Below, piece by piece: positions 1 to 38,289 of a stretch of 38,289 nucleotides of DNA. The notes beneath the pieces were generated by a model. That model did not search any database and was not told the DNA's origin. It saw only the letters and a list, made by a program, of their open reading frames with translations. Location: the IMG/VR virus record IMGVR_UViG_3300048835_000175, positions 1 to 38,289 of that record; one strand, 5' to 3'. Source of the stretch: a virus. The first letter of the stretch is position 1. The number at the start of each line of letters is the position of its first letter. A program made the position numbers and the translations under genes.

Positions 1-105
1 TGGAGTAAGAACACACTTGTTCGCACCGTCGACAAGCCCAAGCCGTTTGCACAAACCCCGACTACGGATTATGGTTTCGGCGACTTGGGCAAAAAGCTAG
101 GGTGA
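1..105 (+). CDS. Terminase large subunit, C-terminal end (partial)
   Basis: An open frame enters the window at base 1 and stops at TGA 103-105, giving the last 34 residues of a protein. No catalytic motif lies in this tail. The assignment rests on position: the next genes are a gpW-like connector and a portal, and in lambda-type head modules the packaging ATPase/nuclease gene sits just upstream of them. The tail is rich in Thr, Pro and Lys and ends in GKKLG, as is common for flexible terminase C-termini. It is contextual and could be another packaging gene. Confidence 0.6.
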   Translation, partial: WSKNTLVRTVDKPKPFAQTPTTDYGFGDLGKKLG

Positions 106-108
106 GAA

Positions 109-339
109 ATGGCCGACTTGGCGCAGTTGCAAACGTGGCTCGCTGAAGCTCAAAGTGCCTACCATACCGCTATGACGGGCGGTCAAATCCTCGTCGTCGT
201 CGATCAGAACGGCGAGCGAATCGAGTACAGCCGAACCAACACGGCTTCCCTCGTCCGATACATGGCCTGGCTCCAGGCTGAAATCAACAAGCTCATGGGG
301 GTCGCAGTAACTGGCGGCCCCCTTCGCATGGTCTTTTAA
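109..339 (+). CDS. W: gpW-like head-to-tail joining protein
   Basis: This 76-residue protein matches the size and pattern of lambda gpW (68 aa), which binds below the portal and helps retain packaged DNA and form the site for the tail-attachment proteins. Visible features are an N-terminal helix (LQTWLAEAQSAYHTAMTG), a beta hairpin with a DQNGERIEYSRTN turn, and a second helix (LVRYMAWLQAEINKLMG). This helix-hairpin-helix order is that of the gpW fold. It starts 3 bases after the terminase stop, with AGGGTGAG as a likely ribosome site, and the portal follows after 12 bases, the lambda A-W-B order. Confidence 0.88.
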   Translation: MADLAQLQTWLAEAQSAYHTAMTGGQILVVVDQNGERIEYSRTNTASLVRYMAWLQAEINKLMGVAVTGGPLRMVF

Positions 340-351
340 GGGGTCGCCAGC

Positions 352-2031
352 ATGACTTTGAACCCGACCGTAGTTCGTTCTCCGGAAGGCGACCAGGCCA
401 TCGTCGTCGCGCCTGGCGATCAGATGTTCGGTGGCGCCTTCGAGGGCGCGAAACACCTCAACCGACAGACCGCTTCCTGGCACGCGCCGAAGACTTCGCC
501 GGACCAGGAGATCAACCCGAACAAGGACACGCTCGATGCGCGTGCTCGCGATCTCATCCGCAACGATGGATACGTGGCAGGCGCGCTCGATACGCACAAG
601 GACTCCATCGTCGGCGGCCAGTACCGCCTCAACGCGCGTCCGGACTGGCGAGCCCTCGGCTTCACCGAAGAGTGGTCTGAAGAGTTCCAGCTCATCGCCG
701 AGCGCAAGTTCGCGCTCTACGCCGAGTCGCCGCTGTGCTGGATTGACGCGGCGCGCAAGAACGGGCTGACCGGCCTGGTCCGCATGGCGCTCGCGCAGAC
801 GTTCACTGGCGGCGAAGCGCTCGCTGCGAGCGAGTGGATTGAAGGCGGCCGTCGCCCGTACAAGACCGCGATCAACATGATCGACCCGGACCGCCTGTCG
901 AATCCGTTCGACGCGGACGACACCGGCAACATGCGTCGCGGCTGCGAGATCGACCGCTTCGGCGCGACCATCGCGTTCCACATTCGCGAAGGCCATCCGG
1001 CGGAGTCCTACTGGACGCGCTCGAACTACACCTGGAAGCGCGTGCCGGCCTACATGAAGTGGGGCCGCCCGCAGATCATCCACATTGCCGACATCATCCG
1101 CCCTGGTCAGACGCGCGGCATTGCCGGCATCACGTCGACGCTGAAAGAGATGCGGATGACGAAGACGTTCAAGGACATCACGCTCCAGAACGCCGTCGTC
1201 AACGCGACCTTCGCTGCGGCCATCGAGTCGGAGCTGCCGCGCGAGATGGTGTTCGCGCAGCTCGGCCAGGAGGAGAACTCGGGCTTGGGTTGGATTTCGC
1301 AGTACATGAACGCGCTCGCCGCGTACACCGGGCAGTCCGACAACCTGGCGATTGACGGCGTGCGAATCCCGCACCTGTTCCCTGGCACGAAGCTCAACCT
1401 CATGCCGGCAGGTACGCCGGGCGGCGTGGGCACGGGCTTCGAGGAATCGCTGCTGCGGCATATCAGCGCGTCGCTCGGCCTCTCGTACGAGCAGTTCTCG
1501 CGCGACTTCTCGAAGACGAACTACTCGTCGGCCCGCGCCTCGATGCTGGAGACCTGGAAGTACATGCAGTCGAAGAAGAAGCTGGTCACTGACCGCTTCG
1601 CGACGCTCGTGTACCTGCTGTGGCTCGAAGAGGAAATGAACAACCCCAACACCGACCTTCCGCTGCCGAAGGGCTCGGAGCACTTCTACGAAGGCACGAA
1701 CCGCGAAGCGTACAGCCGTTGCGATTGGATTGGCGCCTCGCGCGGCCAGATCGACGAGCTGAAGGAAACGCAGGCGGCCGTGCTGCGCATCGCCTCGGGC
1801 CTGTCGACTCGCGAGAAGGAGCTGGCGCGCCTGGGCGACGACTACCGCGACATCCTGGACCAGCAGCTCCGCGAGCAGAAGCTCATCGCGAAGATGGGCC
1901 TGACCTTCGACATGACGGCGAGCAAGCCGGGCACGTTGAAGGAGACGGACGGCAAGGCCGGCGGCAACGACAACGACGACGCCGACGACGAAGAAAATTC
2001 CCAAGGCAACCGCACCCCGGAGAAAAACTGA
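352..2031 (+). CDS. B: Portal protein (lambda gpB family)
   Basis: The 559-residue protein is about the size of lambda gpB (533 aa), the dodecameric ring through which DNA enters and leaves the head. Family-like features are an N-terminal segment with ARDLIRNDGYVAGALDTHKD and VGGQYRLNARPDW, a central IIHIADIIRPGQTRGIAGIT region, and LSYEQFSRDFSKTNYSSARA, a signature of lambda-type portals. The last 40 residues are low in complexity and acidic (NDNDDADDEEN), probably disordered. Its TGA overlaps the ATG of the next gene by one base, so the two are translationally coupled. Confidence 0.95.
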   Translation: MTLNPTVVRSPEGDQAIVVAPGDQMFGGAFEGAKHLNRQTASWHAPKTSPDQEINPNKDTLDARARDLIRNDGYVAGALDTHKDSIVGGQYRLNARPDWRALGFTEEWSEEFQLIAERKFALYAESPLCWIDAARKNGLTGLVRMALAQTFTGGEALAASEWIEGGRRPYKTAINMIDPDRLSNPFDADDTGNMRRGCEIDRFGATIAFHIREGHPAESYWTRSNYTWKRVPAYMKWGRPQIIHIADIIRPGQTRGIAGITSTLKEMRMTKTFKDITLQNAVVNATFAAAIESELPREMVFAQLGQEENSGLGWISQYMNALAAYTGQSDNLAIDGVRIPHLFPGTKLNLMPAGTPGGVGTGFEESLLRHISASLGLSYEQFSRDFSKTNYSSARASMLETWKYMQSKKKLVTDRFATLVYLLWLEEEMNNPNTDLPLPKGSEHFYEGTNREAYSRCDWIGASRGQIDELKETQAAVLRIASGLSTREKELARLGDDYRDILDQQLREQKLIAKMGLTFDMTASKPGTLKETDGKAGGNDNDDADDEENSQGNRTPEKN

Positions 2032-3374
2032 TGAACCCGACCCACGCGCTGCGCAACGCACTCATCGAAGGCTTCAACGGCCGCCCGGCGCTCCTGGCGC
2101 CTGCGGAGGTCGAGAAGGTCACGTCGCTCTTCATGGGCGTCATGGCGCGGCAGGACTCGCCGCCCGCCGAAGAGCGCGCCAGCGCCGATGAAGCGTGCAT
2201 GGTCGCCGTCGAACAGGCGTACGGCGAGAGCTTCCCGCGCACGGGCGCCGACCGTAAGTCGTTCCTCTTCAGCAACGGCCTGGCCTTCATTCCGGTACGC
2301 GGCGTGCTCGTGCACCGCAACGGCGATTCCTGGGCCGGCACGCGTGGCTACGACGACATTCGCCGCGAGTTCGATGCCGCGATGGCGGACCCGGACGTGA
2401 TGGGCATCGTGCTCGATTCGCACACGGGCGGCGGCATGGTGTACGGCAACTTCGAGCTGTGCGAACACATTCGCGCTCGTCGCGAAGAGAAGCCGTCGAT
2501 GACCGTCATCAACGCGGGCGCGCTCTCCGGCGGCTACTCGCTCGCCAGCGCGACCGGCAAGATCGTCTCGACGCCGTCCGGCGATGCCGGCAGCATCGGC
2601 GTTCTGACGATGCACGTGGACGTGAGCAAGGCGCTGGAGAAGTTCGGCGTCAACGTGCAGCTCGTGTTCGCAGGCGATCACAAGGTCGACGGCAATATGT
2701 TCGAGCCGTTGTCCGACAGCGTCCGCGCCGACATGCAGTCGCGCATCGACGTGATGTACCAGAAATTCGTCTCCACGGTCGCAATCAACCGTGGGATGTC
2801 TGAGCAAGCGGTTCGTGATACGCAGGCCCGTGTGTTCCAGGCGGACGATGCGGTCAAAGCCGGCTTGGTCGATGCCATCATGGCCCCGCAGGCAGCAGTG
2901 GCATCTTTCCGGGCCGAAGTCTTCGGCTCTACCAACAACGACGAAAGGAGTGACAACATGAGCGACACCAAGAAGACCGACGAGCAGATCACCGCCGACG
3001 CCGCTGCTGCCCAGGCCGCGAGCCAGGCCAACATCGACGCCGCCGTTGCTGCCGACCGCAAGCGCACCGCCGACATCATGGGCTGCGACGAAGCCAAGGG
3101 CCGCGAAGGCATGGCGCAGCATCTCGCCCTCAACACCAAGATGTCGGTCGAAGAGGCCCAGGCCATGCTGAAGGTCGCGCCCGTCGCGGCGACGGCGGCG
3201 GCTCCGAAGGCCGGCAGCGCGCTCGATGCCGCGATGGCTGCGAGCGGCGGCGGCCCCGGCATCGGCGCCGATGGCGAAGACACCCCGAAGGAATCGGCCG
3301 CTGGCGGTCTCCTGGACGCCTACGTCGGCACCACCGGCAACAAGGCGGTGCTGCGCGAAGACCTCCGAAAGTAA
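2031..3374 (+). CDS. C: S49-family capsid maturation protease (lambda gpC type) with C-terminal scaffold
   Basis: A 447-residue serine peptidase of the SppA/gpC family that matures the procapsid. Residues 80-290 form the S49 domain. The likely nucleophile is Ser166 in GALSGGYSLA, and Lys218 in GDHKVDGN lies 52 residues later, the same spacing as Ser147/Lys199 in Bacillus SppA. DAGSIGVLTMHVDVSKALEKFG is also typical. Residues 310-447 are Ala/Gln/Lys-rich and helical, equivalent to lambda Nu3 scaffold. The start is the ATG that overlaps the portal stop; the frame is open further upstream but only inside the portal gene. Confidence 0.93.
   Translation: MNPTHALRNALIEGFNGRPALLAPAEVEKVTSLFMGVMARQDSPPAEERASADEACMVAVEQAYGESFPRTGADRKSFLFSNGLAFIPVRGVLVHRNGDSWAGTRGYDDIRREFDAAMADPDVMGIVLDSHTGGGMVYGNFELCEHIRARREEKPSMTVINAGALSGGYSLASATGKIVSTPSGDAGSIGVLTMHVDVSKALEKFGVNVQLVFAGDHKVDGNMFEPLSDSVRADMQSRIDVMYQKFVSTVAINRGMSEQAVRDTQARVFQADDAVKAGLVDAIMAPQAAVASFRAEVFGSTNNDERSDNMSDTKKTDEQITADAAAAQAASQANIDAAVAADRKRTADIMGCDEAKGREGMAQHLALNTKMSVEEAQAMLKVAPVAATAAAPKAGSALDAAMAASGGGPGIGADGEDTPKESAAGGLLDAYVGTTGNKAVLREDLRK
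2958..3374 (+). CDS. Nested scaffold protein (Nu3-like), internal in-frame start
   Basis: Inside the protease gene, in the same frame, an ATG at 2958 (Met310) follows an excellent ribosome site, AAAGGAG at 2944-2950, seven bases upstream. It would give a 138-residue protein equal to the scaffold tail alone, starting MSDTKKTDEQ and rich in Ala and Gln. In lambda the Nu3 scaffold is made exactly this way from inside gene C, in frame with it. The ribosome site falls at a linker just after the S49 domain. Separate expression is inferred from the site and the analogy. Confidence 0.8.
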   Translation: MSDTKKTDEQITADAAAAQAASQANIDAAVAADRKRTADIMGCDEAKGREGMAQHLALNTKMSVEEAQAMLKVAPVAATAAAPKAGSALDAAMAASGGGPGIGADGEDTPKESAAGGLLDAYVGTTGNKAVLREDLRK

Positions 3375-3440
3375 TCGTAAGGTCGTCGCGGCCTAGACGA
3401 TAAAAATCGGCTACATCTCAACAGAAAAAGGAGCATCGAA

Positions 3441-3860
3441 ATGACCGACTTCACCAAGCTCGCCGCTGGCAGCACGGATGTCAGCAACCAGAACGGCGGC
3501 GTCCAGCTCTTCGCAGGCGAGTCCGACATCGTCACCACGCAGGGCAAGCTCGTGACCGGCGTCGCGTACGTCGCCGGCCAGGTGCTCGCCCGCGTGGCTG
3601 CGAGCGGCCTGTTCGCCAAGCACGCGCCGGCCGCTTCGGATGGCACCGAGAAGGCCATCGCCATCCTCGCGTACGACGTGGCGGTGCCGACCGCCGGCAA
3701 GCAGGAAGCGATCTACACCGGCGGCGTGTTCAACATCGACGCGCTCACCTTCAACGCCGCGACCAACACCGACGATCTCAAGAAGGCTGCGTTCGACGGC
3801 ACCAACATCGTCGGCCAGAAGCTCCTGGGCACCCCGGCCGCGAACTCCGGTCCGGTGTAA
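3441..3860 (+). CDS. D: Head decoration protein (lambda gpD-like)
   Basis: A 139-residue protein between the protease/scaffold and the major capsid gene, the place of lambda gpD (110 aa), which trimerises on the expanded capsid and stabilises it. The sequence is Ala, Gly, Thr and Val rich, with few charged runs, and has the gpD-like elements LVTGVAYVAGQVLARV and EAIYTGGVFNIDAL. A strong ribosome site (AAAAAGGAG) precedes the ATG by about 7 bases, as expected for a product made in several hundred copies. Confidence 0.85.
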   Translation: MTDFTKLAAGSTDVSNQNGGVQLFAGESDIVTTQGKLVTGVAYVAGQVLARVAASGLFAKHAPAASDGTEKAIAILAYDVAVPTAGKQEAIYTGGVFNIDALTFNAATNTDDLKKAAFDGTNIVGQKLLGTPAANSGPV

Positions 3861-3918
3861 TCCACCACCCGCGTTACCGCTCAGCTACGAACCCGATTAG
3901 CAGAAGAAGGAGATACAG

Positions 3919-4941
3919 ATGGACCTCTACAGCACTGCGGAACTGCGCAAGGTGATGGTCAACACCAATCCCCCGGAGCAGTATTTCCTCAACCGGCTCT
4001 ACCCCGAGCAGATGAACTTCGACACCGAAGAAGTCATGTTCGATCAGCTCGCCCTCGGTCGCCGCATGGCGCCCTTCGTCGCTCCGAACGTCCAGGGCCG
4101 CGTCCTGAAGCGTTCGGGCTACTACACCCGCACCTTCCGCCCGGCCTACGTCAAGCCGAAGGACGTGGTCAACCCGAACCGCATGCTTCGCCGCATGGCG
4201 GGCGAAGCCATCGCCGGCACGATGTCGCCGGGCGAGCGGTGGCGTGCGACCGTCGCCGCGTACCAGCTCGACCACCGCAACCAGGTGTGGCGCCGCTGGG
4301 AGTGGATGGCGGCGCAGGCGGCGCTGTACGGCGAAGTCACGATCACGGGCGAGGACTACCCGACCGTGACCGTCGTGTTCGGTCGCGCGGCCAATCACAC
4401 CGTCACCCTGACCGGCACTGCCGCGTGGGACGACGCTGCGAGCACGCCGATCTCGGACCTCAACACCTGGTCCAAGCGCGTCGCCGATGCCGAAGGCTTC
4501 CCGGTCTCGCGCATCACGATGGGCACCACGGCGTACGACTGGTTCATTCGCCACGCGGACATCCAGGCCCTCCTGGAAACGCGTCGCGGTTCGACCTCGA
4601 CGGCCGAGACCGGCCCGAACAAGGGCGAGCGCGTGTTCTACGGCGGTCGTTTCGGCGCGCATGATGTCTACGTCTACTCGGATGTCTACGAGGACGACGC
4701 GGGCGCCACGCAGCCGATGATGGACCCGCGCGACATCCTGCTCGAAGCGGAAGGCGGCTTCGACGGCGTGCGTGCGTTCGGCGCCATCCAGGACGCCAAG
4801 GCCGGCCTCCAGTCCTTCGACATCTTCTCGAAGATGTGGGAGAACGAAGACCCGTCCGTGGTCTACCTGCTGACGCAGTCGGCGCCCCTGATGATTCCGG
4901 GCCGCCCGAACTGCACGCTGCGCGCTCGCGTGATCGAGTAA
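3919..4941 (+). CDS. E: Major capsid protein (lambda gpE family, HK97 fold)
   Basis: A 340-residue protein, matching lambda gpE (341 aa), the shell subunit of the head. Landmark segments line up with gpE: MDLYSTAELRKVM at the start, AYVKPKDVVNPNRMLRR around residues 75-92, LETRRGS near residue 220 and LLTQSAPLMI near the C-terminus. The ribosome site AGAAGGAG sits close before the ATG, consistent with very high expression. A perfect 11-bp hairpin lies just downstream. Confidence 0.95.
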   Translation: MDLYSTAELRKVMVNTNPPEQYFLNRLYPEQMNFDTEEVMFDQLALGRRMAPFVAPNVQGRVLKRSGYYTRTFRPAYVKPKDVVNPNRMLRRMAGEAIAGTMSPGERWRATVAAYQLDHRNQVWRRWEWMAAQAALYGEVTITGEDYPTVTVVFGRAANHTVTLTGTAAWDDAASTPISDLNTWSKRVADAEGFPVSRITMGTTAYDWFIRHADIQALLETRRGSTSTAETGPNKGERVFYGGRFGAHDVYVYSDVYEDDAGATQPMMDPRDILLEAEGGFDGVRAFGAIQDAKAGLQSFDIFSKMWENEDPSVVYLLTQSAPLMIPGRPNCTLRARVIE

Positions 4942-4965
4942 GCAGTTCCGTTGCATCGTTGTATC

Positions 4966-4991
4966 GCGGGGCTAGGTCAGCCTAGCCCCGC
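4966..4991 (+). other. Perfect 11-bp RNA hairpin after the capsid gene
   Basis: Arms 4966-4976 and 4981-4991 are exact reverse complements (GCGGGGCTAGG / CCTAGCCCCGC) around a 4-base TCAG loop. No T-run follows on either strand, so it is not a standard intrinsic terminator. It may protect the 3' end of the capsid mRNA or partly reduce read-through, giving capsid protein in excess over the next genes. Confidence 0.75.
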
Positions 4992-5027
4992 AGCTTCAAA
5001 ACCTCATCAACGAAACAGGAGTACGAC

Positions 5028-5324
5028 ATGACCGACGCCAAGAAGAGCGACGACGCCAAGAAGAACGACGACGCCAAGAAGAACGACGCTGCCCCGAAGA
5101 ACGACGCTGCCCCGAAGAAGGCCAAGGGCACCCGCCTGGTCGCGAAGATCGCGCTCAAGGGTGACTTCGAGCTGGACGACGGCCTGGGCGTGAACCAGAT
5201 CGAAGTCTCGGCTGGCGACGTGTTCACCACGCACGACGCCGAGCTGGCGAAGAAGCTCGTCGAGCGCAACTACGCGAAGAAGCCGGGCACCAAGGCCGGC
5301 GACGACGAGCAGCCGGACGCCTGA
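5028..5324 (+). CDS. Small head/packaging-region protein with N-terminal Lys-Asp repeats
   Basis: A 98-residue protein in the position of lambda gpFI. Residues 1-35 are made from four 18-base repeats (5049-5120) encoding two DDAKKN and two DAAPK(N/K) units, giving a highly charged, probably disordered arm. Residues 36-85 look folded (LVAKIALKGDFELDDGLGVN, AELAKKLVERNYAKK). A good ribosome site (ACAGGAG) precedes the ATG. The function is not recognised from sequence; position suggests DNA packaging or head completion. Confidence 0.7.
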   Translation: MTDAKKSDDAKKNDDAKKNDAAPKNDAAPKKAKGTRLVAKIALKGDFELDDGLGVNQIEVSAGDVFTTHDAELAKKLVERNYAKKPGTKAGDDEQPDA

Positions 5325-5345
5325 GCCCGAACCTGGAGAAATAAG

Positions 5346-5675
5346 ATGGGCTGGCCGCAGATCAAACAGAAGGCTCGTGACGATGTCCACCGGACGTTCG
5401 TGTGGCCGGCCCTTTTTCTCACGACGCCGACGCCGGTTGAAATCGGCGTTCGCGTGCACTACCGCGTCAAGCAGTTCGGCGATCTCGACCGCGAAGGTTT
5501 CGCGACAGTCGTCGAAGACGTGAACTTCATCATCTTGGACAGCCGCGAGTGCTCCGCTGTCGAGGGCGATCTCATTTCCGTGCCTCTGCTCAATAGGACG
5601 TTCAAGTTGGCCGTCCAACACCCGAGCGAGGACTTGATCTACAACAAGTGGGAAGTAACGGAGGCTGGCGCGTGA
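5346..5675 (+). CDS. Head-tail joining protein (gpFII-like position)
   Basis: A 109-residue protein where lambda has gpFII (117 aa), the protein that caps the filled head and receives the tail. It is mostly beta: VEIGVRVHYRVKQFGD, VVEDVNFIILDS and LISVPLLNRTFKLAVQ. A conserved-looking aromatic C-terminus (YNKWEVTEAGA) precedes the stop. Ribosome site GGAG lies about 9 bases before the ATG. Its last four bases (GTGA) contain the start of the next gene. Assignment is by size, position and beta content. Confidence 0.6.
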   Translation: MGWPQIKQKARDDVHRTFVWPALFLTTPTPVEIGVRVHYRVKQFGDLDREGFATVVEDVNFIILDSRECSAVEGDLISVPLLNRTFKLAVQHPSEDLIYNKWEVTEAGA

Positions 5676-6292
5676 ACCTGGACGTGCAACTCAAAGGTCT
5701 GGACGAAGCTCGCAAGAGCATCTCGCACATTCCTGAAGTCGTCGACGAAGCCGCGATGTTCGCGGTGAACGATTCGGCTGAGTTCGCACAATCGGAGTCC
5801 AGCCGTCGCATCCGAGAACAGGTCGCGTTTTCTGCTCGGTACATCGGCTCCGCGCAAGACCCCAGCGCCAGGCTTCGTGTATCGAAGCGTGCGCGCACGA
5901 ACGACCTGGAAGCGGCTGTCGCCGGCCGCATGCGCCCGACCTCACTGGCGCAGTTCGCAGTCGGCGCGTTCGTGCGCGGCAAGCCGGTTCGGGTGCGCGT
6001 CTCGCCGGGGCGCACCAGCAAGATCAGCAACGCGTTTCCGATCAAGCTGCGTCGCGGTACTGGCGTGTACGACCCGGAGAACGCGAACGTCGGCCTGGCG
6101 CTGCGGCTCAAGGCCGGCGAGAGCGTTCGCAATAAGCGCGAGATGGTTCAAATCAGCGGCAACCTGTATCTGCTCTACGGCCCGTCCGTGGACCAGGTCT
6201 TCCGCGATGTTCGGTTTGAGGTGCAGGCGCCCGTGAGCGAGCACCTGGAAGCGAGCTTCACCCGAAACTTCGAGAGGTTGTCCCGTGGCTGA
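5672..6292 (+). CDS. Minor tail protein (lambda gpZ-like)
   Basis: A 206-residue protein starting at GTG 5672, which overlaps the preceding stop in GTGA and follows GGAGG by 7 bases. An ATG 24 bases upstream lacks this ribosome site and sits inside the previous gene. Lambda gpZ is 192 aa and is needed for correct tail completion and DNA positioning. Features are an N-terminal helix (LDEARKSISHIPEVVDEAAM), Arg-rich beta segments (SPGRTSKISNAFPIKLRRG) and a C-terminal helix (VSEHLEASFTRNFERLSRG), as in minor tail Z proteins. Confidence 0.72.
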   Translation: MNLDVQLKGLDEARKSISHIPEVVDEAAMFAVNDSAEFAQSESSRRIREQVAFSARYIGSAQDPSARLRVSKRARTNDLEAAVAGRMRPTSLAQFAVGAFVRGKPVRVRVSPGRTSKISNAFPIKLRRGTGVYDPENANVGLALRLKAGESVRNKREMVQISGNLYLLYGPSVDQVFRDVRFEVQAPVSEHLEASFTRNFERLSRG

Positions 6293-6797
6293 CACTAAGC
6301 GACTGCTGCTCCAGAAAGCTATCTGCGCGTACCTGCTGTCGGAGATCACGACAGCGAACGGCTACGATTTCGATTTGCAGGCGGCCTACCGCAACAAGCG
6401 TCGTTTCGGCAAAGAGATGAAGCTCCCGTCTGTCGCGCTTCTGGAGAATTTCAATCCGGACCGCGAACCTGAAACCATCGGCGGCATGAACGAAACGAAG
6501 CAGCAGTACGAACAGATTTACCTCGTCAACGGCTGGGCCGACGACAGCGAAGAAGACTCCCTGGAGCACGGCGATGCTGCACAGAATCTTCTCGGCGACG
6601 TGAAAAAAGCGCTCGGCAAGCTGCTGACGCGCGATGCCGAGCGCGATGGCTACTTCGGAAAGCTCGCTATCGAGCTGCGCATCGAACCTGGCGTCGTACG
6701 GCCGCCGGACGAACAATCTTCAAAGGCGTACTTCTGGATGCGAATCAAAATGAAGATCGTCGAGAAGGTTGGAGACCCGTACTGGATTTCGGATTGA
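6285..6797 (+). CDS. Tail terminator / tail completion protein (gpU position)
   Basis: A 170-residue protein starting at GTG 6285, overlapping the previous gene by 8 bases, with GAGAGG upstream. It sits where lambda has gpU, the protein that caps the tube and joins it to the head. It has an N-terminal helix (RLLLQKAICAYLLSEITT), a central EQIYLVNGWADDSEEDS strand and loop, and a long helix (AAQNLLGDVKKALGKLLTRD), then a strand with SSKAYFWMRIKMKIVEK, the alpha/beta pattern of tail terminators. No certain family match by eye. Confidence 0.58.
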   Translation: MADTKRLLLQKAICAYLLSEITTANGYDFDLQAAYRNKRRFGKEMKLPSVALLENFNPDREPETIGGMNETKQQYEQIYLVNGWADDSEEDSLEHGDAAQNLLGDVKKALGKLLTRDAERDGYFGKLAIELRIEPGVVRPPDEQSSKAYFWMRIKMKIVEKVGDPYWISD

Positions 6798-6825
6798 CCT
6801 GTAACACAACAGAAGGAGGCACAAC

Positions 6826-7611
6826 ATGGGCAGTGAAAATTACACCCTCGGTCGCGGCGAACTGCGTTTCGACAAGTTCGTCGACGGCACCCAGCTCGGC
6901 ACGGGCGAGCGCTATCTCGGCAACACGCCGGAGCTGAACCTCTCGACCGAGAGCGAGCGTCTCGATCACTTCAGCAGTGATCGCGGCATCCGTGTCAAGG
7001 ACAAGTCGGTCCTGCTGGAGAAGACCGACAGCGGCTCCTTCATCGCCGACGAGATCAGTGCCGAGAACCTGGCGCTGTGGTTCATCGCCGACGTGAGCAT
7101 CCGCACGCAGGCGTCGGCAGCGAGCGTCGTCGAAAACATCGCGGCCGACCAGGTCACGGAGGGCACCTACCACCAGCTTGGCAAGTCGCTGTCCAACCCG
7201 AGCGGCGTGCGCGGCATCACCGTCGCGTCGGTCACGTCGGACCCGGTCGGCACGACCCACGTGCTCAACACGGACTACACCGTCGACCTGGAGCTGGGCC
7301 AAATTTACATCGTGCCCGGCGCCGGCATCGCGACCGGCGACCCCCTGATCGTGACCTACGCCACCTTGGCGAACACGCGCGAACAGGTCATCGTCGACAC
7401 CGACGCCTCGCAGATCGAGGGCGCCCTGCGCTTCATCTCCTACAATGCCACCGGCCCGCGCCGGGACTACTACTGGCCGTACGTGCAGCTTTCCGCTGAC
7501 GGCGACCTGGCGTTGAAGGGTGACGAATGGCAGCAGCTCTCCTTCACCTTCGACATCCTGAAGCGGGACGGGTACGCTTCGCAGTACATCGACGGCCGGC
7601 CCGTGACCTGA
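6826..7611 (+). CDS. Major tail tube protein
   Basis: A 261-residue protein expected to form the tail tube by stacking hexamers. It is preceded by the strong ribosome site AGAAGGAGG and followed by an intrinsic terminator, as expected for an abundant product. It is beta-rich: YTLGRGELRFDKF at the start, then HVLNTDYTVDLELGQIYIV and YYWPYVQLSADGDLALKG, with a late WQQLSFTFDILKRDG segment typical of tube proteins. It lies directly before the tail-chaperone frameshift gene and the tape measure, the usual siphovirus order. Confidence 0.85.
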   Translation: MGSENYTLGRGELRFDKFVDGTQLGTGERYLGNTPELNLSTESERLDHFSSDRGIRVKDKSVLLEKTDSGSFIADEISAENLALWFIADVSIRTQASAASVVENIAADQVTEGTYHQLGKSLSNPSGVRGITVASVTSDPVGTTHVLNTDYTVDLELGQIYIVPGAGIATGDPLIVTYATLANTREQVIVDTDASQIEGALRFISYNATGPRRDYYWPYVQLSADGDLALKGDEWQQLSFTFDILKRDGYASQYIDGRPVT

Positions 7612-7630
7612 TAGGGCAACGTCAAACGCG

Positions 7631-7655
7631 GTCAAGACCAACTAGGTCAAGACCA
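7631..7655 (+). repeat. 25-bp repeat, copy 1 (paired with 22440-22464)
   Basis: Two copies of GGTCAAGACC (at 7630-7639 and 7645-7654) are set 15 bp apart; each has GGTC/GACC arms. The 25-bp block matches a second block at 22440-22464 at 22 of 25 positions. Both lie beside terminators. It may be a protein- or antiterminator-binding site; this role is inferred. Confidence 0.6.
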
Positions 7656-7660
7656 CTTCT

Positions 7661-7699
7661 GACAGGCCGCCTCCTACCCCGGAGAGCGGCCTGTCTTTT
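7661..7699 (+). terminator. Intrinsic terminator after the tail tube gene
   Basis: A 10-bp perfect stem (7661-7670 GACAGGCCGC with 7686-7695 GCGGCCTGTC), a 15-base loop and a TTTT tail at 7696-7699 form a rightward rho-independent terminator. It would reduce transcription of the chaperone and tape-measure genes relative to the abundant capsid and tube proteins. Confidence 0.85.
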
Positions 7700-7716
7700 A
7701 ACCAAGGGTGCAACTC

Positions 7717-8187
7717 ATGTCTCTCGCCAACCTACAAATCCGTTCCGAGACGGTCGTCTACAACGGCACGTCGATCACGCTCCGGGGCCTCAGTGCGAAC
7801 GCCATCGCTGGCCTCATCATCTCCAACCTGTCTTCGCTCGAAGAACTCTTCGACATCGCCGAGGGCATGGGCATCAAGAATGAAAACGACGTTGCGAAGA
7901 TCGACGTTGCACAAGTCGGCGTTCGCATGCTCGCGCAGGTTCCGGACTTCATCGCGTCGGCCATCGCGCACGCCGCTGGTGAGCCGGAACACCTGGAAGT
8001 CGTCAAGAGCCTGGACGGCCCGACGCAGCTCAAGATGCTCAAGGCTGTCGCATCGCTCACGTTCAACGACGAGACCGGCTTCCGAGAATTCGTGGGAAAC
8101 GTAGTGGCGGCACTGCGAAGCGCAAAGGGCGTAGTGCCGCAGCTAAAGCAAAATCCCGGCTCGAACGCTTCGCTGAATGGTGGCTAG
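7717..8187 (+). CDS. Tail assembly chaperone, short form (lambda gpG-like)
   Basis: A 156-residue, mostly helical protein (LSANAIAGLIISNLSSLEEL, VGVRMLAQVPDFIASAIAHA) between the tube gene and the tape measure, the position of lambda gpG, which coats the tape measure during tail assembly. The ATG at 7717 is preferred because AAGGGTG lies 6 bases upstream; a GTG three codons earlier is also possible but too close to the site. Near the 3' end it carries a slippery heptamer for a -1 shift into the following frame. Confidence 0.82.
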   Translation: MSLANLQIRSETVVYNGTSITLRGLSANAIAGLIISNLSSLEELFDIAEGMGIKNENDVAKIDVAQVGVRMLAQVPDFIASAIAHAAGEPEHLEVVKSLDGPTQLKMLKAVASLTFNDETGFREFVGNVVAALRSAKGVVPQLKQNPGSNASLNGG

Positions 8188-8399
8188 GCATCCGCGCGGC
8201 CGTGTCGCTTCTGATCTCAGAAGGGCACGCCAACGCAGGGGACTACCCGCTGGCGTACCTGGTGGTAGAAACAGAGATTGCCAAGGACCGAATCAACGCG
8301 CACACGAAGACGTTGATGACTCTCACGCAATCAGCAATCGCTTCCGCTTTCAGTAAAAAAGGCGCGTCGGCGTTTAACAAGCAAATCTCGGAGCTATAA
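7717..8399 (+). CDS. Tail assembly chaperone, -1 frameshift fusion (lambda gpGT-like)
   Basis: The heptamer AAAGGGC at 8124-8130 is read in frame as A AAG GGC and fits the X XXY YYZ rule for -1 slippage (AAG to AAA, GGC to GGG). After slippage, reading continues from 8130 in the -1 frame without a stop to TAA 8397-8399, adding 89 residues to the first 138 for a fusion of about 227 aa. The extension starts with an Ala/Lys/Arg stretch and then WWLGIRAAVSLLISEG. Lambda makes gpGT the same way at GGGAAAG. The extension has no good start site of its own. Confidence 0.82.
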
Positions 8400-8401
8400 C
8401 A

Positions 8402-11400
8402 ATGGCAGTCCAGAACGACGTTGAACTGATTATTCGTGCAAAGAACCTGAGCACGAAGACCATCACGCAGCTCAACGGCGAGCTGGAGCAAATCGCCGAG
8501 AACCAGGCCAAGGTCGCCGACTCGAACAAACTGGCGGAGCGCTCCTTCGAGAGTTTGAAGGCGGAGCAGAACCAACTGCTTGCGGTGATGAAGAATGTCT
8601 CGGACCGCGCCGCGAAGGTCGGCGTGTTCGACCGTCAGCGCCAGGAAGTCGACAAACTCTCGAAGGAACTGACCGAAGCGCGCAGCGTGCTCTCGGGCCT
8701 GGCGACGGAGTTCTACAACACCGACAAGCCGTCGAAGGATTTTGTCGACCAGATGCGCCGCGCCGACTCGACGGTGGGCAAGCTCGAAGTCCGTCTCGGC
8801 AAAGCGCAAGGCCGCCTGGAGAAGACCGGCGCCAAGCTGCGCGAGATGGGCATCGACGGCGCGCAGTTCTCGAAGGCCCAGCAGGAAATCAACAACAGCC
8901 TCGAACAGTCGGTGCGCCTCTACAAGCAGGCCACCGACAACGTCGAGCGCTACGACGCGGCGGTCAGCCGGGCCAAGGCTAACGCCGCGACCGCCGGCTT
9001 CCGGGCCAGCGGCGCCCAGGCGCTCGCACAGGCGCGCGGCCTGGCCGTAACGGGGGGTAGCGGCGGGTCGTCGCTCGGAGCGGCTGCTGCGGGCGTCCAG
9101 GCGGTCCTGGACCCCGCCAAAGACGCGGTCGCAACCTTGGACCGACTGGAGAAAGAGGTCGACCAGCTCGGGGCCGAATTCAAGGAGCTTTCCCCGGAGC
9201 TGCTGGAGTCGGCCGAAGGCATGGAGCGCCTGGCCGATCAGAGCCGCCGTCTGCGGGAAGCGTCTCTTGCACTGAAGAACCAGGCGTCGCTGGCCGACGA
9301 ACTGGCGAAGTCGAACGCGGCGCTGCAAATCAGCAAGCAGGAATTCGAGCAGGCTCGCCGTGCCGTGATCTTGTACGCGCAGGCGGTCGAGCAGGCGGAC
9401 GCGCCGAACGAAGAACTGGCGGCGTCCTTGACGCGTGCGCAGCAAGTGCTCAAGCAGTCGTTCGGAGATTTCCAGAAACAATCTGACGCCTTCTCAAAAG
9501 TGGAGGCGCGTGCTCGTGCCGCTGGCGTGACCGTGGCGTCGCTCAACGGCATCGAAGAGCGTTTGGCTCGGACTGCAAAGCAGGTAGCGAGCGGCCAGGA
9601 CCAGGTTGCGCAGTCGATGGTTCGCCTGGACCAGAACACGAAGCGCACTACGGCGCAGTTCAACGCGTTCAACAACAGCCAGCGCACGGCGCTCTCGCTC
9701 TACCAGCGCTCGCGCGGCCAGGTTCTTTCGTTGGTGGCGAGCTACGCGGGCCTGTTCGGTGCGATCAATCTGGCGAACCAGGCAGTCGACGCGACCATCC
9801 AACGCGAGAAGATCATGGCGCGTCTGCGCGTCGCCAACAAAGGCGACACGCGTGCAGCCGCAGAAGAGTTCGACTACCTGCGTGCGAAGGCGGACGAGCT
9901 GGGCCAGTTGTTCGGTCCGCTCGCAGAATCGTATTCCCGCTTCGCTGTTGCTGCACGCGACGCGGGCCAGTCGTCCGAAGCGACGCGTTTCATCTTCGAG
10001 TCGTTCACCGAAGCGGCGACTGCGCTGCGCCTGAGTGGCGACGAGACCGCAGGTACGTTCAAAGCCTTGGAGCAGATTTTCTCGAAAGGCTTCATCCAGG
10101 CGGAAGAGCTTCGCGGCCAGTTGGGCGACCGGCTCACGGGCGCGTTCAACCTGTTCGCGAAGGCCATCGGCGTTTCAACCAGCGAACTCAACAAGATGCT
10201 GGAGACCGGCGGCCAGGTGCGTGCGGAGTTCGTGCTGCTGGCGGCGCAGCAGGCGCGGGGCATCTACGGCGAAGAAGCCAAGAGCGCGGCGGATAGCTTC
10301 ATCGGCGACATGGCGAAGCTCAAGAACGCGTTCGACGACGTGAAGCGCGCGATCATCGACGGCGGTTTCGGCGATGCGTTGCGAGACCTGTTCCAGCGCC
10401 TGACGAAATTCTTCCAGGGTAAAGAAGGCGAAGCGTTCGCCAACAACCTGGCGAAAGCGTTCACCGCAGCGGCGGTCGGTCTCGGCTCGCTCGTCGAGAC
10501 TATGGCGAACAGCGAAGAGGTCATCACGTTTGCGGCCGATGCGGTTGCGTTCCTGGCTCGCAACCTCAAGACGCTGCTGGGCATCTACGTCGCAATCGAA
10601 GCCTCGAAGATCATCATCTTCTTCTTCCAGTTCACCGCGCAGATGGTGCTGGCGCGCCAGGCCACGCAGGCGCTCAACACGGCGCTCGCGGTCGGCACCG
10701 TCGCATCGGCAGGCAAAGCAGGAGTTGCGGTCACAGGGCTTATCAGCGGCCCTATCGCCGCGCTGATCGCAATCGCGGCGGCAGGCATCATCATCCCCAT
10801 CGTTCTTCAGATTCGCGAAGAGAAGCTCCAGGCGGAGATCAAGAAGCAGAGCGAGAACTTGACGACGCGCCTGGACGAAGGGTTTCGCTCGTCTATCGAA
10901 GGTCTCAACGCGCAGCGCACTACGGCTGAAGTCCTGGAGCGCCAGGTCAAGGCGGCGGAGAACTTGCTCGGCGTCTACGACAAGGAGAAGGCGGCACTGC
11001 AAGAGCGCATCCGGCTCAACACCGAAGCGCGCAAGCAGCAGGCCGCCGTCCGCGTCGCGCAGGGCACGCGCGAAGGTGACATGCGTCTTCCGGAGAAGCA
11101 GTTCGCCGCGATGCGTCGCGTCGAAGAAGAAGGCAGCAAGCTCGAACAGGAACTCATACAGCTCGACGTGCTGGCGAACGCGGTGCGTGCGCAGGTTGGC
11201 TTTGCGCAAACCGACCTAAAACAAATGGCGCAGGAAGGAAAGACGGTCGAAGCAAACGCGCTTCAAGCGGAACTCGACCGCATCCGCGCGATGGCGGACG
11301 CACTCAATCCCGGCGGCAAGAAGGACAAGGCGGCGGAGAAGGCCGCGAAGAAACTCGCCGACGAGCGCATCCGCCTGGCGGAAGAAACGGCCAAGACGCT

Positions 11401-12553
11401 GCGGCAGATCGACGATGACCTACTGAAAGCCCAGGATGAAAACCTGGAGAACCGCATCGCGCTCATCCGTTCCGAATTCGAGGTCCGCCGCAATGAAATC
11501 CTGGCGCTGATCGAAGAGGCGAAGAAGTTGGGCCTCGGCGACGAAGCTGCGCGCTTGCAGGCGTCACTGATTAAAATCCAATCGCTCCAGACGATCACGG
11601 AAGCTAAGGCAACCACCGAATTTAATTCGGAGCGAGTCGCGGCGAACGAGCAGAAGATCAACGACCTCCTGGCACAACGCCAGCTCGAACTGGAGACAAA
11701 CAATCTCCTGGTCGAAGCGGGCCTACGTACACAGTTGGAAGGGCAGGAGACGATTGAGGCTACGAACGCGCGTCTGCTTCCGCAGATGAACCAGCTCGTG
11801 CTCGAAGCGCAGGCGTTCATCGCCACGCTCAGCGGCGAAGAAGCGATCAAGGCGCAGCTCGCGCTCGACAACATCCGAGCTGCCGTCGCTGCCGTGGGGA
11901 CGGAGCTGTCGGCACAGAAGCTCCAGGTCGTCGACCTGTTCGCCAACACGTTCGGCGATGTCTTCATGCAGACCACGCAGCTTCTCGGCGAACTCGCCAA
12001 GGGCACGAAGGATGCCGGCGAAGCCTGGGAGTCGTTCGGCGACATCGTCATCAACTCGATTGCGCAAATCCTGTCCGAGCTGGCGCGCATGATTATCATG
12101 CAGACGCTCTTCAATGCGCTTAAGAACGCGGCCAGCGCTTCAGGCGGCGGCGTGTGGGGCAACATCATCGGCAAGCTCGCGAGCCTGCTGGGCGGCAAGA
12201 TGCACAGCGGCGGCCTGGTTGGCTCCGGCGGCGCGCAGCCGATGCGTGTACCGGCATATGTGTTCGCCAACGCGCCGCGCTACCATAACGGCGGCATCGC
12301 TGGCATGAAGCCGGACGAGGTCGCGACTGTGCTGCAACGTAACGAAGAAGTGCTGACCGAAGACGACCCGCGTCACCGCTTCAACGGCGGCGGTGCAGGC
12401 GGCGGTGCGCCGATAGTCAAGCTCACCAACGTCAACACGTTCGACATACAGGAAGTGGCAGGCATGGTGCTCCAGAGCGCCGCGTTCGGCCCTGCCGTCG
12501 TGAACGCCGTCAACAAGAACGCTACCGCGATAAAGCAACGTCTCAGGAGCTAA
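8402..12553 (+). CDS. Tape measure protein
   Basis: A 1383-residue protein, the longest in the window; its length would set the tail length. Residues 1-450 are coiled coil (for example RSFESLKAEQNQLLAVMKN). About residues 460-655 match the tape-measure N-terminal domain of lambda gpH-type proteins (REKIMARLRVANKGDTRAAA, EELRGQLGDRLTGAFNLFAK). Hydrophobic segments at about 722-748 and 772-803 could insert in the host membrane during DNA entry. Residues 850-1190 are coiled coil, and the C-terminus is Gly-rich with HSGGLVGSGG and NEEVLTEDDPRHRF, typical of gpH-like ends. GGAG lies 8 bases before the ATG. Confidence 0.95.
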   Translation: MAVQNDVELIIRAKNLSTKTITQLNGELEQIAENQAKVADSNKLAERSFESLKAEQNQLLAVMKNVSDRAAKVGVFDRQRQEVDKLSKELTEARSVLSGLATEFYNTDKPSKDFVDQMRRADSTVGKLEVRLGKAQGRLEKTGAKLREMGIDGAQFSKAQQEINNSLEQSVRLYKQATDNVERYDAAVSRAKANAATAGFRASGAQALAQARGLAVTGGSGGSSLGAAAAGVQAVLDPAKDAVATLDRLEKEVDQLGAEFKELSPELLESAEGMERLADQSRRLREASLALKNQASLADELAKSNAALQISKQEFEQARRAVILYAQAVEQADAPNEELAASLTRAQQVLKQSFGDFQKQSDAFSKVEARARAAGVTVASLNGIEERLARTAKQVASGQDQVAQSMVRLDQNTKRTTAQFNAFNNSQRTALSLYQRSRGQVLSLVASYAGLFGAINLANQAVDATIQREKIMARLRVANKGDTRAAAEEFDYLRAKADELGQLFGPLAESYSRFAVAARDAGQSSEATRFIFESFTEAATALRLSGDETAGTFKALEQIFSKGFIQAEELRGQLGDRLTGAFNLFAKAIGVSTSELNKMLETGGQVRAEFVLLAAQQARGIYGEEAKSAADSFIGDMAKLKNAFDDVKRAIIDGGFGDALRDLFQRLTKFFQGKEGEAFANNLAKAFTAAAVGLGSLVETMANSEEVITFAADAVAFLARNLKTLLGIYVAIEASKIIIFFFQFTAQMVLARQATQALNTALAVGTVASAGKAGVAVTGLISGPIAALIAIAAAGIIIPIVLQIREEKLQAEIKKQSENLTTRLDEGFRSSIEGLNAQRTTAEVLERQVKAAENLLGVYDKEKAALQERIRLNTEARKQQAAVRVAQGTREGDMRLPEKQFAAMRRVEEEGSKLEQELIQLDVLANAVRAQVGFAQTDLKQMAQEGKTVEANALQAELDRIRAMADALNPGGKKDKAAEKAAKKLADERIRLAEETAKTLRQIDDDLLKAQDENLENRIALIRSEFEVRRNEILALIEEAKKLGLGDEAARLQASLIKIQSLQTITEAKATTEFNSERVAANEQKINDLLAQRQLELETNNLLVEAGLRTQLEGQETIEATNARLLPQMNQLVLEAQAFIATLSGEEAIKAQLALDNIRAAVAAVGTELSAQKLQVVDLFANTFGDVFMQTTQLLGELAKGTKDAGEAWESFGDIVINSIAQILSELARMIIMQTLFNALKNAASASGGGVWGNIIGKLASLLGGKMHSGGLVGSGGAQPMRVPAYVFANAPRYHNGGIAGMKPDEVATVLQRNEEVLTEDDPRHRFNGGGAGGGAPIVKLTNVNTFDIQEVAGMVLQSAAFGPAVVNAVNKNATAIKQRLRS

Positions 12554-12555
12554 GC

Positions 12556-13767
12556 ATGTCGTACGTTGAAGACGGGTTCGTCGTGTGGCCGCTGCTACCC
12601 AACTGGCGGGATGGCGTGCGCGAGAACCTGGCGTTCAAGACTGAAACTCTCGGCGGCAAGGCGTCGCTGACTGGCGTTCGCCAGAAGCGCGCTCGCCGCT
12701 CTTCGCCGCGCCGCACGTTCGAGTTTGTCGTGCACCCGTTCGACCAGGGCCGGCGCCTCCTGGACAACATAGAGAACGATCAGGGCGCGAAGGCGTACAT
12801 GCTGCCCATCTGGCACGACGGACAGGAGATCGGCGCACTGACTCTCGGCGCTACCGAAATTCCTTGCGAGACCGAAGGCTTCGACTTTTTCCGCTACGCC
12901 GTGCTGCGCAGCGGCAGCGTCGACGCTTTCAATTTCGAGGTGGTCGAGATCGACATCATCGAGCCGGACGGCCTGGCACTACTTGGCGCGACGGCTAGCG
13001 CTTGGCCTGTCGGCACGCGCCTCTACCCACTGCGCGAAGCTCGCATGATGTCCGGCAACGCGTCCTCACTGCTCACCGAGAACGTAGCCACGAAAGCGGT
13101 CACGTTCGAGATCGACGAGCCGTGCGCCTGGCCGGAGTACACGTTCGCGACCGAGTACCTGAACTACCCGGTGTGGGACATCAAGCCCGAATGGAGCGGT
13201 CGGCGCGAGCAAGGGTTCGAGCGTATGAACCTGGTCGTCGACAACGGCACGGCTATTCCGAACGTGTTCGATTTGCCTGAAGCCGCTTTCCGCAGCACGA
13301 ACATTCGCTGGGTCGCTAGTAGCCGCGCGGAGCACTCGCTACAACGCCAGGTCTTCTACGCGCTCAAGGGCATGCAGCACAGTCTGTGGGTGCCTTCGTT
13401 CGCACAAGACCTCAAGCCTGCGGCCACACTCACCAGCGGCGCTAGCACGCTGACCGTCGAGTGGTGCGGCTACTGCGTGTTTGGCCGGCACCAGGAGACG
13501 CGCCGGCACCTTCGCATCGAGCTTCGCAACGGCACGGTCTACTACCGCCGCGTGATGTCGGAAGCGGTTGCAGGCGTGAACGAAGTGCTGACCTTGAACG
13601 CTACGCATCCGGAGACGGCGACCGTTGACCAGGTCAAGCAAATCAGCTTTATGGTTCTATCCCAGGCGGCAACCGACGTACTCGCGCTCGAACACGTAAC
13701 CGACGCCGATGGAACCACCATCGCCTCGTTCGTGTTCGAGGGCATCATTGAACCGCCGGCAGACTGA
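12556..13767 (+). CDS. Distal tail / minor tail protein
   Basis: A 403-residue, largely beta protein directly after the tape measure, with AGGAG before its ATG. The place corresponds to lambda gpM or the distal tail protein, linking tube to tip. Visible motifs are RTFEFVVHPFDQGRRLLDN, YPVWDIKPEWSGRREQGFER and VFYALKGMQHSLWVPSFAQD. The last resembles a segment of phage tail proteins that precede BR0599-type hub proteins. No catalytic motif is visible. Specific family membership cannot be stated by eye. Confidence 0.7.
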   Translation: MSYVEDGFVVWPLLPNWRDGVRENLAFKTETLGGKASLTGVRQKRARRSSPRRTFEFVVHPFDQGRRLLDNIENDQGAKAYMLPIWHDGQEIGALTLGATEIPCETEGFDFFRYAVLRSGSVDAFNFEVVEIDIIEPDGLALLGATASAWPVGTRLYPLREARMMSGNASSLLTENVATKAVTFEIDEPCAWPEYTFATEYLNYPVWDIKPEWSGRREQGFERMNLVVDNGTAIPNVFDLPEAAFRSTNIRWVASSRAEHSLQRQVFYALKGMQHSLWVPSFAQDLKPAATLTSGASTLTVEWCGYCVFGRHQETRRHLRIELRNGTVYYRRVMSEAVAGVNEVLTLNATHPETATVDQVKQISFMVLSQAATDVLALEHVTDADGTTIASFVFEGIIEPPAD

Positions 13768-13778
13768 CAGGAATTACG

Positions 13779-14606
13779 ATGACCTCTTTTGATCGAAGCA
13801 AAAGTTGGGAAGATGGCGACCCGATTTTCTACTACGAGTTTCTGCGCGGTACGACGTACTGGCGCTACAACTCGTCCGACATCACGCGCGAGCGAAACGG
13901 CGACGGCCTTGCCTGGCTGAGCGCCAATATCTCGCACGGCGATCTCCAGCGCGGCATCGAGCGCAACAAGATGACGCTCGACATTACGGCACCGATCGAC
14001 CTGGCTGTCGTCGACAACTGGCGGCCGTATCCGCCAGGCGACACGATTGGGTTGACGATCTACGAGTCGCATGACGGCGAGTCGGACTCTATCGTTTGCT
14101 GGATTGGCCGCATCGTCTCCGCGCCGTTTACTGCGACTGAGGTTGTGTTCAGCGGAGAGCCGACAACGACGACCGCCGCTAAGGCGGGCCTAGCCGAGTG
14201 CTGGCAGCGCGGCTGCATGAAGGCTCTCTACAAGCAAGGCCACGGGCTTTGCAACGCGGACAAAGAATCGAAGAAAGTGGAAGGCGTGCTCGACTCGAAA
14301 GTCGGCAAAGTCATCACGGTTTCTGAGTTCTCCGTCTACGCGACCGGCAGTAAGCTCGCTGGCGGTTACGTCGAGTGGACCAATGCGGAAGGTTTCATCG
14401 AGCGTCGCACTATTGTTGCGCAGTCCGGCGCCGCCGCGACCATGTTCTACGGCGCGGACATCCCGCTCGGCACGATGATGACGGCGTACGCGGGGTGCAG
14501 GCACGACGCTACCGACTGCAACGACTTCCATGCGAACATGCCGAACTACGGGGGCGACCTTTACTCCCCGGAGCGGTCTCCCTTCAACGGCAACCCGGTT
14601 TTCTAA
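13779..14606 (+). CDS. Tail tip hub protein, BR0599/DUF2163-like (lambda gpL role), possible Fe-S site
   Basis: A 275-residue protein between the distal tail protein and the tip attachment protein. Its C-terminal half fits the phage BR0599 family found next to DUF2163, as in gene transfer agents: CWQRGCMKALYKQGHGLC (141-158) and YAGCRHDATDCNDF (237-250), ending ERSPFNGNPVF. Lambda gpL, in the same role, binds a [4Fe-4S] cluster through four Cys, the last two 7 residues apart. Here Cys240 and Cys247 have that spacing, and Cys146 and Cys158 (or Cys141) could complete the set. The ATG follows CAGGAATTACG. Confidence 0.8.
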   Translation: MTSFDRSKSWEDGDPIFYYEFLRGTTYWRYNSSDITRERNGDGLAWLSANISHGDLQRGIERNKMTLDITAPIDLAVVDNWRPYPPGDTIGLTIYESHDGESDSIVCWIGRIVSAPFTATEVVFSGEPTTTTAAKAGLAECWQRGCMKALYKQGHGLCNADKESKKVEGVLDSKVGKVITVSEFSVYATGSKLAGGYVEWTNAEGFIERRTIVAQSGAAATMFYGADIPLGTMMTAYAGCRHDATDCNDFHANMPNYGGDLYSPERSPFNGNPVF

Positions 14607-14615
14607 GGACTTCCT

Positions 14616-14855
14616 ATGCCCTGGCCGATATGGCTCGTACAAGCTCTTTGGGCCGTCGCTTTTTCAGTAGTCGCGACGCTCCTGACTCCTGGCCCGAAGA
14701 ACGACGGTGCAAAGCCGTCTGAAGGTCGCACTCCTGAAGCGAACGACGGCACGATCATTCGTAAAATTTACGGAACGGTGTGGGTGCCGGACTCTCAGGT
14801 ACTCGCGTGGAAGCCGCTGCCTCCTGAGCCCATTCGGAAGGGAGGAAAGAAGTGA
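14616..14855 (+). CDS. Small tail-tip-region protein with hydrophobic N-terminus
   Basis: A 79-residue protein with a hydrophobic N-terminal helix (IWLVQALWAVAFSVVATLL, residues 5-23), then a Pro/Lys-rich linker and IIRKIYGTVWVPDSQVLAWK. The YGTVWVP...VLAW pattern recalls the short strand found at the start of many tail-tip proteins. AAGGA precedes the ATG. It lies in the lambda gpK/gpI region but lacks a NlpC/P60 peptidase domain. Function not recognised. Confidence 0.65.
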   Translation: MPWPIWLVQALWAVAFSVVATLLTPGPKNDGAKPSEGRTPEANDGTIIRKIYGTVWVPDSQVLAWKPLPPEPIRKGGKK

Positions 14856-15058
14856 TAATCACTATGAAGCACGTCAAGCAGACGCGCGGGTTCTCGCACC
14901 GCGTCGGCCTGTGCTCGCGTGGCACGCGCCGCTGGTTCAAGCAGTACAACCTGGATTACTCCGACTTCCTCAAGAACGGCATCGCGGAAGAGACGCTTCT
15001 CGCGACCAAGGATGCGTTCGCAATCGCTGTCGTGGAGCAGGCACATGGGAAGTTCTAA
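14852..15058 (+). CDS. Small tail-tip-region protein
   Basis: A 68-residue basic protein that starts at GTG 14852 inside the previous stop (GTGA), with GGAGG just upstream. An ATG four codons later would be too far from that site. It contains TRGFSHRVGLCSRGTRRWFK and a C-terminal helix (EETLLATKDAFAIAVVEQA). It overlaps the start of the tip protein by 14 bases, so all three are coupled. Its place next to the tip gene suggests a tip assembly factor. Family not recognised. Confidence 0.65.
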   Translation: MIITMKHVKQTRGFSHRVGLCSRGTRRWFKQYNLDYSDFLKNGIAEETLLATKDAFAIAVVEQAHGKF

Positions 15059-17741
15059 GAAGGTCACTGTCAGCTATTGGTACAAGCTGATCGCGCACTT
15101 CGGTTTCGCGAAAGGCCCGGTCGACGCGATGCTCGAATGGCGCGGCGGCGACCGCGTGATCTGGAAAGGCGCGCAGGAGACCAGCGGCATTATCTCCGTC
15201 AACAAACCGGACCTCTACGGCGGCGAGAGCGCGGAAGGCGGCGTGGTCGGCGACTTCGAGTTGTTGATGGGCGACGAAGCGCAGATGCCGAGCAGCTATC
15301 TCGCCGGCATCTTCGGTGCGCTTCAGTCGGCGTATCGCAGCAAGCTCACGGGAATTCTGCGCGGCGCAAAGATCGGCGCCGGCAATCCTTACCCGAAGCC
15401 GATGTCCTGGAAGTTCCGCCGCGTCCTGAAAGGATGGGACGACGATGTGTGCTGGTATCCGGAAAAAGCGCCTATCGTTCTCAGCGGGGCTCCGCCGGTT
15501 CCGGAAGAAGTCATCACCGGAAACGGCGTAAACGGAGGTGCCGTCCCAGGCGTGCTCACCGAACACAACGTCTCTTTTACCCCGCCCTCTGATATACCGG
15601 ACACTGTGGTGGTGCGGTTGCTGCCGCGCTCTCCGGGGCACGAGGCCGCGACTTATCCGCGTCGCGTTTTTGTGCGACAAGCAGGTACGTTGATTTGGGA
15701 CTCAGGCTGGAGAGGGCTCTCGGCGGACCAAGCCGCCTTGGACGCGATTCTAACTTCGGCTAGTCGCACAGACTTGCTTGGAGTCATAACTGAGCCGGAA
15801 ACGGCCGAGGTCTTGCGGTCTTTCACACCTTCCGTTCTAGCCGAGGTGGAGATGTTCCAAGCCACAATGGCAGATGCGCGGCCGGACCGGATAAGCATCC
15901 AGGTTTATCTCTATACGCAAAGCGGAGATTCGACCGAACTTATCGGCATGAACCCTGCGCACATTCTCTACGACAGCATCACGTCGCGCAAAGAGAACGG
16001 AGGTATGGGCGAGCCGACTGGACGCATTAACGAGGCCAGTTTTGAGGCGGCGGCGGATAAAGCCTACGAGGAAGGCTTCGGCCTTTGCACGACCTGGCGC
16101 GGCGGCGAGAGCGCGGAACAGTTCCAGCAGCGTATTTGCAACGTGGTCGGCTGGACGCTTTCGCAGGACATCCTTGACGGCCAGTATTACATCGACATGC
16201 TGCGCGGCGAGTACACGCTCGAAGACCTCCCGGTCATCACGGATGATGACATCATCGACTGGCGAGCGGAGCCGAACTCGCTGACCGAAGCGATCAACCA
16301 CCTCTCGGTGGCTTGGTACGACCCGGAAAAAGTCGAGACGCGCGTGACCACGCCTATCCAATCCCTCGGCGCCATCGAGAGCGCTGGCGGCGTGATTCCG
16401 GAGGTTCGGGAGTATTACGAAATTCCTCACGAGCCGTTGGCCTTGCGCGTCGCCGACCGTGATCTCCGTGCGGGTGCGACGCCGCTGTGGCGCTTCCAGA
16501 TTCTCGCGAATCGTCGTGCGCTAGCACTGCGCCGCCCCGGCCGCTACTTCCGCCTTATGGCGCCGAAGCGCGGGTTCGCTGACATGGTGTGCGTCGTGAG
16601 CGAGATCGGCTTCGGTTCGTTCGAGAATGGCGCCATCCAGGTCAACGCCATACAAGACGCGTTCTCCCTGGCGGACGCGGTGTTCGTCGACCCTCAAGAG
16701 TCCCTGGACGAACAACCTGACGGTGCGGCTCTGCCGGCGCCTGCGTCGGTCTTGATCGAGTCTCCGTACGTGGAACTCTCTTCGCAGATGACCACAGCGG
16801 ACTTGACCGTGCTCGCTCCGGAATCTGGCTTCGTCCAGGTAGGTGCAGCACGGCCTACCGGCTCTCTGAACTACGCAGTTGCTACCGCTATCGCAGGCAA
16901 CCCGTTCGAGGTTGCGGGTACTAACGCCGATTGGACACCGACCGCGCTTCTGGCGGCTACGCCGCTTCTCGGCGAGCCGGCGACCGTGATCGCGTACACC
17001 GGCGGCAGCCTGCTGGGCAACGTAGTGATCGGCACTTGGGCCCTGTGGGGTGACGAGATTGTCCGCGTTGACGAGATCGACCAGGACGCCGAAACGATGA
17101 CGCTTGCGCGTGCCTGCGGGGATACGACGCCGAAGGAGCACGCAGCAGACGAGCGCATCTGGTTCATCGGCGACTGGTACGGCACTGACAACCGTGAGTA
17201 CGTCGACGGCGAGACCGTGCAGGCGAAAGCCTTGACGCGAACCGGACAAGACCAACTTGCGCTCGACAGCGCGCCGACCGTGTCCGTAGAGATGGCGTCG
17301 CGTCAGGTTCGCCCGTACCCGCCGGGCCGGCTGCGCTTCACCGACGACCTGGTGACGGATGTCGCTTACCCGCCCTCCCTTGCCGGAGAGTTGGAAGTCA
17401 CCTGGGCGCACCGGGACCGGCTCCTACAAGAAGACCTACTGGTGCCGGAAGGCGACGCGGACATCGGCCCCGAGACGGGGACGACGTACACGGTGAAATA
17501 CTATCTTGACGGCGTTATCGACGACACGGAGACCGGCATCACAGGCACGGCGGCGACTCCGGTTACACTGAGCGGCGATGGCGAAGTGTACGTGGAAGTG
17601 TTCGCCGAGCGAGACGGTTTCGTCAGCTTGCAAGCTGCGGCTTGCCTTTTTGATTACACCGTCGTACCGGCGGACTATCGCATCACTGACAGCAGCAACG
17701 ACCGCATCACTGACAGCGGCAACCGCCGCATAACGGACTGA
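15045..17741 (+). CDS. Tail tip attachment protein (lambda gpJ-like)
   Basis: An 898-residue protein. The chosen ATG at 15045 has GGAG 8 bases upstream; the frame is open further back but only inside the preceding gene. The N-terminus (VTVSYWYKLIAHFGFAKGPV, EWRGGDRVIWKG) and the central EGFGLCTTWRGGESAEQFQQ ... DIIDWRAEPNSLTEAINHL and VETRVTTPI region fit tip proteins of the phage-tail-3/gpJ group. The C-terminal part has Ig-like or fibronectin-like beta segments (TGTTYTVKYYLDG) and ends in RITDS repeats encoded by a 24-base repeat (17679-17738). It would close the tail and contact the host surface. Confidence 0.88.
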   Translation: MGSSKKVTVSYWYKLIAHFGFAKGPVDAMLEWRGGDRVIWKGAQETSGIISVNKPDLYGGESAEGGVVGDFELLMGDEAQMPSSYLAGIFGALQSAYRSKLTGILRGAKIGAGNPYPKPMSWKFRRVLKGWDDDVCWYPEKAPIVLSGAPPVPEEVITGNGVNGGAVPGVLTEHNVSFTPPSDIPDTVVVRLLPRSPGHEAATYPRRVFVRQAGTLIWDSGWRGLSADQAALDAILTSASRTDLLGVITEPETAEVLRSFTPSVLAEVEMFQATMADARPDRISIQVYLYTQSGDSTELIGMNPAHILYDSITSRKENGGMGEPTGRINEASFEAAADKAYEEGFGLCTTWRGGESAEQFQQRICNVVGWTLSQDILDGQYYIDMLRGEYTLEDLPVITDDDIIDWRAEPNSLTEAINHLSVAWYDPEKVETRVTTPIQSLGAIESAGGVIPEVREYYEIPHEPLALRVADRDLRAGATPLWRFQILANRRALALRRPGRYFRLMAPKRGFADMVCVVSEIGFGSFENGAIQVNAIQDAFSLADAVFVDPQESLDEQPDGAALPAPASVLIESPYVELSSQMTTADLTVLAPESGFVQVGAARPTGSLNYAVATAIAGNPFEVAGTNADWTPTALLAATPLLGEPATVIAYTGGSLLGNVVIGTWALWGDEIVRVDEIDQDAETMTLARACGDTTPKEHAADERIWFIGDWYGTDNREYVDGETVQAKALTRTGQDQLALDSAPTVSVEMASRQVRPYPPGRLRFTDDLVTDVAYPPSLAGELEVTWAHRDRLLQEDLLVPEGDADIGPETGTTYTVKYYLDGVIDDTETGITGTAATPVTLSGDGEVYVEVFAERDGFVSLQAAACLFDYTVVPADYRITDSSNDRITDSGNRRITD

Positions 17742-17746
17742 CTAAA

Positions 17747-18205
17747 ATGGCTAACGAGAAAATCTCAGACCTCACGGCGGCGGCGACCTTGACGGCGGCA
17801 GACCTGGCCGAACTGGAGCAGCCCGGAGAAACCGCCGGCACCCGCAGCCGGAAAATCACGATGGCTCTTTTGCGCGTGTTCTTCAACGCGCCGGCCGTCC
17901 AATCCGTAACGTCGGCAGGCACGGTAACGCCGACCTTCGACAACGACATGGTGAAAGTTACGGCGCAAGCTGCGGCGCTCGCATGGGCGAACCCGACCGG
18001 CACCGCAAAAGAAGGCTGGGGCTGGGTGCTCCGTTGGAAAGACAACGGTTCTGCTCGTGCAGTCAGCTTCGACACTCAGTATCGGGCGGCAGACGGCGTA
18101 ACGCTTCCGACTACGACGGTCGTCGGTAAGACCCACTACGCGGCGTGCATCTGGAACGCGACCGACACAAAGGTCGACGTTATCGCCGTGGGGTTCATGC
18201 CGTGA
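17747..18205 (+). CDS. Tail fibre/appendage protein
   Basis: A 152-residue protein starting KISDLTAAATLTAADLAELE, a motif that often opens phage tail fibres and spike proteins and is thought to anchor them to the tail tip. SRKITMALLRVFF follows, then a beta-rich C-terminal part. No strong ribosome site is visible 5 bases after the tip gene stop, so it probably relies on coupled translation. Its last four bases (GTGA) contain the next start. It may form the base of a receptor-binding structure with that gene. Confidence 0.7.
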   Translation: MANEKISDLTAAATLTAADLAELEQPGETAGTRSRKITMALLRVFFNAPAVQSVTSAGTVTPTFDNDMVKVTAQAAALAWANPTGTAKEGWGWVLRWKDNGSARAVSFDTQYRAADGVTLPTTTVVGKTHYAACIWNATDTKVDVIAVGFMP

Positions 18206-19638
18206 AGCCTTTCAACGTAATGCGGATGAAGCGGGCTGGAAGCGCGGCACCTGCGACGTACCTCGACCAGTTGCCGACTCTCCCTGTTGCAGTTTGGTCG
18301 CTGCGAAAACTTATCAGCACCGCGACGCTCTCGATTCGCGTTCGACGGAGCAGCGACAACGCTGAGCAGGACATTGGTTTCGACGGTGACGTTCTCGACA
18401 CTACTGCGCTAGCTAGCTTCGTAGGCGCGAACAGCGCGTATGTCGTCACCTGGTACGGACAGACTGGCAGCTACAACTTCACCAACGCTACCGCCGCGCA
18501 GCAGCCGCGCATCGTGAACGCGGGCGTGTATGAGGCTAGTTTGGGTTGGAACGGCTCCAACTTGCTATCGACAGGGACGGTCGCGCTGGGAACTCCGCGT
18601 GTGTGGGTTTTCGCAGATTGGGCGCAGGCTACCAGCGCCTCTTCCAAGATCATGCTTGAGCTAAGTGCGGACTACACGGCCGGCAGCGACCGCTTCATTC
18701 TGTATGAAAACTCTGCCCAGGGGGGCATGATCTGCTCTATGGGTCTAGCCCTAAACAATCGCGCCAAGTATTTTGCCGACATTGACGGCATGGCCCTCTG
18801 GTCGTTTGTTCTGGATAGAAGCATTGCAACGAGTGACGAGATAGCCGCTTACGTGAACGGAAACGTGCCGATTTCTGGCACGATTAGCGGTTCGACCGTT
18901 GACCAGTCGGGCACGTTCGGCAATCACGCGTTGCATCTCGGGGCTCGAAGCGGGGTAGCCGTCGCTAGCACAATGCGTGCGCGCTCTGTGGTCTTGTACT
19001 CTTCTGACGTAAGTAGCATCCGCACCTCAATCGAAGCGTTGATAAAGCCGGTCAGCTATTCACCTTGGGATGTCACAAGCCTGCCGGCGAACTGCACTGC
19101 TAGCAACGGCAACTTCCGCATTACGCGGTCAGGCGGCACCGACGCGTTCCGTCCAATGCGCCATCCGGTGCAGAAGGCCAGCGGCAAGTACGCGCTCCGT
19201 TTTGCGATGCGGCGCACGGCCAATGTAAATCACTATGCCGTCGTAGGAATGGAGAAGCGCGGCGTGAACTCGGCATGGCCTGGCGAACTCTCGAATAGTT
19301 GGGGCTTTTGGGGAGGCGCGTCTACGTCAAGCGGAAACCGCACGTGGCGTAACAGTTCACAAAACCTCATTGCCGGAGGCCCCTGGTACAGCGGAACCTC
19401 CGACAGCGAGGGCATGGTTGAGCTTGACATTCCCAACGGTCGAATCTATTGGGGGATTGACGGAGTGTGGTTGGGAACAGCGAATCCGGCGGCCGGAACC
19501 GGACACCAATACAACGGACTAACTGGCCCGCTTATTCTAATGCTGGATATGTACAACGATTCTATCGTTGAGCTGAAGAAGCCGGTCGACTTCATAACGC
19601 CTGCTACCGCAGGTTTCACGCCCGGCTGGCCGGACTGA
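18202..19638 (+). CDS. Receptor-binding tail protein with arabinofuranosidase-B-like and SPRY-like domains
   Basis: A 478-residue protein starting at GTG 18202. Residues 25-110 (VAVWSLRKLI, IRVRRSSDNAEQDIGFDG, YVVTWYGQTGS, QPRIVNAG) match the arabinofuranosidase-B-like module used in many phage tail proteins. Residues 130-280 look like a lectin-type jelly roll. Residues 330-470 resemble a SPRY/B30.2 domain (GKYALRFAMRR, NSWGFWGG, DIPNGRIYWGIDGVWLG, GPLILMLDMYNDS). Both kinds are binding modules, so it is the best receptor-binding candidate here. Enzymatic activity is not shown. Confidence 0.78.
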   Translation: MKPFNVMRMKRAGSAAPATYLDQLPTLPVAVWSLRKLISTATLSIRVRRSSDNAEQDIGFDGDVLDTTALASFVGANSAYVVTWYGQTGSYNFTNATAAQQPRIVNAGVYEASLGWNGSNLLSTGTVALGTPRVWVFADWAQATSASSKIMLELSADYTAGSDRFILYENSAQGGMICSMGLALNNRAKYFADIDGMALWSFVLDRSIATSDEIAAYVNGNVPISGTISGSTVDQSGTFGNHALHLGARSGVAVASTMRARSVVLYSSDVSSIRTSIEALIKPVSYSPWDVTSLPANCTASNGNFRITRSGGTDAFRPMRHPVQKASGKYALRFAMRRTANVNHYAVVGMEKRGVNSAWPGELSNSWGFWGGASTSSGNRTWRNSSQNLIAGGPWYSGTSDSEGMVELDIPNGRIYWGIDGVWLGTANPAAGTGHQYNGLTGPLILMLDMYNDSIVELKKPVDFITPATAGFTPGWPD

Positions 19639-19656
19639 GTTTCAGAGGGTTTCCCT

Positions 19657-20355
19657 ATGACCGACCCTGAAAACAAAGGAAGACGAGTGAGCGATCAAGA
19701 CCTCTTGGATTCAGCCAAGCAAGCTGTGCGCCTGGAAGAACTCAATGGCCGGCAGAACCTGTTGTCTCTGCAAATCACGAACGGCCTGCAAGCGATGCGC
19801 AGCGCCGTTGAAGGCACGCAGTCGGAAGTACACCGCGTCGCGCAAACCCTGGAAACGCTGGCAGCTCAACAGCGCGACCACGGGTCGAACAAGGACAGCC
19901 TCGACTCTCTTCGGAAAGAGATGCAGTCCATGTCGACTCGGATGGAAAAACTTTTCTCGGACCACGCGACCGTGCAGGACCGCAAGTGGGAGATATATTC
20001 GGCAGACCGAGACTCGCGTTGGCGGGAGCATGAAGCCGACAACGAGAACACGTCGCGCGACATCCGCGGCGAGATCAAGGACATTCGCGAAGTGGAAGTG
20101 CGGCGCATCCGAGAGAAGCTGATTCGCTGGACGGGCTGGGGTGCTGGCGTCGGCGCCCTGGTGATGTTGATCGGCACTGGATTTCTTTATCACCTGAACT
20201 ATCGCTTCAACGAGAACGATTTCAAAACCGACCGCCTGCAAATCGAATCGCGGCAGCACGGCGAAGCACTTCAAGAGATCAAGTTGTACCTGGCGCGCGG
20301 CGGGCGCATCCCGCCGGAAAACTCCGGAAACCAAAGGACTGATCGCAATGACTGA
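19657..20355 (+). CDS. Coiled-coil membrane protein, lysis region
   Basis: A 232-residue protein. Residues 10-165 are long charged helices, probably coiled coil (LEELNGRQNLLSLQITNGLQ, SLDSLRKEMQSMSTRMEKLF). A single membrane segment follows at about 166-186 (WGAGVGALVMLIGTGFLYHL), then a helical tail. The stop overlaps the next start by 8 bases. The position just before a multi-span protein and the lysozyme suggests a role in lysis, for example as holin partner or regulator. The single span and long soluble part are unlike a classic holin. Confidence 0.65.
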   Translation: MTDPENKGRRVSDQDLLDSAKQAVRLEELNGRQNLLSLQITNGLQAMRSAVEGTQSEVHRVAQTLETLAAQQRDHGSNKDSLDSLRKEMQSMSTRMEKLFSDHATVQDRKWEIYSADRDSRWREHEADNENTSRDIRGEIKDIREVEVRRIREKLIRWTGWGAGVGALVMLIGTGFLYHLNYRFNENDFKTDRLQIESRQHGEALQEIKLYLARGGRIPPENSGNQRTDRND

Positions 20356-20743
20356 GAAAGCAAATCCGCAAACCGACCTGGCGCCGCGTGTGCGGCTGTG
20401 GGAGTTCTGGCGCAGCAACCAGGTGTGGCTGCTCCAGCTCCCGCTCGTCGTGAGCTTGATGTTCGTGGTGTACGTCGTGCTCAAGTCCCTCGACTCGCGC
20501 ATCGGTGTCGAAGGCTTCGGCGACGCCTTCGGCTACATGCTCAACCTCGTGCGAGCGCTCATCATCATCGCCGTCTCCTGGTGGTTCAAGAAACGGGCGC
20601 TGTTCGACATCCACTCGCGCACGGAGCTGGACCTGTTCATGGCGGCGAAGGCCGGCGACCGTCCGGCGTACTGGCTTCGCGCGTTCGACCGCATCGAGTG
20701 GGCGTTCGTACTGGCCTTCGTGACCTTCTGGATGACGCGATGA
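20348..20743 (+). CDS. Putative holin (multi-span membrane protein)
   Basis: A 131-residue protein with likely membrane segments at about 26-48 (VWLLQLPLVVSLMFVVYVVL), 64-81 (around ALIIIAVSWWF) and 116-129 (WAFVLAFVTFWM). AAGGA lies about 10 bases before the ATG. It directly precedes the lysozyme, overlapping it by four bases (ATGA). Size, spans and position fit a holin that opens the inner membrane at the time of lysis. There is no sequence signature to prove it. Confidence 0.65.
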   Translation: MTEKANPQTDLAPRVRLWEFWRSNQVWLLQLPLVVSLMFVVYVVLKSLDSRIGVEGFGDAFGYMLNLVRALIIIAVSWWFKKRALFDIHSRTELDLFMAAKAGDRPAYWLRAFDRIEWAFVLAFVTFWMTR

Positions 20744-21615
20744 ACCGCCGGGCCTGGTTGCTTCTTGCCCTGGCCCTGGTCGCCGGCTGCTCCAAGCCGG
20801 CGGCCGTTCCGCGCGTCGACCAGGCGGCCCAGGGAGCCCCGGCGGACCTACCTGCGATGGCGCCCGAGATCGCCGTCGAAGCGGCCGTGGCCGCCCAACC
20901 GCTGCCCCAAGCCGTCGAGCAGGCGGCGGCGGTCCTGGCCGAGCCTCTTGCGGCTGCGCAGGAGGCCGTATCTGCCGTGATCGCGGTAGAGGTGGCTCCC
21001 GAGGTCGAGATAGGGCCGTGGGCGCCCATTGCGGCGGCTCTGATCGTCCGCTGGGAGATCAGCAGCCCGGAATACTACGAGCGGCGCCTGAAGGCCCCCA
21101 TTTGGCCCAAGGGCGCGAGCGGCGTGACCTGGTGCGTCGGTTACGACGGCGGGCACCAGGTCCGGGCAGTGATCGTCGACGATTGGGCCAGCCACCCGCA
21201 CGTCGACCGCCTGGCCGCGACCGCCGGCATCCGGGGCGAGAAGGCTGGCCGCCTGGTGCCGGGCCTGAAGGACGTGACCACGCCGTACTCGGATTGCCTG
21301 GTCGTCTTCGAGAAGCGCACGCTGCTGTACTACGACCGCGTCGCCGCGCGAGCTTTCGGCCCCGGCTATCTGCTGCTCAAGCCGAACGTCCGCGCCGCGT
21401 TGGTGTCGTTGGTCTACAATCGCGGCGCCTCGATGGTCGGCGACTCGCGTCGCGAAATGAAAGCGATCAAGGTCGAGTGCATGGAGATCGACTCGCCGGG
21501 GCCGTGCGTCGCGAAGCACCTACGCGCGATGAAACGACTTTGGCGGGGCACAGTGAACGAGCGCGGGCTGTCCGCGCGACGCGAGGCGGAAGCTCTCGTG
21601 GCCGAAACACCGTAG
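20740..21615 (+). CDS. Lysozyme-like endolysin (GH24-type) with lipoprotein signal
   Basis: A 291-residue protein starting at the ATG in the ATGA overlap; the frame is open upstream only inside the holin-like gene. Residues 1-17 are a lipoprotein signal (MNRRAWLLLALALVAGC), with lipobox VAGC at 14-17 and Ser at +2. Residues 18-92 are an Ala/Pro/Glu-rich linker. The enzyme domain (95-291) has a candidate catalytic Glu106 (IVRWEISS), GVTWCVGYDGGH (128-139), VSLVYNRG (222-229) and GLSARREAEAL (276-286), all GH24-like. It would cut peptidoglycan. A lipid anchor is unusual for an endolysin. Confidence 0.85.
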   Translation: MNRRAWLLLALALVAGCSKPAAVPRVDQAAQGAPADLPAMAPEIAVEAAVAAQPLPQAVEQAAAVLAEPLAAAQEAVSAVIAVEVAPEVEIGPWAPIAAALIVRWEISSPEYYERRLKAPIWPKGASGVTWCVGYDGGHQVRAVIVDDWASHPHVDRLAATAGIRGEKAGRLVPGLKDVTTPYSDCLVVFEKRTLLYYDRVAARAFGPGYLLLKPNVRAALVSLVYNRGASMVGDSRREMKAIKVECMEIDSPGPCVAKHLRAMKRLWRGTVNERGLSARREAEALVAETP

Positions 21616-21624
21616 GAGAACGAG

Positions 21625-22032
21625 ATGGCATTTTTGAATTTTTTGTTCGGCACCAAGCTCGGCCAGTTGCTCGTTGCGGCTTTGATCGTGCTGCTGTGCT
21701 GGTGGGCTTTTTCCAGTCACTACGACGGCGTCGGCTACCAGCGTTGCCGGGACGAGCACGCGAAGGCGGTGGCGGCGGCCAACGTCAAGCAGGCTGAAGA
21801 GAACGAAGCACGCAACGCGACCGCTTCGGAAGTTGCTAAGGACGCGACAGCGGCAACCGTCGATGTCATAAACCAAGCGGACGATGCGTCTGCAAAAACC
21901 AAAAAGGAAATCGAATATGTTTATCTCGACCGCCCGGCAACCGCTCCTGTTGTGTTCGATTCTTGTGCTCATCCTCTCGATGAGCGCGTGCAGCGGAAAC
22001 TCGACGAAGCCGTCAATCGAGCCAACGACTAG
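21625..22032 (+). CDS. Rz: Inner-membrane spanin subunit (Rz-like)
   Basis: A 135-residue protein with an N-terminal membrane segment (residues 14-30, QLLVAALIVLLCWWAFS) followed by a charged, Ala/Glu-rich helical periplasmic part, the pattern of i-spanins. AGGAG lies 5 bases before the ATG, 9 bases after the lysozyme stop. The o-spanin gene starts inside it in the +1 frame. Together they would link and fuse the inner and outer membranes in the last step of lysis. Confidence 0.85.
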   Translation: MAFLNFLFGTKLGQLLVAALIVLLCWWAFSSHYDGVGYQRCRDEHAKAVAAANVKQAEENEARNATASEVAKDATAATVDVINQADDASAKTKKEIEYVYLDRPATAPVVFDSCAHPLDERVQRKLDEAVNRAND

Positions 22033-22276
22033 CGAGGTGCGCTGCAAGCAGCCGCAGGACTTCAAGTTGCCGCTGCTGCCGCGCTCGAACCAGTGGGTGC
22101 AGTGCGTGCCGCCGCTGCCGGGCTCGCTGGACAAGAACGAAGCGTGCCGTGCCAGCGTGGAGATCGTGCAGTGGGCGGAGGCCGCAGCGCTCGTGGTCGA
22201 CAAGCTGCGCGGCGTGCGCGGCGAAGAGCATGCGTGCCTGGACGACGCGGAAGCGAAGGGCCTCATCCGGCAGTAG
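21917..22276 (+). CDS. Rz1: Outer-membrane spanin lipoprotein (Rz1-like)
   Basis: A 119-residue protein starting at ATG 21917 within Rz, in another frame, with AAAAAGGA 8 bases upstream. The signal peptide (LLLCSILVLILSMSAC) ends in lipobox SMSAC|S, so the mature protein is an outer-membrane lipoprotein. Pro is frequent just after (KPSIEP, LPLLPRS, VPPLPG), as in Rz1. It overlaps Rz by 116 bases and extends 244 bases beyond it. It is about twice the length of lambda Rz1 (60 aa), with a helical Cys-containing tail of unknown role. Confidence 0.85.
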   Translation: MFISTARQPLLLCSILVLILSMSACSGNSTKPSIEPTTSEVRCKQPQDFKLPLLPRSNQWVQCVPPLPGSLDKNEACRASVEIVQWAEAAALVVDKLRGVRGEEHACLDDAEAKGLIRQ

Positions 22277-22404
22277 TTGACGGCGCCGAGATACCGCGAT
22301 AGGGTTAGGGCCGCTGGTCGTATTCGCACTACGCCTGGCAACTCCTACCTCGGAACGGCGGAGGCGGAATCGAGAAACGTGGCGGGTCTCGATCTCGCAC
22401 TAGG

Positions 22405-22435
22405 AACCCCGGACTCACACTCCGGGGTTTCTTTT
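22405..22435 (+). terminator. Intrinsic terminator of the late/lysis block
   Basis: A 9-bp stem (22405-22413 AACCCCGGA with 22421-22429 TCCGGGGTT) and 7-base loop are followed by TCTTTTT. The T-run on the + strand shows it stops rightward transcription after Rz1. Confidence 0.88.
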
Positions 22436-22439
22436 TGCC

Positions 22440-22464
22440 GTCAAGACCAACTTGGCCTAGACCA
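22440..22464 (+). repeat. 25-bp repeat, copy 2 (paired with 7631-7655)
   Basis: This block matches 7631-7655 at 22 of 25 positions, including the 15-bp spacing of two AGACC-containing halves. It lies between the two convergent terminators, as copy 1 lies next to the tube terminator. Its role is unknown. Confidence 0.6.
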
Positions 22465-22481
22465 ACCTTGCCGTGACCCCG

Positions 22482-22520
22482 CAAAAGAATCCCCCCGGCG
22501 TTTCGGCCGGGGGGATTCTT
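22482..22520 (-). terminator. Intrinsic terminator of the leftward operon
   Basis: A perfect 15-bp stem (22485-22499 with 22506-22520) encloses a 6-base loop, GTTTCG. On the minus strand the stem is followed by a short T-run (ATTCTTTTGC), so it stops leftward transcription about 60 bases after the last leftward gene. Confidence 0.85.
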
Positions 22521-22577
22521 GGGTCTGTCGATGTTCACCGGACGCTTGGTCGGCGGTGTCAGGTTTGAGACTCGACG

Positions 22578-22871
22578 TTAATCGAACCACACGGGGCCGT
22601 CAAGCCCCGCAGCCGTCATCCTGGCCTGCCACCGCTTCCGGTCGGCGATACGGGCGCCTGCGGCGGCTACGGCGGCCAGGAAGCGGTCGGCGTTGAGGTC
22701 GTAGCACTCCAGCATGTGCACCTCGACGCCGGCCCACTCCTGGCCGATCAACTGCCATTCGATCTCCGGGTCGCGCGGGTCGATGTAGCTCCAGTCGTCG
22801 GGGTCCAGGAGTAGGCCGTCTTCCGCCCAGGTGCGCGCCTCGAAGATCGAGCGAGCCAGAATGTAGATCAC
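22578..22871 (-). CDS. Hypothetical protein, last gene of leftward operon
   Basis: A 97-residue protein starting at GTG 22871 inside the stop of the macro-like gene (GTGA). The frame is open upstream but only as a shadow of that gene. The sequence is acidic in the first half (EDGLLLDPDDWSYIDPRDPE), aromatic-rich, and has a helix with AAVAAAGARIADRKRWQARM. No family recognised. It is the end of the operon, just before its terminator. Confidence 0.65.
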   Translation of the reverse strand: MIYILARSIFEARTWAEDGLLLDPDDWSYIDPRDPEIEWQLIGQEWAGVEVHMLECYDLNADRFLAAVAAAGARIADRKRWQARMTAAGLDGPVWFD

Positions 22872-23245
22872 GGCGCCCCCGTGTAGTCGACGGGCACCAG
22901 GCGCCCCAGGTCGCCCAGGAAGTGCACGTTGGCAGGCACGCTCGGCGGGAACAGCGCCGCGATGCTGTCGGGCCGGTAGCCGCCGAGCCCGCATCCGATG
23001 TCGACCACGTTGAACTTCAGCTCGGGATGGCGCCGCGCGTACGCGACGAACAGATTGATGCTGCCCTTGATTGCGCGCAGGCTGCGGACGCGCATCTGGT
23101 AGTCCTTCGTCGGGATGGCGTAGGCGCGACCCGTACGACCTTCGCCAACACCCTGCGCCGCGTCGTGCTTCTCCTTCGCAGTTCGCGCGCTACCTTTACC
23201 GTGGCGGCCACCTTGATTGGAGCCGAACACGAATATTTCGTTCAC
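22868..23245 (-). CDS. Macro-domain-like phage protein (A1S_2505 type)
   Basis: A 125-residue protein starting at GTG, with AGGAGA about 7 bases upstream and a four-base overlap with the gene before. It opens MNEIFVFGSNQGGRHGKGSA, then GVGEGRTGRAYAIPTKD, and has DIGCGLGGYRPDSIA: these are hallmarks of a phage/bacterial family related to macro domains, which bind ADP-ribose or its derivatives. It could remove or sense ADP-ribose marks or NAD-derived signals made by host defences. The fold assignment is firm; the substrate is inference. Confidence 0.82.
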   Translation of the reverse strand: MNEIFVFGSNQGGRHGKGSARTAKEKHDAAQGVGEGRTGRAYAIPTKDYQMRVRSLRAIKGSINLFVAYARRHPELKFNVVDIGCGLGGYRPDSIAALFPPSVPANVHFLGDLGRLVPVDYTGAP

Positions 23246-23673
23246 GAGGCGTCTCCTGAAAGTAGTTCATCCCAAGTCGGGCCGCAGGCATTTCCGTACA
23301 ATACTGCTTGGAACAACGCGATGCGGTCATCCTTCTCTAGCAAGTTGAAGCGTTTCGCTATGCTGGTAGCAGCCAAGAAGCGACGGTGAAATTCTTTGTC
23401 CGTGGTCAGCACTAGGTTTAGTTCGCCGTTGCGGTAAGAGCGGAAGCCGACGCCTTCGTTGAGCGCGTTGGCGTAGTGTTCGCAGCCGTCAAACTCCCAG
23501 CCGAGAAGCTCTAGGTCGAACAGCAAGTCAGGCCAGGCTTCTTCACTGACGTAGCACAGCACGTCCTGGTCCGTGTCGGTCGGCGGCGGGCTGCACGTAA
23601 CGCGGGAGCCTACAAGCGTCACTGCTACGCAATAGGCTTCCAGGCAGTCCGGCAGTTCGACCTCGGCGTTCAC
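23242..23673 (-). CDS. Nucleotidyltransferase-like protein
   Basis: A 143-residue protein starting at GTG 23673 in a GTGA overlap. Residues 20-40 (LVGSRVTCSPPPTDTDQDVL) carry the Pol-beta-type nucleotidyltransferase pattern: Gly22-Ser23, then Asp33-X-Asp35 (and Asp37) after a short loop. ELNLVLTTD near residue 88 could supply the third strand acid. The C-terminal half (FHRRFLAATSIAKRFNLLEK) is helical. Such proteins add nucleotides to protein, RNA or small molecules. The motif is visible; the target is unknown. Confidence 0.65.
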   Translation of the reverse strand: MNAEVELPDCLEAYCVAVTLVGSRVTCSPPPTDTDQDVLCYVSEEAWPDLLFDLELLGWEFDGCEHYANALNEGVGFRSYRNGELNLVLTTDKEFHRRFLAATSIAKRFNLLEKDDRIALFQAVLYGNACGPTWDELLSGDAS

Positions 23674-24557
23674 TTGAACGTCTCCACAAACTTGACCATT
23701 TTTGCGCGGGTCTTCTTCAGCTCGGCGGCCCACTTGTCCCACGCTTTCGTGTCGATGCACTTCTCGATCTCCTTGAGCGCGACGGCGTTCAAGATGTCCG
23801 GCGGCAGCGCGTCCAGCTCCCAGCTCGACTCGCCGAACTTCCGGCGGTAGCTGACGAACCGCGAGTCGGTCGTCTTCGCAGGATTGGGCGGCGGGCTCAG
23901 TTCTTCGATCTGGTTGAAGTTCAGCGCCAAGCGCTTGAGCTTGAACCGCGCGTAGCCGCTGAAGAGGTCGAACCGCTCTTCCAGGTCGCGCGTCATGTCG
24001 ATGCCGCTCGGGTCGTGGTCGCCGAAGTGCAGCAGCGTGATCTCCTTGACGCTCTTCGAGTAGCTGTTGCCGTTGAGCGTGGTCTCGGCGAACTCGCGCA
24101 CGACGGACGCGCTCGGGTAGCCGCGTGCGGCCAGGAGCGGGATGTCGTACGTGCGGCACAACCGCTGGAACACACCGGAGAGCGCTTCTTTCTCGACGAT
24201 CAAGAACACGCGCTCTTCCTGCGTCGCCCGCGGGTCGGTGTGGTACTGCTCAGCCGCGCCGCGCAGGATGTCCTTGGGTTCGGTCCAGCGGTTGCGGCCG
24301 ACGAACGAACGCGTGCGGTCCTCGATGGCGTCCCAATCAATCAGGCCCGCGATGCGCGCGTCGTTGACGATGCCGGCGACGTTCTTGTAGGACTTCTCGG
24401 TGTTCTCGATGATCGCGCGAGCGACTAGCTGATAGAAAAGCTGGCGAACCGTCAACACATAGCCCTGCGCTATGTACTCTTCGATTATCGAGTTCATCTG
24501 TTCGATCAACTTGAGCGTAGACTTGCGGAAACTGATTTCGCGATAGCGCTGCTTCAT
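23670..24557 (-). CDS. Spo11/topoisomerase VI-A-like TOPRIM protein
   Basis: A 295-residue protein. ATG 24557 is preferred: it sits in an ATGA overlap and follows AGGAAAA; an ATG 19 codons upstream lies inside the neighbouring gene. The TOPRIM part has acidic residues Glu122/Glu124 (LIVEKEALSG) and Asp180-X-Asp182 (HFGDHDPSGIDM). Upstream, VRQLFYQLVARAI (35-47) resembles the catalytic-Tyr helix of Spo11/Top6A, with Tyr42 80 residues before the TOPRIM Glu. That order and spacing are like Top6A. No B-subunit ATPase gene is visible. It may cut or bind DNA ends. Confidence 0.72.
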   Translation of the reverse strand: MKQRYREISFRKSTLKLIEQMNSIIEEYIAQGYVLTVRQLFYQLVARAIIENTEKSYKNVAGIVNDARIAGLIDWDAIEDRTRSFVGRNRWTEPKDILRGAAEQYHTDPRATQEERVFLIVEKEALSGVFQRLCRTYDIPLLAARGYPSASVVREFAETTLNGNSYSKSVKEITLLHFGDHDPSGIDMTRDLEERFDLFSGYARFKLKRLALNFNQIEELSPPPNPAKTTDSRFVSYRRKFGESSWELDALPPDILNAVALKEIEKCIDTKAWDKWAAELKKTRAKMVKFVETFK

Positions 24558-25036
24558 GGCTTTTTCCTGTCGGCGGACCTGTTGCTGGATTTGAGATTGC
24601 GCAGCTTTTCCCAATACTCGCTGCGCCGTTGTTCTAGCTCTTCGCTAACCGTGTCGCCCCCTCCGTTGCCGCCTCGTTTAGCTAGAGGCAAACGCAGGAA
24701 GTCCAGCGCGGTCAACGCCTCTTCTCGTTTCGTTACAAACCACGGGAGCAGTGCTTCTAGCACGGTCTCTGCGTCGCCTGCATTGCAGAACCAAACGTAC
24801 GCCGAAGAGTAGTGCGCGTGCTGCTTCTGCTGCGAGTGCAGCGTCCCGACGCCAGTCAGCTCGCGGCACCGGAGCACTGTCGGCAAATGGCACATGCTCA
24901 CTTTCAATATCAGGCGGTAGTTGTAGCTGATCGACGCGTTGTGCGGCTGCGGGTTTCTCCGGGTGAGGCTTATGCAGCCTTCGCCGTCAATCAGCCCTGC
25001 GAGCCACGCCAGTTGTTCGCGTCGGTCAGTTCGCAT
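24554..25036 (-). CDS. LAGLIDADG-family homing endonuclease-like protein
   Basis: A 160-residue protein with a single motif, WLAGLIDGEGCISL (residues 11-24), where Asp17/Glu19 would bind metal at the dimer interface. One motif means it would act as a homodimer. KVSMCHLPTVLRCRELTGVG and a loop with QQKQHAHYSSAYVWF fit the DNA-binding saddle. It overlaps the small acidic gene by 11 bases and the TOPRIM gene by 3, so it is embedded in the operon, not in an intron or intein. It might favour its own spread among related phages. Confidence 0.8.
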   Translation of the reverse strand: MRTDRREQLAWLAGLIDGEGCISLTRRNPQPHNASISYNYRLILKVSMCHLPTVLRCRELTGVGTLHSQQKQHAHYSSAYVWFCNAGDAETVLEALLPWFVTKREEALTALDFLRLPLAKRGGNGGGDTVSEELEQRRSEYWEKLRNLKSSNRSADRKKP

Positions 25037-25223
25037 TTGAGTCTTCGCCCCCGTCGTTTTCCCAATAGGACATTTCGTCGTCGGCAGCTTCTTCGGGGCT
25101 GCTGTCGTAGTCATGGTCGTCCGCGCCTGCCTCGAAACATGCGCTGGCGCCTTCCGCGTCGACGCCGCAAGCAACCATGCGTGCGACGTAGCGGGCTTTC
25201 CACTGGTCTCTATCTTGGCTCAT
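25026..25223 (-). CDS. Small acidic protein
   Basis: A 65-residue protein starting at ATG in an ATGA overlap with the methyltransferase gene. The N-terminus is a helix (DQWKARYVARMVACGVDAEGA); residues 32-65 are very acidic (DDHDYDSSPEEAADDEMSYW). DNA-mimic anti-defence proteins can look like this, but nothing else supports that. Family not recognised. Confidence 0.65.
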   Translation of the reverse strand: MSQDRDQWKARYVARMVACGVDAEGASACFEAGADDHDYDSSPEEAADDEMSYWENDGGEDSNAN

Positions 25224-25870
25224 CTCGGTGCTCCTGGTGAATTTACTTTGTGTACCGCGTAGGCGAACCCCATAGGGGTCGCGCTTCTAAAATTTGCGCG
25301 TTCGTCGCCGGGGGGCGCTTTGTGAATGCGGTCGTCCGGGGGCCCAATATTCTTCAAGCGGAAAGGCGGCGGCATCACGAATCCCCCCCCCGTCCAAAGC
25401 CACGTTTCTTTTTTGTAGTTATCTTCAGACACGTAGCCGGTGTAGTCGTAAGGCTGGAACTTGTGTTGTGCTTTTCCGAAAATGCGGCTAAAAGCACTTT
25501 TCGGGTTTTCAAACATCCACGGCGCTCCTGACAACGCGCCTATCGTCCTACATTGTTCCGCGACTATGGCGGCGCGTGCCTGAAAGTAAGGGTCTGCTTT
25601 ACGTTTGCGCGACCACCAGCGCGTCCCGCTGAGCGATACATCGGTACACGGCGGAAAACCAGCAACAAACACCAATCGGTCTGCGCGCAAAACGTTTCCT
25701 ATCTGCGCGAAACACTGGTCAATAGTTGCACCTACGCGCGTAATGCGGCCGTCTCGACTTAGCCCGCGCGGGTGCTGCGGGTCAACCAAGACGATGCGAT
25801 AGCCTGCTTCGAGCCAAGGTCGCCCCATATGGCCCGTAAGGTCGCACAGGAACAAAGCTACGTCTCTCAT
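25220..25870 (-). CDS. DNA C5-cytosine methyltransferase
   Basis: A 216-residue enzyme. ATG 25870 has AGGAG 7 bases upstream; a GTG one codon before is too close to it. It has the C5-methyltransferase elements: a SAM-site strand and loop (ALFLCDLTGHMGRPW, 5-19), the catalytic Cys75 in GFPPCTDVS, the ENPKS motif (121-125), and a closing TPMGFAYAVHKVN segment. It is short: there is little room for a target-recognition domain, and a QxRxR motif is not evident. It may protect phage DNA against host restriction. Confidence 0.85.
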   Translation of the reverse strand: MRDVALFLCDLTGHMGRPWLEAGYRIVLVDPQHPRGLSRDGRITRVGATIDQCFAQIGNVLRADRLVFVAGFPPCTDVSLSGTRWWSRKRKADPYFQARAAIVAEQCRTIGALSGAPWMFENPKSAFSRIFGKAQHKFQPYDYTGYVSEDNYKKETWLWTGGGFVMPPPFRLKNIGPPDDRIHKAPPGDERANFRSATPMGFAYAVHKVNSPGAPR

Positions 25871-25880
25871 CACAGTGCTC

Positions 25881-26459
25881 CTAGTGAACGATCTTCGCGC
25901 TGCCGAACAACAGGCGTTGCTTAACCAGGTCGGTGCGGAGGATCTGCTCGGCGACTGGCACCTGGACGTTGGTTCGCGCCATGCGGCGGTAATACTCGAA
26001 CGGCGGCACGATGCCGGTGACGAAGCGGCAGATGGCGCGAACGATCTCGGCAGAGTTCAGCTCGAAAAACGTGCCGGTCATCACGTCGCTGCGCATGCGT
26101 AGGCTGTTCGCCAGCTCGACCAGCTGCTTTTCCGCGCTGCGCACATTGAGCGGCGGGTTGACGTTGAGCCGCTTCATCGAGTGCTCGACCTCATGCGCAG
26201 GTCGGTGGACGATGATGTACTTCGCGCCGGGGAAGCGGACAACCAGCTTGTCGAAGAAGAACAACGCGGCCACGTCGGCGATGAAAATGTTGCCGGGCGT
26301 GGAGATGTCGTCGATCTTGCGGCCCAACTCTTCGATGCTCGCGCACTGCTGCAACGGGTTGTGCCAGGACGCCGCGCAGTACGGACGCATGAACTGCGCG
26401 AGCCAGGCGCTACGGCTGCGCGGGAGGCACAGCAGGAAGGTGACGTGGTTGTAGCTCAT
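25881..26459 (-). CDS. Sulfotransferase-like protein
   Basis: A 192-residue protein; ATG in an ATGA overlap with AAGGAG just upstream. Residues 9-20 (LLCLPRSRSAWL) match the 5'-phosphosulfate-binding loop of PAPS-dependent sulfotransferases, and YIIVHRPAHEVEHSMKRL (81-98) matches the 3'-phosphate-binding strand and helix, with Arg86 and Ser94. Similar proteins occur in other phage genomes. The acceptor is unknown: a host glycan, a metabolite or a nucleotide are all possible. It might also only bind PAPS or PAP. Confidence 0.72.
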   Translation of the reverse strand: MSYNHVTFLLCLPRSRSAWLAQFMRPYCAASWHNPLQQCASIEELGRKIDDISTPGNIFIADVAALFFFDKLVVRFPGAKYIIVHRPAHEVEHSMKRLNVNPPLNVRSAEKQLVELANSLRMRSDVMTGTFFELNSAEIVRAICRFVTGIVPPFEYYRRMARTNVQVPVAEQILRTDLVKQRLLFGSAKIVH

Positions 26460-26818
26460 GCGTTCTCCTTCGCTTCGAGCGCTTCCGCCAGTTGGCGCCA
26501 GTTCGTCATGTACTCAACAGCTTTAGCGAATGTCCACGCGTGCGTGTAGTCCTCTTCGCAGGTAACGTGGTCGGCGGTGATGCGGCCTCGAACTTTCGTG
26601 CGCGTCCATTCGATGCTGAGAACCCGCTTCCGCCAACCGACCTTCAGTACGCCGTACTTCGTCGTAACCAGGAACCACGGCGGCACAGACACGTAGACGG
26701 GCGGCCAATAGCCGTTGACGATCTCGTCGACATGCAGAATTTCGATGCCGGCGAGCAGAAAGACCGCGCGCAGCTCAGCCTCGGTGATGCGCGGAAGAGG
26801 CTTGGCGTCACCGGACAT
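26456..26818 (-). CDS. Hypothetical protein
   Basis: A 120-residue protein. ATG 26818 follows GGAG and overlaps the MazG-like gene by 11 bases. It has a helix (ITEAELRAVFLLAGIEILHV), a beta region (VYVSVPPWFLVTTKYGVLKV, WRKRVLSIEWTRTKVRG) and a C-terminal helix (WTFAKAVEYMTNWRQLAEAL). Family not recognised. The mixed fold and tight coupling with MazG-like and sulfotransferase-like genes are all that can be said. Confidence 0.65.
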   Translation of the reverse strand: MSGDAKPLPRITEAELRAVFLLAGIEILHVDEIVNGYWPPVYVSVPPWFLVTTKYGVLKVGWRKRVLSIEWTRTKVRGRITADHVTCEEDYTHAWTFAKAVEYMTNWRQLAEALEAKENA

Positions 26819-27464
26819 CGCCGTCTCCGTGCAGCGTGCCGCGCTCGACGCGGCCCTGGAGCTTGTCGACGTTCGAGCGCAGCAGCGACACGTAGCCGCC
26901 GTTGATGCCGACCACGGGCGCGGTGCGCTCAGCAAAGTGGTAGCTGACGGCGATGAACTGGCTCAGGCTGGTTTCCAGTTCTTCCATCTTCTCGGCGGCT
27001 TTTGCGGGCGACCACATGGCGCCGTCGCGCAGCATCTTCTTGACGACGCCTTGCACCAGGCCCGCGTGCTTCGAGAGCTTCATCGTCAGGTCCAGGCCCG
27101 ACATGATGTTGCGCTCATCGGGGCCGAGGCCGAGATAGATTTCTTCCGCCGTGGAGACCAACATCGGGAAAGACATGATGTCAGGCAGCTCCGCGCACAA
27201 ACGCGCCGCGTACCACTGGCAGTCGCCGAGTTCTTTCCAGCCGCGCTCGTACTGCGCCTGCCGCTGCTCGCTCGGAATCTCGAACACTTCGGCCAGTTCG
27301 CCGGTCTCGTTGCCGAGGCCGAGCGCGCAATAGACCAGGCCGCCCTGCTCGCCGACGCCGGGGTAGGTCGCGGTCGACTCGGTGAACAGCACGTAGTTGG
27401 TAGCGGCCTGGCGCAGCGCGAGGCCGGTGACGTTGTTTCGCTTCTTGAGGGACAAGGTGTTCAT
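26808..27464 (-). CDS. MazG-like nucleoside triphosphate pyrophosphohydrolase
   Basis: A 218-residue protein starting at the ATG of an ATGA overlap; the longer open frame upstream is a shadow of neighbouring genes. It has the MazG-type metal-binding pattern ExxE(12-28)ExxD: Glu53/Glu56 in GNETGELAEV and Glu78/Asp81 in WKELGDCQWYAA. MazG-like enzymes hydrolyse (d)NTPs and, in some phages, are thought to alter ppGpp or nucleotide pools. The C-terminal part (LSKHAGLVQGVVKKMLRD) is helical and may complete the four-helix dimer. Confidence 0.8.
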   Translation of the reverse strand: MNTLSLKKRNNVTGLALRQAATNYVLFTESTATYPGVGEQGGLVYCALGLGNETGELAEVFEIPSEQRQAQYERGWKELGDCQWYAARLCAELPDIMSFPMLVSTAEEIYLGLGPDERNIMSGLDLTMKLSKHAGLVQGVVKKMLRDGAMWSPAKAAEKMEELETSLSQFIAVSYHFAERTAPVVGINGGYVSLLRSNVDKLQGRVERGTLHGDGDVR

Positions 27465-27712
27465 TGCAGTGGGTGCTCCGTGAGGTTTAGGAACTCGATG
27501 AACTCGATGAGGTCGCGCGGGTCCGGTTCGTCGGCGCCCCACACGTAGCCTCGGTAGTCGACGGTGCCGAGGGGCGGCTCTGCGTAGACGGTGCCGTCTT
27601 CCGGTTGGTATTCGACAAGGACGTTGAACCTGCCTGCCTGCAACAACTTCAGCCGCACGATGGCGACCTCCGTTCCGTTGCGACACAGGAAGACCGCGTC
27701 CGGGAGCATCAC
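27461..27712 (-). CDS. Hypothetical small protein
   Basis: An 83-residue protein starting at GTG 27712 (GTGA overlap), with GGAG 11 bases upstream; an ATG is the next codon. It is beta-rich at first (EVAIVRLKLLQAGRFNVLVE) and has an acidic C-terminal helix (PRDLIEFIEFLNLTE). Aromatic and Pro residues cluster around YRGYVWGADEPDP. Family not recognised. Confidence 0.62.
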   Translation of the reverse strand: MMLPDAVFLCRNGTEVAIVRLKLLQAGRFNVLVEYQPEDGTVYAEPPLGTVDYRGYVWGADEPDPRDLIEFIEFLNLTEHPLQ

Positions 27713-28173
27713 GGCAGCAAAGTCTCCGCGAAGTCCGCGCTGTGCTCGACGCGGAACTCTTTGATGCCGTCGTCCAGGACCAACGACGGTTCGCCTTTCG
27801 CCGGACGCAGCAGCACGAAGTCACGGCCACGCACGGCTTCGACTTCGCGAATCAACTCGCCGGTCACGGGGTTCTTGAAGACGACGAAGACCTTCAGCGC
27901 GTCGGGCGTCTCGCGGCCCAGGCGGCGCTCGTGCTTGATCGTGCGCTGCGCGGACTTGCCGCCCATGATCTTCGCGAGCTTCTTGGCGACGGTGCCGATC
28001 TCTTCATTGGCGACCACGTTGCCCTTGATCGTGCGGTTCTTGCGGTTCTCGGTGACGCGGTCGCGCGCAGCCAGGCCCGCGTAGTAGCGGCGGTCAACTT
28101 GCGACATCTTCTCCGCATGCGTGAGCGGGACGGGCTGGCTCATGTCGATAGGGAAGCTGGCGGAATTTTGCAT
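27709..28173 (-). CDS. Hypothetical protein
   Basis: A 154-residue protein. The ATG at 28173 is chosen because AAGGAG lies 5 bases upstream; an in-frame start 12 codons earlier would fall inside a terminator hairpin. The first half is basic and helical (KMSQVDRRYYAGLAARDRVT, TVAKKLAKIMGGKSAQRTIK), possibly nucleic-acid binding. The second half is beta (ALKVFVVFKNPVTGELIREV, DFVLLRP). It is the first gene after an intrinsic terminator in the operon, so its level may be lower than that of the upstream genes. Family not recognised. Confidence 0.68.
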   Translation of the reverse strand: MQNSASFPIDMSQPVPLTHAEKMSQVDRRYYAGLAARDRVTENRKNRTIKGNVVANEEIGTVAKKLAKIMGGKSAQRTIKHERRLGRETPDALKVFVVFKNPVTGELIREVEAVRGRDFVLLRPAKGEPSLVLDDGIKEFRVEHSADFAETLLP

Positions 28174-28190
28174 GGAGACTCCTTCGGAAA

Positions 28191-28226
28191 TAAAAAGCGG
28201 CCCGGTCACAGAATGACAAGGCCGCT
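28191..28226 (-). terminator. Intrinsic terminator inside the leftward operon
   Basis: On the minus strand AGCGGCC (28226-28220) pairs with GGCCGCT (28202-28196), with an inner GTCA/TGAC pairing, and is followed by TTTTTA (28195-28191 and on). It lies just after the histone-like gene and would make that gene's mRNA more abundant than the downstream genes. Confidence 0.78.
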
Positions 28227-28249
28227 GTAGGTTGTGCTGCCTGCGCCGA

Positions 28250-28591
28250 TTACTTCCTGGCGACGAACTTCGTGCTCTTCTGCACGCTGCCGCTCTTCGC
28301 CGAGCGGAAGATCGTGATGATCGTGCCGGCTTCGGCCATGATGCTCGCGTCTTCGATGGCGGCGCCTTCGCTGCCGAACGGGCCAGCCAGGTTGGCGATC
28401 ATCTTGCCGGTCGGCTTGCCTTCGACGACTTCCGGCGTCTCGATCAGGTACGCGTAGCGCTTACCTTCGACCTTCGGCGCCTTCTGCTTCGCCGGCTTCT
28501 CGCTGGCGACGTTCGCCGGGCGCGTGCTGGCAGTCTTGCGTGCCGTTTTCTTGGCGGGCTTCTTCGTTGCTTTCTTTCGTGCTGCGGCCAT
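28250..28591 (-). CDS. Basic histone H1-like protein
   Basis: A 113-residue protein starting at ATG 28591, with CAGGAG 7 bases upstream. Residues 1-42 are Lys/Ala/Pro/Thr rich with repeated KK and AKK units (RKKATKKPAKKTARKT), like bacterial and eukaryotic H1-type tails that bind DNA without sequence preference. Residues 43-113 look folded (RYAYLIETPEVVEGKPTGKM, GTIITIFRSAKSG). Standing alone between gaps and followed by a terminator, it may be made in quantity. It may coat phage or host DNA. Function inferred from composition. Confidence 0.75.
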   Translation of the reverse strand: MAAARKKATKKPAKKTARKTASTRPANVASEKPAKQKAPKVEGKRYAYLIETPEVVEGKPTGKMIANLAGPFGSEGAAIEDASIMAEAGTIITIFRSAKSGSVQKSTKFVARK

Positions 28592-28651
28592 TGTGTTGCT
28601 CCTGTTGCTAGCCATCGCGGGATTGCGAAGGCGGGTCCGCCGTGGCGGGGG

Positions 28652-28939
28652 TTACTTGCTCAAGCGCGGGACGATCTTTCCGTGTTCCCAGCGGCCGTGC
28701 GTGCCGTCCTCGAAGCGCGGCGTAGCGCGCAGGAAGGGCGCCGCGCAGACCTCGATGTGCTGGCGCACCGGACGCGGCGCCCTGCGGATGTAGAGCCACC
28801 TGGAGAGCGTGCCGGGCTTGGCGAACTTGCGGCTGCTCGCGCGGCCGAGACGCTGCTCGTCGAGTTCGTACTTCGGCTTTTCTCTCGGCGGTGCAAAAAA
28901 GCCCATCGCGGAAGCGGCGCGGGAGAAGAGACTGGTCAT
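28652..28939 (-). CDS. Hypothetical basic protein
   Basis: A 95-residue protein starting at ATG 28939, after AAGGAG spaced about 9 bases. It is rich in Arg and Pro (SSRKFAKPGTLSRWLYIRRA, PRPVRQHIEV) and starts with a short hydrophobic helix (SLFSRAASAMGFF). Family not recognised. The net charge would allow nucleic-acid binding. It lies between the cupin-like gene and the histone-like gene, with small gaps on both sides. Confidence 0.62.
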   Translation of the reverse strand: MTSLFSRAASAMGFFAPPREKPKYELDEQRLGRASSRKFAKPGTLSRWLYIRRAPRPVRQHIEVCAAPFLRATPRFEDGTHGRWEHGKIVPRLSK

Positions 28940-28956
28940 GCGGTGTACTCCTTGGG

Positions 28957-29613
28957 TTAATCGCAGCCAACCGTGGCGTTGGGCTTGGTCGGATGCGGGG
29001 CGAGGTATTCCTCGAAGTCGCGGAAGCCCTCGGGGCAGCGGAAACCCCAGCGCGAGCGACGCGGTCCGGTGAAGAAGAGCGTCATGCACGGCTGGTCGTT
29101 GTTCGGCCCATCGAGCTTGAGGTAGTGCGGATGCGGCATCGGCAGCTTGCGCCAGTCGCCTTCCGTGAAGCGCTGCTCGTAGCGCAGTCTGGTGCCGCCC
29201 AAGACCTCGTCGCGCGTCTGCGAGATCAGCTCGCGACCATCGGTCGGGTGCATCTTCCGGTACAGCGTGTAGTTGTCCTCGGTCTCGCTGTTGTGCTCCT
29301 GCTCGGTGACTTCGTAGTAGCGGCCGATCAGCATGAGCGACCAGGAGTTCCAGGCGTGCGTGTGCAGCGCGCGGTCGTCGTCGCCGTGCACGAAGATGTG
29401 CAGGTAGGCGTTGAACCAGCGGTTGCGCGGGATGAGATGCCAGCGCTGGAGGTACGGGCGCGGCGGGCCGCCGTCGATGCCGTCCAGGTCGATCAGCCGC
29501 GACGGCGGCATGATCTTGGCCCAGGCGCTGAAGAACGCGACGAACAGCTTCCAGAGCATGAGCTTGTTGAGGGTGTCGTAGAAGCGGCGGGACGTGGCGG
29601 GGATGGTCTGCAT
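28957..29613 (-). CDS. Cupin-like protein
   Basis: A 218-residue protein with AAGGA 7 bases before its ATG. The region YLHIFVHGDDDRALHTHAWN, followed by SLMLIGRYYEV, resembles a cupin metal site (H-T-H on one strand, then the G-x-Y-x-E turn). PHPHYLKL near residue 160 could give the third metal ligand. Such proteins in phages are mostly uncharacterised; dioxygenase, isomerase or binding roles are all possible. The N-terminal 35 residues include an amphipathic aromatic helix (LMLWKLFVAFFSAWAK) that may touch membrane. Confidence 0.6.
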   Translation of the reverse strand: MQTIPATSRRFYDTLNKLMLWKLFVAFFSAWAKIMPPSRLIDLDGIDGGPPRPYLQRWHLIPRNRWFNAYLHIFVHGDDDRALHTHAWNSWSLMLIGRYYEVTEQEHNSETEDNYTLYRKMHPTDGRELISQTRDEVLGGTRLRYEQRFTEGDWRKLPMPHPHYLKLDGPNNDQPCMTLFFTGPRRSRWGFRCPEGFRDFEEYLAPHPTKPNATVGCD

Positions 29614-29654
29614 GGCGGTTCCTTGAGAAGTAGGAATGTTACTGCGAGGCGAGA

Positions 29655-29888
29655 TTAACGCCAGGATTTCGGCTTGTCAACATTTTTCCGCGAGTCGGGC
29701 GGGCGGCTCAGCCGGGCCATCCGGGTCTCGCCCTGGAACAGCCGGTCCCGGACCATCTTTTCGGTCACGTGCGGGCAGTGCGCCTTGATCTGCTCGAACG
29801 TCATTTCCTCGCCGTCGATCTTGTAGAGCTTGACGCGCGAGACGGCTTTCACGGTGTAGCTGTCGTCGTCGAACTTCTTGCGGTTCAT
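29655..29888 (-). CDS. Small protein with helix-turn-helix-like segment
   Basis: A 77-residue basic protein starting at the ATG of an ATGA overlap with the zinc-ribbon gene. Residues 19-53 (VKLYKIDGEEMTFEQIKAHC, then PHVTEKMVRDRLFQGET) have the layout of a small DNA-binding helix-turn-helix, with a short leading strand often seen in phage and endonuclease-linked motifs. The C-terminus is basic. It may be a transcription regulator. The motif call is by eye. Confidence 0.6.
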   Translation of the reverse strand: MNRKKFDDDSYTVKAVSRVKLYKIDGEEMTFEQIKAHCPHVTEKMVRDRLFQGETRMARLSRPPDSRKNVDKPKSWR

Positions 29889-30085
29889 TCCTCGATCTCC
29901 ATGTTCCACTTCTGGCCGCAGTCTTCGCACACGTAGTCGCGCGTCTCCGCGAAATGCTCTGTCAGCGTTTCACCGTTGAGCCGGTAGATGCGCTCCGATG
30001 GCGGTATCTCGACGTATCGAACGTCGTGCGACGAACCGCATTTCGGGCAAGTCGTGCCCGTCTTATCTTGGGTGAACAAAATCAC
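29885..30085 (-). CDS. Zinc-ribbon protein
   Basis: A 66-residue protein starting at GTG 30085 in a GTGA overlap. Two CxxC knuckles, CPKCG (Cys13/Cys16) and CEDCG (Cys53/Cys56), flank a beta region, the layout of a zinc ribbon of about 45 residues. Such small ribbons bind nucleic acid or RNA polymerase. Its partner may be the adjoining helix-turn-helix gene. The exact role is unknown. Confidence 0.72.
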   Translation of the reverse strand: MILFTQDKTGTTCPKCGSSHDVRYVEIPPSERIYRLNGETLTEHFAETRDYVCEDCGQKWNMEIEE

Positions 30086-30585
30086 AGGCCGTCTCCGTAG
30101 GTGGTTTGCATGTGCTCGGGCACCGGGCCGGCGCCGTCGAGCGCGGCGATCACGGGCGCGAGCGTTTCCTGCACGTGTTCCGCGAACTCCGCCGCGCTGT
30201 CGTAGAAGAGATCGAGGCCGTCTTCCTGGCACTCGCGGTAGACCTTCAGCAGCGACGCCGCGACGCCAGGCATCATCGCCTGCATGCGGTAGAGCTGGTG
30301 CAGGATGAGCCAAGGCGCGCCCTTAGCGCCGCGCCACTTGTTCTTCTCGCTCGGGTTGAGTTCGAGGAAGCTGTCGATCAGCGCGTAGGCGATATGCGGC
30401 GACCACACCGGCAAGTCGATGGGCAGCAGCGGCTCGCCCATTTCGTCGAGCACATAGTAGACCGCGAAGACCGGCACGCTGCCGACGATGAAGACCGGCG
30501 TGGCCTGCTGGTAGGTGGCGATGCTGTAGCCGCGATGTTCGGCGACATGGCTGTACTTGCGGGTTTTTGCGGGAGGGGCTTGCAT
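30082..30585 (-). CDS. Hypothetical protein, paralogue A
   Basis: A 167-residue protein. ATG 30585 is preferred, with AGGA 10 bases upstream; the ATG nine codons earlier has no ribosome site. Residues 27-73 (VFIVGSVPVFAVYYVLDEMG, PIDLPVWSPHIAYALIDSFL) match the gene at 31339-31632 (VYLPGGVGVFTAFYVVDDMG, PIQAFFKSPVWACAAADILI), so the two are duplicates that have diverged. A helical C-terminal part (LLKVYRECQEDGLDLFYDSA) is absent from the shorter copy. Family not recognised. Confidence 0.65.
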   Translation of the reverse strand: MQAPPAKTRKYSHVAEHRGYSIATYQQATPVFIVGSVPVFAVYYVLDEMGEPLLPIDLPVWSPHIAYALIDSFLELNPSEKNKWRGAKGAPWLILHQLYRMQAMMPGVAASLLKVYRECQEDGLDLFYDSAAEFAEHVQETLAPVIAALDGAGPVPEHMQTTYGDGL

Positions 30586-30615
30586 GCAATTTAGTCCTGT
30601 GACGATGGGCATGAG

Positions 30616-31143
30616 TTAGACACCGAGGCCGATCAGACGAAGCTCCAGCAGCGTAGCGTCGTCATTGCTGTTGAGGTTGTAGACGGTAATCATGTATTCC
30701 TCGGCGATGCGCAGCGCTTGATCGGTGCCGCCGCTGTGGAACGGGTCGGTCCAGCAGACGATGAAGTCAACCGGCGACTGGCAGTCTTGTCCGAGAACCT
30801 GGTGCGAGTTGCGAGCGTGCAGCAGACGATGGTCGTTGACGAGCTTTTTCCAACGCGGGTGCGTCGCGGCTGCGATCTCCCAGGCGCGCGCACTCGGCGG
30901 CCAGCGCGAAGACTGGTGCCCGCCGTAGCCTTCGCACGGCAGGTAGATTTCCTTCTTGCACTTACCGCGCCCCGAGACCTGGGCTTCCATGTCGTGCCCG
31001 CTCTCGAACGCGAAGTCGGCGCCGCCCGCGCCGCCGCTGCGCAGAAGGTAGTTGGCGCGATAGAGCCGCCGCGCGTACTTCACGATGCGGAGGCACACGC
31101 TGTTCGGCGTGTTGCGCGAACCGATGCCGGCGTAGGCTTTCAT
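30616..31143 (-). CDS. SLOG-family (DprA-like) nucleotide-binding protein
   Basis: A 175-residue protein whose ATG overlaps the preceding TAA by one base. It starts KAYAGIGSRNTP and has YLLRSGGAGGADFAFESGHD, the two loops of the DprA/LOG-like Rossmann fold, and later VDFIVCWTDPFHSGGTDQAL, the third nucleotide-side loop. SLOG proteins bind or cleave nucleotides and nucleotide-derived signals; DprA itself binds single-stranded DNA. This short form has only the Rossmann domain. A part in nucleotide signalling or defence evasion is possible but inferred. Confidence 0.75.
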   Translation of the reverse strand: MKAYAGIGSRNTPNSVCLRIVKYARRLYRANYLLRSGGAGGADFAFESGHDMEAQVSGRGKCKKEIYLPCEGYGGHQSSRWPPSARAWEIAAATHPRWKKLVNDHRLLHARNSHQVLGQDCQSPVDFIVCWTDPFHSGGTDQALRIAEEYMITVYNLNSNDDATLLELRLIGLGV

Positions 31144-31337
31144 TACTTCGGAACTCCGAGGCTGTACTGGTAATCGAACAGAGCCTTGTTCGGGTCTCGG
31201 TCGTCGTCGATGGCTTTGAGTGCGACGGAAACCATCTCCGGCGGGTATCCGAAAAGATGGTTGTCTTGCTCGATCTTGATGCAGCGGTCCAGGTTGCCGG
31301 CTTTCATCGCGTCGACGTACTGCTTGAGAAGGCCCAT
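31143..31337 (-). CDS. Hypothetical small protein
   Basis: A 64-residue helical protein with GGAG 8 bases before its ATG. It contains LLKQYVDAMKAGNLDRCIKI and PEMVSVALKAIDDDRDPNKA, which look like a small helical bundle. It ends in TAATG, sharing one base with the SLOG gene, so the two are probably translated together. Family not recognised. Confidence 0.62.
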   Translation of the reverse strand: MGLLKQYVDAMKAGNLDRCIKIEQDNHLFGYPPEMVSVALKAIDDDRDPNKALFDYQYSLGVPK

Positions 31338-31338
31338 C

Positions 31339-31632
31339 TCACCACTCCTTCAGGGATTTTTCTTCGTGGCGCAGAAGGCTTGAAACCTTGGCCTCGAACA
31401 TTTTCGGGTTGTCGATCAGGATGTCGGCGGCGGCGCAGGCCCACACGGGCGACTTGAAGAACGCCTGTATCGGGTGCATGGAGTCGCCCATGTCGTCGAC
31501 CACGTAGAACGCCGTGAACACACCGACGCCGCCGGGTAGGTAGACGAGCGCCTTGCCGTCGCTGCGCACGTCCTGGGCGCGCAGCTCGGCAATGAACACG
31601 TCGCGGTAGGGTTGAACGCGATGGAACTTCAT
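31339..31632 (-). CDS. Hypothetical protein, paralogue B
   Basis: A 97-residue protein starting in an ATGA overlap. Residues 29-75 are similar to the gene at 30082-30585, keeping the strand VFTAFYVVDDMGD and the PI...SPVWA helix. This copy is shorter at the C-terminus and has a different N-terminus (FHRVQPYRDVFIAELRAQDV). A duplicated gene kept within 2 kb suggests divergent or paired function. Family not recognised. Confidence 0.62.
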   Translation of the reverse strand: MKFHRVQPYRDVFIAELRAQDVRSDGKALVYLPGGVGVFTAFYVVDDMGDSMHPIQAFFKSPVWACAAADILIDNPKMFEAKVSSLLRHEEKSLKEW

Positions 31633-31883
31633 TCGTCTTCCTCTTCGGCGGGGCGGCAGTCCTTGCAGCCGACTACTTCCTCGTTATCGTCTATCAGTTC
31701 TCCGGACTCGAAGTACCAATCGCAGCCGTCGCACTTTTCGATATTCGCGTTGGCTAGAAGTTCGTCGAGGTCTTCGGCCTCTATATCAAACTGCGCCATT
31801 GCGGACGTGTAGCCGTTCGCATAGCCGGTTACGGTGTCGACTATCTCGGACACTTGCTCTTCGGTCAGCCTAGGAGAGTTCAC
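31629..31883 (-). CDS. Acidic zinc-binding protein
   Basis: An 84-residue acidic protein starting at GTG 31883 (GTGA overlap). CDGC (Cys51/Cys54) and CKDC (Cys73/Cys76) would bind one zinc ion, as a short ribbon. The N-terminal half is helical (TEEQVSEIVDTVTGYANGYT, FDIEAEDLDELLANA), and the tail is AEEEDE. It could bind protein rather than nucleic acid because of its charge. Family not recognised. Confidence 0.65.
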   Translation of the reverse strand: MNSPRLTEEQVSEIVDTVTGYANGYTSAMAQFDIEAEDLDELLANANIEKCDGCDWYFESGELIDDNEEVVGCKDCRPAEEEDE

Positions 31884-31984
31884 GACGACACGCGGATGAT
31901 GAAGAAGCCCAACGCCAGGCCCAACACGACGATCACCGCGCCGTGCCGGGATTCGTGATTGAGCCACTCGCGAAACGCTTTCAT
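31880..31984 (-). CDS. 34-residue single-span membrane protein
   Basis: A very small gene whose ATG (31984) overlaps the previous stop (ATGA) and whose stop (TGA) overlaps the next start (GTGA). It encodes a short polar N-terminus (MKAFREWLNHESRHG) and one membrane helix (AVIVVLGLALGFFIIRV). The exact overlaps on both sides are strong support that it is a real gene. Function unknown; it resembles phage microproteins that modify host membrane processes. Confidence 0.68.
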   Translation of the reverse strand: MKAFREWLNHESRHGAVIVVLGLALGFFIIRVSS

Positions 31985-32571
31985 GTGTTCTGCTCCCTGT
32001 AGTTGCGAAAAATTCTCGCGAGCGAAACCAGGTGGTCTTCTGCGCCGACCTTCGGGGAGCCGAGCACGTGGCGGCTTACGTCGCCTGAGCGCAGCTTCCG
32101 CACGGCTCGCTCCGTGACGTAACCTTTGAAAAAGAAAGTGCCGCCGCCAGTCTCTTCCCATATCTGGAAGTAGATCGGCGCAGCGCGGTCTTCATTCTTC
32201 GGCAGCGCGGGCGCCGAGCTGCGAATCAACGCTTCGGCGATAGCTCGCAGCGCGGCGTCTTCCGTCTGGTCCCACGGACCGCTCATCATTCGGTCTGCCC
32301 TCTCGGCGCCGAACTTGAACCTGTACTCCTTCGCCAACAGCTCGCGCGCCAAGGTTTCGACTTCAGACGCCCGCGCTCGCAGTGTCGGAGCCGAGGTCAT
32401 CGCCTTGCGGATGGCGCAATCCTCGCGGCACTTCGGCGCCCAGGCGCCATCCCTCGCTTCGTCCTGGCAGCACGGCTCAGGCGTGTTGCGGTGCGCGAGG
32501 TACGCGAGCAAGAAGATAAGCGCGACAACTACGCCCGGCGCAATCCACGAGGCCCACGCTTCGGCGTTCAA
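31981..32571 (-). CDS. N-terminally membrane-anchored hypothetical protein
   Basis: A 196-residue protein that appears to start at TTG 32571, within the previous stop (TTGA); no ATG or GTG is suitably placed. Residues 8-27 form a membrane helix (WIAPGVVVALIFLLAYLAHR). Four Cys follow (CCQDEARDGAWAPKCREDC). The rest is soluble, with a helix (ARASEVETLARELLAKEYRF) and a beta part (PIYFQIWEETGGGTFFFKGY). Family not recognised. It may sit at the inner membrane with the neighbouring small membrane proteins. Confidence 0.6.
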   Translation of the reverse strand: MNAEAWASWIAPGVVVALIFLLAYLAHRNTPEPCCQDEARDGAWAPKCREDCAIRKAMTSAPTLRARASEVETLARELLAKEYRFKFGAERADRMMSGPWDQTEDAALRAIAEALIRSSAPALPKNEDRAAPIYFQIWEETGGGTFFFKGYVTERAVRKLRSGDVSRHVLGSPKVGAEDHLVSLARIFRNYREQNT

Positions 32572-32777
32572 GACTTCGGCCCTACGGTGACGGCGGCAGT
32601 CAGGTGCTTGTGCTCAGCCATGAACGGCTTGTCGCAGTCCAGGTGCAGGCGCACCGGCGACGCGTAGTTCGGCGGCTGGCGCAAGGTGAAGATGTACTGC
32701 GTAGCCGGCGTCGCGCCCTCGAACTTCTTGCGCACGAGCTTCTTGCCGCAGTGATGGCAGATCGACGAGCCGCTCAC
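32568..32777 (-). CDS. Small zinc-binding protein
   Basis: A 69-residue protein starting at GTG 32777 in a GTGA overlap. CHHC (Cys7/Cys10) and HLDC (His45/Cys48) would bind zinc, as in a treble-clef or Cys2-His-Cys knuckle. The basic stretch GKKLVRKKFE after the first pair fits nucleic-acid binding. Family not recognised. Confidence 0.65.
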   Translation of the reverse strand: MSGSSICHHCGKKLVRKKFEGATPATQYIFTLRQPPNYASPVRLHLDCDKPFMAEHKHLTAAVTVGPKS

Positions 32778-32875
32778 AGGAACACCAACCGGGCGACAGC
32801 GACGACGCAGAAGATGGCGAGCAGGCAGACGCACACGCCGAGGATGGTGCAGCCGACTTTGAAGAGGTTGTCCAT
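32774..32875 (-). CDS. 33-residue single-span membrane protein
   Basis: ATG 32875 comes one base after the stop of the large membrane protein gene, and its own stop overlaps the next GTG. The peptide is almost all one membrane helix with three Cys (TILGVCVCLLAIFCVVAVAR). It is the second such microprotein in 1 kb. Function unknown; real-gene status rests on the tight packing, with no intergenic slack. Confidence 0.65.
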   Translation of the reverse strand: MDNLFKVGCTILGVCVCLLAIFCVVAVARLVFL

Positions 32876-32876
32876 G

Positions 32877-33824
32877 TCAGGAATCCTTGTGCTTGATGTC
32901 GGGGCGTGAAAAGTATTCGCGGAAAGTTTCGAGGGGGAAGTGCAACACGAGGTTGTCGACTTCGGAGCCCTTGCCGACAAGCGACACCACGTACTCGCTG
33001 CCGGTCTTTTTCAGAGCCTCCACTATCCAGATGCGGCCGAGCAGGTAGTCCATCGCGGTCGGCGGCTCGCCGATCTCCGGCGCCCTGTTGCACTGCCATT
33101 CGGAGAACAGCGCCGGCAGGCGCGGCGGGAGAGCGGCTGGCTCGTTGCGAGCGAGCGCGCTGTTCTGCACCTTGAGCGTCGCGATCTCCGCACGCTGCTT
33201 CTGGTTCTCGGCGAGCGCGTCGCTTAGCTTGGCGTTGACCAGCTTCAACTCTTCCGCCGCACCGAGCGCTTTGCGGCGCATGCGTCGGAGAGCTTTCACT
33301 GCAAGGCTCATGTGAGAAAGCCACGGGCCGCTCTTGGGTTGGACGAACCACTTAGGGTCGAACCTCGCCAGCTCGACCCGAAAACGCGGATGCACGGCAG
33401 CGTCTTCCGGCTTCGCGCGGACTTCGTAGCCTCGCGACAGCTCAGCGGCTACTTCGTTGGCCCGCAGCAGGCCGCCGGTCGCGTAGCGCCTAGGACACTT
33501 CGCGAAGTTCGGCATCGACGCGAAGTTCGCGCGGCACTTGACCGGCCACTTAGCGAAACCCGCTTCGAGCATTGCTCGCCCGGCGGCGCTCGACGCCTTC
33601 ATCGCTTCAGCCAGTTCGTCCAGGCCCTGCACTGTGACGTTGATGACAGGCGTGATGCGCGCAGCGGCTTCGCGGGCGGCGAGCTTCTGCTTGCGCGTCC
33701 TGCTCCAGACGCCGAACCGAATGCGTGCGTCCTGGACGCCGAACCACAGCAACACGAGCATGTAGGTTGCGCCCATAAAAACGGCCGCCATGCCGACGAT
33801 CTCGAAAAGGTTTAGCTCAAACAT
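32877..33824 (-). CDS. Membrane-anchored coiled-coil protein
   Basis: A 315-residue protein with CAGGAG about 7 bases before its ATG. Residues 7-29 form a membrane helix (FEIVGMAAVFMGATYMLVLL), followed by a very basic stretch (SRTRKQKLAAREAAAR), so the body is probably cytoplasmic. A coiled coil (about 186-222: AAEELKLVNAKLSDALAENQ) leads to a folded C-terminal domain (MDYLLGRIWIVEALKKTG, EYVVSLVGKGSEVDNLVLHF). Family not recognised. It could anchor a phage process at the inner membrane. Confidence 0.65.
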   Translation of the reverse strand: MFELNLFEIVGMAAVFMGATYMLVLLWFGVQDARIRFGVWSRTRKQKLAAREAAARITPVINVTVQGLDELAEAMKASSAAGRAMLEAGFAKWPVKCRANFASMPNFAKCPRRYATGGLLRANEVAAELSRGYEVRAKPEDAAVHPRFRVELARFDPKWFVQPKSGPWLSHMSLAVKALRRMRRKALGAAEELKLVNAKLSDALAENQKQRAEIATLKVQNSALARNEPAALPPRLPALFSEWQCNRAPEIGEPPTAMDYLLGRIWIVEALKKTGSEYVVSLVGKGSEVDNLVLHFPLETFREYFSRPDIKHKDS

Positions 33825-33839
33825 TTTGATGCTCCTGGT

Positions 33840-34349
33840 TTAGACGCGGCGCGCGGAATCGCGCATGTACTTCTCGGCGGCGTCGCGCGCGGCCTGCGGC
33901 CAATCGCGCACGAGCACGTAGCCGTTCTCGTAGTCTGCCCACGGTCGCCGCTCGAACGTCACGCGGCCTTCCTCGTAGAACTGGCAAGCGAACGCCTGGC
34001 TCACGCGGCGTTCGATGCGCGCCTGGGCCAGCGCCTTGCCGTAGCGCACGGCTTCCTGCTGCGCTTGGCCGATGCGACCCGTACCGTGGCACAGCGAGCA
34101 GAAGCAGCCCGTGGAATCCCGCTTGCCGCCGTAGCAGTGCGGGCACACCGCCGAGCCGAGCATGGTCAGCATCGAGCGCCAGCGCCGACGAACGCCGTTG
34201 CGCACGAGCATCCAAATCGCTGCGGCCAACATTTTCGCACTCACGCGAAGACGGACACCTGGGGTGGTACGCATCCCCCGCGCAGCCTCAAGCCTGCGAG
34301 CCAACATTTTCGCCTCTTCGATTTCTCGGTTGGTGTGGCGGTTCGACAT
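33840..34349 (-). CDS. DnaJ-type zinc-finger-containing protein
   Basis: A 169-residue protein starting at ATG 34349; the open frame upstream is a shadow of the first operon gene. A Cys-rich block at 69-92 (CPHCYGGKRDSTGCFCSLCH, then GTG) resembles one zinc site of the DnaJ Cys-rich domain (CxxCxGxG). The N-terminal part is basic and helical (KMLARRLEAARGMR) with a weak hydrophobic segment (MLAAAIWMLV). The C-terminus has WADYENGYVLVRDWPQAARD. There is no J domain. It may bind unfolded protein or nucleic acid. Confidence 0.65.
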   Translation of the reverse strand: MSNRHTNREIEEAKMLARRLEAARGMRTTPGVRLRVSAKMLAAAIWMLVRNGVRRRWRSMLTMLGSAVCPHCYGGKRDSTGCFCSLCHGTGRIGQAQQEAVRYGKALAQARIERRVSQAFACQFYEEGRVTFERRPWADYENGYVLVRDWPQAARDAAEKYMRDSARRV

Positions 34350-34357
34350 GGCGTGAG

Positions 34358-34771
34358 TTACTCCGTGCGGGTGATGCAGACGAAGAAGATGATGGCGTCG
34401 CCGCCGGCCGTGGTGAAGGAGCCGCGCTCCATCTTGAACTTCTTCTTCTTGTGCTCGGTGACGCGGCGCACCTTGGCGATGACGCCGGACCACACCGAGT
34501 TCTGTTCCTTGTACCAACGCTGCGAGTCGGTCGCGACGTTGATCGTGCGGTCGTCGTTGGCGATGCGGAGCGCGCTGCTCAACGATTCGTTCACCGCGAC
34601 CTGGCTCAGCCGATGGTTGCGCGAGCCCGGCACGAACGGGAATGGAATCTTGCTGGCGATCTGCTTCTCGACGCGCGTGGTCGGCTTGACGTTGCGACGC
34701 GGACGGATGTCGAGGCCAGGGTTGTTCGCCGTCGTGGTCTTGCTGTTTTTCTTCTGCGGGCTTGCGGCCAC
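34358..34771 (-). CDS. Hypothetical basic protein, first gene of leftward operon
   Basis: A 137-residue protein starting at GTG 34771, with AAAGGAG 6 bases upstream. It is the first gene after the leftward promoter. The N-terminal 35 residues are Lys/Arg/Thr/Pro rich and probably disordered. The rest mixes a helix (AVNESLSSALRIANDD) and strands (WSGVIAKVRRVTEHKKKKFK, DAIIFFVCITRTE). Early first genes of phage operons often target host polymerase or defence, but no motif shows this. Family not recognised. Confidence 0.68.
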   Translation of the reverse strand: MAASPQKKNSKTTTANNPGLDIRPRRNVKPTTRVEKQIASKIPFPFVPGSRNHRLSQVAVNESLSSALRIANDDRTINVATDSQRWYKEQNSVWSGVIAKVRRVTEHKKKKFKMERGSFTTAGGDAIIFFVCITRTE

Positions 34772-34813
34772 GTGATGCTCCTTTGGTTCGGGGTAAGTGT
34801 TCGGACAGGAACA

Positions 34814-34844
34814 ATACTACTCCGCGCACCTGGGGCCTTGTCAA
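34814..34844 (-). promoter_or_regulatory. Leftward sigma70-like promoter
   Basis: On the minus strand, TTGACA (34844-34839) is a perfect -35 box, followed after 19 bases by TAGTAT (34819-34814) as a -10 box. The spacing is two bases longer than ideal. It lies 43 bases before the first leftward gene and points at the 32-gene operon. Confidence 0.7.
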
Positions 34845-34895
34845 ACACCCTTGGTTTGCAGGCTCGGGAGCAGCGCGGGCTTGTGGTCGCCGTGG

Positions 34896-35003
34896 ATTTT
34901 TGGAGCGGGCTAGGTCGGCGATGCGAACGCGATTTTTGGAGCGGGCCAGGGCGGCGATGCGTGGGGAATTTTTGGAACGGGCTAGGTTGGCGAAGCGTAA
35001 TAG
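34896..35003 (+). repeat. Three 36-bp tandem direct repeats (iterons)
   Basis: Units 34896-34931, 34932-34967 and 34968-35003 share the core ATTTTTGGAGCGGGCTAGG (with small changes) and GGCGATGCG, while the last six bases vary. They begin about 50 bases upstream of the leftward -35 box. Three exact-length tandem copies in non-coding DNA suggest an iteron array for a replication or regulatory protein. Confidence 0.85.
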
Positions 35004-35168
35004 ACCTGGAGAGAGGCGCAGAAAAGCGGCGCGGCGCGCGGCGGAAAATCGGTAGAAAAAGCGACCAAGCGCGGCGCCGCCGTGAAACGCATTCTGAACG
35101 GCCGACGTTCCACGTTCACCGTCTCGCGCGTGGCGTCAATACGCCGCACCATACGGCGCGGCGCGTGC

Positions 35169-35346
35169 ACCTGGTGCGCGTCGCCTGGTGAACGCGTGCA
35201 CCTGGTCGCGCTTGCCTGGAGACGGCCGCACCTGGTCGCCTGGTGCGCTTCCTGGTGAACGCGTGCACCTGGTCGCGCGCTTGCCTGGAGACGGCCGCAC
35301 CTGGTCGCGCGCTCACCTGGAGACGGCCGCACCTGGTCGCCTGGGA
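35169..35346 (+). repeat. CCTGG-rich long direct repeats
   Basis: Thirteen CCTGG pentamers lie in about 178 bases, mostly as CACCTGGTCGC, CGCCTGGTG and TGCCTGGAG. They belong to larger copies: 35184-35239 is repeated at 35251-35308 (with a 2-base insertion), and its last part again at 35314-35340. CCTGG is the Dcm-type CCWGG site. Confidence 0.85.
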
Positions 35347-35374
35347 TTTATTTTTGCGCGGAGTAAAAAAAGAC

Positions 35375-35404
35375 TTGCACGCGCCGAAAAAAGCGTTTTA
35401 TACT
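35375..35404 (+). promoter_or_regulatory. Rightward sigma70-like promoter
   Basis: TTGCAC (35375-35380) and TATACT (35399-35404) are separated by 18 bases and lie in an A-rich setting, a strong sigma70-like promoter. The start of transcription would be about 35411. A GGGCC/GGCCC hairpin (35414-35426) would lie in the 5' leader before the first gene at 35452. Confidence 0.8.
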
Positions 35405-35451
35405 GCTCGCGCAGGGCCAGCCGGCCCCGCCATTCCTAAGAGGGTTCCGTC

Positions 35452-35622
35452 ATGCGCCGTTCTGAATTCAACGCCCACGCCTACCTTGCCGCCACGCCGC
35501 GCGCCGTCCGCGCCGCTCGCGGTTCCGCTTCCCGCGTCCCGACGTTTGGCAACGTGTCGCGCCTGGCTTCGCGCTTCCTTGGCGCCGCGTGCGCCCTGGT
35601 CTTCCTGGCGGGTGCGCTCTAA
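35452..35622 (+). CDS. Small basic protein with hydrophobic C-terminus
   Basis: A 56-residue protein, the first gene after the rightward promoter. AAGAGGG lies 7 bases before its ATG and its TAA overlaps the next ATG by one base. The first 40 residues are rich in Ala and Arg (TPRAVRAARGSASRV); residues 42-56 are hydrophobic (FLGAACALVFLAGAL). Its initiation region is nearly identical to that of the gene at 36837. Function not recognised. Confidence 0.65.
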   Translation: MRRSEFNAHAYLAATPRAVRAARGSASRVPTFGNVSRLASRFLGAACALVFLAGAL

Positions 35623-36098
35623 TGGCCGCCGTGATTCGCGCCACGGCCGCCGAGCGCGCCGCGCATTCCGGCACGTATCCGCTGCACGGTTTCGTTACTG
35701 TCGGCGGCGTGCGCTGCGACGTGGAAAATACCGCGATGGGAGACGGCGGCCCGAAGTATGAAATTCGCGCGCCGCGCGGTTCCATGTTCGCGCATGACTA
35801 CGTGCACGGCTTGAACGCCTACACCCTGGCGGAAGTTCGCGAGCTGGCCGCGCATGCGTCGCTGATCGCGTGCGAATGCTGCGCGCCGCGCGTGAGCCTG
35901 GCGGCCGTTGAATTGTGCGCGATGATTCGCGCGAAGATCGAAGAGAACAACGGGCATCCGGTGCACGTGAAAAATCCCCTTGTCCTGGAGCTGATCGCGG
36001 CCGGCCTGGTGATCGAAACCGCGCCGCGTGATGCCTGGGAAAAAGACGGCGCGCCGCAAATGATGGCCGTTGTTAACGTTCCGAAGGGGGCGCGCTAG
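35622..36098 (+). CDS. Hypothetical protein
   Basis: A 158-residue protein whose ATG overlaps the previous TAA. It has a beta N-terminal part (YPLHGFVTVGGVRCDVENTA, KYEIRAPRGSMFAHDYVHGL) and a helical part with CECC (residues 85-88) and VSLAAVELCAMIRAKIEENN. The C-terminal part is beta (MMAVVNVPKG). The paired Cys might bind metal but no second pair is clear. Family not recognised. Codon use is strongly biased to GCG and CGC, as in its neighbours in this arm. Confidence 0.7.
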   Translation: MAAVIRATAAERAAHSGTYPLHGFVTVGGVRCDVENTAMGDGGPKYEIRAPRGSMFAHDYVHGLNAYTLAEVRELAAHASLIACECCAPRVSLAAVELCAMIRAKIEENNGHPVHVKNPLVLELIAAGLVIETAPRDAWEKDGAPQMMAVVNVPKGAR

Positions 36099-36331
36099 TG
36101 CTTTCCGAATTCATCACGACAAAACGCGCCGCGATTGCGGCCGTCCGCGCGGAAGCGGACTATTTGATAGATCAAGCTGCGCGCCGCGCGCGTGGCGCTG
36201 ATCGCGGCGCCTGGCGCGACGACGTGCGCGCCGTTGATCGCCAGCCGTGCAACACCATCCGCAAACAGATTGCGCAGAGTGTCGCGTTTGCGTTCGAGCT
36301 GTCCGCCCGTTTCACTGACAAGGAGATTTAA
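36098..36331 (+). CDS. Hypothetical small helical protein
   Basis: A 77-residue protein starting at GTG 36098, which shares a base with the previous TAG, after AAGGGGG. It is helical and charged (TTKRAAIAAVRAEADYLIDQ, CNTIRKQIAQSVAFAFELSA). No motif or family recognised. It ends two bases before the next gene. Confidence 0.62.
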   Translation: MLSEFITTKRAAIAAVRAEADYLIDQAARRARGADRGAWRDDVRAVDRQPCNTIRKQIAQSVAFAFELSARFTDKEI

Positions 36332-36333
36332 CT

Positions 36334-36759
36334 ATGTGCACTGTAGAGATTACCGCCGCGCCTGCCCTGGACCATGACGCGATGATGCTCGCGCGTTTCG
36401 GGTGCAAGGTTTCGCCGAACGGCTACCTTGAGCGCGCGATTCTGTGGAACCTTTGCGCGCACCTGGCCGCGCGCGGTTTCCTGCCGTTCCGAATCAATGA
36501 CGGCGACGAAATGCCGCGCGTTTCGAGCGCGAAGGAAGTTCTAGAACTCGCGTTTAACCTGGACGAAGTTAGCGTTAGGTTTCGCAAAGGCAAGCGCGGC
36601 GCAGAGCATGGCGTGCTAGTGATGATCGGCGAAGGCGATACGCTCATTTCAGATTGGAACTATAACGACGGCGACGCGGACGGATTCAATGCCGCAATGG
36701 AAAGCTTTGACCCGTTCGCCATCGCGCCCGCTTTGCTGGTGCGCGGCGCTACCGCCTGA
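36334..36759 (+). CDS. Hypothetical protein
   Basis: A 141-residue protein with a strong ribosome site, AAGGAGATTTAACT, before its ATG. It has a helix with YLERAILWNLCAHLAARGFL, then a beta and helix unit (SSAKEVLELAFNLDEVSVRF) and an acidic segment (GEGDTLISDWNYNDGDADGF). The mixed layout suggests a small soluble fold. Family not recognised. Good initiation suggests it is the most expressed of these early genes. Confidence 0.7.
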   Translation: MCTVEITAAPALDHDAMMLARFGCKVSPNGYLERAILWNLCAHLAARGFLPFRINDGDEMPRVSSAKEVLELAFNLDEVSVRFRKGKRGAEHGVLVMIGEGDTLISDWNYNDGDADGFNAAMESFDPFAIAPALLVRGATA

Positions 36760-36768
36760 ATAACAGGT

Positions 36769-36798
36769 AATGCGCGCCCCGCACCTGGTGCGCGCATT
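36769..36798 (+). other. 9-bp hairpin in early operon spacer
   Basis: AATGCGCGC (36769-36777) and GCGCGCATT (36790-36798) are perfect complements around a 12-base loop that contains GCACCTGG. No T-run follows, so it is unlikely to be an intrinsic terminator. It may process or stabilise the mRNA before the gene at 36837. Confidence 0.6.
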
Positions 36799-36836
36799 GC
36801 CGGCAATTCCGCCGGGCTAGTTGAAAGGGTTTCATC

Positions 36837-36986
36837 ATGCGCCGTTATCTCTTTGTCTCGAATGCCTGCCTTCCCGTCGTCGTCTTCGCTGAAGACAAGC
36901 GCGCCGCGCGGGCTTACGTGCGCGAGCTGTTGGGCTTCGCGCATGACGCGCCGTTGCCGCGTCACGTCGTCGTGTCGGTGGCCTGA
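36837..36986 (+). CDS. Small hypothetical protein (49 aa)
   Basis: A 49-residue protein with AAAGGG 7 bases before its ATG. Sequence MRRYLFVSNACLPVVVFAED, a helix (KRAARAYVRELLGF) and a beta end (RHVVVSVA) give a plausible small alpha/beta fold. The initiation region 36826-36846 is identical to 35441-35461 at 19 of 21 bases. It fills an otherwise empty gap and is followed at once by the next start. Family not recognised. Confidence 0.65.
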   Translation: MRRYLFVSNACLPVVVFAEDKRAARAYVRELLGFAHDAPLPRHVVVSVA

Positions 36987-36987
36987 C

Positions 36988-37272
36988 GTGCGCGCCTTCC
37001 GGGCTTCCTTCCTGGCCCTGGCGCCCGTGCACGCGTCGCGCCTGGTGATCGCACGCCGCGACATTCCGCGCGCCCTGGTGAACGGCCGCGCGCAGTCCTG
37101 GCGCGAGCGCTTGAACCGCGCGGCATTCGCGGCTCCGTCTCGCGTTGTCTTCCTGGCGCCGCACCTGGAGCACGCGCGCATGCTGCGCGAGCGCGCTATC
37201 CGTTGCGACGTGCACGCGGAGCGGAACGGATACACGGGCCGCGCGTCTTTCAACCTGGAGAACGCCGCATGA
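36988..37272 (+). CDS. Hypothetical basic protein
   Basis: A 94-residue Arg- and Ala-rich protein that appears to start at GTG 36988, one base after the previous stop; no strong ribosome site is seen, so coupled translation is likely. It contains RAFRASFLALAPVHASRLVI and SRVVFLAPHLEHARMLRERA. The end overlaps the next gene by four bases (ATGA). Family not recognised. The start is uncertain because the frame is open further upstream. Confidence 0.58.
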   Translation: MRAFRASFLALAPVHASRLVIARRDIPRALVNGRAQSWRERLNRAAFAAPSRVVFLAPHLEHARMLRERAIRCDVHAERNGYTGRASFNLENAA

Positions 37273-37478
37273 ATTATTTTTCCCGCAAAGCCGCGCACGC
37301 TCGCGCCGCTGATAACCTGGCGGCGTCCATCGTCCGCCGGACGGATGTCGCGAACGCGTACGCCGCGCGCGACATCGCAACGCGTCGCGCGGAACGTCGC
37401 GCGGCTGTTTTGTGTTGCGTCCTGTTCTGCCTGATCGCTATCGCGCTCTTCCTTTCCGCCACTAACGAGGCTCGCTAA
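37269..37478 (+). CDS. Small tail-anchored membrane protein
   Basis: A 69-residue protein starting in an ATGA overlap. Residues 1-46 are basic and helical (RRTDVANAYAARDIATRRAE), and residues 47-63 form a membrane helix (AVLCCVLFCLIAIALFL). The Arg-rich side should stay in the cytoplasm. Function unknown. Confidence 0.65.
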   Translation: MNYFSRKAAHARAADNLAASIVRRTDVANAYAARDIATRRAERRAAVLCCVLFCLIAIALFLSATNEAR

Positions 37479-37479
37479 A

Positions 37480-38289
37480 ATGAAAATTGTTCACTCCCCG
37501 GATATGGTCGCGCACTTGTTCGCCAATCGTTCGCAAGATACGGCGCGCACGTCGTCGCAGAATTTTTATTTCAACGGGCCGAGCCTGTTTTCCTACGGCT
37601 CGCATTTCGTCGTCGCGCACTGGCTGGAGACGGGCGCGGGCGCCGTGCTGCTTTGGAATTCCGATTCCTACAGTGTGAGCACGTCGCGGCACCAGGGCCA
37701 CGCGCGCAACGCGTTGACGCGTTACACCTGGGACAACGCGTGGCACATTCCCGGCATCAAGGCGGACGACGTGCGCTCGCCTTATGGCCTGGTCAAGCTT
37801 GCCGCGCGCATGCTCGAAACGGCCGGGGGCAAATTCGCGGAAGCGGGCAACACTGCGCGCCGCTCCGGAAAGCGTGACGGGCTTTTCAGTGAAGGCATGC
37901 GCCGCGCAAGCATCGCCGACAAGCTGGCGGCGTTCCTGCTCGAAGGCAAAGGCGACGCGGCGGAAGTCTCGAAGGAAACGAAAGCAGCGGCCCGCGCCAT
38001 CCGCGCGACCGTGGCGAAACTGCCGGCGGATGCGCTGGGAACTTCGCACGATAACGCCGCCGAAAAAGAAGTCTGCAACGCCGCCGCGCGCGTTATCGGC
38101 AAAGAGGAAGCGCGCGAGCGTATCCGCCGCGACGCGGAGCGCGTGCGCTGCCTTGTGGACGAAGCGCGCGGGCAGTTTGCCTATTGCGTCGCGTGCGGCA
38201 TCCTGGACGAAGCCGGAAAGTATCGCGGCGGCAATCCGGCATCCGTTGCGACCATGTACCGCCGCGCGAAAGATGCGGCTAACCTGGCG
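37480..38289 (+). CDS. Phage protein, DUF8033-like, 3' end outside window
   Basis: An open frame from ATG 37480 runs through the end of the window (270 codons, no stop), one base after the previous TAA. The N-terminal domain has FNGPSLFSYGSHFVVAHWLE, then WNSDSYSVSTSRHQGHARNA, a pattern I recall from a widespread phage family of unknown function in which F-Y/S-YG-HF and YS-TS-H are conserved. Residues 100-270 are helical and charged (RRDAERVRCLVDEARG). Family assignment is tentative; the gene itself is well supported. Confidence 0.72.
   Translation, partial: MKIVHSPDMVAHLFANRSQDTARTSSQNFYFNGPSLFSYGSHFVVAHWLETGAGAVLLWNSDSYSVSTSRHQGHARNALTRYTWDNAWHIPGIKADDVRSPYGLVKLAARMLETAGGKFAEAGNTARRSGKRDGLFSEGMRRASIADKLAAFLLEGKGDAAEVSKETKAAARAIRATVAKLPADALGTSHDNAAEKEVCNAAARVIGKEEARERIRRDAERVRCLVDEARGQFAYCVACGILDEAGKYRGGNPASVATMYRRAKDAANLA

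Follow-up and report, generated by a model that had tools for sequence, protein, structure and literature searches.

Gene content of the minus-strand arm

The window, a 38.3-kb stretch of DNA, is a fragment of a Casjensviridae-type siphophage, i.e., a virus of bacteria, whose relatives include phages AhaSv, Bhz60, Suzuki and Clavibacter phage 33. Its minus-strand arm is densely packed: between the gene at 28173 and position 22578, all junctions are either overlaps of 1–11 bp or gaps of at most 10 bp. Five neighbouring genes of this arm had been singled out in a preliminary description, and all five are real, although two of them had been given starts too far upstream. For the NTase-like gene the start is at about 23673 rather than 24159, the earlier reading frame having run through the topoisomerase gene, and the true start of the MazG gene is 27464, not 27830. 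The genes considered here are the following.

22578..22871, minus strand: 97-aa ORF that closes the arm and shares 4 bp with the end of the macro-like gene
22868..23245, minus strand: macro-like protein, 125 aa (NCBIfam A1S_2505, PHROG 2072), a predicted TARG1/DarG-type ADP-ribosylhydrolase with an invariant Lys47
23242..23673, minus strand: NTase-like protein, 143 aa (PHROG 15166), with a GS...TDTDxD motif
23670..24557, minus strand: DNA topoisomerase-like protein (PHROG 6247), an arm backbone gene
24554..25036, minus strand: LAGLIDADG homing endonuclease, start likely at 25036
25220..25870, minus strand: DNA methyltransferase (PHROG 757)
25881..26459, minus strand: sulfotransferase-like protein, 192 aa (PHROG 38824), a backbone gene in six relatives
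26808..27464, minus strand: MazG-like pyrophosphohydrolase, 218 aa, an arm backbone gene
28957..29613, minus strand: cupin annotated as "cysteine dioxygenase" (PHROG 4786), an arm backbone gene
30616..31143, minus strand: SLOG/DprA-like protein, 175 aa (PHROG 768)

Scans for promoters and terminators stayed at chance level, with one promoter-like site (on the opposite strand) against 2.5 expected and 19 terminator-like sites against 19.2 expected, and lend no support to a single early operon. PADLOC returned no match for the window proteins, and none of the arm proteins scanned matched an ADP-ribosyltransferase family.

The assignments originally given to the five genes hold at the family level, that of the NTase-like protein through its motif and PHROG 15166 only. 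The MazG-like protein matches PHROG 229 (5e-16) and retains the ExxE...ExxD metal-binding residues, with E53, E56, E59, E78 and D81 invariant in 5/5 sequences. The SLOG protein matches the DprA-like PHROG 768 (2e-47) and carries the family motif (G-x-G-S after strand 1, SGG...GAD), in which G6, G8, G37, G41, A42 and D43 are invariant in all seven members; the Pfam domain DNA_processg_A was detected in five of these seven, at best with 5e-4. The sulfotransferase-like protein scores just under the curated cut-off of Pfam Sulfotransfer_4 (2e-4; 21.7 bits against 22.8). Its PAPS-site features, namely the 5'-phosphosulfate loop LPR[ST]RS and, for binding of the 3'-phosphate, Arg86 and Ser94, are invariant (6/6), and its best BFVD matches are viral sulfotransferases, while among fold matches tyrosylprotein sulfotransferases (about 1e-3) and gluconokinase score equally. 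Sequence searches of the PDB with the MazG-like, SLOG and sulfotransferase-like proteins gave no significant match.

Pol-beta-type nucleotidyltransferases have the pattern hG[GS]...Dh[DE]h and a third carboxylate. In the NTase-like family the GS dipeptide, D35 and D37 are invariant (8/8) and the third acid is not conserved, position 84 being E, D, V or Q and position 86 Asn. The window member had no match in Pfam or in the PDB sequence search, and one relative matched Pfam NTP_transf_5 weakly (0.047). Viral-contig scans with the single NTase-like or sulfotransferase-like protein found no relatives; alignments or core genes did better as queries.

Conserved backbone and clade-specific additions

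The arm was compared with those of six close relatives: AhaSv, Bhz60, Suzuki, Clavibacter phage 33 and the contigs 3300024290_000011 and 2974651518. A conserved backbone comprises the genes at 34358, 33840, 31339, 30082 and 29655, the cupin gene, the genes at 28250 and 27709, and the MazG, sulfotransferase-like and topoisomerase genes. The order of the backbone genes is the same in the Casjensviridae genera Salvovirus and Sanovirus, in comparison with which the window lacks NADAR and a kinase–nucleotidyltransferase fusion and has extra SLOG, homing endonuclease, NTase-like and macro-like genes. The latter four are the window phage's additions to the backbone; the homing endonuclease was not found at the corresponding position in the relatives inspected. 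NADAR is present in 6/6 close relatives, where its gene adjoins the sulfotransferase-like gene, and is absent from the window. The DNA methyltransferase, which has a relative in 1,467 phage records, is missing from several close relatives.

These comparisons bear directly on the suggestion that the five genes constitute an undescribed system, which does not survive them, as the five do not co-occur in relatives, an outcome that the preliminary description had itself named as speaking against the idea. The SLOG, NTase-like and macro-like genes occur in none of the six close relatives, the absence of the macro-like and SLOG genes having been checked over whole records, and only the MazG and sulfotransferase-like genes are present in all six. 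The full set was found in none of the other sampled phages, and neither a sulfotransferase-like nor an NTase-like gene occurs in any of 80 macro loci. As a set, the five genes show no sign of association beyond coincidence. A looser association is possible in view of the Agrobacterium phages 7-7-1 and Milano, in which some 4–5 kb hold an NTase-like gene, a MazG-like gene, a different DprA-like gene and a member of the same macro family.

The macro-like protein

The macro-like protein is the member of the set with the clearest mechanism. It matches PHROG 2072 (2e-35) and NCBIfam A1S_2505 (NF049995; 3e-36, 124 bits, cut-off 45), the latter over nearly the whole model. Neither library gives a function, and the ADP-ribosylhydrolase reading comes from the present analysis, although the Milano record already labels its own copy a macro protein. 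The structural model is confident (mean pLDDT 87.5, pTM 0.84), and in Foldseek ranks 1–9 are all TARG1 or DarG chains, with E-values from 2e-4 to 4e-3. The top PDB fold matches are TARG1 (2e-4), DarTG (2e-4), the Thermus DarG macrodomain and other macro domains, with probabilities up to 1.00; the match is moderate, with a TM-score of about 0.6–0.65 and an rmsd above 4 Å.

Sequence similarity is near the noise level, with a weak Pfam Macro match (0.024) in one of 36 family members and an E-value of 0.22, weak alone, for TARG1 in a profile search of the PDB. The HMMER profile alignment places the TK of "YAIPTK" opposite that of TARG1 "YYLITK", and "IGCGLAG" opposite "IGCGLDR". Lys47 is invariant in 36/36 family members and is aligned with the catalytic Lys84 of TARG1. 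Lys84 and its equivalent in DarG, K80, are required for rescuing cells from DarT (PMC8501950), and the function reported as shared by the TARG1/DarG macro class is thymidine de-ADP-ribosylation (PMC9411070). Asp125 of TARG1 is not conserved in the family and is likewise missing in DarG.

The macro-like protein thus resembles the TARG1/DarG (ALC1-like) macrodomain hydrolases in its fold, its invariant PTK/ITK lysine and its GCG loop, and differs from them in being a stand-alone phage protein of only 125 aa that lacks the DarT-binding C-terminal part of DarG. Whereas in DarTG toxin–antitoxin modules the DarT gene lies beside the eraser, no DarT adjoins the macro-like gene, which is flanked by the NTase-like gene and the gene for the 97-aa protein.

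Possible roles of the five genes

The explanation that we favour, with a probability of roughly 0.55, is that the five genes were acquired separately as accessory genes and are not parts of one system, the macro-like gene among them encoding a predicted ADP-ribosyl-DNA eraser. Their failure to co-occur in relatives makes them look like separately acquired helpers. Being most likely a TARG1/DarG-class ADP-ribosylhydrolase, the macro-like protein would cut ADP-ribose from a macromolecule by means of Lys47; the most plausible substrate would be thymidine-linked ADP-ribose put on single-stranded phage DNA by a host DarT toxin, and its removal would allow phage replication to continue. The macro-like protein may also stand in functionally for the NADAR protein of the close relatives. 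Judging from their relatives, the MazG-like protein most likely trims dNTP pools and the NTase-like protein most likely serves replication.

The proposed target, the attack of host DarT on phage DNA, is the same as that of the anti-DarT factors AdfA and AdfB, of which AdfB binds to DarT and AdfA has been hypothesised to act likewise (PMC11481870). The two are not described as macro enzymes, whereas the macro-like protein is predicted to erase the mark enzymatically. If this is true, a phage-encoded mark-erasing enzyme would represent a route different from that of the toxin-binding AdfB, and of AdfA, which is thought to act alike (PMC11481870).

A more specific proposal concerns the NADAR gene of the relatives. 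The family A1S_2505/PHROG 2072 could be an enzymatic anti-DarT2 factor acting on thymidine ADP-ribose, swapped in this phage clade against NADAR according to the DarT class of the host. The NADAR family erases ADP-ribose from guanine. The swap is drawn from one small clade, and wider samples showed no exclusion, NADAR being present in 2/50 macro genomes versus 5/50 topoisomerase genomes. A NADAR of a T4-type phage removed guanine ADP-ribose in vitro and did not rescue cells from DarT1 toxicity (PMC11125620). We regard this version of events as improbable.

Several alternatives can be considered for the arm as a whole.

Macro domains have soluble ADP-ribose derivatives as further substrates. 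The macro-like and SLOG proteins might act together on soluble ADP-ribose molecules, such as cADPR variants and ADP-ribose-1''-phosphate, that are made as signals or toxins by Thoeris-like or RES-type immunity, which would match the general proposal for phage Macro, NADAR, SLOG and Nudix proteins. The narrower part of the preliminary idea of a counter-measure, namely that phage Macro, NADAR and SLOG proteins oppose NAD-derived immunity, had already been put forward in 2022 (Iyer et al. 2022, PMC9503650) and stands as a proposal in that form; its extension to the five-gene set does not. The viral NAD–ADP-ribose networks of that work group gene kinds seen in the arm (Macro, SLOG) and in the relatives (NADAR, NMN-adenylyltransferase-like), and its main text mentions MazG twice and sulfotransferases not at all (PMC9503650). 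Against these networks, the macro-like and SLOG genes of the window represent clade-specific additions. The two share the arm, and a macro-like gene is likewise accompanied by a DprA-like one in Milano, 7-7-1 and Rhodobacter phage RcPeripeteia. However, a clear SLOG protein of the window family was found in just 2/50 other macro-bearing contigs versus 0/50 control contigs, which is not significant, and the macro-like protein resembles TARG1 and DarG, whose substrates are macromolecules. A joint action on soluble signals is thus doubtful.

Somewhat less credible is the view that the arm is a module for replicating and modifying DNA and for managing nucleotide pools (MazG, methyltransferase, topoisomerase, NTase-like), with no link to immunity. 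NTase-like relatives adjoin helicase, ligase and DNA polymerase genes in the replication modules of podophages, MazG relatives in Arthrobacter phages adjoin a DNA methyltransferase gene, and in the window the genes for the topoisomerase and the methyltransferase are interspersed among the five. A cyanophage MazG hydrolyses dGTP and dCTP, its preferred substrates, and not ppGpp (PMC6850273). Such a module would nevertheless leave the macro-like protein, the SLOG protein and the NADAR of the relatives unexplained, and the methyltransferase is dispensed with by several relatives.

The idea first put forward, of a dedicated counter-measure against NAD- or nucleotide-signal immunity to which all five genes belong, is very improbable and largely refuted on co-occurrence: the tight same-strand packing of five real genes and the compact Agrobacterium phage loci speak for it, but the five were found together in no other sampled phage, three are missing from the six close relatives, the 80 macro loci lack sulfotransferase-like and NTase-like genes, and the Agrobacterium loci have no sulfotransferase and a DprA-like protein unmatched by the window SLOG profile.

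Equally remote is a PAPS-using modification route marked by the sulfotransferase-like gene, for which a literature search on phage sulfotransferases with PAPS yielded nothing useful: in 5/6 relatives a protein joining an APS-kinase-like P-loop to a HIGH-type nucleotidyltransferase is encoded shortly after that gene and could make the donor, but this role was rejected, as its second domain is nearest to archaeal NMN adenylyltransferase, NAD synthesis being a better fit, and the fusion gene is not in the window, while distant sulfotransferase relatives occur in other contexts, on one contig near head-closure and DNA-ejection genes.

With independent acquisition as the preferred explanation, the candidate new system is struck off and an enzymatic anti-DarT gene takes its place as the lead. 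The A1S_2505/PHROG 2072 family is common, tblastn detecting members in 449 phage records out of 50,697, so that the eraser activity, if true, would annotate many functionally blank genes.

Genomic context of the named genes

This 38,289-base virus record is probably a genome fragment, and its nearest annotated relatives are Casjensviridae siphophages of 55.6-56.6 kb, namely the Salvovirus members Xanthomonas phage AhaSv and Clavibacter phage 33 and the Sanovirus members Stenotrophomonas phages Bhz60 and Suzuki. All five genes of interest lie in a minus-strand arm heading towards plus-strand lysis genes. The open reading frames of the preliminary description are all present, with two starts corrected.

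22868, minus strand: macro-like gene
23242, minus strand: nucleotidyltransferase (NTase)-like gene, start corrected to 23673
24554-25223: LAGLIDADG homing endonuclease and 65-aa ORF, between DNA methyltransferase and topoisomerase genes
25881, minus strand: sulfotransferase-like gene
26456-26818: 120-aa gene, between MazG and sulfotransferase-like genes
26808, minus strand: MazG-like gene, start corrected to 27464
30616, minus strand: SLOG gene

At the end of the arm, between 28173 and 22578, adjacent genes share 1-11 bp or leave a gap of no more than 10 bp, a spacing that fits co-translation. The proposed single early operon is plausible and yet unproven, because a promoter scan of the window gave no signal above chance. 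A DNA methyltransferase, the homing endonuclease and a topoisomerase-like gene, previously omitted, are interspersed among the named genes. The endonuclease and its 65-aa neighbor are likely a recent insertion. In Bhz60 and contig 3300024290_000011, methyltransferase and topoisomerase genes lie near each other.

Co-occurrence of the five genes

The five genes had been proposed to form one set, and the co-occurrence test argues against this. The backbone of the arm does not vary across six close relatives, in essence one clade; it comprises the genes at 34358, 33840, 31339, 30082, 29655, cupin, 28250, 27709, MazG, sulfotransferase-like and topoisomerase. SLOG, NTase-like and macro-like genes occur in the arm of none of the six, and macro and SLOG are likewise absent in whole-record searches. 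Around 80 macro-family genes of viral contigs we found four SLOG, one MazG and one NADAR gene and no sulfotransferase-like or NTase-like gene; in whole contigs, a clear SLOG of the window's family was present in 2/50 macro versus 0/50 topoisomerase contigs. Given this absence and sparse co-occurrence, the set is not co-inherited, and its members are most likely separate accessory genes.

Similar genes have gathered independently in two Agrobacterium phages, where an NTase-like gene, a MazG relative, a DprA-like gene and a macro-family gene fall inside a stretch of about 4-5 kb:

L118:4013-8246: four-gene gathering, phage 7-7-1
L200:6238-10066: four-gene gathering, phage Milano

Their DprA-like protein belongs to another subfamily and is not matched by the window's SLOG profile, and neither locus has a sulfotransferase; the Milano record names its macro protein on HHpred grounds. 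Such genes may have a loose tendency to gather, as is reported in general for Macro, NADAR, SLOG and Nudix genes of viruses (PMC9503650). The gene families are already known, and the general idea, a role of phage Macro, NADAR and SLOG proteins against NAD-derived immunity, is published as a proposal (PMC9503650).

The macro-like protein

The macro-like protein belongs to PHROG 2072 and NCBIfam A1S_2505, both without an assigned function. Its AlphaFold2 model, built from 36 sequences (pLDDT 87.5, pTM 0.84), has TARG1 and DarG as top solved-structure matches. Profile alignment with TARG1 pairs Lys47, invariant in 36/36 sequences, with the 'LITK' lysine and pairs the GCG loop with 'IGCGLDR'. Mutating the equivalent lysine in TARG1 and DarG abolishes rescue from DarT (PMC8501950), and thymidine-ADP-ribose removal is reported as the common function of the class (PMC9411070). 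The protein is most likely an ADP-ribosylhydrolase of the TARG1/DarG class; its fold, lysine and gene context are observed, while substrate and immunity role are inferred. Since DarT-DarG systems halt phage DNA replication (PMC11481870), an eraser carried by the phage among the DNA-metabolism genes of this arm would be a sensible counter-measure to that block. The modest novelty is this assignment, with an invariant catalytic-type lysine, for a common phage family without an assigned function, and a clade having either NADAR or a macro-family gene.

NADAR directly follows the sulfotransferase-like gene in all six relatives and was not found in the 38,289-base window, the remaining genome lying outside it; outside this clade, NADAR and macro-family genes showed no mutual exclusion. 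Pairing the window's macro with the relatives' NADAR is suggestive, because tested NADARs remove guanine-linked, not thymidine-linked, ADP-ribose. A phage NADAR did not rescue DarT1 toxicity in cells (PMC11125620). Five of the six relatives also encode a fusion of APS-kinase-like P-loop and NMN-adenylyltransferase-like domains, possibly a compact NAD-salvage enzyme with domain order reversed relative to NadR. Just after NADAR, as PHROG 10255 'kinase', it occupies:

L002:15492-16232: kinase fusion
L001:15213-15959: kinase fusion
L008:11346-12092: kinase fusion, contig 2974651518

The other named genes

The NTase-like protein carries the motif GS...TDTDxD. D35 and D37 are kept in 8/8 sequences, which share no third conserved acid; its Autographiviridae relatives adjoin helicase, ligase and DNA polymerase genes. 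The MazG-like protein retains the full set of metal-binding residues, and the SLOG protein is DprA-like, with family relatives in 1,040 phage records. The sulfotransferase-like family is rare but real (six phage records). A model from five sequences matches tyrosylprotein sulfotransferases and small kinases equally well; the top BFVD matches are viral sulfotransferases. In Xanthomonas phage FoX4 (L006:11144-12345) a sulfotransferase-like gene adjoins SLOG, the sole other such pairing seen. A distant sulfotransferase-like gene (L009:9959-10570) has genes for head closure and DNA ejection close by, which suggests that its role in that phage is linked to the virion. The 120-aa gene has a relative in contig 2974651518 (L008:11024-11353), placed there between NADAR and the kinase fusion; small genes therefore move within the arm.

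Follow-up and report, generated by a model that had tools for sequence, protein, structure and literature searches.

An orphan Top6A-like protein of the Mini-A family encoded by a Casjensviridae-like phage

The window analyzed here is an entire virus record of 38,289 bases from a Casjensviridae-like phage and is probably incomplete, since its Casjensviridae relatives AhaSv and Bhz60 have complete genomes of 55-57 kb. Its minus strand carries an open reading frame (ORF) for a protein resembling the A subunit of type IIB topoisomerases (Table 1). Judged by sequence comparison, this ORF is a real gene and not a chance occurrence because it matched PHROG 6247, 74 phage records by tblastn, and more than 570 related stretches in viral contigs. 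The assigned start codon agreed with that of the relatives, most of which open with M-K-x-x-Y. The start overlaps the upstream ORF (ATGA) and the stop overlaps the downstream ORF (GTGA), and the gene therefore lies inside a tightly packed minus-strand cluster. The cluster is convergent to the plus-strand structural and lysis genes, a layout shared with Xanthomonas phage AhaSv that makes the label "early operon" plausible. A scan of positions 22000-23300 revealed no promoter or terminator.

Table 1. Features of the Mini-A locus, with positions given in the window.
Feature	Coordinates	Strand	Remarks
Mini-A CDS	23670..24557	minus	295 aa, ATG at 24557, stop at 23670; type IIB topoisomerase A-subunit-like
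Upstream neighbor, LAGLIDADG homing-endonuclease-like ORF	24554..25174	minus	Pfam LAGLIDADG_1 1.3e-5 (above cut-off); PHROG 5046 1.2e-20
Downstream neighbor, 143 aa	23242..23673	minus	PHROG 15166 7.6e-28
Second small ORF downstream	22868-23245	minus	PHROG 2072
N-terminal winged-helix (5Y-CAP-like) domain, residues 11-82	24312..24527	minus	Predicted alone, best match Top6A 1d3y
Tyr42 codon, predicted nucleophile	24432..24434	minus	VRQLFYQL here; family consensus TLRQLYYQL
Glu122 codon, TOPRIM metal ligand	24192..24194	minus	Aligned to glutamate of Top6A VET
Asp180-His181-Asp182 codons, TOPRIM DxD	24012..24020	minus	Aligned to Top6A DxDP
Glu247 codon, candidate fourth metal ligand	23817..23819	minus	SWELDAL motif; assignment inferred

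The AhaSv homolog WRQ05411.1 (DNA topoisomerase; Casjensviridae, Salvovirus) lies at the corresponding end of the early-side cluster, where it likewise converges on the lysis genes, but is the last gene there, whereas further small ORFs follow downstream in the window. The two small downstream ORFs overlap each other, belong to the same operon as the topoisomerase-like gene, and have no counterpart at that place in AhaSv. The upstream LAGLIDADG ORF is free-standing; in its slot AhaSv has a kinase-like gene, and Bhz60 a gene for a DNA methyltransferase. The same gene cluster also encodes a DprA-like DNA recombination-mediator protein (30616-31143, minus strand; PHROG 768, E 2e-47), and a cysteine-dioxygenase-like gene (28957-29613, minus strand; PHROG 4786) is common to AhaSv and Bhz60.

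PHROG 6247 ("DNA topoisomerase") was matched by residues 1-295 of the window protein (E 1e-119), and tblastn identified homologs in AhaSv (64% identity) and Pseudomonas phage NP1 (50% identity, 100% of the length). Truncated Top6A homologs of archaeoviruses and bacteriophages have been termed Mini-A, with the NP1 protein serving as the example in Figure 4 of a 2021 review (PMC7614492). Based on its full-length identity to this named member, the window protein almost certainly belongs to Mini-A, the orphan viral type IIB topoisomerase A-like proteins, and the preliminary description had placed it correctly among these orphan relatives. The protein is a truncated Top6A-like form encoded in a virus record that combines a tyrosine-bearing winged helix with a TOPRIM domain and, at 295 aa, has neither an ATPase domain nor a B subunit in the phage records. 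In the original Mini-A description by Takahashi et al. in 2020, a short C-terminal motif reportedly separates Mini-A from topoisomerases VI and VIII, and SWELDAL near residues 245-251 is a candidate for this motif.

A Pfam search with the window protein gave no match, and no related PDB entry was returned when the protein sequence or profiles were used as queries. Weak matches were obtained among 38 relatives to TP6A_N (seven relatives, best E 0.027), the JetD models (12), and DUF2399 (14). None of the 161 homologs contained a recognizable fused domain, and long family ORFs were rejected as fusions, their extra length being 5' read-through without a recognizable domain. Homologs of approximately 39-43% identity were carried by archaeal contigs of Nitrosopumilus (L161 and L162) and Nanoarchaeota (L132 and L163), and two of the archaeal genomes with a Mini-A homolog also encode a normal Top6A. 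The Roseobacter phage RDJL Phi 1 gene (HM151342.1, 14436-15265) is divided between the annotated ORFs gp26 and gp27 while its RDJL Phi 2 equivalent is matched undivided, marking the Phi 1 split as a frameshift or sequencing error. A copy with an internal stop in a bacterial genome contig of Marinobacterium jannaschii (L159, 8001-8813) is probably a decaying prophage copy.

Conservation was assessed in an alignment of 161 homologs drawn from contigs of viruses and of prokaryotic genomes, with counts for Asp180, Asp182, and Glu247 taken out of 160 as L159 ends early at its stop. The preliminary description had regarded the TOPRIM motifs as clear and had placed the tyrosine of VRQLFYQL at the position of the DNA-cutting tyrosine of Spo11 and Top6A. 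Both claims held, with Tyr42 and Glu122 invariant (161/161 each), Asp180 and Asp182 kept in all 160 homologs reaching that far, and Tyr42 aligned to the second tyrosine of TLRELYY in archaeal Top6A. The window protein consequently contains the catalytic set of Top6A (Tyr, Glu, Asp, and Asp), and Glu247 was kept in 159/160 homologs. The metal tetrad of Methanosarcina mazei Top6A comprises E202, D254, D256, and E342, with Tyr106 (PMC13040014). The family motif is T-x-R-Q-x-Y-Y, of which the second tyrosine is the invariant residue; position 41 is Tyr in 157 homologs and Phe in four, and is Phe in the window protein. Tyr57 was likewise invariant (161/161) and may also be a functional residue, so that the choice of Tyr42 as the nucleophile rests on the alignment.

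A profile-profile alignment of Mini-A with 17 archaeal Top6A proteins brought TVRQLFY into register with STLRELYY, VEK with VET, and DHDP with DCDP (hhalign E 0.027). Its score of 23.4 exceeded that of 98 out of 100 column-shuffled Top6A profiles (2/100 attained it) and the reversed profile gave 16.8, which suggests kinship with Top6A separately from the structural result, weakly if taken on its own.

An AlphaFold2 model of the full protein, built on a 38-sequence alignment, had a pLDDT of 91 and a pTM of 0.83. With Foldseek alone, neither the full model nor the N-terminal domain had a significant match in the PDB, and a search of a viral structure library gave no informative match. Upon realignment with VIA-align, Top6A 1d3y ranked first for the full model (Z 11.3, rmsd 3.8, 146 residues). 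MksG (Z 11.1) and JetD (Z 11.0) came next, ahead of additional Top6 chains and Spo11 (Z 9.1). These top rows cover approximately residues 79-268, corresponding to the TOPRIM part, and because single TOPRIM proteins reach Z 10.0, the claim is restricted to the predicted structure having a TOPRIM domain with its nearest kin among Top6A, JetD, and Spo11.

The first 108 residues, modeled alone (pLDDT 87.5), best matched the N-terminal domain of Methanocaldococcus jannaschii Top6A (1d3y, Z 7.9, rmsd 2.4, 69 residues), with unrelated winged helices ranking below it at Z 6.9 or less. The model thus bears out the winged-helix CAP fold expected for this part of the protein; a Z of 7.9 is middling, and the weight of the comparison lies in the correct domain of the correct protein ranking top. 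Model residues 11-82 superimposed on residues 72-143 of the 1d3y chain with a constant offset at both ends (11 on 72 and 82 on 143). By this offset, model residue 42 coincides with residue 103 of the M. jannaschii protein, the catalytic tyrosine of that enzyme.

Mini-A shares with archaeal Top6A the winged helix with its tyrosine and the TOPRIM domain, the motif TVRQLFY standing against TLRELYY with the glutamate and DxD in register, but differs in its size (approximately 295 versus 360 aa), its very low sequence similarity, and its lack of a Top6B partner. Spo11 has the same fold and a paired-Tyr motif and can cut without an ATPase, but it acts in eukaryotic meiosis alongside partners of its own; the residues required for its double-strand breaks, in which the protein is covalently linked to the 5' ends, are present in Mini-A. 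JetD and MksG of the Wadjet/MksBEFG systems resemble Mini-A in the TOPRIM fold (Z approximately 11) and weakly in sequence. JetD and MksG work with an SMC complex and are encoded with the SMC-type partners JetABC/MksBEF. In the 5Y-CAP-like domain of MksG there is no candidate tyrosine (PMC10123090), whereas Mini-A has Y42, and despite the similar TOPRIM this missing tyrosine sets Mini-A apart from the Wadjet nucleases.

A set of 34 Mini-A phage records was searched with two GHKL models (PF13589, PF02518) and a model of the Top6B transducer (PF09239). None was detected in any record (0/34), the complete AhaSv and NP1 genomes included, such that the absence of an ATPase B subunit remarked on in the window extends to the complete relatives. 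In control genomes, PF13589 and PF02518 were detected in 14/14 and PF09239 in only the four archaea; supply of a canonical B subunit by the host is unlikely, as the bacterial controls also had no Top6B transducer. Consequently, the A2B2 composition of topoisomerase VI, with a Top6B GHKL and transducer, was not found. Topoisomerase VIII is usually a homodimer understood as A and B parts in a single chain, and the 295-aa ORF has no ATPase part of this kind.

Neighbor clustering and PHROG scans of 83 downstream and 85 upstream neighbors from dereplicated loci led to rejection of a constant partner gene, the commonest recognizable neighbor being a downstream Sak4-like single-strand annealing protein (5/83), and no recurrent partner was present among the Mini-A neighbor clusters. 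An iterated search of all loci detected Sak4 in 16, with 14 of these having it as the immediate next gene, as did 7/9 groups after dereplication at 75% Mini-A identity. The called Sak4 ORF overlaps Mini-A by approximately 150 bases in two loci (L045 and L046), taken as an over-extended start. Within the 34 whole records, a strong Sak4 match occurred in four, all adjoining Mini-A, and Sak4 was not detected in the window record or in most of the relatives. NP1 gp49 (YP_009285860.1) is like the window protein in size, catalytic residues, and lack of a B subunit but is directly followed by Sak4 and has a ligase upstream, where the window has an ORF of unknown function and the LAGLIDADG ORF. The Sak4-adjacent loci came mostly from one Mini-A clade, NP1 included, and the adjacency may be a single ancestral linkage retained as the proteins diverged. 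A PDDEXK_1 exonuclease co-occurred in 10/34 Mini-A records, a raw count without a baseline that supports no reading. Sak4 is likened to archaeal RadB, a Rad51 paralog (PMC5928155). It is a doubtful proposition that Mini-A and Sak4 together constitute a minimal two-protein phage system for programmed recombination that starts from breaks. In such a system, Mini-A would break DNA covalently as Spo11 does, with no ATPase involved, and the ends would be used by the RadB/Rad51-like product of the adjoining gene.

Mini-A is probably an active tyrosine transesterase that operates without an ATPase. As it keeps the residues equivalent to those of Top6 and has no ATPase, ATP-independent covalent cleavage by a homodimer would be expected, and ATP-driven strand passage of the topoisomerase VI kind is unlikely as no GHKL ATPase is available. 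In such a homodimer, each winged helix would offer Tyr42 to a metal site in the TOPRIM of the partner (Glu122, Asp180, Asp182, and probably Glu247). The two tyrosines would attack a bent or supercoiled duplex, giving a double-strand break or nick with Mini-A attached to the 5' ends; the outcome would be either a controlled break or a resealable nick. For comparison, mouse SPO11 needs no partners to make double-strand breaks, remains on the 5' ends, and requires dimerization for its hybrid active sites (PMC11922746), and Top6 favors bent, supercoiled DNA (PMC13040014). A function in replicating or recombining the DNA of the phage itself is favored by the neighbors being mainly DNA-metabolism genes together with the Sak4 lead, and we judge the chances of such a role to be about even. 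The reading as a whole, i.e., a stand-alone relative of Top6A and Spo11 that acts as an ATP-independent homodimer, cleaves via Tyr42, and is used on the phage's own DNA, is likely. A literature search found no Mini-A activity or experiment, in keeping with the poorly understood role noted in the preliminary description.

Mini-A might instead be an ATP-independent topoisomerase that cuts, passes or swivels, and reseals DNA, so that the replication intermediates of the phage are relaxed or decatenated and no breaks are left behind. Retention of the full set of topoisomerase residues would suit this activity, as would the reports that topoisomerase VIII of Microscilla marina relaxes DNA without ATP (PMC7614492) and that nick resealing is within the ability of mouse SPO11 (PMC11922746). 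The family is also labeled "DNA topoisomerase" in databases, but the 34 phage records encode no GHKL ATPase or transducer. To our knowledge, there is no mechanism for directed strand passage in their absence, and we consider a topoisomerase role rather unlikely. A nuclease directed against other DNA (the host chromosome, plasmids, or competing phages) in the manner of Wadjet JetD/MksG is improbable: the TOPRIM resembles MksG and JetD in addition to Top6A, and the relatives matching JetD models and DUF2399 point the same way, but the tyrosine that MksG lacks in its 5Y-CAP-like domain (PMC10123090) is kept by all 161 Mini-A homologs and the neighbor analysis gave no constant partner gene. That Mini-A is catalytically dead or a regulatory DNA-binding protein is highly improbable, as Tyr, Glu, Asp, and Asp are wholly invariant across sequences down to approximately 40% identity, even though many topoisomerase VIII proteins are in states of inactivation (PMC7614492) and the literature holds no demonstrated Mini-A activity.

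The window gene adds a member to the already named Mini-A family, for which the present analysis contributes a full conservation test, a domain-level fold test, a search for the ATPase in relatives, and the Sak4 adjacency. Within the type IIB topoisomerase/Spo11 family, Mini-A is a widely distributed branch that occurs in phages, prophages, and archaeal contigs, and many viruses keep the DNA-cutting half of topoisomerase VI intact without its ATPase. This bears on how Spo11 could have turned into a break-maker and on the replication and recombination of phages that carry Mini-A.
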